From contig JAUZSE010000006.1 in the NCBI GenBank assembly GCA_030949725.1, positions 62,001 to 126,000 of the forward strand: a stretch of 64,000 nucleotides of DNA, in the 5' to 3' direction. The notes under the pieces are model-generated. The model was not told the DNA's origin and did not search any database. It worked only from the letters and a program-made list of their open reading frames with translations. The position numbers and the translations under genes are program-made. This stretch comes from Sulfurovum sp. (GTDB lineage Bacteria; Campylobacterota; Campylobacteria; Campylobacterales; Sulfurovaceae). This document shows, piece after piece, positions 1 to 64,000 of the stretch (the first letter of the stretch is position 1; every line of letters starts with the position of its first letter).

Positions 1-1
1 A

Positions 2-307
2 TTTTCTGAAGCTGTAGATAAACTCAAAAAAGAGAAGCTTATGAAGTCTACACTTGAAGTAGAAATCGTGGGTGACATGAGCTTATTTACCATAGGTGAC
101 GCTAAAGATTTGGAAGATTGGTTTGTAGTATCTGCTATGAAAAGTAGCTCTGAGGGTGAACAAGTGGCTTCATTTGAACTAGAAGGCAAAACATATACAG
201 TACATAAAGCCACTGCCGCCAAATGTCCTAGATGTTGGAGATTTACAGCAAGTAGCGAAGACTGTGCTTGTGAACGTTGCGAAAAAGTTGTTGGTGAATT
301 AGCCTAA
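2..307 (+). CDS. ileS: Isoleucyl-tRNA synthetase, C-terminal fragment
   Basis: This is the last ~101 residues of the cytoplasmic enzyme that charges tRNA-Ile; the frame is open from base 2, so the start lies outside the window. The C-terminal zinc knuckle is visible as CPRCW at about residues 75-79 of the fragment, followed by a second Cys pair in CACERC. A C-terminal Zn finger of this kind is characteristic of bacterial IleS. The stop codon overlaps the start of the next small ORF (TAATG). The fragment itself shows no defect. Confidence 0.93.
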   Translation, partial: FSEAVDKLKKEKLMKSTLEVEIVGDMSLFTIGDAKDLEDWFVVSAMKSSSEGEQVASFELEGKTYTVHKATAAKCPRCWRFTASSEDCACERCEKVVGELA

Positions 308-411
308 TGTTTGACATGACCCAACCCATACAGATAGAAGTGATACTAGGTTCTATTGTTTTTATACTTGTACTGGTGGGGATTGCTTTGGCGTGTTGTG
401 GCGTATTATAA
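307..411 (+). CDS. Small single-pass membrane protein (34 aa)
   Basis: The ATG at 307 overlaps the ileS stop as TAATG, which suggests translational coupling. The product is about 34 residues with one strongly hydrophobic segment (residues ~11-33: Ile, Val, Leu and Phe rich). A one-base shift near 395 would continue the frame into a basic tail (roughly CWRIIRRSWGFRD), a normal positive-inside ending, so the true protein may be ~43 aa. Small membrane proteins sit next to ileS in some Campylobacterota (recalled, not checked). Function unknown. Confidence 0.55.
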   Translation: MFDMTQPIQIEVILGSIVFILVLVGIALACCGVL

Positions 412-524
412 GAAGAAGTTGGGGGTTTAGGGACTAAAGAAAGCGATGATTTTATGGTGAGTATTTTGTACTATCTATGAAATATGCTATTATACATATA
501 GATAAAACATATAAAGGATATGTC

Positions 525-755
525 ATGACTATACGTAAAAACTTTCTTTTTGAACAAAAGGTTGCAGCACATCTTGAAGAGATAGCCAAATTAGAAGGTA
601 AAACGCAAACACAAATAACCCAAGAAGCCATAGAAGATAGATATAAATATATCCATACGAAAAAAAAATTAGAAGCCTTGGAAAGATTATCTGGTTCACT
701 GACGGGTAAAATTGGCGATATTTATAGCAAAAACTACATCATTTTACCTACTTAG
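525..755 (+). pseudogene. Antitoxin remnant (ribbon-helix-helix type)
   Basis: The start is taken at 525 because AAAGGA lies just upstream. The first ~65 residues look like a small DNA-binding antitoxin (MTIRKNFLFEQKVAAHLEEI followed by a helix-rich QTQITQEAIEDRY segment). The reading then runs into DNA that encodes PIN-toxin sequence in another frame and stops (end KNYIILPT). The antitoxin C-terminus and the toxin N-terminus are both missing, so an internal deletion has fused the pair. It is unlikely to neutralise anything as it stands. Confidence 0.6.
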
Positions 756-1008
756 AAGCCAAAAAAAAGCCACACTTACTGAAGCTCTTTCTACTATACG
801 AGAAAGTACAAATATTTGTGAACTCATCCCTATAGAGAGGGAAGATGTAGAAGATACACTCTTACTCTGTGAAGACGAAAAATCTCCTTTTAAAGACTAT
901 GAAGATGCGTTACAATATATATGTGCCAAAAAGGTAAAGGCTGATTTAATAGTAACGAATGATAAAGGTTTTGTAAGTTTGGATATAGAGGTGAGAGGGA
1001 CGAAGTAA
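712..1008 (+). pseudogene. PIN-domain toxin remnant (VapC-like)
   Basis: The C-terminal half of a PIN ribonuclease is recognisable: an acidic DYEDALQY segment and the strand-turn ADLIVTNDKGF. The same two blocks occur in the other PIN toxin of this window (LEDTIQY and DYIITNDKAF, split around the IS at 21602-22957), so both belong to one subfamily. The N-terminal LDTN/LDAN block with the first catalytic aspartate is absent. With the truncated antitoxin upstream, this reads as a toxin-antitoxin locus inactivated by a deletion of perhaps 150 bp. Confidence 0.6.
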
Positions 1009-1029
1009 GATTCTTTTATTTGAAATAGC

Positions 1030-1035
1030 TATAAT
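1030..1035 (+). promoter_or_regulatory. -10 promoter element of FtsK-type gene
   Basis: TATAAT lies 27 bp before the ATG at 1063 in an AT-rich leader, with no convincing -35 box. That is the usual form of sigma-70 promoters in Campylobacterota. It would drive the FtsK-type gene and probably the overlapping LRR gene. Confidence 0.45.
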
Positions 1036-1062
1036 AGAAATTATTAAATCTTAGGAATAAAT

Positions 1063-1442
1063 ATGCAAAATAAAACCCAAAAATTCCCATGGGGAATATA
1101 CATAGGCGACCTCATAGACAATAATGACACTATACCACTCTGCCTAGATAGCAAAAAAGGTGGGTTTTGTGTGTTGTTTGATGAGAGTAGTGAAGCCATA
1201 GCCAATAACTTTATAGAAAATATAGCCTTAAAGCTTTTGGAAGTGATGCCAATAGGGAGTATAGAAGTAGATGTATTTGATTTTGGAAAACCAAGATTTA
1301 TGAAACTCTCTGCACTCAAAACTGCCAATCTCTACACTGCCTCATATTCCAAAAACAGAGCAACAGATAGGTTTGATGCTTTAGAGGAGTTACAAAATGA
1401 GAGACTGCATACACTTTTGAACTATGAGACTCCTACGCTTAG
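1063..1442 (+). pseudogene. Tandem FtsK/SpoIIIE-type ATPase, 5' part (IS-interrupted)
   Basis: This is the first ~126 codons of a gene completed at 2724-4059. The N-terminal region has the layout of the degenerate first ATPase-like module of two-module FtsK/SpoIIIE proteins: a LLEVMPIGSIEVDVFDFG strand (the LPxGxVxxxxIDP position), then long helices ending ...HTLLNYETPTL. The element inserted exactly before the family's L-x-EYN motif, which resumes at 2722 as SEYNQQ. With the IS and one CTTAG copy removed, the frame is continuous and predicts 571 aa. Confidence 0.7.
1438..1442. repeat. Target-site duplication CTTAG (left copy)
   Basis: Five-base direct repeat abutting the left inverted repeat of the ISAzo13-like element. 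The other copy is 2719-2723. Removing one copy plus the element restores the FtsK reading frame (…CTT AGT GAA TAC…). Confidence 0.8.
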
Positions 1443-2718
1443 GACAACAAGATAAACAAACCCAAAATAAGCTAAAATACTATTTATGAAAAAGTACCCA
1501 AAAGAAATAGAAGAGCAAATGCTAAATCTATATAAAAGTTTATCAGAGAAAGACAGAAGACGCTACGCAGGAATAGAAGCAACCAAATTAAGTCATGGAG
1601 GGATAAACTATATATGCGAAATCTTTGAATGTGACTATAGTGGTGTGTCAAGAGGACAAAAAGAGTTAAGAACAGAATTAGATAAAGATAATAAAAGACA
1701 AAGAGAAGAGGGAGGATAAGAAAGTCTATATTGCTCACAAGAGAAGGCTTAGACGAAGCATTCCTAGAGGTTATCGCAGAGAGTACAGCAGGTTCACCGA
1801 TGGATGAGACGATAAAGTGGACAAATTTATCACGGAAAGAGCTACAAACTAGATTGTCAGAGAAAGGTTTTGTAGTTGATGTGGATATAGTGAAACAACT
1901 CTTAAAAAACATCATTTTCGTAAGCGACAAGCATTTAAAACACTTTCAGGAAAAGTAGATGTTGCAAATAGAGATGAGCAATTTAAAAATATTGAAAAAC
2001 TAAAAGAAGAATATAAGAAAGAGGGGAATCCTGTTTTGAGTATGGATGTAAAAAAAAAGAGTTTTTAGGAAATTTATACCGAGAAGGTAAACTGTATACT
2101 CAAGAGATAATTAAAGTTAAAGACCATGATTTTCCTTCTTACGCAGAGGGAAAAATTGTCCCCCATGGGCTGTATGATATAAACCTAAATATTGGTTATA
2201 TTACCATAGGGACAAGTGCTGATACCAGTGAATTTGCTTGTGAATCTATCAAAAATTGGTGGTTAAATTATGGATATATTGAATATCAAGGACATGATAA
2301 ACTGCTACTACTGTGCGATGGTGGGGGCAGTAATAGCTCTCGTCACTATATTTTTAAAGAAGATTTACAGAAGTTATCAGAGGAATTACAAATTGAAATT
2401 CGTATTGCTCATTATCCTCCTTATACATCAAAGTATAATCCTATAGAACATCGCCTATTCCCTCATATCACAAGAGCTTTACAAGGAGTCATTTTTACAA
2501 GTGTAGAGTTAGTAAATACCCTTATTGCACAAACTAAAACGACTACAGGATTGAAAGTTTTTAGTTCTATTCTTGATAAGGTATTTCATACAAAAAGAAA
2601 ATATGCAGAGGGCTTTAAAGAGAATATGAAAATTATCTTTGATATACATTTACCACTTTGGAATTATGTTGCTATTCCTAAAAAGTACTAGTAATTTGGT
2701 TTTATTTATGTTTTAGTC
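1443..2718 (+). mobile_element. ISAzo13-like insertion sequence, 1276 bp
   Basis: Both ends are visible. The left end GACAACAAGATAAACAAACC and the inverted right end GACTAAAACATAAATAAAAC match at 19 of the first 24 positions. The element is flanked by 5-bp direct repeats CTTAG at 1438-1442 and 2719-2723. It carries one transposase gene in the + orientation, filling nearly the whole element, and splits the FtsK-type ATPase gene. The transposase is of the ISAzo13 family by its protein sequence. Confidence 0.85.
1486..2691 (+). CDS. ISAzo13-family transposase (frameshifted)
   Basis: This is a DDE-type transposase of about 400 residues. Characteristic stretches are DRRRYAGIEATKLSHGGINY near the N-terminus, LDEAFLEVI with MDETIKWTNLSR, and in the C-terminal half LLLLCDGGGSNSSRHYIFKE, IAHYPPYTSKYNPIEHRLFP and TGLKVFSSILDKVF. 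The frame is broken near 1715, near 1905 (A run, one A short) and near 2050 (A run, one A short). Restoring those bases gives a full-length ISAzo13-type protein, so the element may be intact in the organism. It lies wholly inside the inverted repeats. Confidence 0.8.
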
Positions 2719-2723
2719 CTTAG
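2719..2723. repeat. Target-site duplication CTTAG (right copy)
   Basis: Matches 1438-1442 exactly and directly follows the right inverted repeat end GTC of the element. Confidence 0.8.
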
Positions 2724-4059
2724 TGAATACAATCAACAACACCAAGCCAATGAAACCTATCAGCTACTTCTGATAAACCTAGAAGATTTTCCTGATGAGA
2801 TGAGTTCTGCCAAGCGAAGCAAAAACTTTTTTGATTCGCTTTATGAAGCAGGGTTTTATGTGATTGCTTTTGGCAATGAAAGCATCATAGAGAGTAAATC
2901 AAAAGCCACACAAGCTATTTTGAAACGCTTATCTGCTATCAATATTATAAATAATCAGTTTGAATTTGAGAAAGAGTTGTTTGAGTTTTCGGAACTTTTG
3001 GAAGAGTATGAGTTTGAATATGTAAATGACAACAAAGAGAAGATAGTCAAGCAGATACTTACTAGCTTTGAATCAGAACAACAAAATGACAATGAACAAG
3101 ACTTTTTGACCATTCCTATAGGGACTATGGGGCGAGAGACACTTAACTTTTCTATGGGATTGAAGTCTCAAAACTATCACGTTTTTATCGCAGGTATGAC
3201 AGGTATGGGCAAGACTAATTTACTCAATAGTATCATTGTCAATATCGCCCAAAACTACACAGCCAAAGAGGTAGAACTCTATCTAATGGATTACAAACCT
3301 GCTGGGGCTGAATTTATGATTTTTAAACGACATCCAAATTGTAAAAAACTCTTTTTAGAAAACAAAGACCCTAAACCTGCTTTTGAGATGCTAAAAGAGT
3401 TTCAAGATGAGATGTATAGCAGAGGAAAGATACTTAATGGCAAAAGCATAGATGAATACAACAAGAAAAACCCACAAAATATCATAGCTAGAAAGATTTT
3501 AATCATAGATGAAGTTCAACGGATGTTTGATGGGGGTTGGTCAGAGAGTAGAGATTTTAATAAGCTAATGATAGATATTATCAAAGCAGGTAGAAGCTAT
3601 GGATTACATCTCATACTCACCACCCAATCACTTCAAGAAATAGCTATGAATGCTAAATCTATTATGGGGCAAATCCCTTTAAAAATCTCTTTTAGACTAG
3701 AAGATGGAATGGAAGCGATGAAAGTCTTTAAAGAAAACAAAGAAGCAACGGCAAAGGTTGTAAAACTACAAAAGTATGAATTTGTCTATAGTGACATTTC
3801 TAAAACCGTAGTAGCCAAAGCAAACTATATGGATAAGGATGAGATAGAGAATATTTTAGATAATATTCGTGATAGTAGATTGAGTGACGAGGTTGTGACT
3901 CCTTTGGTGGTAGAGAGTGTGTCTGTTGATGATGAGGAGATAGAAGTGAGAGAAGAAATTGAAACTAAAAAGAGTGATTTTGAGCCTAAGCATAGTACAG
4001 ATAGTGCTAAGGAGCTTTTGGAGAGGTTGGCTAGGATGAAGAGGAGGAGTTATGAATAA
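2724..4059 (+). pseudogene. Tandem FtsK/SpoIIIE-type ATPase, 3' part with active ATPase module
   Basis: Continuation of 1063-1442 in the frame gaa tac aat from base 2725. It contains a complete FtsK-type motor: Walker A AGMTGMGKTN (DNA ~3191-3220), LYLMDYKPAGAEF, Walker B KILIIDE, AGRSYGLHLILTTQS, and a charged tail rich in Glu/Lys. No membrane segment is visible, so the motor is soluble or membrane-recruited. If the IS blocks the full product, an in-frame ATG at 2800 could still give a 419-residue protein with the whole active module. Its stop overlaps the next gene by 8 bp. Such ATPases move DNA or proteins (EccC-type); which applies here is unknown. Confidence 0.75.
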
Positions 4060-5199
4060 TGAAATTTTAAATCAAAATTATTATGACTTATTAAATAATT
4101 TTAATTATGCCAAAGGGAATGAATATGAGAATTATATATTTAGATTAGAATCTATAGTTAAGTTTAAACACAATGATATAGTAATTAAAAGGAAAAAATT
4201 ACAAGAAGAGTTAGAAGAAAAAGTATTATGGAAAGATACGATAAGTATAAATACAAAAGAAGCTTATGAAAATTTTATAAATAGATATTGTAGTGGTATA
4301 TTTTACCATGAAGCAATTCAAAAAATTGATGAATTTGTAGCTATAGAAAGAAACAAGAAGTTAGAGAAAGAAAAATTAGATAAAATTCAAGCTAATAGAG
4401 AAAAAGATAGATTACTTGAAGAAGAATATAATATCTTAATGAAATATAGTAATATATCTATTAATAATGAATTTTTACTAAGAAAAGCTAATAATGTAAA
4501 TGAACTTAAAAATACAACACATATTCAATATAAAGGTTCACATTCTATACCAAGTTCAATAGGTAATTTTGATAAGTTAAAAGTTCTTAGTATTAAGTAT
4601 CCTTTTGAAAGCAATGTGCGAGTTGAAGTTCCTTTATCTATAGGGAAACTTATTCATTTAGAAGAACTGGCAATATCTAGTTGTACTAGCTCTGTTGGTT
4701 TGTCAATAATACTTCCTAATTTTAAGAAGTTAAAACATCTTTTTTAACGCATTTGAGTAATTTTGAATTTGATAATTCTTCAGCTAGATTACTACCTAAT
4801 TTAAAATCATTAAATTTAACGGACTGTGATTTATATGGTTTACCTGTAGAGATTGGAGCTTCAATGAAATTGGAAAGAGTTGATATATCAAATAATAACT
4901 TGATAGAAATACCTGATGCTTTTAAATATTTAAAACAATTAAAAAAGTTAAATATATATGGTAATAATGATATAAAAACTTTTCCTATATGGTTAAAATA
5001 TTTAGAAAACTTAGAAGAAATAGACATCTCTTATACAAGTATTTCAGATATACCAGAAGCTATATTAAAATTAAAAAAATTAAAAGTAATTTATGCTAAA
5101 GGTTGCAAGTTTTCATTATTAAAGATGAGTACATTAAAAATTAGATATAAAGGAGCCACTTGCAGATTACCCAAAAACCCACAATTAAAGCTAAATTAA
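4052..5199 (+). CDS. Leucine-rich-repeat protein with helical N-terminus (frameshifted)
   Basis: The start overlaps the FtsK stop (ATGAATAA), so the two genes are coupled. Residues ~1-150 are helical and highly charged, with one motif of the type AYENFINRYCSGIFYHEAIQ (a TPR-like 'fixed-length chain' repeat) and a coiled coil. From ~165 onward there are at least six leucine-rich repeats (LKSLNLTDCDLYGLP, LERVDISNNNLIEIPDAF, LKKLNIYGNNDIKTFP). One T is missing in the T run at 4741-4746; adding it joins ...KLKHLF to LTHLSNFEF. The gene is much more AT-rich than its surroundings (11 G/C of 60 in 4081-4140). Possible partner or effector of the ATPase; function unknown. Confidence 0.7.
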
Positions 5200-5286
5200 A
5201 GTTTCAAAAAGCCCCAAATAACTTCATTTGTTGTATAATTCATTATCATAAAAACTAAAAATAAATAAAACCAAAAGGACTTTTTG

Positions 5287-6451
5287 ATGAAGAATATTAT
5301 ACCAAGTTTATCTAAAATGTGGAATAAAGTTTTGAAGTTAGAAAAAACTCTCTTCCCCGCTCTCAAAGAGGAATTAAGACTAGAAGAGCTAAGTACTAAA
5401 GAACAAAAACTCATTAGTATATTAGACTTCGCCGAAATAGAACAAAATATCACTGTTGTAACTATCACAAATACTCCTAAAGATAGAGAAGAGATGGCAA
5501 GAGCATTTATAGCAAAGTCAGTTTACAATATACAAACAACAAGAGATTTAATAGATAGGCTTCGTGTTGATAGAACTCTTAGAATGTTATGTGGTTGGGA
5601 ATACTCCAATAAGATTCCAAGTGAAGCTAAATTTTCTAGGGTATTTAAAGAGTTCACTGATTTGCAAATAGCACAAAAGACTCAAGAGCAGTTCGTAGCG
5701 AAGTACCTCTCAGATGTAATATTTCTATATAACGCAACAGATGCCACAAAGGTACCACTGAGAGAAAAACCTATCAAAGTAGAAAAAGAGAAAGAGAAGC
5801 CCAAGCACAAACCTGGAAGACCTAAAAAGGTGAAGTAAGAGAAGCAATCAAACCTAAGATATTAGAACAACAAAAAGAGATGCAAACAGTAGAAGAGATG
5901 CTTACTCTTGTATCAACGAACTGTGGTGTAGGAGTAAAACAGAACTCCAAAGGCAATAGAGAGGTTTGGATAGGTGGTAAACTACATATATCAGCAGTAG
6001 ATGGAGATATCCCAATAACAGCTTTCTACTCGGGTGCAAATGTACACGATAGTTCAGTAGCCTTACCTCTAATGCTAGAGACAAGCAATAGAATAAACTA
6101 CCTATTTGACCTTCAAGATGCAGGATATGATGCTGACATTATCAGAGAGTTTTCAATCAAACTTAAGCATAGACCGATTATAGATATTAATCCAAAAACT
6201 CTAAAGCATTAAAAGAGAAAATCTTACTAATCAAAGAAGAGAAAATAAAGTTCAAATGGTTGAACTTGGAACAATCATCAGACATTCACCACTATAACCA
6301 AAGAAGTATGGTTGAGAGAGTCAATAAATATCTAAAAGATGACTTTGGATGCAATACAATATATTATCAAGGAGCAGATAAAGTAGCTTCCGTATTAGCA
6401 TTTGGTGTTTTATCTGTTTGTATTCATCAAAGTTTGAAGTTAGTAACATAA
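5287..6451 (+). CDS. DDE transposase, IS1182/IS5-like group (frameshifted)
   Basis: ATG at 5287 follows AAAAGGAC. The N-terminal ~180 residues (KLEKTLFPALKEEL, SEAKFSRVFKEF, YNATDATKVPLREKP) end in a basic GRPKK linker. The catalytic core follows (NSKGNREVWIGGKLHISAVD, YDLQDAGYDADIIREF) and then SMVERVNKYLKDDFGCNTIY. The frame breaks near 5838 and near 6205, both simple indels; restored, it is a full-length transposase of ~390 residues. I could not find convincing terminal inverted repeats or a target duplication, so the element's borders are left open; they must lie between 5200 and about 6700. Confidence 0.7.
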
Positions 6452-6746
6452 ACTAAAAAAGGGAGGAAATAGTTCAAAATATAGATGAGAAAGCATAAAG
6501 CACGCAATAGTTATTCACATATTTAGAGAATTGGGTGATATTTTTCTAAAATGATGAAAATAGTTGTTCACATTTTTTTTAAATCTTGAAAATTTCGATA
6601 AGGTGGATTTATTTTGGTGACTGGGATTGAATTTGCAAGTGGCTCAAAGAAAAAATAAATTTTGGGATTTAATGTATTTTCCTTTTCCAAGTAAAATATA
6701 CGAGAAATAAACTTTCAGTAAAACAATAAAACAAAAGGAGCAGAAA
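6452..6746. other. Non-coding interval after transposase
   Basis: 295 bp with no supported gene. It presumably includes the right end of the upstream IS and the promoter of the toxin-antitoxin pair. AAAAGGAGC at ~6733-6741 is the ribosome-binding site for the antitoxin gene. Confidence 0.4.
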
Positions 6747-7046
6747 ATGACACAACTACAAATTAACAGCCCTGAAATGCAAGATATTTTCAAGACAAAA
6801 TTTAACTCTAATCAAGATAAATTTATGGAGTTTATACTCTCTTTTCTGCAAGATAATAAAAATATAGTAGATAAGTATTTTGAGAAAAATAGAAAACCTC
6901 ATATTAGTTATAAAAAACTAAATCCAATGGAAAACTATTATCAATTAGAAGATGAAGAGAGTGAGGGTGCGATGACAAATCCATTTGAAGATGTAGAAGA
7001 TTCTGTAGCTTTTGCTAAAGAATTAAGAGAAAAGTCTTATAGATGA
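6747..7046 (+). CDS. Antitoxin of PIN toxin pair
   Basis: A 99-residue acidic protein whose start has a strong ribosome-binding site (AAAGGAGCAG). The N-terminal half is helical; the C-terminal half is acidic and unstructured-looking (YYQLEDEESEGAM, NPFEDVEDSVAFAKELREKS), the usual toxin-wrapping tail. The stop overlaps the toxin start by 4 bp (ATGA). I cannot place the DNA-binding fold with certainty, so the antitoxin call rests mainly on size, tail and position. Confidence 0.7.
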   Translation: MTQLQINSPEMQDIFKTKFNSNQDKFMEFILSFLQDNKNIVDKYFEKNRKPHISYKKLNPMENYYQLEDEESEGAMTNPFEDVEDSVAFAKELREKSYR

Positions 7047-7402
7047 TATTTCTTGATACTAATATTTTGATAGAGTATCTAAAAGGTGATATTTTAATTA
7101 TTGAGCCTTATCTTTTGGAAGAGTTATTTATTAGTGATATTGTTTTGATGGAACTTTATCAAGGAGCAAAAAATAAAAGTGATTTAAACTTTATCGTCAA
7201 AAAGATTAGACCATTTAAAATCTTGAAAACAAATGATGAAATTATAAAATTGGCTACTACTTTAGTCAAAGAGTATAATCTATCTCATAATATGAAGATG
7301 ATGGATGCGATTATTGCTTCGACTGTGATGGTTTATGGTATCAAACTTATGAGCCTAAATCGTAAAGATTTTAAATATTTGGAGGGAGTAGAACTAATAT
7401 GA
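7043..7402 (+). CDS. vapC: PIN-domain ribonuclease toxin (VapC-type)
   Basis: A 119-residue PIN domain with all expected acidic positions: LDTNILIEYLKGD at the start (first Asp), MELYQGAK (Glu), KMMDAIIAST (Asp), and LMSLNRKDFKYLEGVEL at the end. VapC toxins cut tRNA or rRNA and are held by the co-encoded antitoxin, here directly upstream. The length is normal and no defect is seen. Its stop overlaps the ATG of the next gene (ATGA at 7399-7402), so it shares a transcript with two genes that are not toxin-antitoxin components. Confidence 0.85.
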   Translation: MIFLDTNILIEYLKGDILIIEPYLLEELFISDIVLMELYQGAKNKSDLNFIVKKIRPFKILKTNDEIIKLATTLVKEYNLSHNMKMMDAIIASTVMVYGIKLMSLNRKDFKYLEGVELI

Positions 7403-7934
7403 GTAATGTCTTCAAAATCTACAGTGGAGACTACTTAAAAGATGGATATGATAGTGGTATAGATGATGCCAAAGAGCATAAACCCAAAAATAAATTTAAG
7501 TTTTTAAGGCAGTTAATCCCATAAACTATGTGTGGGCGTTTGACAACGCATATCAAAGCTTTATGGGTAACTACGACAAAGGGTATCTTGATGGACAGAG
7601 GGTAAATCATCAAGTTTATAACACAACTAACACACCAGGAGCAACCGTGAACAATAGAAGCTATGAGAGCCATCTACAAATGGTAAACCAACTCAAAGAG
7701 ACACTTACAGCACTTCAAAACAAGATAGAAAGTCTCAAAGAGAATTATAAAAATCAGATAGATGCGATGGAAAATGCTAGTTTTATGGATAATTATATCA
7801 CACCATTACGAGGAAAATATAGTAAATTTTCAGAGATTATAGATACGGTGCAAAGTATGATAGATGAACACAAATCACAAATAGCTCTACACGAAGAAGC
7901 ACTAGAGCAACTAATAGCAGATGCAAGGGGATAA
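7399..7934 (+). CDS. Helical coiled-coil protein, uncharacterised (frameshifted)
   Basis: About 178 residues. The N-terminus has two copies of a short Gly/Tyr/Asp motif (GDYLKDGYDSGIDDAKEHKP and NYDKGYLDGQRVNH). The C-terminal ~110 residues form a long coiled coil (QMVNQLKETLTALQNKIESL) with a second helix pair after a break at MDNYITPLRGKY. The frame is interrupted near 7510 (KFLRQ / NPINYVWAFDNAYQSF); one indel restores it. There is no signal peptide or membrane segment. It overlaps the PIN toxin gene by 4 bp and is followed one base later by the next small gene. Function unknown. Confidence 0.65.
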
Positions 7935-7935
7935 A

Positions 7936-8232
7936 ATGGAAAATCAACAGAGTTTAGCCGACCAATTAGGGTGGTGTATCACGACACAAGATTATTTGAA
8001 TGATTTGAATCAAGAGTTGAAATATGTGGCAGAACAGTATCAAGAGAGTGTAAATCAGCTAAAGTCATTTGGCTATTTCAAAGAGAAGATGCCACATCTT
8101 GAAAAACTTTGTAGTGAGTTTGAGACTACTATTGATGGAGTAGTGGGGTATGTGGAGAGTGAGCATATTGAGTATGTGCATGGTAGAAGTGTGACAGTTT
8201 CTGGGGTACTTTCTCAGAGTTTTGGGATGTAG
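7936..8232 (+). CDS. Small helical protein of WXG100-like size (98 aa)
   Basis: The ATG at 7936 is preferred over 7921 because AAGGGG sits 6 bp upstream and the previous stop is at 7932-7934. The 98-residue product looks like a helical hairpin: long helix TTQDYLNDLNQELKYVAEQY, a turn around SFGYFKEKMP, then a second helix LEKLCSEFETTIDGVVGYVE and a short C-terminal tail. No signal peptide. Size and fold resemble WXG100/ESX substrates, but the WxG motif itself is not present (the only Trp is in LGWC at ~residue 12). That resemblance is inference only. Confidence 0.6.
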   Translation: MENQQSLADQLGWCITTQDYLNDLNQELKYVAEQYQESVNQLKSFGYFKEKMPHLEKLCSEFETTIDGVVGYVESEHIEYVHGRSVTVSGVLSQSFGM

Positions 8233-8307
8233 ATTTGATAAAATCTAACCCATGATATATAAGTTTAAAGACATAGTTATTTAAAAAATAACCCAAAGGT
8301 AAAAACC

Positions 8308-9168
8308 ATGAAACACCTATTTTATCTTCTCTTTACCATAACTTTCCTAGTTGCTCAAGAAAAGTCTTATCCTGATGGGCATGGGGGACGGATTGTTTTG
8401 CCTTATGGGGATCTTTCTTTTGCAGATAGGGTGGTCTCTTTTGACAAAAAATCTACCTATCAAACTAAAAATCATGAAGTGAACCGTTCTTTGGGTGTAG
8501 CAGATAGAAAAAGTTTGAGTTTGACTTGTGGTGGGGTTTTGGTATTGGCTTTTGAAGACAATGTATTGGTCGATATAGAGGGGAATGATTTACATGTATT
8601 TGAGAGAGGTCATAAAGTAGAAAAATCTTTTTTATCTATATCTGTTGACGGTAAAACATGGATAGAGATAGGTGAAGTTGAAGGTGGCATGGCTGAGGTA
8701 GATATATCAGCACATGTGAGTAAAAATGATAGCTTTTCTTTTGTCCGTTTAACAGATTTAAAATCTGCATGTAAAGGTCCTTATGCAGGGGCTGATATTG
8801 ATGCTGTAGCAGCCATAGGTTCGCAGATAAAACTTTCTTTGTCTAGTGCTGTATTGTTTGATTTGGATAGTTATATTCTTAAAAAAGAAGCACATCAAGT
8901 GATTCATACTCTCATAAAAAAATTAGACTATAAAGAGATGAAACTTAGTATAGAAGGACACACAGACAGCATAGGTACAAAGGCATACAACCAAATACTA
9001 TCACTGCAAAGAGCCAACGCGGTACGTCAGTATTTGGTTGAATATGAGCATTTTATTCTAAAAAATATGCGTATAGTGGGGCATGGAGAGTTAGTCCCTT
9101 TGCTAAAAAATACCAACGCAGAACAAAGAGCAAAAAATCGCCGTGTTGAGCTACTTTTTACACATTAA
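8308..9168 (+). CDS. OmpA-family outer-membrane/peptidoglycan-associated protein
   Basis: 286 residues with a signal peptide (MKHLFYLLFTITFLVAQ). Residues ~20-165 form a beta-rich domain that I do not recognise, containing SISVDGKTWIEIG. The C-terminal ~110 residues are a peptidoglycan-binding OmpA domain: SIEGHTDSIGTKAYNQ, SLQRANAVRQYL and AKNRRVELLF. It therefore probably anchors an envelope domain to the cell wall. It follows the accessory cluster by 75 bp with its own leader, so a link to that cluster is only positional. Confidence 0.8.
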   Translation: MKHLFYLLFTITFLVAQEKSYPDGHGGRIVLPYGDLSFADRVVSFDKKSTYQTKNHEVNRSLGVADRKSLSLTCGGVLVLAFEDNVLVDIEGNDLHVFERGHKVEKSFLSISVDGKTWIEIGEVEGGMAEVDISAHVSKNDSFSFVRLTDLKSACKGPYAGADIDAVAAIGSQIKLSLSSAVLFDLDSYILKKEAHQVIHTLIKKLDYKEMKLSIEGHTDSIGTKAYNQILSLQRANAVRQYLVEYEHFILKNMRIVGHGELVPLLKNTNAEQRAKNRRVELLFTH

Positions 9169-9181
9169 TATAAGGCAAGAG

Positions 9182-9972
9182 ATGAAAATAACAGAAGAAT
9201 TTATAGTATTAGGTTTACAAGATGGGGAGTTAAATAAGACTCAATTAGCACTTTTTGGAGAGGCGTTTCCACCTAGATTAGGATGGGAGGCTTACCTTTT
9301 AGGTAGGGAACTCTCTGTAGGTGATGCAAACCTCTTTCTTTTTTTACGTGGGAAGTTTCCTTTAACTGTACAGAAGCAAATCGTTAAAAACTATCAACTT
9401 GTGGCAGATTTTCATAAGAAGCAAAAAACTGTTCCAAGTAAAGAAAAAGAGGTAAAACCTCAAAGTACTTCAGACACCCTAAGCATTTATTGTGATGGTG
9501 CGTGTAAAGGAAACCCAGGTAAAGCAGGTAGTGGTTTGGCTCTGTACGATGGAAGTGATAGACCAACACTTTTGTATGGTCAATATACAGCCCATGGTAC
9601 AAACAATACAGCAGAACTTCATGCACTCTACAAAGCGTTACTTTTAGTAAAGACAGACCTCATACCAAAATATATTCTGATTCTAAGTATAGTATTGACT
9701 GTATCACGACATGGGCTTATGGTTGGAAAGCCAAAGGGTGGAGAAAGAAAGGCGGTGAGATTAAAAATCTAGAGCTTATAAAACTAGCACATGAACTCTA
9801 TGAAAGTATGAAAAATAGTGTAAGTATCAAGCATGTAAAAGCCCATTCAGGTATAGAGGGGAATGAATTAGCAGACCGTATGGCAGGTCAAGCCATTAGA
9901 GATAAGGTTGAGGGATATGCAGTCTATGAATATAGTGATGTAAATGCAGTTTTATCTCTGAGTGAAGGGTAA
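9182..9972 (+). CDS. rnhA: Ribonuclease HI with N-terminal extension (frameshifted)
   Basis: Degrades RNA in RNA-DNA hybrids. The catalytic motifs are present in order: CDGACKGNPGKAGSG (Asp), NNTAELHAL (Glu), SDSKYSIDCI (Asp) and HVKAHSGIEGNELADRMA (His, Asp). A single indel between about 9652 and 9675 separates the first two motifs from the last two. The first ~95 residues precede the RNase H fold and do not look like the usual hybrid-binding domain; they hold a helical GWEAYLLGRELSVGDANLFL segment and a Lys/Glu linker. ATG 9182 is preferred because AAGGCAAGAG precedes it. Confidence 0.8.
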
Positions 9973-10050
9973 ATAAACTATCTATAATACTCCCCAAAAC
10001 AACTTTTGGATATAATCACGACAATATATAGAATGTACAGGATATGAGAA

Positions 10051-12849
<2,799 letters not shown>

Positions 12850-12920
12850 GTCATTTTTATTGTTGTTGTGAGTCTTTATATTGGGCTTACTTCTCTTGGG
12901 GATGTAGACAATCAGTAGGG

Positions 12921-12936
12921 TGCGTTTCCCAACGCA
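12921..12936. repeat. Intergenic palindrome (dispersed family)
   Basis: Perfect 6-bp stem TGCGTT / AACGCA with a TCCC loop, preceded by GTAGGG. It lies in the 194-bp gap between guaB and metY. A related unit occurs at 37993-38022 and a weaker hairpin at 44135-44150. It has no T run, so it is not an obvious terminator. Confidence 0.5.
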
Positions 12937-13008
12937 TATTTGAACATCTTTATACAAATAACAGATAACTATTAGACTTCCATAACGTAACTACAAGCAC
13001 TCACAAGC

Positions 13009-13014
13009 TATAAT
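13009..13014 (+). promoter_or_regulatory. -10 promoter element of metY
   Basis: TATAAT 29 bp before the metY start, with AATAAGGA as ribosome-binding site. No attenuator or SAM-riboswitch structure is apparent in the 107-bp stretch upstream. Confidence 0.45.
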
Positions 13015-13043
13015 TTAAGAATATTATAAAATAAGGAAGCGTA

Positions 13044-14311
13044 ATGCACGAACAAACATTAGCGATACATGCAGGATACGAGAAAGACAATCAAAAAACA
13101 ATGAGTGTGCCTATTTATATGACAACAGCATATGATTTTGGAAGTGCTGATTTTGCTGCGAGTAGTTTTAACTTAGAACAAGGTACAGATAATGTCTATA
13201 CTAGAGTGGGTAATCCCACAACAGCAGTATTAGAAAGACGATTTGCAGAGATAGAAGGTGGAAGTGCTTCATTGGCAGTGGCAAGTGGTATGGCGGCTAT
13301 TTTTTATAGTATTTTAAATATTGCAGATAGTGGTGATAATATTGTCGTAGCAAATCAACTTTATGGAGGAACTGTTACTTTGTTTTCTCAAACACTAAAA
13401 AGATTGGGGATAGAAAGTAGGTTTTTCGATATAAACGATATTGACAAAATGAAAGACTTAATTGATGAAAATACAAAATGTATTTTCTTTGAAACCATTA
13501 CCAATCCTAGTATTGAGGTGCCTGATTTTGATGCAATTGTTAAAATAGCAGATAAAAATGGAGTATTAACCATCGTTGACAATACAGTAGCTACTCCCAT
13601 ACTTTGCCAACCTTTTCTTTTGGGCGTAGATGTGCTTGTGCATAGTGCGAGTAAATATATTACAGGACAAGGTAACGCCATTGGTGGATTGATTGTAGAA
13701 CGTAAAAATTTGTCTGAGAAAATAAAAGACAATAGCAGATACCCACATTTTAATGCACCTGAAACATCGTATCATGGATTGGTTTTTGCAGACTCTGTTG
13801 TTAGCAGTGTTTTGTTTACTTTTAGAGCAAGAATGATACTTTTAAGAGATACAGGTGCAGTGTTAAGTCCTCATAATAGTTGGTTGTTTATTCAAGGCTT
13901 AGAAACACTTTCTTTGAGAATGAAACAGCATACACAAAGTGCTTTAGCTATTGCAAAGTAGCTCCAATCACAGAAAATTGTAAAAAAGTAAACTATCCTC
14001 TCTTAGAAGAAGATAAAAGTTATGCAAATGCTTCTAAGTATTTAGCAAAAGGTGCAAGTGGCTTATTGAGTTTTGAAGTAGAAGATTATGCAAGAGCAAA
14101 AAAGATACTTGATAAAGTAGAAATTTTCTCAATCGTAGCAAATATTGGTGATAGTAAATCTATTATTAATCATTCTGCATCAACAACACATCAACAGTTA
14201 AGCAAAGAAGAGTTGACAAAAGCAGGTGTAAGTGAAGGTTTAATTAGATTGTCTGTAGGTCTTGAAGATACACAAGACCTTATAAATGATTTGACAAAAG
14301 CATTGGTATAA
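13044..14311 (+). CDS. metY: O-acetylhomoserine aminocarboxypropyltransferase (frameshifted)
   Basis: PLP enzyme that makes homocysteine from O-acetylhomoserine and sulfide. The N-terminal MHEQTLAIHAGYEKDNQKTM, VYTRVGNPTTAVLERR and SASKYITGQGNAIGG (PLP lysine) identify the Cys/Met metabolism PLP family; the long form with IHAGY fits MetY rather than MetB. One frame runs to 13961 and the C-terminal ~110 residues (KVNYPLL..., SIINHSASTTHQQL, LIRLSVGLED) continue in another; the break is at ~13955-13990. Together they give the normal ~425 aa. metX, which makes its substrate, follows. Confidence 0.9.
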
Positions 14312-14377
14312 TGTACCTCCAGTACAAAGTTTAAATATGATAAAATATTACAATTAAATCTAAACCTAAAGTACTTT

Positions 14378-15471
14378 ATGAAAATCGAAACTAAAACAGC
14401 ACAGTTCACGTCTCCTCTTTATCTTGAAAGTGGGCGTATCTTGGAACCGTATGAAATCACTTATGAGACTTATGGTGAATTAAATGAAGATAAATCCAAT
14501 GTTATTTTAGTTTGTCATGCACTTTCTGGTTCACATCATGCAGCTGGTGTGTATGAGGGAGAAAGAAAAGCAGGGTGGTGGGATGGTCTTATTGGTGATA
14601 GGAAAGCCATAGATACTACACAGTATTTTGTGATTAGTACCAATGTGATAGGCTCGTGTTTTGGTACTTCTGGTCCTATGAGCAACAATTATGCGACACA
14701 AGTACCCTATCGTCTAAAATTTCCCGTGGTTACTGTCAAAGATATGGTACATGCACAAATGCAACTACTCTCTCAACTTGGAATTTATCATCTTAGGGCT
14801 ATTATTGGTGGTTCTATGGGTGGGATGCAGGCGTTACAGTTTGCGGTGGATTACCCAAATTTGGCTGATAATATTATCTCTTTGGCTGCTACCTATGCTA
14901 CGCGTCCTTGGACTATGGCATTTAACAAGGTAGCTGTAGAGGCGATACGAAGAGATCCACGATTTGAGCATGGGAATTATGAAGTAGATGCTTTTAAAGA
15001 AGAAGGATTAGATGGTCTTGCCATAGGACGTATAGCAGGACATATTTCTTACCTTTCTCCAGACTCAATGGACGATAAGTTTGGACGAAATTATGTCAAT
15101 AACGATGGACTTTTTGAGCTTTTTGGACGTTATGAAGTGGAACGTTATATGGAGTACAATACCAATAACTTTTCACGTAACTTTGATCCACTGTCTTACC
15201 TTTATATAGTCAAAGCGATCAATACCTTTAATCTAAGTCGTGGTTATGACTCTTTAGAGGATGCTATATCACGGATCAAAGCTAAGGTGCATATGATAAG
15301 TTTTACCTCTGATTATTTGTTCTTTCCTTCTGAGATGGAGCATATCGCTAAAATGATGAAAGAAAATGGGCAAGTGCATACTTACCTAGAGGTTGAAAGC
15401 AACTATGGGCATGATGCTTTTTGGTTGAACTTGATAAATTTGAAGATAATATACGAAAGGTTTTACAATGA
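14378..15471 (+). CDS. metX: Homoserine O-acetyltransferase (frameshift near end)
   Basis: Alpha/beta-hydrolase that acetylates homoserine for methionine synthesis. The nucleophile elbow GGSMGGMQALQFA, the NVIGSCFGTSGP loop and the C-terminal YGHDAF histidine are present. In the uninterrupted frame it would run 16 bp further, but one missing T near 15418 (gctttttgg) explains this: restored, the protein ends ...VELDKFEDNIRKVLQ with TGA at 15469-15471, which overlaps the xseB start as ATGA. That is the normal MetX ending. It forms a methionine pair with metY. Confidence 0.92.
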
Positions 15472-15677
15472 AAGAACAGAGTTTTGAAGAAAAGTTAGAA
15501 CATTCAAAGGCACTTTTAGAAAAATTGATGAATCCTGAGATTACACTTGAGGAATCTGTAAAGCTTTATGAAGAGGGTTTAAAAAACATTAAAGAAGCAC
15601 AAACACTCATAGAAGAAGCCAAAACGAAAATCACAGTGATAGAACAAGCCAATCAAAATATAAGTGATACTCTCTAA
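15468..15677 (+). CDS. xseB: Exodeoxyribonuclease VII small subunit
   Basis: A 69-residue helical protein with the family pattern SFEEKLEHSKALLEKLMNPE followed by SVKLYEEGLKNI and AQTLIEEAKTKI. It binds XseA, which is not in this window, to form the single-strand exonuclease. It overlaps metX (ATGA) and abuts the next gene, so it lies in one operon. Confidence 0.9.
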   Translation: MKEQSFEEKLEHSKALLEKLMNPEITLEESVKLYEEGLKNIKEAQTLIEEAKTKITVIEQANQNISDTL

Positions 15678-16483
15678 TGTCACAACTGGTTGTAGCAGCA
15701 CTTCAATTACCAACATTGGGTATGAATGCTACAAGACTTGAATTTTATCTCAAGCAGGCAAAGCAAAGAAATGCAGATGTGATGCTTCTAGGTGAATATG
15801 TTTTAAATCACTTTTTCAAAGAGTTTGCTACGATGTCTCCTATTATGGTGAAAGAACAGAGTCGTAAACATATAGAACTTCTCAAAAATCTTGCGTTAAA
15901 ATATGACATTGTATTTATTGCTCCTATTATTATTACAAAAAAGATGGTTATTATAAAAGCATTGTGAAAATGACGGCTAAAAATGCAAGATATTATGAGC
16001 AACAAATTTTACTTCCTTATGCACATTGGAATGAAAAGAAATTTTTGCCAATAAGGTTGCTCCACTTAAAGATCCGATGACATTTAATATTAAAGGTTTT
16101 AAAGTGATGGTGATGGCTGGCTTTGAATTGCACTTTGATCCTTTTTGGCAAAGTGTAACGGATAAAAAATTGATTTGGTATTGCTGCCGACTGCCTCTAC
16201 CTTTGGTTCCCATAACCGTTGGAGAGAGATCATTAAGACAAAAGCGTTTTTACATGGATGCTATATACTTCGAGCCAACCGTTTGGGTGAGTACAGTGAT
16301 GATGAGGTCAGCTGGAAATTTTATGGTGACACGATGCTAGTCTCACCAGAAGGTGAAATAGAAATGATGCTTGAAGATAAAGAATCTATGTTGGTTGAGG
16401 TCATAGATAAAAGAGAAGTGCTAGAACATCGTAAAACATGGGGATTTGAAAGAGAACTGAAGTTAAGAGAGGATTTATCGTGA
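15677..16483 (+). CDS. Carbon-nitrogen hydrolase (nitrilase-like) protein lacking catalytic Cys (frameshifted)
   Basis: About 268 residues of the nitrilase fold. The first strand/helix pair (LVVAALQLPTLGMNATRLEF) and the Glu block (DVMLLGEYVL) are present. At the nucleophile position, where the family has C-Y/W-E-x-R-F, the sequence reads MVMAGFELHFDPFW: Gly replaces Cys. The end is intact (LVLLPTASTFGSHNRWREII, VSPEGEIEMML). At least three frame breaks occur (near 15945, 16040 and 16170), all reparable. xseB plus a nitrilase-like gene is a recurrent Campylobacterota pair. It may be a pseudoenzyme. Confidence 0.75.
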
Positions 16484-17154
16484 CACAAAGCGAATACTTT
16501 AACAGACAAATACAGTTATGGGGAGAGGGGACACAAAACTCTCTTCAAAGTAAAAAAATTGCGATTATTGGTGCAGGGGGTCTTGGTTCTACGCTTTCCA
16601 TGGCACTGGGTACCTCAGGGATAGGTGAGATTCATATCGTGGATTTTGATACGGTCTCTAATCATAATATACATAGACAGATAGCCTTTACGCTTGATGA
16701 TGAAGGAAAAAATAAAGCCAAAGCAATTACCGCACTGATAGAGTCTAAAAACCCTTTTGTGAAGGCTGTGGCTTTTAATATGGATTTTGAAGCCTTTAAA
16801 GAGATGGAAAACAGCTATGATCTCATACTTGATGCAACAGATAATCTGCCTGTAAGAGGGGAGATAGATGCTTATGCTAAAGAACATAAGACACCTTGGA
16901 TCTATGCTTCTGTAGAAGAATTTAATGGGCAGGTATGTTTTTTTGATGAAGCCAATTTTCAAGTTTTTAATATCTCTGATCATAAACCTGGAGGTATCAC
17001 AGCACCTATCGTGATGCACATAGGTTCTTTGCAAGCCAATCTAGCATTACGTTACCTTGCTGGACTTACTGTAAGTAAAGACAAACTTTATTATCTTTAT
17101 TTTAATGATGAAGGTGAGTTAATCACGCAAAAATTTGGAATGCCCAAAGTTTAG
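16480..17154 (+). CDS. ThiF/MoeB-family adenylyltransferase
   Basis: 224-residue E1-like protein. A GTG start overlaps the previous stop. The nucleotide-binding loop IAIIGAGGLGSTLSMAL, the acidic VDFDTV and the NIHRQIAF Arg are all present, then DLILDATDNLPVRGEID. It is shorter than MoeB or ThiF, and neither the two Zn-binding CxxC pairs nor a catalytic Cys loop is visible; the only Cys is in GQVCFFD. It would adenylate a ubiquitin-like partner (ThiS/MoaD type), or act as a reduced paralogue. No partner gene is nearby. Confidence 0.8.
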   Translation: MTQSEYFNRQIQLWGEGTQNSLQSKKIAIIGAGGLGSTLSMALGTSGIGEIHIVDFDTVSNHNIHRQIAFTLDDEGKNKAKAITALIESKNPFVKAVAFNMDFEAFKEMENSYDLILDATDNLPVRGEIDAYAKEHKTPWIYASVEEFNGQVCFFDEANFQVFNISDHKPGGITAPIVMHIGSLQANLALRYLAGLTVSKDKLYYLYFNDEGELITQKFGMPKV

Positions 17155-17206
17155 TGGGTGATTTTAATGGAACAGTGCTACAATAATAAAAATACAAGGA
17201 GATAGA

Positions 17207-17542
17207 ATGAAACTGAAAGTATTACTTTTTTCGGGAATGATATTATTTTTTACAGGATGTACACAAGAAACACAAAATAGTCTTAGCCGCTCACTACAGA
17301 ACTGGACAGGAACCAATGGTATTTTAGATATCTATGCAGGGGATAAACTGGTGCATAAATTTATCAATATAGATAAACTTTCTACAGCATTTGGCTCTAA
17401 TGATGGAAAACAAAGACCCTACCGTTATGGCTATGGTATTGACGATAGAAATTTTAACGGTATAAAAGACAAAGGTGAAAAGAAAGCCTATTTTGAGTTT
17501 TCTGATTATTCTACATCTTATATATTTTATGAAAGCAATTAA
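17207..17542 (+). CDS. Putative lipoprotein, uncharacterised
   Basis: 111 residues with a lipoprotein signal: MKLKVLLFSGMILFF then the lipobox FTGC. The mature part is polar and beta-rich with a repeat-free YRYGYGIDDRNFNGIKDKGE segment resembling an EF-hand-like Asp/Asn loop (DDRNFNGIKDKGE). It has AAGGAGA as ribosome-binding site and lies 13 bp before ridA. I do not recognise a family; an envelope location is likely. Confidence 0.65.
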   Translation: MKLKVLLFSGMILFFTGCTQETQNSLSRSLQNWTGTNGILDIYAGDKLVHKFINIDKLSTAFGSNDGKQRPYRYGYGIDDRNFNGIKDKGEKKAYFEFSDYSTSYIFYESN

Positions 17543-17555
17543 GGAGAATAGATAA

Positions 17556-17945
17556 ATGAAGTTTATTTCAACACAAGAGGCACCTCAAGCCATAGGACCC
17601 TATTCACAAGCAATCGAAGCCAATGGATTTATATATACGTCAGGACAGATTGCATTGACAGCTGAAGGCGTAATGGCAGCCGATGATGTAGAGAATCAGA
17701 CCCATCAAGTGATGAAAAATCTTTTTTATGTACTCAAAGCAGGAGGAGCACATTTTAATGATGTCATCAAAACGACGATCTTTTTAGCCGATATGGATGA
17801 CTTTGCTAAAGTAAACGTCATTTATGCACATTATTTTGGAGATCATAAACCTGTAAGAAGCACAGTAGCGGTAAAAACACTTCCCAAAAATGCGTTGGTA
17901 GAGATAGACTGTATCGCATTATCAGGTACAAATGCTCATTTTTAA
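17556..17945 (+). CDS. ridA: RidA-family enamine/imine deaminase
   Basis: 129 residues, the normal RidA length. The family signatures are present: EAPQAIGPYSQAIEANG at the N-terminus, IYTSGQIAL, the NQTHQVMKNLFYVLKAGG helix, VNVIYAHYF, and the C-terminal RSTVAVKTLPKNALVEIDCIA containing the substrate Arg. The enzyme hydrolyses reactive 2-aminoacrylate-type intermediates. The preceding AAGGAGAATAG is a good ribosome-binding site. Confidence 0.92.
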   Translation: MKFISTQEAPQAIGPYSQAIEANGFIYTSGQIALTAEGVMAADDVENQTHQVMKNLFYVLKAGGAHFNDVIKTTIFLADMDDFAKVNVIYAHYFGDHKPVRSTVAVKTLPKNALVEIDCIALSGTNAHF

Positions 17946-18000
17946 TAGAGAATATAGCAGATAGGGTAAAAGTTTAACAAATAATTAAAAGAACTTTGGG

Positions 18001-18006
18001 TATAAT
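18001..18006 (+). promoter_or_regulatory. -10 promoter element of rplU-rpmA
   Basis: TATAAT directly preceded by TTTGGG (extended -10 context), 42 bp before the rplU ATG. It would give one transcript for L21 and L27, ending at the hairpin at 18651-18680. Confidence 0.55.
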
Positions 18007-18047
18007 CTCAAACTTTTTAAAAAAACAATAGATATAAAGGGTTTGCA

Positions 18048-18353
18048 ATGTACGCAATCATTAAAGCAAGTGACCAACAATTCAAAGTTCAAGAGGGTGA
18101 TATTATCTGTTTTGATAATATGGATCTTGAGCCAAAAGCAGCTGTAGAATTCAAAGAAGTTCTAGCATTAGATAACGGTGAATTAACTGTAGGTACTCCA
18201 TTCGTAGAGGGTGCAGTAGTTAAAGGTGAAGTTATCAATGAAGGTAGAGATAAGAAAGTTATTATCTTTAAAAAGAGAAGAAGAAAAGATTCAAAACTCA
18301 AACGTGGTTTCAGAAGAAGCTTTACAAGAGTTAGAATTACTAAAATAGCGTAA
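18048..18353 (+). CDS. rplU: 50S ribosomal protein L21
   Basis: 101 residues. The conserved start [18 protein letters not shown] and the basic C-terminus ([20 protein letters not shown]) identify L21, which binds 23S rRNA. rpmA follows after 34 bp, the usual ribosomal pair. Frame intact. Confidence 0.97.
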
Positions 18354-18387
18354 GCAAAGAAAAATTAAAATATAGAAGGAGCATACT

Positions 18388-18642
18388 ATGGCACATAAGA
18401 AGGGACAAGGGTCCACTCAAAATAACCGTGATTCAGCTGGACGTCGTTTAGGCGTTAAAAAATTTGGTGGTGAAGTAGTTATCCCTGGTAACATTATCAT
18501 CAGACAAAGAGGAACAAAAGTACATCCTGGAAATGGTGTAGGAATGGGTAAAGATCATACTTTATTTGCATTGATAGAAGGTGTGGTTAAATTTGATAAC
18601 AGAACTGCTCGTCAGAAAAAAGTTTCAGTAGTACCTGCATAA
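18388..18642 (+). CDS. rpmA: 50S ribosomal protein L27
   Basis: 84 residues: [40 protein letters not shown] and [18 protein letters not shown] are diagnostic of L27, whose N-terminus reaches the peptidyl-transferase centre. There is no Firmicutes-type N-terminal prepeptide. AGAAGGAGC precedes the ATG. Confidence 0.97.
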
Positions 18643-18650
18643 ATCTATCT

Positions 18651-18680
18651 AAGTCCGACTTTTTTCGGACTTCTTTCTCT
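18651..18680 (+). terminator. Rho-independent terminator after rpmA
   Basis: Perfect 8-bp stem AAGTCCGA / TCGGACTT around a CTTTTT loop, followed by CTTTCTCT. It starts 8 bp after the rpmA stop and separates this transcript from the convergent gene at 18685-19002. Confidence 0.75.
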
Positions 18681-18684
18681 GAAT

Positions 18685-19002
18685 TTATTCAGAAGAATTC
18701 TTCTCTATTTCTGTGTCAATTACCAATAAATGTTTACATCGGTTCCGTCCTAAAAACCAACCATCTTTATAGTCTTTATAATCATTAAAACGTGTATGTG
18801 ACTTCTTGTAGTTGCCTTTAGATGTTGTACAACCATCCCTAATACCTTTTTTGAAATTATAAGATAATTTTGTACCAAAGTAAACGCCACTATACCTATA
18901 ACCACTTTTAGGTTCAGTTACTTTTGCTGTGCCACAGGCTGTAAGATAAAATACGGTTGTACATCCTGTAATCCATAATAAAATATTTTTCTTTTGAAGC
19001 AT
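18685..19002 (-). CDS. Putative lipoprotein, uncharacterised
   Basis: 105 residues on the minus strand with a lipoprotein signal peptide ending LTAC. The mature part has regularly spaced aromatic, Gly and Cys residues (YNFKKGIRDGCTTSKGNY, then KDYKDGWFLGRNRC): two short Gly-x-Cys blocks that recall small periplasmic or surface lipoproteins. I do not recognise a named family. It converges on the rpmA terminator. Confidence 0.6.
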   Translation of the reverse strand: MLQKKNILLWITGCTTVFYLTACGTAKVTEPKSGYRYSGVYFGTKLSYNFKKGIRDGCTTSKGNYKKSHTRFNDYKDYKDGWFLGRNRCKHLLVIDTEIEKNSSE

Positions 19003-19058
19003 TGGTAGACCTTTTTATTTTAATCATTGAAGTATAGCGATTATTCGCCTAATTTAGC

Positions 19059-19064
19059 TATAAT
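19059..19064 (+). promoter_or_regulatory. -10 promoter element of obgE-proB
   Basis: TATAAT 28 bp before the obgE ATG in an AT-rich leader; AAGAGG is the ribosome-binding site. obgE and proB are adjacent, so both are probably served. Confidence 0.5.
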
Positions 19065-19092
19065 TTCACAATTATATATATAAGAGGTATAA

Positions 19093-20208
19093 ATGTTTGT
19101 AGATAGTGTAGAACTTATGATTAGTTCAGGTAAGGGTGGTGCAGGTTCAATCTCCTTTTGGACAGAAAAGTTTGTTGCAAAAGGTGGTCCTGATGGTGGA
19201 GATGGAGGTCGTGGTGGTGCTGTCTTTTTTAAAGTAGACAACAATACAGATACGCTCTCAGGATTTCGTGGACGTAACCATATAAAAGCTGAAAGTGGTC
19301 GTGCTGGTGAGGGACGTAAATGTTATGGGCGTAAAGGACAAGATACTACGATTGTTGTGCCTCCAGGTACCACGGTTGTAGATATGGAAACGGGTGAAGA
19401 ACTTTTTGACCTTATTGATGAAGGTGAAGTACTTTTATTTCTTGAAGGTGGTAAAGGTGGATTGGGAAATATGCACTTTAAATCTTCGAGTAACCAAAGA
19501 CCAACCTATGCACAGCCTGGATTACCAGGGATCACTATGCAGGTAAGACTTGAGATGAAACTCATCGCAGATGTAGGTCTTGTGGGATATCCGAATGTAG
19601 GAAAGTCCACTTTGATCTCTACGATTTCAAATGCAAGACCAGAAATTGCCAATTATGAATTTACGACACTGACACCTAAACTAGGTGTGGTACATATGGG
19701 AGAATATGAGTCCTACTTGATGGCAGATATCCCTGGTATCATTGAGGGTGCGAGTGATGGTAGAGGGTTGGGTTTAGAGTTTTTAAAACACATTGAACGT
19801 ACTAAGACACTTTTACTTTTGATTGACGCAGCCAACTATAGAGAGATGAAGTATCAATACGAAACGCTTCTTGTCGAATTGCAACGTTATTCTGAAACAT
19901 TGGCTACAAGAAAACATGCCATTGTTATCACTAAGATAGATGCTTTATCTCCAGATGAAGTAAATGTTTTAACAAAAACTTTTTTAGAAGACATAGACCT
20001 TGAAGCCAATAAGATCATGGATAAATACAAAGCCAATAGCAAATATGTGAGTTATGGTTTTGAGACAGACTTTGGTGTAGCCTTACCACAGGATAAACCA
20101 TTGTTTGTTTTACCTATCTCTTCGGTAGCACATATCAATACAGAAGTATTGCGTTATGCTTTAGGTGGATTTATCAAAAATGTAAAAGAAGAAAGTGAAG
20201 CTGAATAA
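19093..20208 (+). CDS. obgE: GTPase Obg (ribosome assembly / stress)
   Basis: 371 residues. The Gly-rich N-terminal Obg fold (ISSGKGGAGSISFW, GGPDGGDGGRGG) is followed from ~160 by the G domain: G1 GYPNVGKST, G3 DIPGIIEGAS and the NKxD-type TKID. Obg GTPases act in 50S maturation. The C-terminus is short and does not resemble the OCT domain. The frame is intact. obgE follows rplU-rpmA as in other Campylobacterota. Confidence 0.96.
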   Translation: MFVDSVELMISSGKGGAGSISFWTEKFVAKGGPDGGDGGRGGAVFFKVDNNTDTLSGFRGRNHIKAESGRAGEGRKCYGRKGQDTTIVVPPGTTVVDMETGEELFDLIDEGEVLLFLEGGKGGLGNMHFKSSSNQRPTYAQPGLPGITMQVRLEMKLIADVGLVGYPNVGKSTLISTISNARPEIANYEFTTLTPKLGVVHMGEYESYLMADIPGIIEGASDGRGLGLEFLKHIERTKTLLLLIDAANYREMKYQYETLLVELQRYSETLATRKHAIVITKIDALSPDEVNVLTKTFLEDIDLEANKIMDKYKANSKYVSYGFETDFGVALPQDKPLFVLPISSVAHINTEVLRYALGGFIKNVKEESEAE

Positions 20209-20979
20209 GTGGGTCGTATGACAAGACTTGTAATAAAAGTAGGTTCTCATGTTTTGACAGAAAATGGCGTTATTGCAACAACACGTATGATGGCATTAGT
20301 AGAGCTGATCGCAGAACTAAAAGAGCATCATTATGATGTCATTTTAGTAAGTTCTGGAGCAGTATCTGTAGGATATACCCAATTAGCCTTAGATAGAAGT
20401 ATCATGGCGAATAAGCAGGCTCTAGCAGCCATAGGTCAACCACTACTACTTTCAATGTATCAAGAACACTTTTCTAGGTTTAACTTGCTTTGCTCACAAA
20501 TACTTTTTCGTGCAGATGTCTTTGATTCTAAAAAGCATATAGAACATGCACGAAATGCTATAGATACACTTTTAGAACATAATGTTGTACCCATTATCAA
20601 TGAAAATGACACGGTAAGTATAGAAGAGCTTACTTTTGGAGACAACGATAAACTCTCTGCACATGTAGCATATCATTTTGATGCAGAGTTACTGGTCATA
20701 CTTTCTGATATCGATGCTTTCTATGATAAAGACCCGAATAAACATGATGATGCCAAACGAAGAGCTATAGTAAATGTGATACAAGAGGATGAACTCAATG
20801 CGGATCATACGCCAAATAATGAATTTGCAACAGGTGGTATAGTGACAAAACTCGAAGCTGCTGATTTTTTGATGCGTCATGAAAGAAAAATGTTTCTAGC
20901 ATCCGGGTTTAATCTTGATGATGTAAAGTCTTTTCTTATAGATAATAAACATAAGGGTGGCACACTTTTTCAAAGTTGA
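20209..20979 (+). CDS. proB: Glutamate 5-kinase
   Basis: First step of proline synthesis. 256 residues of amino-acid-kinase fold: [30 protein letters not shown] and [12 protein letters not shown], then GTGGIVTK-type [12 protein letters not shown]. The C-terminal PUA domain of E. coli ProB is absent, as is usual in Campylobacterota. The start may be GTG 20209 (directly after obgE) or ATG 20218. In Campylobacter jejuni the next gene is fmt; here 5.4 kb of accessory DNA intervenes. Confidence 0.93.
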
Positions 20980-20996
20980 CATTTTTTATTATAAAG

Positions 20997-21023
20997 TATA
21001 TACTATATAATACATAGTATATA
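20997..21023. promoter_or_regulatory. Palindromic operator over the antitoxin promoter
   Basis: Perfect 10-bp inverted repeat TATATACTAT (20997-21006) / ATAGTATATA (21014-21023) with a 7-bp spacer. A TATAAT -10 hexamer (21006-21011) falls inside it. This is the expected arrangement for autorepression by a ribbon-helix-helix antitoxin encoded 12 bp downstream. Confidence 0.6.
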
Positions 21024-21034
21024 AAGGTTTTGAT

Positions 21035-21280
21035 ATGACAAAAAAGATAGAATACAAAAAAGAACTTTTCTCTTTACCTTTGGATGTTGCAGAACGTTTA
21101 AAAGTATATGCAGAAGAGACACATAGAAAAAAAAGCCATATTGTTGCAGAAGCTATTTCTGAGTATGTTTCTCATAGTGAAAAAGAAAAATATGTAGAAG
21201 ATGCTTTGAGTCTTATAGGTATCATTTCTGAAAATACCCCAGATATCCAAGAGATAAAAGCAAATAGAGAAGATATATGA
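21035..21280 (+). CDS. Ribbon-helix-helix antitoxin
   Basis: 81 residues. The N-terminus has the RHH pattern: a strand (KELFSLPLDVAERLKVYAEE) then helix-turn-helix (THRKKSHIVAEAISEYV), followed by an acidic tail with ISENTPDIQEIKANRED. It overlaps the PIN toxin by 4 bp (ATGA) and has a palindromic operator upstream. Intact. With its toxin interrupted by an IS, it may persist as an orphan. Confidence 0.8.
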   Translation: MTKKIEYKKELFSLPLDVAERLKVYAEETHRKKSHIVAEAISEYVSHSEKEKYVEDALSLIGIISENTPDIQEIKANREDI

Positions 21281-21601
21281 AAAAAATCTTTTTAGATGCA
21301 AATATTTTGATAGATATATTGGATGATAAAAGACCAACGAGTAGGGAGAGTGCAAAGATTTTTGAATTTTTGGTAAGAGGTGTGGACAATTTCACACTCT
21401 TTACCTCATGTGATTTGTTAACAACAGTATACTACTTTACCCGAAAACCTTTAGGTCAAGAGATGGCTTTAAAAAAAATAAAAAAACTTAATCATATTAT
21501 AAAAGTGATTGAATTTGGAAATATTGAAGTATCTGAAGCCATTGAACTTATGGAAAGAAATAAAAAATATTTTGACCTAGAAGATACTATACAATATGTT
21601 A
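21277..21601 (+). pseudogene. PIN-domain toxin, 5' part (IS-interrupted)
   Basis: Contains the first PIN motifs (KKIFLDANILIDILDD, then FTSCDLLTTVYYF and YFDLEDTIQYV). The IS at 21602-22957 cuts it between GTT and ATG codons. The 3' part resumes at 22961 as MARKEKCDYIITNDKAFASG and ends at 23067. Rejoined without the element and one TTA repeat, the frame is continuous (432 bp, 143 aa). As found, the product ends three residues into the IS (...QYVTTP) and lacks the last catalytic block. Confidence 0.8.
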
Positions 21602-22957
21602 CAACACCTTAGCCAAAAATAAAAACAAAATATAAGCCAAAGCCATGAGACAACTACTATAATTTTAAACCAAAAAAACATAAAGTTATCCCATGACAGA
21701 AATTATAACACTCTTAAGATGTATCGCACCTATAATTGCAAAAAACAAGCATAAACAACTACAAATCATCATCCAAGCCTTGCTCTCAATGCGAGGACGG
21801 ATTACTATGTTAGGATTAAGTAGATGGAGTGAAAAAGGAGGGAGTTATCGAACTATCACACGCTTCTTTCATTCAAAGATAAATTGGGAAGAAATCAATT
21901 GGATGTTTATCAAAACGCATTTAACAAAAAAGGGTTCAGTCTATCTTTTGGGTGGAGATGAAGTAGTAGTAAGCAAAAGTGGGAAGCATACTTATGGGAT
22001 AGATAGGTTTTATTCTTCTATCCAAAACCAAGTGATACAAAGTTTGGCATTTCTCAATCTTTCCTTGATAAGTGTAGAAACAAGAAAAGCTTATCCACTA
22101 AGTACACAACAAATAGTTCGAGAGAAAAAAGAAGGTTGTATCAAAGACAAAAGTGTAAAGAAGAGTAAGAAAAAGAAGCATGGTAAAGTTGGAAGACCTA
22201 AAGGAAGTGGGAATAAAGATAAAAAAGATATTGCACTCTCACCCTATCTTAAATTTGTCCAGGAGTCCGTAAATAAGGCACTTAAACGGATTGACAAGCA
22301 TATTGATATTGTTTATTTTGTCTTTGATGGAGCATTTGGAAATAATCCTGCTGTACAAATGGTGAGGCAATGTGGATTACATATCATTTCTAAACTTCAA
22401 AAAAACTCTGCACTGCTATTTCCTTATAGTGGAGAGTATGCAGGAAGAGGATCTCCTAGGAAATATGGAGATGCTATTGACTATGATAATCTTCCAGAAC
22501 CCTATCTAAAATCAGATACCATAGACGAAGATAAGAATATCCAAACAAGAATTTATCAAATGGAAATGCTACATCGTAAGTTTGCAGATAGGCTCAATGT
22601 TGTAATTATTCAAAAGATAAATTTAAGCACAGGTAAAATTGCTCATGTAAATCTCTTCTCTACAGATTTGACATTAGACTATAAAAAGATTGTTGATTAC
22701 TATTCACTTCGTTTTCAGATTGAATTTGTCTTCCGAGATGCCAAACAATATTGGGGAATGGAGGATTTTATGAATATTAAAAACACCTATCCATAATTGG
22801 GCAAATCTCTCTACTTTTATGGTCAACTTTTCTCATGGATTACGCCAAAACTCTGACTATGAAAGAGATGAGTATTCTTGACCTTAAAGCCCACTACCAT
22901 GGGCTTAAATACGTCAAAGAGGTATTTAAATTACTTCCGAATTTAGCTAACGAGTTG
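21602..22957 (+). mobile_element. IS4-superfamily insertion sequence, 1356 bp
   Basis: The left end CAACACCTTAGCCAAA and the inverted right end CAACTCGTTAGCTAAA match at 13 of 16 positions. The element is flanked by TTA at 21599-21601 and 22958-22960, a probable 3-bp target duplication. It contains one + strand DDE transposase. Its position inside the PIN toxin is confirmed because toxin sequence continues in frame on both sides. Confidence 0.75.
21693..22955 (+). CDS. IS4-superfamily DDE transposase (frameshifted)
   Basis: About 415 residues when repaired. The acidic triad is visible: GGDEVVVSKSGKHTYG (first Asp), YFVFDGAFGNN (second Asp), and SLRFQIEFVFRDAKQYWGM (Glu). A basic linker (KKSKKKKHGKVGRPKGSGNK) separates the first two. 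The frame breaks near 22785 (NIKNTP / IHNWANLSTFMVNFSHGL) and again near 22875 (YS / ILDLKAHYHGLKYVKEVF). The C-terminal stop is not resolved before the right inverted repeat. I cannot assign the ISfinder family. Confidence 0.7.
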
Positions 22958-22960
22958 TTA

Positions 22961-23067
22961 TGGCACGAAAAGAAAAGTGTGACTATATTATTACAAATGA
23001 TAAAGCCTTTGCCTCTGGTGATGTGCCTGTTTTGAGTAGTGAAGAAGCACTAGTGGTTTTGAAGTAA
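22961..23067 (+). pseudogene. PIN-domain toxin, 3' part
   Basis: Starting directly after the right TTA repeat, the toxin frame reads (M)ARKEKCDYIITNDKAFASGD and PVLSSEEALVVLK with TAA at 23065-23067. ITNDKAF is the final catalytic strand of the PIN fold. This piece has no start of its own and would not be expressed as a functional domain. Confidence 0.75.
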
Positions 23068-23136
23068 GGGTCTAGGTTTTTTAGGGTAAAATACTTGCCA
23101 ATAAATGTAGCATTATGTACACAATGAGGGGAAAAC

Positions 23137-25161
23137 ATGGCACAATCAATAGAACCAAATATTGCAGAGTTAGCCAATGGTTGGCTAAAATCTTATAAAT
23201 TAGATTATAAATTAGAACAAGAAAATTTAAACTTTCAAATAGATAAGGCACTTAAAGAGTATGAGTCTAAAGGTGGTGGGAAAGGTGGTAATAGACCTGA
23301 TGCAAAATTATTATTAACTGACAAAAATACAAATTACTTCCCAATACTTATTGAATATAAAGGACTTAAAGGTAAGTTAGAAAAGCTTAACTCTGATGGA
23401 CAAGTCGATAATCAAACAGCTAAATATGCACCTAATTTTAAAAATATAAAAGATTTTGCCGTAAATGGAGCAGTTCACTATGCAAATGCAATATTACATC
23501 ACACAAGCTACACAGATATTATTGCTATAGGAATGACTGGCTATAAAGATACTAGTGGAAAAATTCAATATCAAATTGCTGTTTATTATGTATCAAAAGA
23601 TAACATTGGTATTGGACAAAGAGTTGGAGATTTTTCAGATTTTTCTTTTTTAGCACCTGAAAATTTTGATGATTTTATCGAACAAGTAAAAAATTTACAT
23701 CTTTCACAAGAAGAGATTGATGAAATAAAAGCAAAAAAAGAGAAAGAGATTGATGCTAGTTTAGTAAAGTTAAACAATGACATATATCAAAATGAAAAAG
23801 GATTAGGGGAAAATGACAGAGTTTATCTCGTAGCTGCTTCTATTATAGCTACTATTGGTGTACCAAATAAAGTTCCTGTTCTTGATAAAGATGATCTAAA
23901 ATCACAAACATTTGTTGGTGGAAGAGATGGGGATATAGTATTAAGGAGTATTACGGCTTTTTTAAATGAAAAAGGTATTCCTCAAGAAAAAAAAGAGCTC
24001 ATCATAAGAACACTCTCAAATACACTTTTAACTGAAAATATCAATAAAGTACAAAATGGAGAAAGTCAACTAAAAAGAGTATTTACTAAAATTGTAGATG
24101 ATTTAGGGATATATTATAAGATAGGTTTAACAACTGACTTCACAGGTAAGCTATTTAATGAGATGTATGGTTGGCTTGGTTTTACACAAGACAAACTTAA
24201 TGATGTAGTTTTAACACCATCATATATTGCCACTACTTTAGTTAAACTAGCAAGGGTAAACAAAGACTCTTATGTATGGGATTTTGCCACAGGTTCAGCT
24301 GGATTATTAGTTGCAGCTATGAATGAGATGCTTAATGATGCGAAAAATAGTATCACTTCCCCTGATGAACTAACTCAAAAAGAGATAACAATAAAAGCAG
24401 AACAACTACTAGGGTTAGAGTTACTTTCTAGTGTATATATGTTAGCAATATTAAATATGATTCTTATGGGTGATGGAAGCTCAAATATTTTAAATAAAGA
24501 TTCATTAGTGGATTTTGATGGTAATTATGGTTTTGGAAACACTGATAGTAAATTCCCTGCTGATGCTTTTATACTAAATCCTCCCTATTCAGCTCCTGGA
24601 AATGGTATGGTATTTGTAGAAAAAGCACTTAGTATGATGAATAAAGGCTATGCTTCAATTATTATCCAAAATTCAGCAGGAAGTGGAAAAGCAAAAGATT
24701 ACAATATAAAGATATTAGAAAATCATACATTAATCGCTAGTATTAAAATGCCTATAAATATATTTATAGGTAAAGCTAGTGTACAGACTAATATCTATGT
24801 TTTTAAAGTGGGTGAAGCTCATAAGGCAAAAATGAAAGTGAAATTTATTGACTTTAGCAATGATGGCTATACAAGAACAAACCGTAAAAAAGGAAGTAAT
24901 AATCTCAAAGATACAAACAAAGCTAAAGAACGCTATGAAGAGTTAGTTAATCTCGTAGAATTTGGAGATGATGAGCTTGATATCTTTACAGAAAAAGAGT
25001 ATTACGAGGGAAACATAGACCCTCTAAACGGAGCAGATTGGAATCAATCAGCTCTTATTGATACGAAACCTACTTTAGAAGATTTTAAAAAGACCGTAAG
25101 TGATTATTTGGCTTGGGAAGTGTCTAGTATTTTGAAACAAAGAGGTGAAGAGGGAAAGTAA
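23137..25161 (+). CDS. Restriction-modification fusion: nuclease-like N-terminus plus N6-adenine methyltransferase (BcgI-like)
   Basis: 674 residues. Residues ~50-80 carry a PD-(D/E)xK-like core: Asp55, then Glu73-x-Lys75 in PILIEYKG. The methyltransferase follows: motif I DFATGSAGLL at ~382 and motif IV NPPYSAPG at ~480, as in HsdM/N6_Mtase proteins. Nuclease and methyltransferase on one chain with a separate specificity gene is the layout of BcgI-type (type IIB) and related enzymes. The frame is intact. The specificity gene follows directly but is badly broken. It is AT-rich and sits in a TA/IS island, consistent with transfer. Confidence 0.8.
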   Translation: MAQSIEPNIAELANGWLKSYKLDYKLEQENLNFQIDKALKEYESKGGGKGGNRPDAKLLLTDKNTNYFPILIEYKGLKGKLEKLNSDGQVDNQTAKYAPNFKNIKDFAVNGAVHYANAILHHTSYTDIIAIGMTGYKDTSGKIQYQIAVYYVSKDNIGIGQRVGDFSDFSFLAPENFDDFIEQVKNLHLSQEEIDEIKAKKEKEIDASLVKLNNDIYQNEKGLGENDRVYLVAASIIATIGVPNKVPVLDKDDLKSQTFVGGRDGDIVLRSITAFLNEKGIPQEKKELIIRTLSNTLLTENINKVQNGESQLKRVFTKIVDDLGIYYKIGLTTDFTGKLFNEMYGWLGFTQDKLNDVVLTPSYIATTLVKLARVNKDSYVWDFATGSAGLLVAAMNEMLNDAKNSITSPDELTQKEITIKAEQLLGLELLSSVYMLAILNMILMGDGSSNILNKDSLVDFDGNYGFGNTDSKFPADAFILNPPYSAPGNGMVFVEKALSMMNKGYASIIIQNSAGSGKAKDYNIKILENHTLIASIKMPINIFIGKASVQTNIYVFKVGEAHKAKMKVKFIDFSNDGYTRTNRKKGSNNLKDTNKAKERYEELVNLVEFGDDELDIFTEKEYYEGNIDPLNGADWNQSALIDTKPTLEDFKKTVSDYLAWEVSSILKQRGEEGK

Positions 25162-26304
25162 ATTCCCTACTCAACGAGCAATTAGAAAGCGTTGAGTGGG
25201 GAACAAAAGATATTTTTTTAAAAGATTTATTTACGATTAAACGAGGAAAAAGACTTACTGTTGAAAATAGGATTAAAGGCAACCGTCCATTAGTAACTGC
25301 TGGTTATGAAAAAACAGGCGTTGCAGAATTTATAGGAAATACAGAACAAGAAATATTTTCAGAAGATACAATTACTATTGATATGTTTGCAAATACTTTT
25401 TATCGTAATTATTCTTATTCTGCTGATGACAATATTTTAGTTTTATCTGATAAAGAAAAAATTCCATCACAAGCAAAGATTTTTATTGTTTGTCTCATTA
25501 ATCAAATACTTCATAAAAGATTTGATTATGGTAAACAATATAGAATGGGAAGTTTTAATCAAACTAAAATCCAACTTCCAACCAAAAACAATAAAGTAGA
25601 TTTTGAATTTATGGATAGTTTTATAGCCCAAATAGAAGCCGAACGAATGGAAAAGCTAGATGCTTATTTAGAAGTTAGTGGATTGAAAAATTATACTTTG
25701 ACGGATGAAGAAGAGGAGGCTTATTTAGAAGTTAGTGGATTGGAAAATTATACTTGGATGGATGAAGAATTGAAGTTTTGAGAGATTTTGAGAATTAAAG
25801 ATCTGACGAATTTAATGTTATAAATATATTTAATGTAAAAAACGATCTGGAAATATCTTATCAAGTAGATATTATTCAGAATAGTGGAAAGTACCTATAT
25901 TTATGTGAGAGCAGCTTTAAATAATGGCGTAGGTTCATATGTCTCTATATAATGAAGATGAAGCATATTTAAATGAGGGAAATACTATCTCTTTTGGTCA
26001 AGATACGGCAACAATGTTTTATCAAGAAAAACCATATTTTACTGGGGATAAAATCAAAATTGTAAAATCAAAAGATAATAGATTTAATAAACTAAATGGA
26101 TTGTTTTTTATTTCAACAATGACAAAATCTTTTAGTTCTTTTTCTTGGGGTGGTTCAAGTTTTAGTGTCAAAATTATAGGAGAGCAATTAATGAAACTCC
26201 CAATCAAAAACCAAAAACCAAATTATAAAAGTATGGAAACTTTAATTTCTGCTATTCAAAAGCTTGTGATAAAAGATGTGGTGAAGTATGTGCAAAGTAA
26301 GTAA
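25161..26304 (+). pseudogene. hsdS: Type I/BcgI-like specificity (S) subunit, multiply frameshifted
   Basis: Two target-recognition domains are recognisable. The first reads LFTIKRGKRLTVENR, RPLVTAGYEKTGVAEFIG and MGSFNQTKIQLPT; the second NNGVGSYVSLYNEDEAYLNE, ISFGQDTATMFYQEKPYFTG and FSWGGSSFSVKIIGEQLMKLP. They should be separated by a helical spacer (the IEAERMEKLDAYLEVSG copies, twice, at ~25636-25755). The stretch 25760-25935 carries several indels and stops, and no start codon is evident near 25161. The damage is heavier than in neighbouring genes, so real decay or phase-variable remodelling is possible as well as sequencing error. Confidence 0.7.
25648..25770 (+). repeat. Short direct repeat in S-subunit spacer
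   Basis: The protein segment AYLEVSGLKNYTLTDEEEE is followed at once by a near copy, AYLEVSGLENYTWMDEEL, a ~20-residue tandem repeat in the helical spacer after the first recognition domain. Spacer-repeat number is known to alter the spacing of type I recognition sites. Confidence 0.55.
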
Positions 26305-26359
26305 AAAGAAATATAAAAAATGTTGTGGCAAATAGAAAATATAGGGAGAGTTAAATTAT

Positions 26360-27277
26360 ATGAATAAAAAGAAAATAGTATACATGGGAACACCCCAGTA
26401 CGCAGAAGAGATCCTTAATGGGCTGATAGAAGCAGAAGATATGGAAGTCTCATTGGTACTTACGCAGCCTGACCGACCTTTTGGGCGTAAGAAAGTCTTG
26501 ACGGCTCCTCCTGTGAAGGTATTGGCAAATGCACATGGGATTGAAGTGTTACAGCCAAACCGTTTGAGTGATGAAGGGATGTTTGAGGCTATACAAAGTG
26601 CTAGACCAGACTTTATACTGGTGGCTGCTTTTGGGCAGATATTGCCAAAGTCTATTTTGGATATTGCCCCTTGTATTAATCTGCATGCTTCACTCTTGCC
26701 ACAATATAGAGGGGCTTCTCCTCTACAACAGTCACTGCTTAATGGTGATGAAAAAACAGGTGTTACTTCTATGCTTATGGAAGAAGGTTTAGATACGGGC
26801 GATATACTTGAAAAAGTAGAATTTGTCATTCCTAAAACTATGAGACTATCAGCATTGATGCAACAACTGACAAAGGATGCATCTGCCTTAACGCTACATA
26901 CTATTCGTCATTTTAACAGTATCATTGCGATGAAACAAAATAATATAGAAGCAACCTTGTGCAAAAAAATCAAAAAGAGTGATGGCGAAGTAAATTTTGA
27001 AGATGCTTCTTTGGTCTATAATAAATATAGAGCTTTTGAGGGGTGGCCAGGTATTTTTGCTTCCAATGGTACGAAATTTGATGCACTTACTTTGGTGGAA
27101 AATCAAAAGAATCATAAAATATGTGAAATTTTGTCTTTTGAAGAGGAGACTGTAATTATCGGATGTGACAAAGGCTCTTTAAAAATAGGTATATTGCAAC
27201 CTGTATCCAAAAAATCGATGACTGCAAAAGCCTATTGTATGGGAAGGGGATTGAAGGTTGGAGATAGTTTACTTTGA
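26360..27277 (+). CDS. fmt: Methionyl-tRNA formyltransferase
   Basis: 305 residues. Formylates Met-tRNA for initiation. The formyltransferase core contains IVYMGTPQYAEEIL, the Asn-containing INLHASLLPQYRGASPLQQS signature and GVTSMLMEEGLDTGDIL. The C-terminal OB-like domain (FEGWPGIFA) is present. The frame is intact. The 3' end overlaps birA by 20 bp. In related genomes fmt directly follows proB. Confidence 0.95.
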   Translation: MNKKKIVYMGTPQYAEEILNGLIEAEDMEVSLVLTQPDRPFGRKKVLTAPPVKVLANAHGIEVLQPNRLSDEGMFEAIQSARPDFILVAAFGQILPKSILDIAPCINLHASLLPQYRGASPLQQSLLNGDEKTGVTSMLMEEGLDTGDILEKVEFVIPKTMRLSALMQQLTKDASALTLHTIRHFNSIIAMKQNNIEATLCKKIKKSDGEVNFEDASLVYNKYRAFEGWPGIFASNGTKFDALTLVENQKNHKICEILSFEEETVIIGCDKGSLKIGILQPVSKKSMTAKAYCMGRGLKVGDSLL

Positions 27278-27893
27278 TACACTGCCTTCTACGCAAGTCT
27301 ATCTTGTAGAGAAGTTGAATACAGGAGAACTAAAAGCACCCGTATCTGTTTTAGCTTATGAACAGAGTTTAGGGGTAGGGAGTAGAGATAATGTATGGGC
27401 AGGTGGTAAAGGTAACTTTTTTGTATCTGTGGCTATAAATATTTCAAAACTTCCAGATGATCTTCCTCTTTCGTCGGCATCTATTTATTTTTCCTTTATT
27501 ATGAAACAAATATTGTTAGCATCTGATGAAAATATATGGCTCAAATGGCCCAATGATTTTTATTGTAATGATTCTAAAGTAGGGGGAACGATCACACAAA
27601 AAGTGAAAGATACTTTAGTGTGTGGAATTGGAATAAATTTAAAAAATTCTCAAAATGGCTATAAGGCTTTACAGAGCGATATTTTACCTACAGAATTATT
27701 AAAAGATTACTTGAACGCACTTAACAAATTACCGACATGGAAGCAGGTCTTTAGTGATTATGAGATAGAATTTGAAAAAAGTAGGAGATTCTTAGTGCAT
27801 ATTGGAAACCTACAAAAGAGTCTAGCAGATGCGATTTTATGCAAGGATGGTTCTTTAATTATAGAAGGCAAGAGGGTGTTTAGTTTACGATGA
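27258..27893 (+). CDS. birA: Biotin-protein ligase
   Basis: 211 residues, catalytic domain only, with no N-terminal helix-turn-helix, so it is not a transcriptional repressor. TTG start within fmt. Motifs: YFDTLPSTQVYL, YEQSLGVGSRDNVWAGGKGN (biotin/ATP loop), and IWLKWPNDFYCNDSKVGG. The last ~45 residues correspond to the short SH3-like C-terminus. It overlaps parA by 4 bp. Confidence 0.92.
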   Translation: MEIVYFDTLPSTQVYLVEKLNTGELKAPVSVLAYEQSLGVGSRDNVWAGGKGNFFVSVAINISKLPDDLPLSSASIYFSFIMKQILLASDENIWLKWPNDFYCNDSKVGGTITQKVKDTLVCGIGINLKNSQNGYKALQSDILPTELLKDYLNALNKLPTWKQVFSDYEIEFEKSRRFLVHIGNLQKSLADAILCKDGSLIIEGKRVFSLR

Positions 27894-28675
27894 GCGAAGT
27901 AATTAGTATAGCCAACCAAAAGGGTGGCGTAGGAAAAACAACAACAGCAGTAAATTTAGCAGCATCTTTGGCAGAAAAAGGTAAAAAAGTCCTTCTTTTG
28001 GACATTGATCCACAGTCTAATGCTACAACAAGTTTAGGATTTAGTAGAGGTGACTATGAGTTCAACATTTATCATGTACTCATAGGAAGCAAAAAGCTTT
28101 CAGAAATCATACTTAAAACAGATATAGAAAATCTTAAGCTCGCTCCCTCAAATATTGGTCTTGTCGGGATAGAGAAAGAGTTTTATAATCCTAAGGCAAA
28201 GAATAGAGAATTGGTACTTAAATCAAAAATAAAAGAAATTTCTTCAAAATTTGATTTTATTATTATTGATTCACCTCCTGCACTAGGACCCATTACAATT
28301 AATGCTTTAAGTGCATCAGATTCCGTGATTATTCCTATACAGTGTGAATTTTTTGCACTTGAGGGTCTTGCCCAATTACTCAATACAGTGAGTCTTTTAA
28401 AAAAGACGATTAATCCAAAGTTAAAGATTAAAGGTTTTTTACCTACGATGTATTCGGGGCAAAATAATCTTTCCAAACAAGTTTTGGCAGACTTAACACA
28501 CCACTTTAAAGATAAACTTTTTCATATTAATCAAGGAAAAGACTGTATTGTAGTACCACGTAATGTGAAGATAGCAGAGAGTCCAAGTTTTGGTAAACCA
28601 GTTACAACGTATGCAGCAAAATCTAAAGGTTCTATCGCCTATAGAGATCTTGCTACAGTAATTGTGAGAGGTTAA
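27890..28675 (+). CDS. parA: Chromosome-partitioning ATPase ParA (Soj)
   Basis: 261 residues. Deviant Walker A NQKGGVGKTTTAVNLA at the N-terminus, LLLDIDPQSNATTSLG, and FIIIDSPPALGPITINAL. It works with ParB to position the origin region. parB follows after one base. No perfect parS palindrome was found in this window. Confidence 0.96.
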   Translation: MSEVISIANQKGGVGKTTTAVNLAASLAEKGKKVLLLDIDPQSNATTSLGFSRGDYEFNIYHVLIGSKKLSEIILKTDIENLKLAPSNIGLVGIEKEFYNPKAKNRELVLKSKIKEISSKFDFIIIDSPPALGPITINALSASDSVIIPIQCEFFALEGLAQLLNTVSLLKKTINPKLKIKGFLPTMYSGQNNLSKQVLADLTHHFKDKLFHINQGKDCIVVPRNVKIAESPSFGKPVTTYAAKSKGSIAYRDLATVIVRG

Positions 28676-28676
28676 T

Positions 28677-29573
28677 ATGGCATTAGGTAGGGGTTTAGGC
28701 GAAATTTTATCTGAAGTAGAAGAAGCATACGAGAAAGATCTTAGGGATGTAGACAGTTTTGTACTGGAGGAAAAAGGTGCAAGATTAGAAGACCTTGATG
28801 TTGATACGATTGCCCCCAATCCTTTTCAGCCACGTAAACATTTTGATGAGCAGTCACTCAAAGAGTTAAGTCAGTCGATTTTAGCCAATGGTCTGTTACA
28901 ACCTATTGTAGTCATCGAAAAAGAAGATGGTTATTTTTTAGTAGCGGGGGAACGTCGTCTTAGAGCACATAAGCTTGCAAAACTTGAAACAATCAAGGCC
29001 ATTATCGCAGATGTACCTATGGATGAGATAAAACTTCGTGAACTTGCATTACTTGAAAATATTCAAAGAGAAAATCTTAATGCGATTGAATTGGCACAGT
29101 CTTATTCTGAGTTAATTAAAGTACATAATATAACACACGATGAACTTTCTAATATCGTACATAAAAGTCGTTCACAAATTACCAATACTATGCGTCTTCT
29201 TGCACTGTCACCTTATGTAAAAGAACAAGTAGTCACAGAGAAGATTTCTCAAGGTCATGCAAAGATTTTAGTGGGACTTGATGAGAAAAAACAGAAAATA
29301 ATTATTGATTCTGTTATAGGTCAAAAACTTTCTGTGCGTGATGCAGAAAAAATGGCAAAGATACATAAAGAAAGTACCATTAAAACTGTGCCAGTACCTA
29401 CGCCTGTACCTGTGATTGCTCCAGAGATAATAACAGAAGATTTATTGAGTGAGTATACAGAAATATTTAAAGATAAATTACCTTTTAACTATGAACTGAA
29501 AACAAAAAGTTTTGAAATACACTTTGAAAATACCAAGGAAGTAGAAAAGTTTTTAGAACTGATTTGCGTATAA
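28677..29573 (+). CDS. parB: Chromosome-partitioning protein ParB (Spo0J)
   Basis: 298 residues. The CTP-binding ParB domain is clear (NPFQPRKHFDEQSLKELSQS, YFLVAGERRLRAHKLAKLET with the GERR box, LALLENIQRENLNAIELAQS), then a helix-turn-helix (SNIVHKSRSQITNTMRLLAL) and a C-terminal dimerisation region. A Pro-Val-rich linker (VPVPTPVPVIAPE) separates them. The frame is intact. Confidence 0.96.
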   Translation: MALGRGLGEILSEVEEAYEKDLRDVDSFVLEEKGARLEDLDVDTIAPNPFQPRKHFDEQSLKELSQSILANGLLQPIVVIEKEDGYFLVAGERRLRAHKLAKLETIKAIIADVPMDEIKLRELALLENIQRENLNAIELAQSYSELIKVHNITHDELSNIVHKSRSQITNTMRLLALSPYVKEQVVTEKISQGHAKILVGLDEKKQKIIIDSVIGQKLSVRDAEKMAKIHKESTIKTVPVPTPVPVIAPEIITEDLLSEYTEIFKDKLPFNYELKTKSFEIHFENTKEVEKFLELICV

Positions 29574-29727
29574 AAAGAGAAGAAATAAAATACAATTTTT
29601 AGTCGAATGCTAAATTAAAAAAATATAAAATGTATGTAGACTACTGTTTTCTTCAAAACTATCAATATTTAATCATACCCTCATACAAATAATGATAAAA
29701 TATCGCGAAATTACACGAGGAGTTTTA

Positions 29728-30150
29728 ATGCTTGATATACATTTACCATTGATGTTGTTTGTCTTAGCTTTGTTTCTGTTTCTTCTTGTTGTTTTAAATA
29801 AAATGCTAATACAGCCATTGGTTAAGTTCATGGATGATAGAGATAACTCTATAGCAAAAAATTTAGAAACAGCAAAAAGTTTCAGTGGCAACAGTGACGA
29901 ACTCAATGCTAAAGCAGAAGAAAATATTAGCAATGCTAAGAATGAAGCTGCGGTAATAAGACAGAAAGCAGTTGATGATGAAAAAACATTGAGTGCAAGT
30001 AAAGTCGAAACGAAACAGAGTGAGTTGGCTCAAGAGTATGGTAACTTTGTCGAGAAGTTAGCTAAGGAAAAAGAGAGTCTTAAAAATGCTCTACTTTCTC
30101 AAATACCTCTATTTAAAGAGAGTCTCAAAGCTAAATTTAGCAAACTATAA
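29728..30150 (+). CDS. atpF': ATP synthase F0 subunit b'
   Basis: 140 residues from ATG 29728, chosen for GAGGAG upstream and because it places the membrane helix (MLFVLALFLFLLVVLNKMLI) at the N-terminus. A long charged coiled coil follows (NISNAKNEAAVIRQKAVDDE), the peripheral stalk. A second b-type subunit next to atpF is typical of Campylobacterota and of photosynthetic bacteria. Confidence 0.88.
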   Translation: MLDIHLPLMLFVLALFLFLLVVLNKMLIQPLVKFMDDRDNSIAKNLETAKSFSGNSDELNAKAEENISNAKNEAAVIRQKAVDDEKTLSASKVETKQSELAQEYGNFVEKLAKEKESLKNALLSQIPLFKESLKAKFSKL

Positions 30151-30165
30151 GGAAGGGATAAAAAT

Positions 30166-30714
30166 ATGAAAAAAATTATACTATTGTCTTTACTTGTAGT
30201 ACCTGCTACGCTTTTAGCGAGTGGTGCTACGGATGGTGAAGTGACACGTTACTTTATGCAAACGGGTAGAGAAAGTGACTTTTTACCAAGAATATTTAAC
30301 TTTATAATTTGGATAGGGCTACTTTACTATTTGATAGCCAATCCTGTTAAAGACTATTTTACGGGTAGAACTAAAGGTATAGCTGGAGAGCTTGAAGAAA
30401 TTGAGCTTAAACTTCAATCTGCAAAAGATGAAAAGAAAGAAGCCCAAAATCGTTTAAGAGAAAGTGAAAAAAAAGCTGAAAAAATACTTGTTGATGCAAA
30501 AGCAGAAGCAGAATTTTTAGCCAATAAAATTGCTATAACAAATAAAGAAGACTTGGTTCTTCTTGAAAAGCAACTTGCGGAGAAAATCTCTTTAGAAGAG
30601 AGAAAATCAGCAAGAGCAGTCATCGATGAAGTTTTAAGTGAAAATATCACGAATGATGACATACTGATTGATGAAGCTAAAGTTGTTGATATTATTTCGA
30701 AGAAGGTAGCATAG
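30166..30714 (+). CDS. atpF: ATP synthase F0 subunit b
   Basis: 182 residues. A hydrophobic N-terminal signal-like segment (IILLSLLVVPATLLAS) precedes the membrane helix (IFNFIIWIGLLYYLIANPVK), then a long coiled coil (ELKLQSAKDEKKEAQNRLRE). The extra N-terminal hydrophobic segment is seen in epsilonproteobacterial b subunits. It ends one base before atpH. Confidence 0.92.
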   Translation: MKKIILLSLLVVPATLLASGATDGEVTRYFMQTGRESDFLPRIFNFIIWIGLLYYLIANPVKDYFTGRTKGIAGELEEIELKLQSAKDEKKEAQNRLRESEKKAEKILVDAKAEAEFLANKIAITNKEDLVLLEKQLAEKISLEERKSARAVIDEVLSENITNDDILIDEAKVVDIISKKVA

Positions 30715-31242
30715 ATGGAAGAGTTGATCGCTAAAAGATATGCAACAGCACTTTTATCTTTAAGTAAAGATATTGCAAGTATGGTCGATGTTTTGAATGT
30801 ATTGAGCGAAGTAGTAGAGAAAAAAGAAGTGAGAGTTATTCTTAAATCTCCTATTGTAAGTGCAGAGAAAAAAACAGATATGATAGTTGCAGGACTTGCT
30901 GAAGATTCAGATAAAACGCTTATAAATTTTATCAAAGTCTTAGGTGAAAATAAAAGACTGGATTTGATACCAGCAATTACAAAAGTACTGACTGCAAATT
31001 TACAAAAAGAATCCAATAAATATGAAGGTATCTTAAAAAGTTCTAAAGAACTTAGTAAAGAAGACTTGACTAAATTGGAGAAAACACTTAAGGCATATAC
31101 AGGTTCTACGATTAAATTGACACAAGAAAAAACGGATCTTGATGGATTGCGTGTTTTGGTTGATGATTTGGGTATTGAGGTTAACTTCTCTAAGCAGAGA
31201 GTTAAAGAACAACTAATTGATTTCATTAAGAAATCTCTATAG
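30715..31242 (+). CDS. atpH: ATP synthase F1 subunit delta
   Basis: 175 residues. MEELIAKRYATALLSLSKD is the typical start; the C-terminal GLRVLVDDLGIEVNFSKQRV corresponds to the conserved b-binding end. It joins the peripheral stalk to F1. It is directly adjacent to atpF and 24 bp before atpA. Confidence 0.92.
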   Translation: MEELIAKRYATALLSLSKDIASMVDVLNVLSEVVEKKEVRVILKSPIVSAEKKTDMIVAGLAEDSDKTLINFIKVLGENKRLDLIPAITKVLTANLQKESNKYEGILKSSKELSKEDLTKLEKTLKAYTGSTIKLTQEKTDLDGLRVLVDDLGIEVNFSKQRVKEQLIDFIKKSL

Positions 31243-31266
31243 TTATCTAATAGTAAAGGAGTAGCA

Positions 31267-32781
31267 GTGGCAAATAAATTGCAAGCAGATGAAATCTCTT
31301 CAATAATCAAAGAGAGAATTGAAAATTTTGAAATCGATGTTGATATCAACGAAATAGGTAAAGTAGTAGGTATCGCAGATGGTATTTCTACAGTATATGG
31401 TCTTAACAATGTTATGGCTGGTGAAGTTGTAGAGTTTGATAATGGTGCTAGAGGACTTGTATTAAACCTTGAAGAAGCAAACGTAGGTGTTGTTGTTCTT
31501 GGTTCAAGTACAGGTATTAAAGAAGGTATGACTGTTAAAAGAGTTGGAGAACTTCTTAAAACACCAGTAGGTGATGCTATGGTTGGTAGAGTTGTTAATC
31601 CACTAGGCGAAGCTATTGATGGTAAAGGTGCGATTAAAACTTCTGAAGTAAGATTTATTGAAGAAAAAGCACCAGGGATTATGGCTAGAAAATCAGTACA
31701 TGAGCCACTTCAAACAGGTATCAAAGCGATTGATGCACTTGTACCAGTGGGTCGTGGGCAAAGAGAGCTTATCATTGGAGATAGACAAACAGGTAAAACG
31801 ACATTGGCTATTGATACTATCATTAACCAAAAAGGTCAAGATGTTGTCTGTATCTATGTTGCGATTGGTCAAAAACAGTCTACAGTAGCTGCTACAGTGA
31901 AAAAACTTGAAGAACATGGTGCGATGGAGTATACGATCATTGTAACTGCTTCTGCTGCTGACTCTTCAGCACTTCAATTTCTTGCACCTTATGCCGGTGT
32001 TACTATGGCTGAGTATTTCAGAGACAATGGTAGACATGCTGTTATCTTTTATGATGACCTTTCTAAACATGCGGTTGCATACAGAGAAATGTCGTTAATC
32101 TTGAGACGTCCTCCAGGTCGTGAAGCATACCCAGGGGATGTTTTTTATCTACACTCAAGACTTCTTGAAAGAGCTGCAAAGCTTTCTGATGCATTAGGTG
32201 GCGGATCTATTACTGCTTTCCCAATCATTGAAACACAAGCAGGTGATGTTGCGGCATATATCCCGACAAATGTTATTTCTATTACAGATGGTCAAATCTT
32301 CTTAGAGACTGACTTGTTCAACTCAGGTATCAGACCAGCGATTAACGTAGGACTTTCTGTTTCTCGTGTTGGTGGAGCTGCTCAAATTAAAGCGACAAAA
32401 CAAGTATCTGGTACATTGAGACTAGACTTGGCTTCTTTTAGAGAGCTTCAGGCATTTGCACAGTTTGCATCTGATCTTGATGAGTATACAAGAGGTCAAT
32501 TAGAGCGTGGACAAAGAATGGTTGAAGTACTTAAACAAGGACCTTATGCTCCTGTGCCTATTGAAAAGCAAGTAGTGATTATCTTTGCGGTGCCAATGGG
32601 TACCTTGATGATATTGCTGTCTCTTCAGTGACTAAGTTTGAAGCAGAGCTTATGCCATTTATGGAAGCAAAATATGAAAATATTTTAGAGTCTATCAGAA
32701 ATGAGAAAAAAAATCTCTGATGATACTAATGCAGCATTACGTAAAGCTATCGAAGACTTCAAAGCTTCATTTGCTGAGTAA
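31267..32781 (+). CDS. atpA: ATP synthase F1 subunit alpha (frameshifted near C-terminus)
   Basis: 505 residues when repaired. P-loop [14 protein letters not shown], then [12 protein letters not shown] and the [19 protein letters not shown] region are normal. Two indels occur near the end: at ~32597 (…IFAVP / [20 protein letters not shown]) and in the A run at ~32705 (eight As where seven fit: [12 protein letters not shown]). The true end is …EDFKASFAE with TAA 32779-32781, just before atpG. Since the enzyme is central, these are almost surely sequence errors. Confidence 0.95.
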
Positions 32782-32793
32782 GGAAGGCTAAAC

Positions 32794-33681
32794 ATGGCTA
32801 ATTTAAAAGAGATAAAGCGTAAGATAGGGTCTGTTAAGAATACACAGAAAACTACTAACGCTATGAAGCTTGTCTCTTCTGCTAAACTGAAAAGAACAGA
32901 AGAACTAGCGAAGCGTTCAAGAGTTTATGCTGCTAAGTTGACTGAACTCATAGAAGAGATCGCTCAAAAAATGCAAAATTCAAGTGCTGAAGGTATAGAC
33001 AATGTGTATTTTAAGGATGTACCAAATCCTAAAGTAGTGGATATCGTTTTTATTACAGCAGATAAAGGTCTTTGTGGAGGATTTAATTCACAAACGATCA
33101 AAAGAGTAAACCAACTGATTGCTAAGTACAAAGAGAATGATGTCAAAGTGCGTCTTCGTGCTGTAGGTAGAAAAGGGATTGATTACTTTAAGTTCAATAA
33201 TATTGAACTAAATGATGAAGTCATCGGACTTTCTGCTGCACCTGATTTCAAACAAGCAGCAGCATTGATTTCTGAAGTTGCAACTGCCTATGTAAGTGGC
33301 GAAACAGATAAGATTGTTTTGGTACATAATGGTTATGTAAATATGATTACTCAAGAGATTAAAGAAGATCAGATTTTACCTATTGATACATCAAAATTGG
33401 AACTCAATAAGGTTTCAAGTTCAGAGCTAGAAGTTGAACCTGATGATGATGATACACTTCTCAATGCCTTGGTTAAACGTTATGTAGAGTATACAATGTA
33501 TTACTCACTTATCGATTCATTGGCGGCAGAACACTCTGCACGTATGCAAGCGATGGATGCAGCAACAACCAATGCAAAAGAGATGGTAAAAGAGCTTACT
33601 GTGAAGTATAACAAAGCAAGACAAGAATCGATTACTACTGAACTCATTGAGATTATCAGTGGTATGGAATCAATGAAATAA
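32794..33681 (+). CDS. atpG: ATP synthase F1 subunit gamma
   Basis: 295 residues. The central rotor: ANLKEIKRKIGSVKNTQKTT at the N-terminal helix, ITADKGLCGGFNSQ, and the C-terminal helix MDAATTNAKEMVKELTVKYN with KARQESITTELIEIISG. Intact; 12 bp after atpA. Confidence 0.96.
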   Translation: MANLKEIKRKIGSVKNTQKTTNAMKLVSSAKLKRTEELAKRSRVYAAKLTELIEEIAQKMQNSSAEGIDNVYFKDVPNPKVVDIVFITADKGLCGGFNSQTIKRVNQLIAKYKENDVKVRLRAVGRKGIDYFKFNNIELNDEVIGLSAAPDFKQAAALISEVATAYVSGETDKIVLVHNGYVNMITQEIKEDQILPIDTSKLELNKVSSSELEVEPDDDDTLLNALVKRYVEYTMYYSLIDSLAAEHSARMQAMDAATTNAKEMVKELTVKYNKARQESITTELIEIISGMESMK

Positions 33682-35091
<1,410 letters not shown>

Positions 35092-35119
35092 TCTTAGTGA
35101 TACTCTTTAAAGGATATTT

Positions 35120-35506
35120 ATGGAACTAATGAAACTAGAAATCATCACACCTAACGGTATGATATTTGACGGTGAAGTTAAGCAGGTAACATTACCAGGT
35201 AGTGAAGGTGAGTTTGGTGTTTTAGCCCATCACGCTACTTTGGTCTCTTTATTGGAGACGGGTGTTATCGTTTATGATAGAGCGGATGGACGAGAAGTTG
35301 CAGTGGCTATTAACTCTGGATATGTCAAAGTTGATGAAGAAAAGACAACCTGTATTGTAGATGGAGCAGTTGCTCTTTCTGGAGACGATACAGACATTTC
35401 TAAGGCACTTGAAGCAGCAAAATCACTGCTTAAAAGTACTGAAGCTTCAAATACAGCTATCGCAGCGGCAGTAAGCAAAGTCGAACAAATTGGAAAGTCT
35501 TTTTAA
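35120..35506 (+). CDS. atpC: ATP synthase F1 subunit epsilon
   Basis: 128 residues. N-terminal beta sandwich (EIITPNGMIFDGEVKQVTLP, GSEGEFGVLAHHATLVSLLE) and a short C-terminal helical part. It ends the F1 gene set; atpB and atpE (subunits a and c) are not here, in keeping with their separate location in Campylobacterota. Confidence 0.94.
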   Translation: MELMKLEIITPNGMIFDGEVKQVTLPGSEGEFGVLAHHATLVSLLETGVIVYDRADGREVAVAINSGYVKVDEEKTTCIVDGAVALSGDDTDISKALEAAKSLLKSTEASNTAIAAAVSKVEQIGKSF

Positions 35507-35508
35507 CA

Positions 35509-36087
35509 GTGGGCTCTCTTTTTACTTATTTCTTTGAAAGTAGTGCAATTACTATTTTTGTACTGCTTTTATTGTCTGTTTACTTTGTCGCAACATTTTG
35601 GGTATTTTTAGATAGATTTTATATTTTGAACTCTCGTATTGGAGAAGAAGCAAAATCACTTAAATCACTCTATACAGGTGAGTCAAAATCAGTGGCAAAT
35701 TCATCACTTATTTTTACTTATCTGTCTCGTGTCAATACTCCAAATAAGGCAATATTAGAGGCGGCATCATCCGATGCTATACGTGTTTCTACCAAAGGGC
35801 TTACTTGGCTTTCTATCATCGCTTCTACCTCACCATTTATTGGTCTTTTTGGTACAGTAATCGGAATACTAGAGACCTTTTCTAAGCTCGGTGCAGAGTC
35901 TTCAGCTTCTTTGTCCGTGATTGCTCCAGCTATTTCTGAAGCACTTATTGCTACGGCAGCTGGTATTGCTGTGGCGGTATTTGCTTATACTTTTCATTTG
36001 ATTTTAAAGCGAAAAGCGTATGAGCTTTCTTCTCTTCTCTCTTCACAGTCTGAAGTTATTCTTTCTCAGGTAAATGAGGAAAAATAG
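35509..36087 (+). CDS. tolQ: TolQ/ExbB-family proton channel protein
   Basis: 192 residues. GTG start 2 bp after atpC. Three membrane helices: ITIFVLLLLSVYFVATFWVF near the N-terminus, then the pair around LSIIASTSPFIGLFGTVIGI and LIATAAGIAVAVFAYTFHLI, with the family's Gly/Thr pattern in TVIGI. It forms the proton channel with the next gene. Position after atpC favours the Tol system over TonB-ExbBD. Confidence 0.88.
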   Translation: MGSLFTYFFESSAITIFVLLLLSVYFVATFWVFLDRFYILNSRIGEEAKSLKSLYTGESKSVANSSLIFTYLSRVNTPNKAILEAASSDAIRVSTKGLTWLSIIASTSPFIGLFGTVIGILETFSKLGAESSASLSVIAPAISEALIATAAGIAVAVFAYTFHLILKRKAYELSSLLSSQSEVILSQVNEEK

Positions 36088-36482
36088 TGTCTAAAGACTT
36101 TTCTTGGGATGATAGTCCAGACTTAAATATTACACCTCTTATGGATGTGATGCTAGTACTTATGGCAATACTGATGGTCACAGCACCTACACTTACGTAT
36201 CAAGAACAAATTGCACTACCGCAGGGCTCAAAAACAGTGCAAGTTACAAAACAAAAAACGATTACGATACGTATAGATAAAACACAAGTAATACGCATAA
36301 AGAATGATACCTATGTATTTGATACATTTGCAGATGATTTTGTAAATAAATATGCCATGCTTGATAAAAGTACAGAAGTGTATATCCGTGCAGATGAAGA
36401 GTTGAAATATAAGCATGTTATGTATTTACTTAAAAGTGTAAAAGCTGCAGGTTTTGATAAGGTTTCACTTATAACATTATGA
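36087..36482 (+). CDS. tolR: TolR/ExbD-family protein
   Basis: 131 residues. GTG start overlaps the tolQ stop (TAGTG). One N-terminal helix carries the essential Asp in LNITPLMDVMLVLMAILMV. The periplasmic domain ends VYIRADEELKYKHVMYLLKS, as in ExbD/TolR. It overlaps tolA by 4 bp. Confidence 0.9.
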   Translation: MSKDFSWDDSPDLNITPLMDVMLVLMAILMVTAPTLTYQEQIALPQGSKTVQVTKQKTITIRIDKTQVIRIKNDTYVFDTFADDFVNKYAMLDKSTEVYIRADEELKYKHVMYLLKSVKAAGFDKVSLITL

Positions 36483-37278
36483 TAAAAAAATCTTCTACAT
36501 TCATTTCTGGATTTCTGGCATTTGGAATCTATTTTATATTGATAGGCTTACTGATTTTTTATTTTAATACCCGTGATGAGGAAAAATCTAAACGGTATGT
36601 TGTAAAAGATGAACATCGTATACAAGTAGCACTTGCTGCACCCAAAAAAGTACTAACAAAACCTCAATCTGTAAAGAAAAAAGCACAACCTAAAAAAAAG
36701 ATCAAACCTAAACCCAAAATAAAACCTAAACCTAAAAAAATAATCAAGAAAAAAGTGATCAAAGAAAAAATTGTTAAAAAGCTTGCGAAGAAGAAAGATG
36801 AAAATATTACTAAGCCCAAAAAAAGTGATTAAACCCAAAGACCTTTTTGCAAATATTACATCAACAAAACAACCAAAACCTAAATTCAAGATGGAAGTGA
36901 CCGATAAGCCTATAAAACTTAAGAAAAGTAATCTCATAAAAGTATCTGATAAACCCAGTGCAAGTAGTATGGTTTCAAATTCTTTAAAGATGCAAAAAGA
37001 AATGAACAGTGGCGTTGAAAATGCTTATCTTGCCAAGGTGCAAAGTCTGCTTGAAGGTTGGCCTGCACAAAGTGACTATGCAGGAGAGAAAGTAAAGGTA
37101 GTACTTTATATAGATCCTCAAGGATTTTTTTGAATTCAAAATTAAGTCTGCATCAAACAATAACAATTTTAATGTAGGACTTACGGAGTACTTAGAACAG
37201 CTTCAAGAGTTTGGATTTGGTAGACATAAAGGGAGTAGAACATATAATTTTGAAGCAGAGTTCATAGCAAAAGAATAG
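36479..37278 (+). CDS. tolA: TolA/TonB-like energy-transducing protein (frameshifted)
   Basis: About 266 residues when repaired. N-terminal membrane anchor (FISGFLAFGIYFILIGLLIF), a long Lys/Pro periplasmic linker (KKKIKPKPKIKPKPKKI), and a C-terminal TolA/TonB-type domain (VENAYLAKVQSLLEGWPAQS, VKVVLYIDPQG, then FEFKIKSASNNNNFNVGL). Frames break in the A run near 36823 and in the T run near 37128 (seven Ts where six fit). The usual downstream tolB and pal genes are absent; a peroxiredoxin gene follows. Confidence 0.83.
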
Positions 37279-37383
37279 TAGAAATCCTAGAGCTATAGTA
37301 TTCCAAATCTTTAATTTAATTTTCTTTTAATCTTATTACGATAAAATTTCCTTGTTAATAAAAATTATCCTCAAGGAAACAAC

Positions 37384-37980
37384 ATGTTAGTAACTAAAAA
37401 AGCTCCAGATTTCACAGCAACAGCTGTACTTGCAAATGGTCAAATAGTAGACGGATTTAATCTTATGGAAAACCTAGGTGAAAAAGGTGCAGTACTTTTC
37501 TTCTATCCACTAGACTTTACTTTTGTATGTCCATCAGAAATTATTGCTTTTTCAAAAAGAGCAGCAGAATTTAGAGAAAGAGGCGTAAACATCATTGGTG
37601 TATCTGTAGATAGCCAATTTTCACACTTCGCATGGAGAGAAACTCCAGTAGCTGAAGGTGGTATCGGTAGAGTTGATATGCCTCTTGTAGCAGACCTTAA
37701 CAAACAAATCGCTAGAGATTATGATGTGCTTCTTGACGATGCAGTAGCACTTAGAGGTTCATTCCTTATTGATGCTGATGGTACAGTAAGACATGCCGTG
37801 ATCAATGACCTTCCACTAGGTAGAAACATTGATGAAATGATCAGAATGGTAGATACTATGTTGTTTACTAACGAGCATGGTGAAGTTTGTCCTGCTGGTT
37901 GGGTAAAAGGTGACGAAGGTATGAAAGCTGACACTGCTGGTGTTGCTGAATATCTTGCAAAACACGAGGGTGACCTGTAG
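37384..37980 (+). CDS. 2-Cys peroxiredoxin (AhpC/TSA family)
   Basis: 198 residues, intact. Reduces peroxides. Peroxidatic Cys49 lies in YPLDFTFVCPSEIIAF and resolving Cys169 in HGEVCPAGWVKGDEG. The strong ribosome-binding site (CAAGGAAAC) and an AT-rich leader suggest high expression. It is followed by a Fur/PerR-family regulator and then by the NiSOD genes on the opposite strand, so it belongs to an oxidative-stress cluster. Confidence 0.95.
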   Translation: MLVTKKAPDFTATAVLANGQIVDGFNLMENLGEKGAVLFFYPLDFTFVCPSEIIAFSKRAAEFRERGVNIIGVSVDSQFSHFAWRETPVAEGGIGRVDMPLVADLNKQIARDYDVLLDDAVALRGSFLIDADGTVRHAVINDLPLGRNIDEMIRMVDTMLFTNEHGEVCPAGWVKGDEGMKADTAGVAEYLAKHEGDL

Positions 37981-37992
37981 GTTTCCATCTGT

Positions 37993-38022
37993 TGTGTGGT
38001 GGTGGGAAATCCCACCCTACAC
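37993..38022. repeat. Intergenic palindrome (dispersed family)
   Basis: Hairpin centred on GGTGGGAAATCCCACC (38001-38016), extended by GTGTGG / CCTACAC. Read on the minus strand it begins GTGTAGGGTGGGATTTCCCA, like the unit near 12917 (GTAGGGTGCGTTTCCCAACG). It lies 12 bp after the peroxiredoxin stop and could also stop transcription, though no T run follows. Confidence 0.5.
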
Positions 38023-38067
38023 AAAATATATATATAAGTCTATGGGTTAGATTTATATATATATTTT
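38023..38067. promoter_or_regulatory. Long AT inverted repeat upstream of the Fur/PerR gene
   Basis: Two 18-bp arms, AAAATATATATATAAGTC and GATTTATATATATATTTT, are inverted at 17 of 18 positions around a 9-bp centre. It ends 5 bp before the ribosome-binding site AAAGGAGA. It could be an operator for autoregulation or simply the promoter of the regulator; a terminator for the upstream gene is less likely because the arms lack G/C. Confidence 0.5.
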
Positions 38068-38084
38068 GCTTTAAAGGAGAATTC

Positions 38085-38507
38085 ATGACAGATTATGCAA
38101 CACTGCTTAAAGACTCTGGGCTTAAAGCAACATTTCAACGTATGAATATCCTCGAAAGCATTGAGCATCAGGGGCATATGTCTATTGATGCTATTTATGA
38201 AAAGGTAGTTAAAATACATCCTTCTCTTTCTTTAGCCACTGTGTATAAAAATATCATTTTGATGGTAGAAAATACTGTGCTTGTAGAAGTGCCTATTATA
38301 GGAAAAAAAGCTAAGTACGAATTACTAAAAGATGAACATATCCATTTGGTTTGTACGCAGTGTGGAGAAGTGGAAGATAAACCTCACAATAGCAGTGCTG
38401 ATGCAATTTTTAACGCTATGACACAGAGTGAGAACTTTATATTGGGTAAACAGCAGATTAATCTTTATGGGGTTTGTAGCCATTGTAATATTGCTATAGC
38501 TTCATAA
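38085..38507 (+). CDS. perR: Fur-family regulator, PerR-like
   Basis: 140 residues from ATG 38085, chosen for the AAAGGAGA site. Winged helix (GLKATFQRMNILESIEHQGH, SLSLATVYKNIILMVEN) then the metal/dimer domain with two Zn-type pairs, CTQCGEVED and CSHCNIAI, and metal-site histidines in DEHIHLVC. The short form and the neighbouring peroxiredoxin and SOD genes favour a peroxide-sensing role, but PerR and Fur cannot be separated by eye with certainty. Confidence 0.8.
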   Translation: MTDYATLLKDSGLKATFQRMNILESIEHQGHMSIDAIYEKVVKIHPSLSLATVYKNIILMVENTVLVEVPIIGKKAKYELLKDEHIHLVCTQCGEVEDKPHNSSADAIFNAMTQSENFILGKQQINLYGVCSHCNIAIAS

Positions 38508-38526
38508 TTTTAGGATTTAATTAGGT

Positions 38527-38805
38527 TCAGAACTTAAATAGTACTTTATGTGTGATTTCTTTGAAGTTGAGACTTCCAAAATTTCGGCTATCAATACTAT
38601 GAGGGGTAGTTCCTTCTACAAAGTAAGTATTGTCTATTATCTTTGTGACTCTTTTTATCATCAGTCCATAGCTTTCTTTTTCAAAAACTATTGTATCGTC
38701 TATGTGTATTTTAGTATGTACAAATATTTTTCTACAAACGACTCTTTCACCATTTTTATAAAATGGATAAAGAGAGTCGCCAGATATTTTAAAGATTTGG
38801 AACAT
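38527..38805 (-). CDS. sodX: S24/S26-type peptidase, probable NiSOD maturation protease
   Basis: 92 residues with the Ser-Lys dyad of the signal peptidase/LexA clan: ISGDSLYPFYKNGERVVC (Ser) and YGLMIKRVTKI (Lys). There is no membrane helix. Its ATG overlaps the stop of the nickel superoxide dismutase gene (TAATG), so it is translationally coupled. NiSOD precursors need removal of an N-terminal leader to expose the nickel-binding His; a small peptidase of this clan (SodX) is the known partner. Confidence 0.8.
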   Translation of the reverse strand: MFQIFKISGDSLYPFYKNGERVVCRKIFVHTKIHIDDTIVFEKESYGLMIKRVTKIIDNTYFVEGTTPHSIDSRNFGSLNFKEITHKVLFKF

Positions 38806-39275
38806 TAAAGTACAGGGTATACCACATCTTCATTGGGTGCATAAGGAGATTTAGCTACTTTAGTTTTAACACCTTTGATAGCCCAGAATATTTCTGCAAA
38901 CTTGTTTACTTCTGCTAGAAGTGCCATAGATTTATCTCTAGATACTTGTTGTTTAACTGCTCCAGCAAGCATCATGATATTGTGTACGATAGTGTGTATT
39001 TCTGGATTATCAGCAATTTGTGGTCCTTTGATAAAGTCACCCCAGATAATACGAATTTCGTCTTTACATTTGATCGCTTCTGTTTCTTTTACTGCAACGT
39101 ATCTTGCCATATTGTTATGATAAAGTGCTTCACCTAGAGGCTCTTTAGTTTGTACACCAACTTCCATTAAGTCAACCATTCTTATCACTGACAATGCTGC
39201 AATTTGTGCAACTATTGGATCATAGATTCCACAAGGTACATCACAGTGTGCTGATACTTCTTTTAATTCAAACAT
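38805..39275 (-). CDS. sodN: Nickel-containing superoxide dismutase
   Basis: 156 residues. A 9-residue leader (MFELKEVSA) precedes the nickel hook HCDVPCGIYDP: His10, Cys11 and Cys15 would become His1, Cys2 and Cys6 after cleavage, with Tyr at mature position 9, exactly the NiSOD pattern. The rest is a four-helix-bundle type sequence (AALSVIRMVDLMEV, IHTIVHNIMMLAGAVKQQVS). The mature part is ~147 residues, longer than the classical ~117. It dismutates superoxide, probably in the cytoplasm since no export signal is seen. sodX follows, overlapping. Confidence 0.9.
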   Translation of the reverse strand: MFELKEVSAHCDVPCGIYDPIVAQIAALSVIRMVDLMEVGVQTKEPLGEALYHNNMARYVAVKETEAIKCKDEIRIIWGDFIKGPQIADNPEIHTIVHNIMMLAGAVKQQVSRDKSMALLAEVNKFAEIFWAIKGVKTKVAKSPYAPNEDVVYPVL

Positions 39276-39400
39276 TTTTATCCTTTTTTTGTTAAATAGT
39301 TTAAGATTTAGTATAGTATTTAAGCATAAAATTAAACTTAAACTTATGGAGAATGTAAGAAGAATGAGAGAAAAATACTCTTATTTAGACTATAAGAGTA

Positions 39401-40087
39401 TTATTTAAAAAGAGCAGAGCCTACACGTATGAGATTTGAGCCACATTTTATTGCCAATGTATAGTCTGAACTCATTCCCATAGAGCAGATAGAAGCTCCT
39501 TCTTTTTGAAGACTCTCATAGATACGGTGTGTGGTTTCAAAACTTTTTTGTATCTCTTTTGTCTCTTTACTGTGGGCACCTATAGTCATGACACCTTTAA
39601 GATTAATTTGAGGACAAGATTCTTTGATTCTTTGATAGATATCAAAAGCTTCTTCAGGGCTTAGACCTAATTTACTTTCTTCATTGGCTGCATTTATTTG
39701 TAAAAGACAGTGCATTTTTCTTTCTTTTGCTAAGAGCTTTTTATTTAGTTCTAGTGCCAATTCTATACTGTCAAGTGATTGCATAAGTGTTGGACGTGTA
39801 TTTATAAGGTTGTTAATTTTGTTTTTCTGTAGTGTGCCTATCATATGCCATTCTATAGGTAAATCATCTAAAGTATGCATACGGCTGCTGAGTTGTTGTA
39901 CCTGATTTTCTCCAAAGGCTCTTTGTCCCAAAGCATAAAGCGTAGAGATATTTTCAAGTTCTGTATATTTTGCAACGGTGACCAGTTTGACAATATGGTG
40001 TTCACTTACAGTGATTCGTGCCTGCTCAATGTTCCAGATAACTTCATCAAGATTGGCTCTTAAGTGTTCTTTTCCCAGTATGCTCAT
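39401..40087 (-). CDS. yggS: PLP-homeostasis protein (YggS/PROSC family)
   Basis: 228 residues, single TIM-barrel PLP-binding protein. Lys40 in KLVTVAKYTE is the PLP lysine; FGENQVQQL, IEWHMIGTLQKNKI and SMGMSSDYTLAIKCGSNLIR (phosphate-binding end) are the family blocks. It is not an enzyme but buffers PLP. It lies 5 bp downstream of rseP on the same strand. Confidence 0.93.
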   Translation of the reverse strand: MSILGKEHLRANLDEVIWNIEQARITVSEHHIVKLVTVAKYTELENISTLYALGQRAFGENQVQQLSSRMHTLDDLPIEWHMIGTLQKNKINNLINTRPTLMQSLDSIELALELNKKLLAKERKMHCLLQINAANEESKLGLSPEEAFDIYQRIKESCPQINLKGVMTIGAHSKETKEIQKSFETTHRIYESLQKEGASICSMGMSSDYTLAIKCGSNLIRVGSALFK

Positions 40088-40092
40088 GGTTT

Positions 40093-41145
40093 TTATCCTA
40101 TTAGTCTATTGATGTCATTATATAAGCCTAGCAGCATAAGAGAGATGAGTAATGCCCATCCAACCATCGTGATGTACATCATGACCTTGTCACTGGCTGT
40201 TTTACCTGTGATCATTTCATAAAGGTTAAACATAATGTGTCCACCATCTAGGGCAGGTATAGGTAGCAGATTCAAGACACCTAGATTGACCGAGATAAGT
40301 GCGGTAAAAAAGAAAAGTGCCAGTAACCCTGCGGAACTGGCTTCTGCTGTGACATCCACAATGGTGATGATGCCACCAAGTTTGTCTGTACTTACGACAC
40401 CTGTGATGAGCTTTTGTACAGACTGAACAATGAGCCAAGAGGCTTTTTTGGTTTCTTCCCAAGCATAATCAAGTCCATCAATCAATCCGAAATAAACGGT
40501 TGTTTGTTCTCCAGAAGGAGATATACCTATAATACGCCGTGTGATTTTTTCACCAAATATATTTTGATCTTCTATCACCTTTGGGGTCAGTTGCAGTGTG
40601 ACAAGTACTTGTTTTCTCTCAACGATGAGTGTGATATCAGCAGGAGCATCGTTAATATGTTGACCGATATTTTCCCAGTATTGTATATTGACACCATTGA
40701 TTTGTATAAGCTTGTCATCTTTTTGTACCCCCGCAGTAAATGCAGGACTCTCCGCATTTACACTCCCTACATAAGGAAGTAGTTTGGGTACACCAAGATT
40801 GGCAATGATAAAATAGAGTATAAATGCCAGTAAAAAGTTTGCAAAAGGACCTGCTAGTAAAATGACTATACGTTGCCAAGGTTTCTTGACATTGTAAGAG
40901 TCCTCATCATAAGAAATCTTTGTAGGATCAGAATCATCTTGACCTTTCATTTTGACATAGCCACCCAGTGGAATGGCAGAGAGACTCCATTGTGTATCTC
41001 CTATGGTTTTTGTAAAGAGTTTTTTACCAAAACCTATGCTAAATACATCTACCCGTACACCAAAAAAACGTGCAGCAGCAAAGTGACCTAACTCGTGAAA
41101 GAATATAAGTACCGATAAAACTAAAAGTGCGATTATGATGCCCAT
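40093..41145 (-). CDS. rseP: Site-2 intramembrane metalloprotease (RseP family)
   Basis: 350 residues. The zinc motif HELGH (His17, Glu18, His21) lies in the first membrane helix and the second motif in LLPIPALDGGHIMF. One PDZ domain (PAFTAGVQKDDKLIQINGVN) is between them. Four hydrophobic segments. It cleaves membrane-embedded substrates such as anti-sigma factors or signal peptides. The frame is intact; the operon continues into yggS. Confidence 0.93.
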   Translation of the reverse strand: MGIIIALLVLSVLIFFHELGHFAAARFFGVRVDVFSIGFGKKLFTKTIGDTQWSLSAIPLGGYVKMKGQDDSDPTKISYDEDSYNVKKPWQRIVILLAGPFANFLLAFILYFIIANLGVPKLLPYVGSVNAESPAFTAGVQKDDKLIQINGVNIQYWENIGQHINDAPADITLIVERKQVLVTLQLTPKVIEDQNIFGEKITRRIIGISPSGEQTTVYFGLIDGLDYAWEETKKASWLIVQSVQKLITGVVSTDKLGGIITIVDVTAEASSAGLLALFFFTALISVNLGVLNLLPIPALDGGHIMFNLYEMITGKTASDKVMMYITMVGWALLISLMLLGLYNDINRLIG

Positions 41146-41254
41146 GATTTTCCTCTGAAAATAATATAGGGAATTATAGCTAAATGTTGTAAAATACTAA
41201 ACTATTAAAAAATTAATGGGAAATTTTGATAGAATATAGAATAAGGATAAAAAT

Positions 41255-42241
41255 ATGAATGAAAATATTGAGCATGGTATAGACGAAGAGGAAGTTGTTC
41301 TTGAATCTAAAAAGAAAGAAAGTAAACAACAAGAAGCAATACGTTTGGTAAAACAGGCAAAAAGTATTGTAAAAGAAGCAGATCAGATGAGTTTAGAATG
41401 TAAACTCTTACTTGATGATGATCTTGTAGCATATAAAGATACGAAGTTAAATCTTAAAGAGAAAGGTTTTGATACTTGTGAAGCATTGTTAGAGTATATG
41501 GGTTATAGGTCAACGGATGATGAAGCAGAAGAAGTGACTGTTGTATTTGAAGGAAATACAACAGAGGAATTTATATCTATAAAAGAAGTTTTTAGTGGTA
41601 AATTTACCGCTGTACTTTCTGCGTTGATAGTGGGAGGTGTAACGGCAGCAGGGATGGTGTATCTAGCAACAGAAAAACTAGGAATAACACTCTCTATAGA
41701 CAAAATACCTTCTCCTGAAATTAGAGAGAGTATTTTAAGTTGGTTTAGTACACTTGTAGGTGTGGAAGCAAACATGCTTGTTGGGGCATCTATTTTTGGG
41801 GTTTCTGTACTGACAGCTATGGTGATAGTTTATATGTTGCGTGTGATTTTGAAAACCAATTCTAATCTTCATACTGCGATAAAACAGTTTGATGAGGCAG
41901 GGGTGTATGCAGAAAATAAGACTGACTGTAAAGAAGAGATGGATAAAGTAGATGCACATATGAAAGAAGTGATCAAAACGTTTAGAACTTATGAAATACT
42001 TTTTAATGAACAACAAGGAAAACTTCAACGTATAGTACATATTGAAGGTCAAAAAGAACAAGCGACTGACTATCATGATAAATCATATGCTGAGATACGT
42101 GAGACTAAAAAACTACTTAGTAGTATAAAAGATTTTATGGCTATTTCTATCTCAAAAGATGGTAAACTTTCTGAAGAGTCTGTACTTCGTTTAGAAAAAT
42201 TAAAAACGCAAATGGATAATATGATTGAGAAATTGTATTAA
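41255..42241 (+). CDS. Membrane protein with cytoplasmic coiled coils, uncharacterised
   Basis: 328 residues. An acidic/basic helical N-terminus (ESKKKESKQQEAIRLVKQAK), then two membrane segments around ~120-145 (FTAVLSALIVGGVTAAGMVY) and ~172-198 (GASIFGVSVLTAMVIVYMLR), and a C-terminal coiled coil of ~130 residues. The layout with two helices and a large helical cytoplasmic part recalls structural or chemotaxis-like membrane proteins, but no HAMP or MCP signalling hairpin is visible. Function unknown. Transcribed divergently from rseP. Confidence 0.7.
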   Translation: MNENIEHGIDEEEVVLESKKKESKQQEAIRLVKQAKSIVKEADQMSLECKLLLDDDLVAYKDTKLNLKEKGFDTCEALLEYMGYRSTDDEAEEVTVVFEGNTTEEFISIKEVFSGKFTAVLSALIVGGVTAAGMVYLATEKLGITLSIDKIPSPEIRESILSWFSTLVGVEANMLVGASIFGVSVLTAMVIVYMLRVILKTNSNLHTAIKQFDEAGVYAENKTDCKEEMDKVDAHMKEVIKTFRTYEILFNEQQGKLQRIVHIEGQKEQATDYHDKSYAEIRETKKLLSSIKDFMAISISKDGKLSEESVLRLEKLKTQMDNMIEKLY

Positions 42242-42253
42242 AAGAGTGAGAGT

Positions 42254-42300
42254 CCCAAACACTCTCCGAAGAGAGTGATGTATTCAAGCATAAATTTGGG
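42254..42300. terminator. Hairpin between convergent genes
   Basis: Inner perfect 7-bp stem CACTCTC / GAGAGTG with a CGAA tetraloop (42260-42277), nested in an outer CCCAAA / TTTGGG pairing. It lies between the convergent ends of the membrane-protein gene (42241) and the porin gene (42320), so it can serve both strands. Confidence 0.6.
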
Positions 42301-42319
42301 AGGAGATTACAAGTTAGTA

Positions 42320-43459
42320 TTAAAACTTGTAGTTTGCGTATACTTCAATCGCATTTGTGTCATCACCAGTACCATAATCAGTGTTAGTGTAAACAATGTT
42401 TGCATCAATAGCATCTGTGATATTGTAACCTAGAATTGCATCTATTTCTGCACCATCATCATTATTATCTACGCCAGCTATCGTTGCATACTCATAGTAA
42501 CCATAAGCTACAGAAGCAGAGATACCAGCAAATTCAGTTCCAGCTTCTACTTTAAAGTTGTTACCTACTGAGGCACCAGAGGCTGTGTTCCATGCACTTG
42601 TGTAAAGACCATCCATTACACCAACCCATCTAGCTTCATTATCGGCTACATTTACATAGGCTGCCATGAAATTAAATGATGAAATTGCTGCAGTGGCTTT
42701 TATACCAAATACATTTGACGCATCGTCATTTTGAATATCTGTATAAATATATTGACCTTCAACTTTTACCATACCAAAATCATATCCTGCATCAGCATAG
42801 ACTTGAGTATAATCTCCAGCATCTACATTGTAGTACCAAACACTAGCAGCAATAGTTTTGTTATCATATGCAGCCGAAAGAGTCCAGTTGTTACCATCAT
42901 TAATATCTCTAAGGTTTAGCCATGTATCACCTGTATTGTTTTGTCTAAATGTTCTTACATATGAACCAACTAAAGTAATATTCTCAAAAGAGTTGTTTAC
43001 CGCAGTATAAGCTTCAAATGAACCAGGTGCTAGTAACCAGTCAAAACCACCAAGCATTGGCGTTGCTAGAAGTTGACGACCTAAAACGAATGTTGTATCA
43101 GCGTATGTTGCCGTGATATTTGCTACGTTAAAGAAAGCACCATTGTCTTGATTCTCAAAATTAAAATAATTAGTATTATTTGTATTTAAATAACCAACAG
43201 CAGAAAAGTTTGCTGAAATGTTTTGTGTAAACTTATGAGTTACATCTAAAGTTGCTGCAAGACCTAGTTGTGATGCATCACTACCAAACATATCATCAGA
43301 TGCATCATCTGTATAGTAATAACCTGTTAATTTACCATTAATTGTTGTCATACTCTCTACAGGAGCGGCAACTACTAATGCTTCTGGAGCTATCTCCCCA
43401 CCTGCAAATGCTGAGCTTATTGCCAATGCTGCTACTAAACTTAATTTTGTAATTCTCAT
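42320..43459 (-). CDS. Outer-membrane porin (Campylobacterota type)
   Basis: 379 residues with a signal peptide (MRITKLSLVAALAISSAFAG) and alternating amphipathic strands throughout, ending in the C-terminal Phe of a beta-barrel (IEVYANYKF). Asn-, Asp- and Tyr-rich with an internal MTTINGKLTGYYYTDDASDD start of barrel. Probably a general 16- to 18-strand porin, highly expressed. Preceded on its strand by AAGGAAAA. Confidence 0.85.
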   Translation of the reverse strand: MRITKLSLVAALAISSAFAGGEIAPEALVVAAPVESMTTINGKLTGYYYTDDASDDMFGSDASQLGLAATLDVTHKFTQNISANFSAVGYLNTNNTNYFNFENQDNGAFFNVANITATYADTTFVLGRQLLATPMLGGFDWLLAPGSFEAYTAVNNSFENITLVGSYVRTFRQNNTGDTWLNLRDINDGNNWTLSAAYDNKTIAASVWYYNVDAGDYTQVYADAGYDFGMVKVEGQYIYTDIQNDDASNVFGIKATAAISSFNFMAAYVNVADNEARWVGVMDGLYTSAWNTASGASVGNNFKVEAGTEFAGISASVAYGYYEYATIAGVDNNDDGAEIDAILGYNITDAIDANIVYTNTDYGTGDDTNAIEVYANYKF

Positions 43460-43546
43460 TTGTTTTCCTTATGCTTTAAATTCGTAAGGATTATAACATA
43501 AAAATAAATGAAAGGTTAATGATTGCCTGCTTAATTTTTAATCAAT

Positions 43547-44108
43547 TTAGTGATTAGAAGTGTTCTTAAAGAAATCTCTAACATATTCATAGCCAGAGTA
43601 AAGTGTGAGAGCAACGGCAAACCATAAGAGTTCTGTTGCGAAAGACCACTCCATGAGTAAAAAACCTATGGCTATCATCTGTACTACAGTTTTGACTTTA
43701 CCCATCCATGAAGCAGCGATATCGATGCCTTCTGCCACAGCAGAGACACGAAGTCCTGTAATGAAAAGTTCGCGTGTTATGATGAGAAACACAGCCCAAG
43801 GTGAGGCAGTCCCGATCATCATTAGCCCCAAGAAGCCTGCTAGGGTTAGCATTTTGTCTGCTAGAGGATCAAGTATCTTACCTAGCGTTGTGACTTGATC
43901 AAAAGTACGTGCGATGTAACCATCGAAAAAAATCAGTAGCAGAAGCAAGAACGAAGATAAAAGCAGCAATGTAATTAAGCCATGATTTGTGAATACCTTC
44001 AAAGAGTACGGCATCTTGATTGACTAAAAAGAGGAACATGACGGGAGCTAAGAGAAGACGGATGAAGGCTAAAAGATTGGGAATATTATAAATTTGTGAG
44101 TTTTTCAT
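43547..44108 (-). CDS. pgsA: CDP-diacylglycerol-glycerol-3-phosphate 3-phosphatidyltransferase (frameshifted)
   Basis: About 186 residues. Makes phosphatidylglycerophosphate. The N-terminus MKNSQIYNIPNLLAFIRLLL is typical. The CDP-alcohol motif DG-x2-AR-x8-G-x3-D-x3-D is present (DGYIARTFDQVTTLGKILDP then LADKM). The frame breaks at the A/T run 43926-43932: seven bases where six fit, separating SATDFF from DGYIAR. Since the gene is essential in most bacteria, a sequencing error is likely. Several membrane helices follow. Confidence 0.9.
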
Positions 44109-44134
44109 CGCTGTCTTCTTATTTGTATTTTTTT

Positions 44135-44150
44135 GGTGGATAAACCCACC
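44135..44150. repeat. Short intergenic hairpin
   Basis: GGTGG / CCACC stem with a 6-bp loop between the FabL-like gene and pgsA. It resembles the GGTGGG-AAAT-CCCACC palindrome at 38001-38016. The T run lies on the wrong side for a minus-strand terminator. Confidence 0.35.
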
Positions 44151-44156
44151 ATTTGT

Positions 44157-44936
44157 TTAACGAAAGGTAGTTCCACCATCGACAACAAGTGTTTGACCTG
44201 TAATCCATGAGGCTTCTTCTGTACATAAAAAATAAATGGAACCAGCAAGATCATCAGGACTTCCCATTCTGTTGAGTGCTGAACGTTTGATCGTTTCGGC
44301 TTTTACTTCTTCGTAGTTTGTAAAGGCTTTAAGTGCATCCGTATCTATAGGTCCACCAGAGACGGCATTGACTCTAATGCCCATGGCTCCTAATTCAACA
44401 GCGGCGTAACGGCTCATAGCCTCAACGGCAGCTTTGTTGGTAGCATGTCCTGCATAGTTTTCGATGTAGATAAGGTTACCTGTAGATGAAAGTGTCACGA
44501 TGGCACCACCACCATTTTTTTCCATACGTACAGCTGCTTCTTGGCTCCCTCGTACAAAGGCACCTACCGTTGCAGTATAAATGTTTGTTAAACCTTTTTT
44601 AGGGCGAAGTTTCATAAACTTACCATAGCCACCTATAACAGGGCGACCATAAATCATAGCATTTGAGACAAAAAAGTCTACTCTATCAAAGTCTTCATCT
44701 ATGGCTAAAAAGAGAGGTTTAAACTCATCTAACTCTAAAATATTTAGAGGGTAAGCTTTTGCCTTGATTCCATATTTTTTTTCTAAATCAGCAGCGATTT
44801 CGTTGGCAATCTCTTCATTGGAATTGTAAGTAAAAGCAATATTTACACCATTTTTAGCAAACTTTTCAGCAACTGCTTTTCCTATACCTTTAGTTGCACC
44901 AGTGATTACCAGTGTCTTACCTTGCATATTTGACAT
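44157..44936 (-). CDS. Short-chain dehydrogenase, FabL-like enoyl-ACP reductase
   Basis: 259 residues of SDR fold. NAD(P)-binding TLVITGATKGIGKAVAEKFA. The active region reads VTLSSTGNLIYIENYAGHATNKAAVEAM: Tyr and Lys are separated by six residues (Y-x6-K), as in FabL/FabI enoyl-ACP reductases, not three as in ordinary SDRs. The C-terminus WITGQTLVVDGGTTFR is standard. Likely role: last step of fatty-acid elongation. It overlaps dapA by one base; dapA followed by an SDR is a conserved Campylobacterota arrangement. Confidence 0.8.
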   Translation of the reverse strand: MSNMQGKTLVITGATKGIGKAVAEKFAKNGVNIAFTYNSNEEIANEIAADLEKKYGIKAKAYPLNILELDEFKPLFLAIDEDFDRVDFFVSNAMIYGRPVIGGYGKFMKLRPKKGLTNIYTATVGAFVRGSQEAAVRMEKNGGGAIVTLSSTGNLIYIENYAGHATNKAAVEAMSRYAAVELGAMGIRVNAVSGGPIDTDALKAFTNYEEVKAETIKRSALNRMGSPDDLAGSIYFLCTEEASWITGQTLVVDGGTTFR

Positions 44937-45832
44937 TATTTTACCCCTACGATCTTGTAATTTTTCATAATATTTTCAATGGCTTTCATGTTCTCTTTAC
45001 TTGGTGGTACCAAGGGTAGTCTGTATTCTAAGGTATCTATAAGTCCTGCAATGTACATCGCAGCCTTTATAGGAATAGGGTTGGACTCACAAAACATCAC
45101 TTTGTTTAGAGTATACAAATCATCATTGATGGTTTTAGATTTTTTAAAGTCACCGTTAAGTGCTGCGTGGGCTAGTTCGGCTTTCATGTCAGGTACGAGG
45201 TTGGATGTCACCGAAGTGATTCCTTTTCCTCCATTTGCTAAAATAGGATAATCTATAGCATCATCTCCAGAAAAGACATATAAGTCTGGTCTTTTAGACA
45301 AAAGTTCTACCGTTCGCTCAATAGAACCTGTAGCTTCTTTGATTCCAAAGATGTTTTCCACATCATCAAAGAGTCTAATGACAGTCTCAGCTGAAATGTC
45401 TACACCTGTACGTCCTGGTACATTGTAAAGCATAAAAGGCACTTCAACGGAAGTGGCGATGGCTTTGTAGTGTTGATAAAGACCTTCTTGGCTAGGTTTG
45501 TTGTAGTATGGGCTTACTGAAAAGATGGCATCTACACCAGCTGATTGTGCATGTTTGGCTATGTCTATGGCTTCATGGGTTGCGTTAGATCCTGCACCTG
45601 CAAGCACTTTAGTATCTGTACCTTTACAGACTTCTACGGCAATCTCTATACATCTTTTATGTTCATCATGGCTAAGCGTCGCAGATTCGCCTGTAGTTCC
45701 TACGGGACATACAGCATCAATGCCATGGTTTATTTGTCTTTGGATGAGTGTTGCAAAAGTTGCTTCATCTAAAGTGCCATTTTTAAATGGCGTAATGAGT
45801 GCAGTAGTTGCACCAGTTATGTAGTTATTCAT
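44936..45832 (-). CDS. dapA: 4-hydroxy-tetrahydrodipicolinate synthase
   Basis: 298 residues. Condenses pyruvate with aspartate semialdehyde for lysine and diaminopimelate. [38 protein letters not shown], the Tyr in [10 protein letters not shown] and the Schiff-base Lys in [10 protein letters not shown] are present. The frame is intact. In operon with the M16 protease upstream (10 bp). Confidence 0.96.
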
Positions 45833-45842
45833 TTTAGATTTC

Positions 45843-47147
45843 CTAATTTTTTTTCAATATTACTGTGGTTGAAAAATTGTGATCAAAATACTTTTTAGCA
45901 GTATCACTAATATCTTTAAGTGTTATTTTATCTAATTTCTCTTCATATTCAAGTAAAGGTTGTATATTTCCTTTGACATAATAGTCTCCATAGAGTCCTG
46001 CGACTGAAGATGAACTCTCTAAAGAGTAAATGAACTCTGCTTTTGTGTTGATTTTTACCTTGTCTAGTTCGGCTTGTGTGACATCACCATTTTTAAGTTT
46101 ATCAAGTTCTAAGAGTATCTCTTTTTCTACAGTTTCTAGTGAGGCATCAGGGGCAACCATAGCCATCACAAGGAAGACACCTGGATCTCTTAGTTCCATA
46201 TTGTATCCATAGATTTGATTAACAAGTTGTTTTTCATTGACAAGTGTTTTTTCAAAACGTGAACTTTTACCAGAACTCAAAATATGGCTAATAGCAGAAA
46301 GTGCTACCTGATCTGCATGTTCATAATTTGGGATAGAGTAGGTGATAGCCATGGTATCTACTTTGTTGCTGTCTTTATGAAGGATGGCTCTTTTTGCTCC
46401 ATCTACTTTAGGCTCAACTGCTATTACTTTAGGAATACTATGTTCATTTTTGATCTTTCCAAAATATTTGTCTGCCTCTGCAAAGACCTCTTTAGGTTCA
46501 ATGTCCCCTGCAACGATTAAGATAGCATTGGCGGGTTGATAATAACGTTGGTAAAAATCTCTAATGTCTTCTATCTTCCAAGAAAGGATATCTTCCATAA
46601 ATCCAATAGGAAGCCAGTGATACGGATGGTAAGTGAAGTGTGTGTTAAACACTCTAAAGTACAAGTATCCCATCGGATTATTGTCTGTTCTCAAACGTCT
46701 CTCTTCTGCTACCACATCACGCTCTTTTTGAAACTCTTCATCGGTGAGCTTTAAGTTATGCATGAGTTCTGAAAACAGATCCATACTCAATGCAAGGTTT
46801 TTAGAAGCAGTCTTAATATAATAATGAGTCTGGTCAAATCCTGTGGCTGCATTGTTTACTCCTCCACGGCTTTTTACGATGGTGTCAAATTCACCTTCTT
46901 TGAGTTTCTCTGTAGATTTAAAGGCAAGGTGTTCAAGCATATGTGCCATACCACTTTTCCCCATGACTTCATTTCTGCTTCCTACTTTGTAGTAAATGTC
47001 TGTGGTGATAACACCTGAGTCGTTATCCATAGGTATGACAACAATTTGCATACCGTTCTCTAGTGTTTTTGTAAAATGTTGTGGTAATGAGTTAGCCATT
47101 AATATTCCTGTTAGTAGTATCGCTGAAATTAGAATCTTTTTAAACAC
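45843..47147 (-). CDS. M16-family zinc protease (periplasmic)
   Basis: 434 residues from GTG 47147, chosen because it overlaps the pyrD stop (TAGTG), has AAAAGGAAA upstream and puts a signal peptide at the very start ([18 protein letters not shown]). The inverted zinc motif HxxEH is in [13 protein letters not shown], with the distal Glu in [12 protein letters not shown]. Both halves of the pitrilysin fold are present. Substrate unknown. The pyrD-protease-dapA-SDR order matches other Campylobacterota. Confidence 0.9.
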
Positions 47148-48238
47148 TATTTTCCTTTTAATTGATCTGCGTTTTGTTTCCAATCTGCACCGACTGCTTC
47201 GCTGATGTGACTATACCCGTCTTTCTTTAACAACTGTATTATACCTTCATTTATCTCTTTGATGAGGGTAGGACCTTTATAGACCAACATAGAGTAAACC
47301 TGCACAAGAGAGGCTCCAGCTTTGATGCGTCTATAAGCCTCTTCGGCAGAGTCTATCCCTCCTACAGAGATGAGTAGTGTTTTGCCATAGAGTTCTTTTC
47401 CTATGGCTTTAAAAAGCTGGTACGATTTTTCTGTAAGCAGTGCACCAGAGATGCCGCCAAAATCTTTTGCATGTTTGGTAAGTGTATAGTCTATGGTTGT
47501 GTTGGTGGCGATGATGCCTGCTGCACCTGCATCTACAGCCGTTTTACATAAAGTGATCGCATCCTGGGGTTCCATATCGGGAGCAATTTTAAGTAGGACA
47601 GGTTGAGAAGTAATCTTTTTTGCCATAGCAAAGATAGCAGTGATAAAAGCTTCATTTTGAAGGTCTCTTAAACCTGGCGTATTGGGAGAAGAAATATTAA
47701 TGACAATGTAATCACCATAGCTTTTAAATGCCTTAAAAAGTGTTTCATAGTCATCTAAGGCATCTTTGGCAGATGTAAGTTTATTTTTTCCAATGTTTAT
47801 GCCCATCGGATAGTCAAAAAAGTATAATTTTTTGAGACGTTGGAGCATATAGTAGCTGCCTTTGTTGTTAAATCCCATAGCATTTTGGATGGATTGGTCT
47901 TCTATGAGTCTAAAGAGTCTTGGTTTGGCATTGCCGTCTTGTGCTTTGGGTGTGACTGTTCCTATCTCTGTAAAGCCCATACCGATGCTTGGCATAGCAG
48001 TGATATATTGTCCATTTTTGTCAAATCCTGCACCCAGACCCACAGGGTTTTGAAAGGTTCTTCCAAAAAACTTTTGTTGCAAGATAGAGTCTGTAACAAA
48101 GTACTTATTTTTTACAAAGCGTAACAGTGTAGGGCAATGTGCGATAGCCCGTAGTCCAAATCCTGCAAGTGTGTGTGCTGTTTCAGGATCAAGCTTAAAA
48201 AGGATTTTTTTGAGGTTTTGGTATGAAAAGAGTGACAA
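47147..48238 (-). CDS. pyrD: Dihydroorotate dehydrogenase (quinone), class 2
   Basis: 363 residues. TTG start with GGAG upstream. Membrane-associated FMN enzyme of pyrimidine synthesis. The class 2 N-terminal helix (KILFKLDPETAHTLAGFGLR), PVGLGAGFDKNGQYI, INISSPNTPGLRDLQ with the catalytic Ser, IAGTNTT-type IIATNTTIDY and SVGGIDSAEEAYRRI are present. The C-terminal ~25 residues (SHISEAVGADWKQNADQLKG) are normal for the group. Confidence 0.94.
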   Translation of the reverse strand: MSLFSYQNLKKILFKLDPETAHTLAGFGLRAIAHCPTLLRFVKNKYFVTDSILQQKFFGRTFQNPVGLGAGFDKNGQYITAMPSIGMGFTEIGTVTPKAQDGNAKPRLFRLIEDQSIQNAMGFNNKGSYYMLQRLKKLYFFDYPMGINIGKNKLTSAKDALDDYETLFKAFKSYGDYIVINISSPNTPGLRDLQNEAFITAIFAMAKKITSQPVLLKIAPDMEPQDAITLCKTAVDAGAAGIIATNTTIDYTLTKHAKDFGGISGALLTEKSYQLFKAIGKELYGKTLLISVGGIDSAEEAYRRIKAGASLVQVYSMLVYKGPTLIKEINEGIIQLLKKDGYSHISEAVGADWKQNADQLKGK

Positions 48239-48255
48239 GGTAATCTCCTATTAGA

Positions 48256-48763
48256 TTAAAAAAAATAATGAATGGCAAGGGTGGCACCATGTAAGTCATC
48301 AAGGAAGTCCAAATTTTGAACACTATAATAATGGTAACTTAAATCTATGTCGATATTGTCTGATGCGTAAACGATAAATCCAAAGTTAGCACCATAATAA
48401 AAACCGTTTGTTTCTTCATAAGATAGATTGAGATTTTTATCATCAAATGCCATGTAACCAGCAACAGCACCAAAGTAAGGTCTAAGTTTTGCGGTACCGA
48501 ACATGTCGTCTAAAAGTATATTGTCTATCTCTACTTGACCACCAAAATATGAATCTTGCGTATAGTCTAGAGTAAAAATGGTTCTCCAATCTTGTGATTG
48601 TTGACCATATTTGAGTGAAATAGCACTTTTCCAAGAAGTATCTTCTGATTCAGTATTGATATTTTGTGTAGAAACAGACACTCCCATAAATGGATAGTTT
48701 ACCTTATCCTGCCCAAAGAGTAAAGCGCTAAAGAGTAGAGAGAAAAAAAAGTGTTTTTAACAT
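48256..48763 (-). CDS. Small outer-membrane beta-barrel protein (frameshifted signal peptide)
   Basis: About 168 residues. From ATG 48763 (after AAAGGTC) the signal peptide reads MLKTLFFSLLFSALLFG once one extra T in the run of eight (48743-48750) is removed. The mature part, from QDKVNYPFMGVSVSTQ, consists of alternating strands and ends HGATLAIHYFF with a terminal Phe. The size fits an 8-strand OmpX/OmpW-like barrel. A distant start at 48687 would lack export information. Confidence 0.7.
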
Positions 48764-48827
48764 TATTGACCTTTATACAAAAAATAATCCAGTATTATAC
48801 CATGCACCTTTTAAATTAGAGGTGCCT

Positions 48828-50229
48828 TTATGTTTTTTCCCAAAGTGTACCCTCTGCTGTATCCATGATAGAAATACCTTCTGAGCTAAGTATATCTCGA
48901 ATACTATCAGAATATGCAAAGTTTTTTTCTTTTTTGGCTCTTGTACGTTCTTCTAAAAGATTCTCAATTTTCTTTTTTAGACCTTCATCTACACCGATCT
49001 GAAAATAAGAGAACGGTTCTTTCCCCCCAAATCCAAGCAATGTATCTATAAATGTAATGTTTGCCAAAGTCTCTTTTTTTAAGAGCCTTATCTTTAGGAT
49101 TGTCATCCAAAGCATCATTGCTGTTTGCAACCATTTCATCTATGACTGCCAGTGCGATGGAGATATTGAGGTCATCTCCCATGGCATCAAGCAGTGCCTG
49201 TTTAAATGTTTTGTTAGGCATGGAGCCTTTACCTGGACTCACACGTTTTTTCAGTCTATACAGTTTGTCTAATCTTTTTTTAGCAGTTTGCAACTCTTCT
49301 TCGCTAAAGTTAAAGTCATTTCTGTAATGTACGCAGTTGAGGTAATAACGTAGTATTTCACCATCATAGATTTTGAGTGCATCACCGAGGAAAAAACTGT
49401 TTCCCAAAGATTTACTCATCTTTTCTCCGTTTATTTGTACAAAACCGTTGTGCATCCAGTATTTTGAGAGTTCATGTCCTGTGGCACATCGACTTTGGGC
49501 TGCTTCGTTTTCGTGGTGAGGAAAAAGCAAATCTGCACCACCCCCATGGATGTCAATGCTATAGTGACCATCACCCGTAAAGTGTTTTTCGATCATGGCT
49601 GAACATTCTATGTGCCAACCTGGACGACCTGAAGAAAAAGCAGTCTCAAAACAGATATCTTCCTCTCCTTTACAAGCTTTCCAAAGTGCAAAATCTTTAG
49701 GGTTTCTTTTCTCAGAGGTATGTGTGACACGGCTTTGATTGTCATCATCGTCACCCACTTGATGGGAGATCTCTCCGTAGTGTGCATCTTTAGAAGTGTC
49801 AAAGTACACATCACCTGTAGAGATGACATAAGCGGTATCTTTGTCAATGAGTGTTTGAATCATATTTTCTATGGCTTGAAGGGATTCCGTGGCTTTTGGC
49901 TCTATATCTGCACGTTCTACACCCAATACAGCCATCTCTTCAATATAACGAGCAATGTAATAAGAAGTAACTTCTTCCATACTCAACCCCGTTTCTTCTA
50001 CTTTTTTGATGATTTTATCATCAATGTCGGTAAAGTTTTTTCCCATGGTTACTTTGTATCCAAATGCTTTAAGGGTACGAGAAAGTAAGTCAAATGCCAA
50101 AGAAGACCTTGCATGACCTAAATGGGCATTATCATAGACAGTCGGTCCACAGACGTAAATACTTGCTTCACCTTTACGGATAGGTTCAAAAGGTAGTTTT
50201 GTTTTTTGTACGCTGTCGTAGATGTGCAT
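48828..50229 (-). CDS. cysS: Cysteinyl-tRNA synthetase (frameshifted)
   Basis: About 466 residues when repaired. ATP-site HLGH in YVCGPTVYDNAHLGHARSSL, the zinc-site GWHIECSAM and the KMSKSLGN loop are all intact. One extra A (minus strand) in the run at 49076-49082 shifts the frame at ...KALKK / ETLANITFIDTLLGFG; the C-terminal anticodon-binding part then runs to 48828. Essential, so a sequencing error is likely. Confidence 0.94.
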
Positions 50230-50302
50230 GTTTATATAGACCTTTAATTATTATTGATATTGCAATTATAGCAAAATATATTTACTTGGGTCGGTTATTT
50301 TA

Positions 50303-51640
50303 TTATCTAAAAAAACCTTTTTTCTTTTTATTGATACGGTCAAAATGTATTTTTGCTCTTTTTATGCCAAATTCCATAGCATCTTTATATAGATGTTCGG
50401 CTCTCTTTTTGTCTTTTTTTGTACCTATACCCTTTTCATATAACTGACCCAAGTCACAAAGTGCCTCAGGGTAGTCATTCATAGCAAGGGTATTAAAAAT
50501 TGTAAATGCTTGAGCTATGTTTTGTGTGAACAAAGTACCTTTGTATACTTCTCTAGCTAAAATGAATTGTGCAAAGGCTGATTCCGTGGAGGCACATACA
50601 AGTACCAATTGCGTTGCTTCTCTAAACTGCTTGTCTTGTATTAATTCTCTGACATAGTCTAAAGTTTCTTCTATCTCTTTTTCTTTGTAGTGCTCTTGAG
50701 CAATTTTTGCTAATAGTATGGAGGAGGAAGTGAATGGTATACAGCTATTGTAAACAGACAAATATTCCGTGTTCATGTTTTTGAATTTTTGTACTACGTA
50801 CGGCATGGGTTTGTATTCGATTGGGCTTATATAGCCTGTGAGACTACTGGATGGTAAAATTTCTTTGAGTGGTTCTTCGTTTTCGGGGAATATACTTGGA
50901 CTCACGACACTCTCAGGCATAATTATTTTTTCAACATGTTTATCTTTAATCACTTTTTCTTTTTTCTTTTCATTTCTTTTTTCATTTCTTTTTTCATTTA
51001 AAGGTATTTCCTTAATGTCAAAAAAAGTATCTTTAGTTATATCCGATTTAGGGTTTTCTTTTTTAGTTGATTGCTCTTGTGGAGCAAAAAAGCTATCTTC
51101 TTTGTTAGGTTTGTTGGAACTGATGTCTATATGGATATTATCGTTCAGTACATCGTCTGCATTTATATTGAGTAGAGAATCAAAAGCACTTAGATCCGAA
51201 GGTTTTATTCTTTTAGCAACTTTAGGTACGATTTTATTTTCGACAACAGGAACAATACTGAGAAAATCATGGATGTTTATATCTTCAATACCTTTACTTG
51301 TATGACTTTCTTTGGGTGGAAATTTACTAGTAGGAAGCTTGAGATTATCAGTGATATAATCATTGATGTCTATTTCTACATTTTTTTCATTGTTATCTGG
51401 AGTGATAAAAAGTTGAAATTCATCTATCGTTGACTGTGCTTCTTGTGGGTATGCTTTCTCTGGGGCTGTCTCTTGTGGAACTGTCTTTTTTTTGTTCTGA
51501 GCACTTCTTTGAAGTATATCTTGTGTAGGTGTTTCTATATAAGTAGTAATCAGTCTTTGTGCCTGTGCATAGCTTTCTGCACGAAGTAAGGTAATAATAT
51601 TTTGAATTTTCTCATCAGTTTTTAAGAAACCTAATTTCAA
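50303..51640 (-). CDS. Large low-complexity protein with C-terminal Sel1-like repeats
   Basis: 445 residues. Residues ~40-280 are acidic/Lys-rich and apparently disordered, with a striking NEKRNEKRNEKKKEKVIKD segment. The C-terminus has TPR/Sel1-like repeats (FTIFNTLAMNDYPEALCDLG, QLYEKGIGTKKDKKRAEHLY) typical of protein-protein scaffolds. The TTG start at 51640 is doubtful: the frame stays open further upstream (…STINQTKKRLSIIK…) to about 51725, where no ATG is seen. No signal peptide. Function unknown. Confidence 0.65.
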   Translation of the reverse strand: MKLGFLKTDEKIQNIITLLRAESYAQAQRLITTYIETPTQDILQRSAQNKKKTVPQETAPEKAYPQEAQSTIDEFQLFITPDNNEKNVEIDINDYITDNLKLPTSKFPPKESHTSKGIEDINIHDFLSIVPVVENKIVPKVAKRIKPSDLSAFDSLLNINADDVLNDNIHIDISSNKPNKEDSFFAPQEQSTKKENPKSDITKDTFFDIKEIPLNEKRNEKRNEKKKEKVIKDKHVEKIIMPESVVSPSIFPENEEPLKEILPSSSLTGYISPIEYKPMPYVVQKFKNMNTEYLSVYNSCIPFTSSSILLAKIAQEHYKEKEIEETLDYVRELIQDKQFREATQLVLVCASTESAFAQFILAREVYKGTLFTQNIAQAFTIFNTLAMNDYPEALCDLGQLYEKGIGTKKDKKRAEHLYKDAMEFGIKRAKIHFDRINKKKKGFFR

Positions 51641-51794
51641 AATCTGAAGTTGAATGGTTTCAATGTCAGTGATTGAAATGGCAATCTTGATGATACTTAA
51701 TCTTTTTTTAGTTTGATTGATAGTGCTATCCTATGTAAAAATTTATGGGAAATATTAACCAATAGTATAACAAAATTATGCTTTATTATATAGC

Positions 51795-52370
51795 TTAAAG
51801 ATTTGCGGACAATGCCAATAGTCTGCATGAGTTCTCTAAGATAGAAATCTTTTTTGCCATCTCTGTAATGTCTCTGTCATAAGAGATAAGACCAAAGCCT
51901 TTAATGAGAAGCAGGTGGCTGTCATGTTTTTGAAAGAAATGAGGTATTTCATGGGGGGCACGTTCTAACCAATCATCCATATTTTTAGGATCATAGACGA
52001 TAATATCACCTAAGATTTTTTTCCCATAGTAGTCTTGTGGAGATACTTTTCCATGTTTGAGAGAATAGGCTGTTGCATAGGGAGGCATAGTGTATGAGAT
52101 GTATTTTGCACTAGGAATATGTTCATAAATGTTTTCATGAATATGTACATCAGGATTTGCCATACTCCAGCGATAATCTCTTTTTTGACGATCAAGTTTT
52201 ACCAGTGACTCTTCTGTGACTTCATCTAAGATAGTATCTTTGGAATTAATGATAAATCCACTGCTACTTATGCGTGCAGAGATGGATCCATGATATACGC
52301 TAAAGAAGTTTTTATTGAACAGGGAGAGCGAAACATGTTTGATGTCTTCTATGAGATGTTTATCAACCAT
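51795..52370 (-). CDS. Class II aldolase/adducin-like protein lacking zinc ligands
   Basis: 191 residues of class II aldolase fold: FFSVYHGSISARISSSGFII (phosphate/Gly-rich start), EESLVKLD, then PDVHIHENIYEHIPSAKYIS. Where active enzymes carry the His-x-His metal pair (HTHPPYATA) this reads YTMPPYATAYSLKHG, and the later His region reads LLLIKGFGLISYDRDI with no His. The zinc site is therefore missing, so a non-catalytic or altered role is likely. It is transcribed divergently from rsmH. Confidence 0.75.
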   Translation of the reverse strand: MVDKHLIEDIKHVSLSLFNKNFFSVYHGSISARISSSGFIINSKDTILDEVTEESLVKLDRQKRDYRWSMANPDVHIHENIYEHIPSAKYISYTMPPYATAYSLKHGKVSPQDYYGKKILGDIIVYDPKNMDDWLERAPHEIPHFFQKHDSHLLLIKGFGLISYDRDITEMAKKISILENSCRLLALSANL

Positions 52371-52443
52371 TATAGAACCTTTTTCATCTAAATTTCGCTA
52401 TTATAACATTGATAATTAAAATAGTACCTACAAAAGGATTTAG

Positions 52444-53382
52444 ATGCAAATACCTCATATACCAGTACTGTTAGACGAAGTGTTGGAAAGTTTTAAAGAT
52501 ACAGGTGATGGCTATTTTGTAGACTGTACACTTGGATATGCGGGGCATAGCTCTGAAATGTTGGCAAAATATGAGAACTTACAGCATATAGGGATAGACC
52601 GTGATGAAGAAGCCTTGGCATTTTCTAAAACGCGTTTAGAGCCTTTTAAAGATAGAAGTATTTTATATAAAGGTACTTTTGCCACAGTATTTCCTACTTT
52701 ACAAGAAGCACCCGTGATGGCTGTTTTGGCAGACTTTGGTGTCTCTTCTTTGCAACTTGACAAAAAGGAGCGAGGTTTTTCTTTTACTTCTGAGACCTTA
52801 GATATGCGGATGGATGCGTCTTCAGAATTTTCAGCCTATGAAGTGGTCAATACCTACTCTAAAGAGAAACTAGAGTATATCTTTGATACTTATGGGGAAG
52901 TACGTTCTTATAAGAAATTGGCAGGAGCAGTGATAGAAGCTAGAATTGAAGCACCCATAAAGAGTGCAAAAGTCTTGGCAGAGATCGCAAAAATAGTGAT
53001 ACCCACTGGAGCAAAGATACACCCTGCGACTTTGATGTTTCAAGCCATACGCATAGAAGTAAACAATGAATTAGGAGAGATAGAAGGATTACTGGATGCT
53101 TTGGAGAAGAAGCATACAAAAAATGAAGTGCTTTCACTCATCTCTTTTCACTCTTTAGAAGACCGTCTTGTCAAAAACCGTTTTAAAAAATGGGCAAAGG
53201 CTTGTATCTGTGAGCCTCAAGCGATGCGTTGTACTTGTGGAAAAAACCATGCTTTAGGCAAAGCTTTTTCTTCTAAACCTGTGACTGCAAGTAAAGAAGA
53301 ACTGAAGAACAATCCTCGGAGCAGGTCGGCAAAAATGAGAAGTTTTAGATTTAGCAAAAATAGTGATGATTATGGCAATTAA
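52444..53382 (+). CDS. rsmH: 16S rRNA (cytosine-1402-N4) methyltransferase
   Basis: 312 residues. IPVLLDEVLESFKDTGDGYF, VDCTLGYAGHSSEML (SAM site), VLADFGVSSLQLDKKERGFS and VLSLISFHSLEDRLVKNRFK are diagnostic of MraW/RsmH. The C-terminus RSAKMRSFRF is normal. It overlaps the ftsL-like gene by ~20 bp. Confidence 0.96.
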   Translation: MQIPHIPVLLDEVLESFKDTGDGYFVDCTLGYAGHSSEMLAKYENLQHIGIDRDEEALAFSKTRLEPFKDRSILYKGTFATVFPTLQEAPVMAVLADFGVSSLQLDKKERGFSFTSETLDMRMDASSEFSAYEVVNTYSKEKLEYIFDTYGEVRSYKKLAGAVIEARIEAPIKSAKVLAEIAKIVIPTGAKIHPATLMFQAIRIEVNNELGEIEGLLDALEKKHTKNEVLSLISFHSLEDRLVKNRFKKWAKACICEPQAMRCTCGKNHALGKAFSSKPVTASKEELKNNPRSRSAKMRSFRFSKNSDDYGN

Positions 53383-53653
53383 TAAAAAAACCCAAAAGAA
53401 AAAAAATGAAGCCAATGGTATCACTTTTGGGATGGTGATGGTTATTTTTATTGCTGTAGGCATAGTATTGACTTTGACTACAATCAAAATATATTTCTCC
53501 AATCAAATTTATTATGAAAGTAAAGTGGTTAATAAGATGAAAAGAGAAGTCTCCGCACTCAAGGCAGAAAAAGTGATACTAGAACAAAGTGTAGAAGCCC
53601 TAAAATTTAAAAATAGAGTGACAGATACTATCTTCGCTATAAGTGGAGAGTAA
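53363..53653 (+). CDS. FtsL-like cell-division protein
   Basis: 96 residues. A short basic N-terminus (NKKTQKKKNEAN), one membrane helix (FGMVMVIFIAVGIVLTLTTI) and a periplasmic leucine-zipper-like coil (NKMKREVSALKAEKVILEQS): the FtsL/DivIC plan. Its place directly after rsmH, where ftsL sits in many division clusters, supports the call; sequence alone does not prove it. The start may be any of the Met codons at 53363-53372. Confidence 0.65.
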   Translation: MMIMAINKKTQKKKNEANGITFGMVMVIFIAVGIVLTLTTIKIYFSNQIYYESKVVNKMKREVSALKAEKVILEQSVEALKFKNRVTDTIFAISGE

Positions 53654-53657
53654 AAGC

Positions 53658-56600
53658 ATGATTCGTAGTATTATCCGTTTTGCCGTAGATAAACCCATCA
53701 TCAACCATATTTTGATGGTGTTTATGTTAGTACTTTCCATCTTGGCGTATCAAAATATCGCCAAAGAAATCTTTCCTCCTTCTACACTAGATATGATCTC
53801 TGTGCAAGGTGGATATGTAGGAACAAGCGCAGATGTACTGGACAAGATGGTTGTCTCTAGCATCGAAGATGAGCTTAAAAGTCTATCTGAAATAGATACA
53901 ATTTATACCAGTATCCAAAATGGAAGTTTTATCATCAATGCAGATATTAAGACGGGGAACGACACACAACTCGTACTCTCCGATGTGAAAGACATCATCG
54001 CAAAAACTAGACGGGATCTTCCTTCTGATATGGATGAACCTTTGGCACGTATTGTTGTACACGAATATCCGCTTTTACTCGTAGCAGTTTCAGGTGATGT
54101 GAGCAAAAAATCACTCATAGAAGCAGCAGATGACCTCAAAAGTAAACTGGCACTCATCAATGATCTTAGTAGCATAGAGATACGTGGGGATACAGATGAA
54201 GAGGTTGTACTCAAACTGGATCAAAAAAAGTTAGATGCTTATGGGCTGGATAAAGCTTCGGTCTATAAGGCGATCTCCAATATATCGAGTATATTCCCTG
54301 CGGGTACACTGGATGGACAGGGAGATCATCTTTATATTTCGACGATCAATGGGGAAAAAAGTGCAGAGTCTTTGGGACAGATACTTTTAAGTGTGGGAGG
54401 CAAACGGGTACGTTTATCTGATGTGGCTGAAGTCTATTATGGTTTGGGAGACCCTGTACAAATATCACACTATAATGGCAAACAAAACATTTCTTTAAAT
54501 ATCAATAAGAGCAAAGAGGGAAATGCGATTGCCTTGAGTAAAAAGATACGTGCGGTGCTTTCAAAATTTAATGAAAAGTATGAAAATGTTAGCGTTCAAA
54601 GCCTATACAGATACTTCTATATGGATCAAAAATCGTTTGAACTTAGTCTCTTCAAATATTTTGTTTGGGCTCATTTTGGTTTTTATAGCACTTGTATTAT
54701 CGGTCAATATGCGTATCGCTTGGGTGGTTGCCATAGGGATACCTGCAAGCTTTATGATCACATTGGTTGTGATGGAGATGATAGGGTACAGTTTAAATAT
54801 GCTGACACTGCTCGGTGCGCTCATAGCCCTTGGTATGTTGGTGGATGAAGCCATTGTTGTGGCAGAAAATATTTATAGACATATGGAAATGGGTAAAACA
54901 CCCAGAGATGCTGCCATTGATGGAGCGGTGGAAATGTTCCCTGCTGTTTTGACTGCTACTTTGACGACGGTATTTGCATTTTTACCTCTGCTGATGATGA
55001 GTGGAAAGATGGGGATGTTTATGCAGGTTTTACCTGTGATGATCACTGTATTGCTTTTGAGTTCTTTGTTTGAAGCATTTTACTTTTTACCTTTACACTC
55101 CAAAGAGTTTTTTTCTATGGGTAGCTTTAAAAAAGAGAAACATGATGAAAGTTTTTGGAAAGACTGGATCCTTTGGTATGATGGTTTTCTTGCTAAACTT
55201 TTAACGCATAAAAAACGTTCACTGTTCCTCATCGTGACATCTATAGTTCTGGGTACTGTAGCCATAGGATCTATTACCAAGTTTCAGCTCTTCCCAGAGT
55301 TTGATGCACAGCAGGTGTATATGAACGGAAAGATAGACATTAACAATGATTTGAGTGAAACAGAGGTCTATGTTACAGAAATAGAAAAAGAATTGTTAGA
55401 CTTTTTAAAAGATGAAGAGATGGACTCTGTCACTTCTGTTATAGGGTTTAAATTTAACAAAGACCAAAGTTTTGAGGTGGGAGAAAACCTCTTTCAAATT
55501 TTTATTAATTTACATGAAAAAGCACCAGAAAACTTTTTCGATACCTATATCAACCCTATATTTTCTTTAGAATATGATGGTAGTGATATGATAAGACAGA
55601 GAAATTCTCAAGAGATAGCTAAAGAGATAGAAACACGTATAGTAAAAAAGTTTAAAAACCAAATGGTCAATGGTAAAAAACTTTATGAAGAGTTTAATGT
55701 CTATGTACAACAAGCAGGTATCGTAGGCAATGATATAGAGATAGGTTTTGAGCATGAGAACAGAAAAATGATACTGGGTGCGATGAAGAGAGTAGAGGAG
55801 AAGTTAAAAGAGATTAATGGGGTCGAAGACATTAGCGACAATGCCAATGAAGGGGAACGTGAACTGAAGTTACGAGTCAATGCGTATGGTCAGCAGTTGG
55901 GCTTCAGTGAAGGGTATATTACCTCCGTGCTTAAAGGTGCTTTTATGAAAGCTGAGTATGCAAAAATGTTCAATACCAAAGGTTTGGTCAGAGTCAAAAT
56001 AGAAGATGTCTATAAAGAAGATGCTTCTGCTATAGGTGCATTCAAATTGACTACGCCAGACGGGCAGCAGGTGGTTAGACTTTCTGATGTTTGTGATTTT
56101 ATCTATCAAAAAAGTTTTGTTAAGATCTTTAAAGAAGATGGAGAAAGAGTGCGTTCTTTGTTTGCCAGAGTAGAGAAGAAAGTAATCACCGCGGTTGAAG
56201 TGATGGATCAGTTGGATCCACTGCTTGATACACTACGCAAAGAGGGGATAAAGTTGATCATTAAGGGAGAAGAGAAAGAAAATGCCAAATTAAAGAAAGA
56301 GATGGGTGAAGCTTTGCTAATCGCTGTTTTTCTCATCTTTATCACTTTAGTATGGATGTTCAACTCTTTGGTTTTACCGCTTATCATACTCACGACCATA
56401 CCACTTTCTCTGTTTGGTGCGCTTGTGGGAAGCAAACTGATGGGTATACATATGACGATGCCTGGGATGATGGGAGTCATAGGTCTAGCAGGGGTTGTGG
56501 TGAATGATGGACTCATCATGCTTGACTTTATCAAAGGAAGTAAAACCTATGCGGAAATGACACAAAAAGCAGGGATGAGGCTTCGTCCTATACTGCTGAC

Positions 56601-56772
56601 CTCTGTGACTACGGTACTAGGCTTGTCATCGCTCATGTTCTTTGCTTCAGGGCAGGCACTCATCTTGCAACCTATGGCGATCAGTCTTGGCTTTGGTATT
56701 GCTTGGGCAACGGTGCTCAATCTTTATTATGTGCCTTTGATGTATGCGGTGATTTATAAGGTAAAGTATTAA
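53658..56772 (+). CDS. RND-family efflux transporter, inner-membrane subunit (frameshifted)
   Basis: About 1037 residues of the AcrB/HAE group. ATG 53658 with GGAGAG upstream is preferred over GTG 53643. N-terminal helix (FAVDKPIINHILMVFMLVLS), porter domains (IRGDTDEEVVLKLDQKKLDA), and the proton-relay helix GMLVDEAIVVAENIYRHME, with Asp-Glu where AcrB has Asp-Asp. The C-terminal half repeats the plan (GVIGLAGVVVNDGLIMLDFI). One frame break at ~54600 (SVQSLY / AYTDTSIWIKNRLNLVSS). No periplasmic adaptor or TolC gene adjoins it, which is unusual for a tripartite pump. Confidence 0.88.
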
Positions 56773-57625
56773 ACTATTTTAGTGAGACTATTCATTCCTA
56801 GTAACTGTTCCATACTGACATCATCTCCAAACTCTTTGAAGAGTTGAGAAATTCGCTTAAGTTGAATGTCTGAACGTTTCAAATAAGGGTTGTTGTCCAC
56901 AAATTTCCAAAGGGGTTCTGGATTTTTACATAATTCTTTGAGGTAGTAGGTTGTGACTTGACCCATAGTTCTCTCTGTTTTTTTTTTATAGCAATTAATA
57001 AATCTTCTTTTTTGATGACAAATGGAAATCTTACTCCATAATAATCTACGGAATCCCCTATTGACTTAAAGGCAACATGTTGCCTTTTTAAAATAAGATG
57101 TAGAGAACGTTCCATAATAGCAAAAATTCTAGAATAATGATAGAGAAAAAAGTTGACTCTTGTTGCGGTCATAAGCGCCATAGATAGAAGGTTTCTTAAT
57201 TGAGGCATAGGAAAATATGTATGTTCTGGAATGTTTTTGATGAGAGCCAAACGAGAGATTTCACAGATAGGTAAAGTTTTTGTTAAATGTTCTATACCTT
57301 TAACTTTACCGTCTCTTTGCATAGGTATTATTTGAATCGGAGTATGTTCATTGATGAAAATAACCCTGATTGATCCAACATATTTTTTTGTTGCCCTATG
57401 TTGCAAAAGATAGATAAATGATTGTTTATCATATTTATTTATGAGAAAATTTCGGGATTCTAATTCTGTCAAAGACATCTTCAGTCTGGAGACAAAAACT
57501 TCTGCACGTATATCCTTGACTGCCTGCAATTGTTCGGGTGTGCTGGCAAGGATAATTGAATATTCTTCCGTTAAGAGGTGAAAAGCTTGTTTAAGCACTA
57601 ATAATCCTTTATGATAACTATACAA
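56769..57625 (-). CDS. GNAT N-acyltransferase of the FeeM / AHL-synthase-like, exosortase-associated family (frameshifted)
   Basis: About 285 residues. EEYSIILASTPEQLQAVKDI then RAEVFVSRL is the N-terminus typical of these autoinducer-synthase-like GNATs. TKKYVGSIRVIFINEHTPIQ, CEISRLALIKNIPE and a terminal SIGDSVDYYGVRFPFVI follow the pattern of the PEP-CTERM/exosortase-associated acyltransferases. They transfer long acyl chains from acyl-ACP to amino-acid-like acceptors. One frame break lies at the T run ~56978-56986 (KKKQREL / MGQVTTYYLKEL). No exosortase gene is in the window. It is convergent with the RND gene. Confidence 0.65.
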
Positions 57626-57721
57626 AATTATAGAACCTTATCATAAGGGGAATTAGACTCAGTTAAATACTTATAAATTTAGATATTATTTTAATAGGAA
57701 TTTTATAGCTAGGATAAACAT

Positions 57722-59615
57722 ATGGGATATTCTTTTAGACAAAACAAGATACAAAAAAGTTTAACGATTATATGGATGCTTTCATTAACAATGATTCATT
57801 CAGAGGACGTTAGTAGTAACTTAGAAGAATATAATCAAAAAAATGCTTTAAGTCAAAAAACGATTGATGAGAATAAAGGACATTTGGTTCTTTTTACTAG
57901 AGAGAAACTAGAAAAAATGCATGCAAAGACACTTAAAGATGTGTTTGAAACCACACCTATAATTTACTATAATGAAAATAGGTATGCTATGCCAGATCCT
58001 TTCACATCGGGGGCATTTGAAGCCTATAAAAGTAATTTTGTCCGTCTTTATATAGATGGTGTTGAGATCACGCAGGGATGGATGGGTAGCGGACTCATGC
58101 TCTATGGAGATATTAACATAGATTTTGTAGATCATATAGAATTTTATTATATGACTCCTTCTTTTGAAACATCTGTAGAACCAGCATACTTAACAGTCTT
58201 TCTTTACTCTAAAGATCCAAAACGTGATAGTGGGGGGAAACTGGCTCTTAGAGGGGGAAGTAGAGGGTACAATTCGCAAAGCATTAGTTATGGTGAACAA
58301 AAAGAAGATCTAGCCTATATGATTAATTTTTCTCATACTGATGATCAAAGGGAAACTATAGCTAATGGGACTACTACTCCGCTTAGTAGAGATTTTGAAC
58401 GTACACAACTCTTTTCCTATATTAAAACTGAAGATCAAATTTTTCATTTACAGGTTATGAAAAAAAATACAGATAGCCTTGCAGGTATGAGTTTGGATGC
58501 TACTCCTTTAGAGTCTAAGATAAATTATCTCAATGTACATATGGATTATGGGATTGAATTGAGTGAACATTGGAGAGCGCAGATCGTCTTATGATTGGCT
58601 TAAAACAGATATGAAACAGGCTGATGAATTTCCTTTGGCTTGGGCAGATGCTTTGGGCTCAAATATTTTTAATGCCCAGTATAAAAACAGTACCTACACA
58701 GCAGAACTAACGTATACAGAAACTATAGGAAAACATCATCTTACGTCTGGAATCAAGGGGAGGTACAAGACGCTTAATTCTTTTGAAAATAATGGACAAG
58801 ATGCTTTGTTTACTCCTTTTACAGAAGAACAGATAGGATCTGTATTTTTTCAAGACCAATATGCATTAAGTACGCAAGAACTTCTAACCTTTGGTATATC
58901 TCATAATCATATTTCACGAAATGGAGGGGTAGAAGATGACTCTCTTTTACAATTGCGTTTAGGATATATCTACAGCAGTGAGCATTGGAGCTATAAAGCA
59001 TATCTTTATCGTAGCCAGTTTGCTTTAGAACCTTTTGCACGCTATTTAGATCTCTCAAGTTTCAAAAATACGAAACCACAAACAACCATAGGTATAACTC
59101 AAGAAATTGTATATACTAATAATAAACAACGTATACGATTATTTTTACACACTATGGAAGATCAAGATAGTTTATTTCAAGATAAGGTTAGTGGCTTGGG
59201 AGAAGATACAAAATATTTTACTACAATTTTTAATTATGATTATAATTTTAATGTAGATAATAAAATGAATTTACAGTTTTATTATGCTAATTACAAAGAT
59301 ATTTTGAATGTAGAGAAACTTGAAGATATTAGTGGATATTTTAGTTTTGTAAATAGCTATGAAAATTTTGATTTTTACAATGGTGTTGTATGGCATCGAA
59401 ACAGTTTAGACTGTAAAAATTATTTTGATTGGACATCTTCTATTTCCTTAAATATCCATGAAAATCTTACATTTACATTGAAGGGAGATAATCTCTTAAA
59501 TAAAGCAAAAAAAACGAATCAATTTACGATAAACCCCATAAATGGTCAATTAGATGCTTTAGAGATTTCTCCCATAGATCAACGAATTACAATTGAATTA
59601 GAGTATATGTTTTGA
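57722..59615 (+). CDS. TonB-dependent outer-membrane receptor (frameshifted)
   Basis: About 630 residues when repaired. Signal sequence-like start, then a plug domain (LVLFTREKLEKMHAKTLKDV, VRLYIDGVEITQGWMGSG, INIDFVDHIEFYYMTPSFET) and a beta-barrel of alternating strands ending ...ISPIDQRITIELEYMF with terminal Phe. The frame breaks at ~58590. Substrate unknown; the plug is short and no clear TonB box is seen. Its stop overlaps the next gene (TTGA), and three overlapping genes run to 61952, so the receptor probably feeds a signalling module. Confidence 0.75.
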
Positions 59616-60064
59616 AAAAATATATTATCCTCTTTCTTTTTTTCTATAGTGGACTTTATGCTTTAGAAAGAGAGAGTACACTTAAAATGTATCATGGTAT
59701 ATTTTCTGCTCTGTCATCAAAAACAATGACTTCTGTCTATACAACTGATAAGGAATATAGAAATGTATTTAGGACTTCCAAAAGAATATTTTTGGCAAAA
59801 AAGCTTGAAAAGGCGGATATTATTTTGATTACAAATAAATCAACACTTCAGAGGATTATAAGAAAAATAAAAGTAAACCAAACTACACAAAATTCTATTT
59901 TATTTGTGACTGACTATCATTTTTTAAAATATTCAGAAGATATTGTTGGTGCATTTTACTGGAGGAAAGGAAGGTCCCAGTTACTCTTTGTAGAAAAGAG
60001 ATTAAAACAGCAAGGGATTCAACTTTCTAAAGCATATCAAAATTTTATGATTGATGAATTATGA
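59612..60064 (+). CDS. Small periplasmic protein, YfiR-like by layout
   Basis: 150 residues with a signal peptide (KKYIILFLFFYSGLYA). TTG start overlapping the receptor stop. The mature domain alternates helices and strands (KADIILITNKSTLQRIIRKI, NSILFVTDYHFLKYSEDIVG, AFYWRKGRSQLLFVEKRLKQ, then GIQLSKAYQNFM), like a periplasmic-binding half-domain. It precedes a membrane c-di-GMP protein by a 4-bp overlap, the same arrangement as periplasmic regulators such as YfiR with YfiN. Homology to YfiR is not demonstrated. Confidence 0.65.
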   Translation: MKKYIILFLFFYSGLYALERESTLKMYHGIFSALSSKTMTSVYTTDKEYRNVFRTSKRIFLAKKLEKADIILITNKSTLQRIIRKIKVNQTTQNSILFVTDYHFLKYSEDIVGAFYWRKGRSQLLFVEKRLKQQGIQLSKAYQNFMIDEL

Positions 60065-61952
60065 GAAGTGTATATTTTGATAAATTTATAATTTTTTTGA
60101 TGCCTCTCCTCATTGTTTTTGTTTTGTTTTTACAAATTTTAACAACGCAAAGTACAGAAAAACTTAAAAATAATGAGATACAAAGAGCAGGACAATATGC
60201 AGCTAAAATAGCCCAACTTATACAGCTTAGAAGTCAAAATAATTTAGAAATAACATTGACAGAATATCCTGAGGTAAGAAAACATCTCAACGAAGCTCTT
60301 CAGTCATTTTTAACAAAACAATATCAATATATTTTTGTACTTCAAAAAGATAAAAAAAGGAATTACCGTTTTTTATTGGATGCTTCAGAAGATGAACCTG
60401 AAGAGTATCAAAGTATTTTTTTCCTAAAAGTGAATTGTTTGACAAAGTATATTCTTCTCAAAAAATGCAAATTATCAAGCAGAATGAAGGTGTTGAAGAA
60501 GTGTGGTTATCACTTGTTTATCCTATCATAAGAGAAAATAAAACAGAAGCACTTTTGGTATTGGATTTGTCTAAATCTTATGGTGAACAGCTCAATAATT
60601 TTAATTCACCGCTTATGACCGTTGTATGGATGATGCAAGCTCTTTTAATCATCAGTGTATTACTCTTGGGCTACCTCATATATAGATATTCCAGATTACG
60701 TAAAATACTTTTATTTGACAGATTAACCTCGACACATACTAAAGTCTTTTTGGAAGAGTTTTTTAATCGGAATGAAGTGGATGCCTATAATGCAATTTTT
60801 ATGGACATGGATGAATTTGGGTGGATCAATAATAAATATGGTTATAGCTCTGGAGATCTTGTTATCAAAGAATTCGCTGAAACAATGATGAATGTATTGT
60901 CTTCAAATGCTAAAGTAATTCGTACGGCTGGAACAGAGTTTCTAGTTATAGTGCCCAAAGATGATGGTAATTTTGAGGCTTTGGCGAACAAATTATTTAG
61001 CACCTTGCAGGAAAAAAAGTATCTTCTTAAAAATGAAGTTTTTAATCAAACAGTTTCAATGAGTGCAATGATTATCCCTAAAGGCAATGTTTCTATATAT
61101 GATGTCCAAAGAATGTTGGATGTGAAATTATTGGAGATAAAAAGTAAAGGTAAAAATGCTTTAGGTCTATTAGGTATGGATCATTCGGATCAAATAAAAT
61201 ATGGAAATATGGATTATATTAAAGAGGCATTGGAAGAGGAAAGATTGGTTTGTCTCTATCAACCGATCATCAATACTAAAACAAAACAGATTGTTAAATA
61301 TGAAGCTTTAGTTCGCTTGATAGATAAAGAGAATAGAGAGCAACTTATTTCTCCAGCTCACTTTATGGATATCATCAAAGGTACAAGTCAATATATCAAA
61401 ATGAGTAAGTTGGTACTTAAACAAGTATTTAATGTTTTAAATGAGTATCCAGAGATTGAAATATCAATAAATTTGGATCTTGTTGATCTGTATAACGCTG
61501 ATATGATGAAACTTATCAGCAAAAAATTATATCGCAATAAAATATTAGCAAACAGATTGACTTTTGAAATATTGGAATCTAATGAAATCAGAGATTATGG
61601 ACAAGTTGCTTTGATTTTTCAGCAGTTAAAGGCCTTTGGTTCGAAAATTGCAATTGATGATTTTGGAAGTGGTTATGCAAATTATGTTTATCTCATAAAA
61701 CTTGATATTGATATTTTAAAGATTGATGGAAGTATTATTCAAGAGTTGCTTCATAATCCAGAGCGTACAAAAATAATGCTGAATTCTATTAAGGATTTAG
61801 CTGAAATCTACAATTACGAACTGGTTGCTGAGTTTGTTTCATCTCAAGAAATATATGAGATCGTGAAAGATTTAGAGATTGAATATGTTCAAGGATATTA
61901 CCTAGGTGAACCAAAGCCTCTTGAAGCATATATTTATGCAGAGAGAAATTAA
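60061..61952 (+). CDS. Membrane c-di-GMP protein: degenerate GGDEF plus EAL domain (frameshifted)
   Basis: About 630 residues when repaired. N-terminal membrane helix (IIFLMPLLIVFVLFLQIL), a ~170-residue periplasmic sensor, a second helix (VVWMMQALLIISVLLLGYLI), then GGDEF and EAL domains. The GGDEF signature reads AGTEF (RTAGTEFLVIV), so cyclase activity is doubtful. The EAL domain keeps KYEALVRL, ISINLDL, FEILESNE, AIDDFGSGYAN and LKIDGS, as in active phosphodiesterases. One T is missing in the T run ~60415-60422, between QSIFF and KSELFDKVYSSQ. Last gene of the receptor operon. Confidence 0.85.
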
Positions 61953-61963
61953 AAAGATTTTGC

Positions 61964-61969
61964 TATAAT
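61964..61969 (+). promoter_or_regulatory. -10 promoter element of polyprenyl synthetase-hemA
   Basis: TATAAT 59 bp upstream of the GTG start at 62029, directly after the preceding operon. It would serve the polyprenyl synthetase and hemA genes, which overlap. Confidence 0.5.
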
Positions 61970-61999
61970 TATTAACTTGAAGTTTTTAGAAGGTTAGCC

Positions 62000-62029
62000 A
62001 TGACAGAAAGAATTAGGATAGGAGTATAG
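62000..62029 (+). other. Nine-codon upstream ORF, possibly coupled to the next gene
   Basis: ATG at 62000 follows AGAAGGTT and encodes MTERIRIGV; its TAG overlaps the GTG start of the polyprenyl synthetase gene (TAGTG). It could be a leader peptide giving translational coupling, or the remnant of an upstream gene. Confidence 0.3.
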
Positions 62030-62925
62030 TGTTAAGTACAGTAGAAAGAAAGATAGAACAATTTATCGTTGAGTTAGATGACAAAGAAGTGAGTACACTT
62101 TATAGTAAACTTCCTCACGGAAAAAGACTTCGTGCAAAACTCATTTTAAAAATCGCAGGGTCTGGTTTGGCAGTGGTCAAAACAGCGGCCATTGTAGAGA
62201 TGATACATGCAGCGAGTCTTTTGCACGATGATGTGATAGATGATGCGTATACCCGTCGTGCAAAACCCTCTCTTAATGCCCTCTATGGCAATAAAACTGC
62301 CATTATGTTAGGAGATATCCTCTACTCAAAAGGCTTTTTGGAACTCAATAATATATCTGCTGAGGTGGCTAAGATCATTTCAAATGCTGTGGTTCAACTG
62401 AGTCTGGGAGAGCTTAAAGACGTTTCACTTTCAAAAACATTTAATTTAGATAAAGACATTTATCTTGAAATGATTTATCAAAAAACAGCCTCACTTATGG
62501 AAGCGAGTGCTGGAGCTGCGGCAGTGTTGGCAGGGAAAGATAAAACAGCCTATATGACATATGGAAGAAACCTTGGTATCGCTTTTCAAATGATAGATGA
62601 TCTTTTGGATATTACCACGGATGCTTCGACACTTGGGAAACCTGCCTTACATGACTTTGTAGAAGGAAAAACAACACTTCCTTATATTTATCTTTATGAA
62701 GTATTGGACGCACAAGGACAAAACAGATTAAAATCACTGCATGCAAAAGTACTTAATACAGAAGAACAAGCTTGGATAGTGCAGCAGATGCAAGCCCATA
62801 AGATCATAGAAAAATCATTTTTTGAAGCCAAAGTACTGGTGCAAGAAGCCATTGAATTGATGCGTAACAATGGAGAAGAAGCACTTACGACCATTGCTAT
62901 GCAAATGATAGACAGGAAATTTTAA
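62029..62925 (+). CDS. ispB: Trans-polyprenyl diphosphate synthase
   Basis: 298 residues. Makes the long prenyl chain of the quinone. The first Asp-rich motif is in AASLLHDDVIDDAYTRRAKP and the second in GIAFQMIDDLLDITTDAS; GNKTAIMLGDILYSKGF and the substrate loop YQKTASLMEASAGAAAVLAG are normal. GTG start. hemA starts on its stop codon (TAATG). ispB-hemA adjacency is conserved in Campylobacterota. The product chain length cannot be read by eye. Confidence 0.9.
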   Translation: MLSTVERKIEQFIVELDDKEVSTLYSKLPHGKRLRAKLILKIAGSGLAVVKTAAIVEMIHAASLLHDDVIDDAYTRRAKPSLNALYGNKTAIMLGDILYSKGFLELNNISAEVAKIISNAVVQLSLGELKDVSLSKTFNLDKDIYLEMIYQKTASLMEASAGAAAVLAGKDKTAYMTYGRNLGIAFQMIDDLLDITTDASTLGKPALHDFVEGKTTLPYIYLYEVLDAQGQNRLKSLHAKVLNTEEQAWIVQQMQAHKIIEKSFFEAKVLVQEAIELMRNNGEEALTTIAMQMIDRKF

Positions 62926-64000
62926 TGTATTATCAGGTGGTGAGCTTTACACATAAAAACTGTGATCAGGGTATGCGAGAAAAGTTGGCTTTTGCTAATA
63001 ATGAAGAAAAAAAAGAAATGCTTAATCTTCTTGTAGCCTTTGAGTTTGTACATGAAGTTTTTATTATCTCAACATGTAACCGTGTAGAGATTGTACTTGC
63101 CACAAGAGATAATTTTTCAAGTTTTCATGCAATTTTGGGCTTGATGGCACAAAAAAGTAATTTGGATTTTTATGAACTAAAAACAACGGCCCAACGTTAT
63201 GACGATGAAGAAGCCGTACAGCATATGTTTTCTGTGGTATCTTCTTTAGATTCATTGGTGGTGGGTGAATCGCAAATCACAGGACAAGTGAAAGAAGCAT
63301 TTATGCTCTCACACCACAATAAAACAGCGGGACGTAAACTAAACCGTATGGTATCGTACGCGATTAAATGTGCAGCAGAAGTACGTAATGTCACGAATAT
63401 TTCTAAAAATCCTATCTCCATAGCCTCTGTTGCAGTGGCTCAAGCACATACCCTTCTAGGCGACAATATATCGGGTATGACAGCATTGGTGATAGGTGCA
63501 GGAGAAATGGGTGTATTGGCTGCAAAACATTTACTTAGAGCAGGATGTGATATCATTATACTAGGAAGAGATCAAGAAAAAGTGGAACGTGCCGCACATT
63601 CTTTAGGTGAAAATGTAAAAGCAGGCACCTTAGATAAACTGCCCATGTATCTCAATCGTTATCGTTTGCTTTTTTCTGCCACTTCTGCCAAAGAAGCCAT
63701 TATTACAAAAGATATGATAGAAAATAAAAACCTATCAAGACTTTGGTTTGATATGGCAATTCCTAGAGATATAGAAGATATGGAGTTGGAGAAACTGGCA
63801 CTTTTTCGCATTGATGATTTGCATTCTATTTCTCAAACAAATCATGCCTTACGTGAAGAACAAGCAGTAAAAGCTGGGGAAATAGTTGAGAGGTATAGAG
63901 AAGAATTTTATACTTGGCTTAGGACTCTTTCCATAGAACCTGTGATTAAACAAATGAGAGAAAATGTTTCTGAGGCTATAGATTTAGAAATGAAAAGAGC
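62925..64000 (+). CDS. hemA: Glutamyl-tRNA reductase (3' end outside window)
   Basis: First 358 residues of the enzyme that starts C5 haem synthesis. Catalytic Cys51 in ISTCNRVEIV; SLDSLVVGESQITGQVKEAF; the NADPH-binding GMTALVIGAGEMGVLAAKHL; and FDMAIPRDIEDMEL. It continues past the right edge in the dimerisation helix. ATG overlaps the previous stop. Confidence 0.95.
   Translation, partial: MYYQVVSFTHKNCDQGMREKLAFANNEEKKEMLNLLVAFEFVHEVFIISTCNRVEIVLATRDNFSSFHAILGLMAQKSNLDFYELKTTAQRYDDEEAVQHMFSVVSSLDSLVVGESQITGQVKEAFMLSHHNKTAGRKLNRMVSYAIKCAAEVRNVTNISKNPISIASVAVAQAHTLLGDNISGMTALVIGAGEMGVLAAKHLLRAGCDIIILGRDQEKVERAAHSLGENVKAGTLDKLPMYLNRYRLLFSATSAKEAIITKDMIENKNLSRLWFDMAIPRDIEDMELEKLALFRIDDLHSISQTNHALREEQAVKAGEIVERYREEFYTWLRTLSIEPVIKQMRENVSEAIDLEMKR

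Follow-up and report, generated by a model that had tools for sequence, protein, structure and literature searches.

In Streptomyces, the nickel superoxide dismutase (NiSOD) SodN is processed by its cognate peptidase SodX (PMC3919588). An earlier survey detected NiSODs in cyanobacteria, actinobacteria and several other phyla, the proteobacterial enzymes belonging to the alpha and gamma classes (PMC8346466). For Campylobacterota, a nickel-dependent SOD has been described in Sulfurospirillum arcachonense, with an iron SOD in ten further genomes of Sulfurospirillum (PMC4794192). A literature search for NiSOD together with Epsilonproteobacteria, Campylobacterota or Sulfurimonas retrieved no report under those names. 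The S. arcachonense case is nevertheless the earlier one, and a NiSOD is not new to this phylum, which corrects the initial annotation of the locus.

We analyzed a window of 64,000 nucleotides from the draft genome, 69.6% complete, of a Sulfurovum-type, vent-type sulfur bacterium (Table 1). Its genes sodN and sodX very likely constitute a unit of two genes that supplies the cytoplasm with NiSOD. In this Sulfurovum lineage, the unit most likely entered by insertion between yggS and perR and takes the place of Fe/MnSOD. The closest sodN loci are those of Sulfurovum metagenome-assembled genomes (90-91% identity), supporting the assumed Campylobacterota host. S. arcachonense belongs to the same phylum and also has sodX adjacent to sodN, its SodN is 72% identical, and FeSOD was not found. 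On the other hand, its leader comprises 15-20 residues depending on the start chosen, and its sodN lies outside the yggS-perR setting of Sulfurovum.

Table 1. Features of the sodN-sodX locus and its neighbours (window coordinates)
Feature	Position	Strand	Basis
sodN, nickel superoxide dismutase precursor, 156 aa	38805..39275	-	Pfam/NCBIfam, PDB sequence match, predicted fold
Leader MFELKEVSA, 9 residues, predicted cut after Ala9	39249..39275	-	sequence; Ala at -1 invariant (19-sequence alignment)
Nickel hook HCDVPCGIY, precursor His10, Cys11, Cys15	39222..39248	-	sequence, alignment
sodX, 92-aa S26-like Ser/Lys peptidase	38527..38805	-	profile matches; Ser and Lys conserved in relatives
sodX Ser11 codon	38773-38775	-	
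sodX Lys51 codon	38653-38655	-	
Region upstream of sodN: ribosome site AAAGGAT, TATACT -10-like box (candidate)	39276..39400	-	sequence
yggS-like PLP protein, adjoining sodN on its upstream side	39401..40087	-	PF01168
perR/fur-family regulator	38082..38507	+	PF01475; NCBIfam PerR match below cut-off
2-Cys-type peroxiredoxin (prx), upstream of perR	37384..37980	+	PF00578/PF10417; synteny

The SodN precursor

The sodN gene starts with ATG, and there is no in-frame start further upstream. In its product, MFELKEVSA is followed by HCDVPCGIYDP; hence, a hook of the type HCxxPCGxY stands behind a leader. The protein scored above the cut-offs of both curated models, Pfam Sod_Ni (138 bits, E 3.5e-40) and NCBIfam sodN TIGR02753 (146.5 bits, cut-off 90). 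It also matched the sequences of the Streptomyces NiSOD structures (E about 1e-13) in an alignment beginning at His10, the residue expected as the mature N-terminus. Ala9 is invariant throughout 19 aligned relatives, and so are H10, C11, D12, P14, C15, G16, I17 and Y18 of the hook. The AlphaFold model (mean pLDDT 88.5) revealed the helical bundle typical of NiSODs and a C-terminal hairpin, with pLDDT values <50 for residues 8-14, a stretch that takes in most of the hook. All 16 PDB matches to the model at E<=0.001 are NiSOD chains. Thus, the proposed NiSOD with its hook behind a nine-residue leader was borne out by the sequence, the Pfam and NCBIfam models and the PDB matches; SodN is an ordinary member of a well-known kind of enzyme.

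The hook pattern HCDxPCGxY is shared with the Streptomyces SodN-SodX system (TIGR02753/TIGR02754; 1q0d, 1t6u), and the helical-bundle folds are alike (TM scores of 0.87-0.92 when normalised by the solved chains). By contrast, the SodN of the window is longer, is modelled with a C-terminal beta hairpin and shows 25-29% identity in structural alignments. With 147 aa in the mature protein versus 117 aa in Streptomyces, the surplus of about 30 residues stated in the initial annotation is arithmetically correct, but it is not a special feature. When the actinobacterial and exported groups are set aside, the aligned relatives have mature lengths of 142-149 aa and an alignable C-terminal tail, and the modal length of cyanobacterial NiSODs is 157 residues (PMC8346466). 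By this comparison, long-form NiSODs normally have such additional residues, and the length is ordinary. The long-form enzymes of Thiotrichales, Anaerolineae and cyanobacteria have precursors of similar length; the first two also possess a C-terminal tail that can be aligned with SodN, the comparison with the cyanobacterial enzymes concerns length, and in all three the gene neighbourhoods differ from that of the window.

The adjacent peptidase and exported-type copies

The sodN stop codon and the sodX start codon overlap in TAATG. Ser11 of the peptidase lies in the context G-D-S-L-Y-P and, like Lys51, is kept in the alignment with SodX proteins of relatives. The peptidase thus has a Ser/Lys dyad and is genetically coupled to sodN, as the initial annotation had described. 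The protein diverges from Streptomyces SodX, and its score with the NCBIfam SodX model (TIGR02754; 28.9 bits, cut-off 63.25) does not confer formal family membership. That this score is lower than the one obtained with the signal peptidase I model (38.6 bits, itself under the cut-off of 47) would agree with the neighbour being another S26/S24-like peptidase rather than the maturation protease. We regard this as very unlikely, since the coupling of SodX-type sodN genes to such a peptidase spans Campylobacterota, Gammaproteobacteria, Anaerolineales and an archaeon with retention of Ser and Lys, since the SodX model scores best for the SodX proteins of two relatives (41-43 bits), and since sodN copies bearing a signal peptide have no SodX candidate in the scanned stretch. 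A candidate adjoins sodN at nearly all SodX-type loci read, including the gammaproteobacterial, anaerolineal and archaeal ones. None was found at L028 and L029, whose sequences end about 0.3-0.6 kb beyond sodN on the downstream side, nor beside a Nonomuraea sequence (L089) in the stretch scanned. Position and dyad suggest that the 92-aa peptidase works like SodX. It would cleave the SodN precursor after Ala9, whereupon nickel could be bound by the His thus exposed, together with both cysteines of the hook, and the mature protein would assemble and dismutate superoxide in the cytoplasm.

A second Sod_Ni copy was identified in seven relatives (G438, G469, G502, G526, G527, G560, G561; L050-L057), while the window's draft genome gave no second match. 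In these copies, a hydrophobic, signal-peptide-like leader of 25-29 residues ending in Ala precedes HCQ[IV]PCGIY, and the scan found no SodX candidate within 600 bases. The copy of G526 (L056/L057) is split by a stop or frame change into two frames of 64 and 80 aa, due to either an assembly error or a broken gene. Going by the leader, the second copy is possibly a periplasmic NiSOD matured by signal peptidase; a NiSOD with a signal peptide is on record for Roseiconus lacunae (PMC12537917). The gammaproteobacterium G829 (L101) also has an exported-type NiSOD, which groups with the exported Sulfurovum copies in the tree and suggests that this form may have been exchanged, too.

Nickel and iron enzymes among relatives

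In the window's draft genome, no match to PF00081, PF00080 or PF01880 was obtained; neither Fe/MnSOD nor CuZnSOD was found, nor was there a match for superoxide reductase, and CuZnSOD gave no match across the window's family. The search for sodB that had been proposed thus yielded no Fe/MnSOD. Because the draft is 69.6% complete, a missing sodB is weak evidence by itself, and it is therefore the pattern across the relatives that carries the argument for a replacement. Among 397 sampled Campylobacterota genomes, NiSOD occurs in five and Fe/MnSOD in 304; for the 175 genomes of the window's family, the numbers are 15 and 49. No genome of either sample has both (Fisher p 0.0006 and 0.006, respectively, values that ignore shared ancestry), although in the high-quality subset of the family the relation is not significant (p 0.09). 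A check for FeSOD in the 28 genomes reached, mostly NiSOD carriers, disclosed Fe/MnSOD in one. This genome (L026/G411), the sole NiSOD genome among those checked with such a match, may be either a real intermediate or a contaminated bin. A Sod_Ni match in G459 (L049) was set aside, as it was below the cut-off and accompanied by an equally weak cytochrome c' match; the 136-aa open reading frame has a C-terminal CMECH haem-type motif and is probably cytochrome c'-like rather than a NiSOD. Since the window's genome encodes a NiFe hydrogenase (large subunit, E 3e-199), the cell already handles nickel, and a supply of the metal is plausible. The initially suggested nickel rather than iron strategy is in line with these data: in the window's lineage, NiSOD apparently replaces the iron enzyme used by most relatives.

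The yggS-perR site and the direction of exchange

The gene order YggS-SodN-SodX-PerR-Prx is common to ten distinct loci, and in occupied loci RseP adjoins YggS wherever the fetched stretch extends that far. The genes perR and sodX are convergent, with their stops 19 bp apart. In the window and in nine relatives sharing the site, AAAGGATA precedes the sodN start; TATACT was found upstream of sodN in about six sequences. Five loci (L008, L059, L061, L065, L076) contain additional sequence between yggS and sodN, which in the last four includes a repeat-like open reading frame of 164-173 aa with similar N-termini.

Reading of the PerR loci showed YggS adjoining PerR without sodNX in 15 genomes of the genus, 11 of which have Fe/MnSOD; the two genes are about 10 to 140 bases apart. 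Since yggS and perR are adjacent in FeSOD-bearing relatives, sodN-sodX probably entered between yggS and perR-prx by insertion. This is the simpler reading; a loss is possible, as gain and loss are not separable from occupied and empty sites alone. Were sodNX ancestral at this site in the Sulfurovum group and lost by the FeSOD-bearing relatives, the one supported cluster that joins NiSODs of several Campylobacterota families, with gammaproteobacterial rows inside, would fit as well. Such a history is rather improbable, though, given that in the phylum NiSOD is rare (5/397) and FeSOD common (304/397), that a NiSOD match is absent from most genus genomes, and that other Campylobacterota (Sulfurospirillum types, HLG06-type Sulfurovum) carry sodNX in different surroundings. 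Insertion between yggS and perR, with sodNX standing in for the Fe/MnSOD of most of the phylum, is thus the most likely course. Carriage by phages was rejected since phage records contained no sodN match; plasmid records gave two distant ones, from Novosphingobium and Nonomuraea.

A role of the perR/fur-family gene as a dedicated, Nur-like regulator of sodN was also rejected. The gene is present with or without sodN, pairing with prx in either case, and a GATAA..TTATC element is conserved upstream of prx while none was seen upstream of sodN. Of 78 genomes of the genus, 76 contain a PerR-like match, which in some is just a distant paralogue. The element upstream of prx (GATAAaATT..AAAAATTATC, window 37234-37383) is strongly conserved in nine sequences and is a candidate PerR/Fur-type operator. 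The H2O2 generated by SodN would probably be detoxified by peroxiredoxins, for example the one encoded by prx nearby.

The acquisition proposed in the initial annotation is therefore probable as far as the insertion at yggS-perR is concerned; as to its source, the SodN tree gives weakly backed indications. Near relatives of SodN also exist in Thiotrichales, Anaerolineae and Thermoplasmatales. In the tree, Thiotrichales and Alcanivoracaceae fall inside the Campylobacterota set, the nesting of Thiotrichales being well supported (98/95 and 100/96), yet a single Campylobacterota clade was not rejected (p-AU 0.084). Despite its weak statistical backing, the apparent nesting speaks to some extent against sulfur-oxidising Gammaproteobacteria or another unsampled group having given sodNX to Campylobacterota and not the reverse, a direction which the near relatives in the three other groups, and the sampling of the tree without marine alphaproteobacterial, cyanobacterial and planctomycete sequences, would favour; we consider it somewhat unlikely. 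Equally tentative is the idea that sodNX is an exchangeable cassette, which brought about repeated swaps from iron to nickel SOD in Campylobacterota and was passed to sulfur-oxidising Gammaproteobacteria of the same habitat.

The pattern that emerges is one of clean gene replacement, though its interest is modest. Of close Sulfurovum genomes with the same flanking genes, some contain FeSOD and an empty site and others NiSOD at the site and no FeSOD match, and the choice of metal in superoxide defence is testable within one genus.
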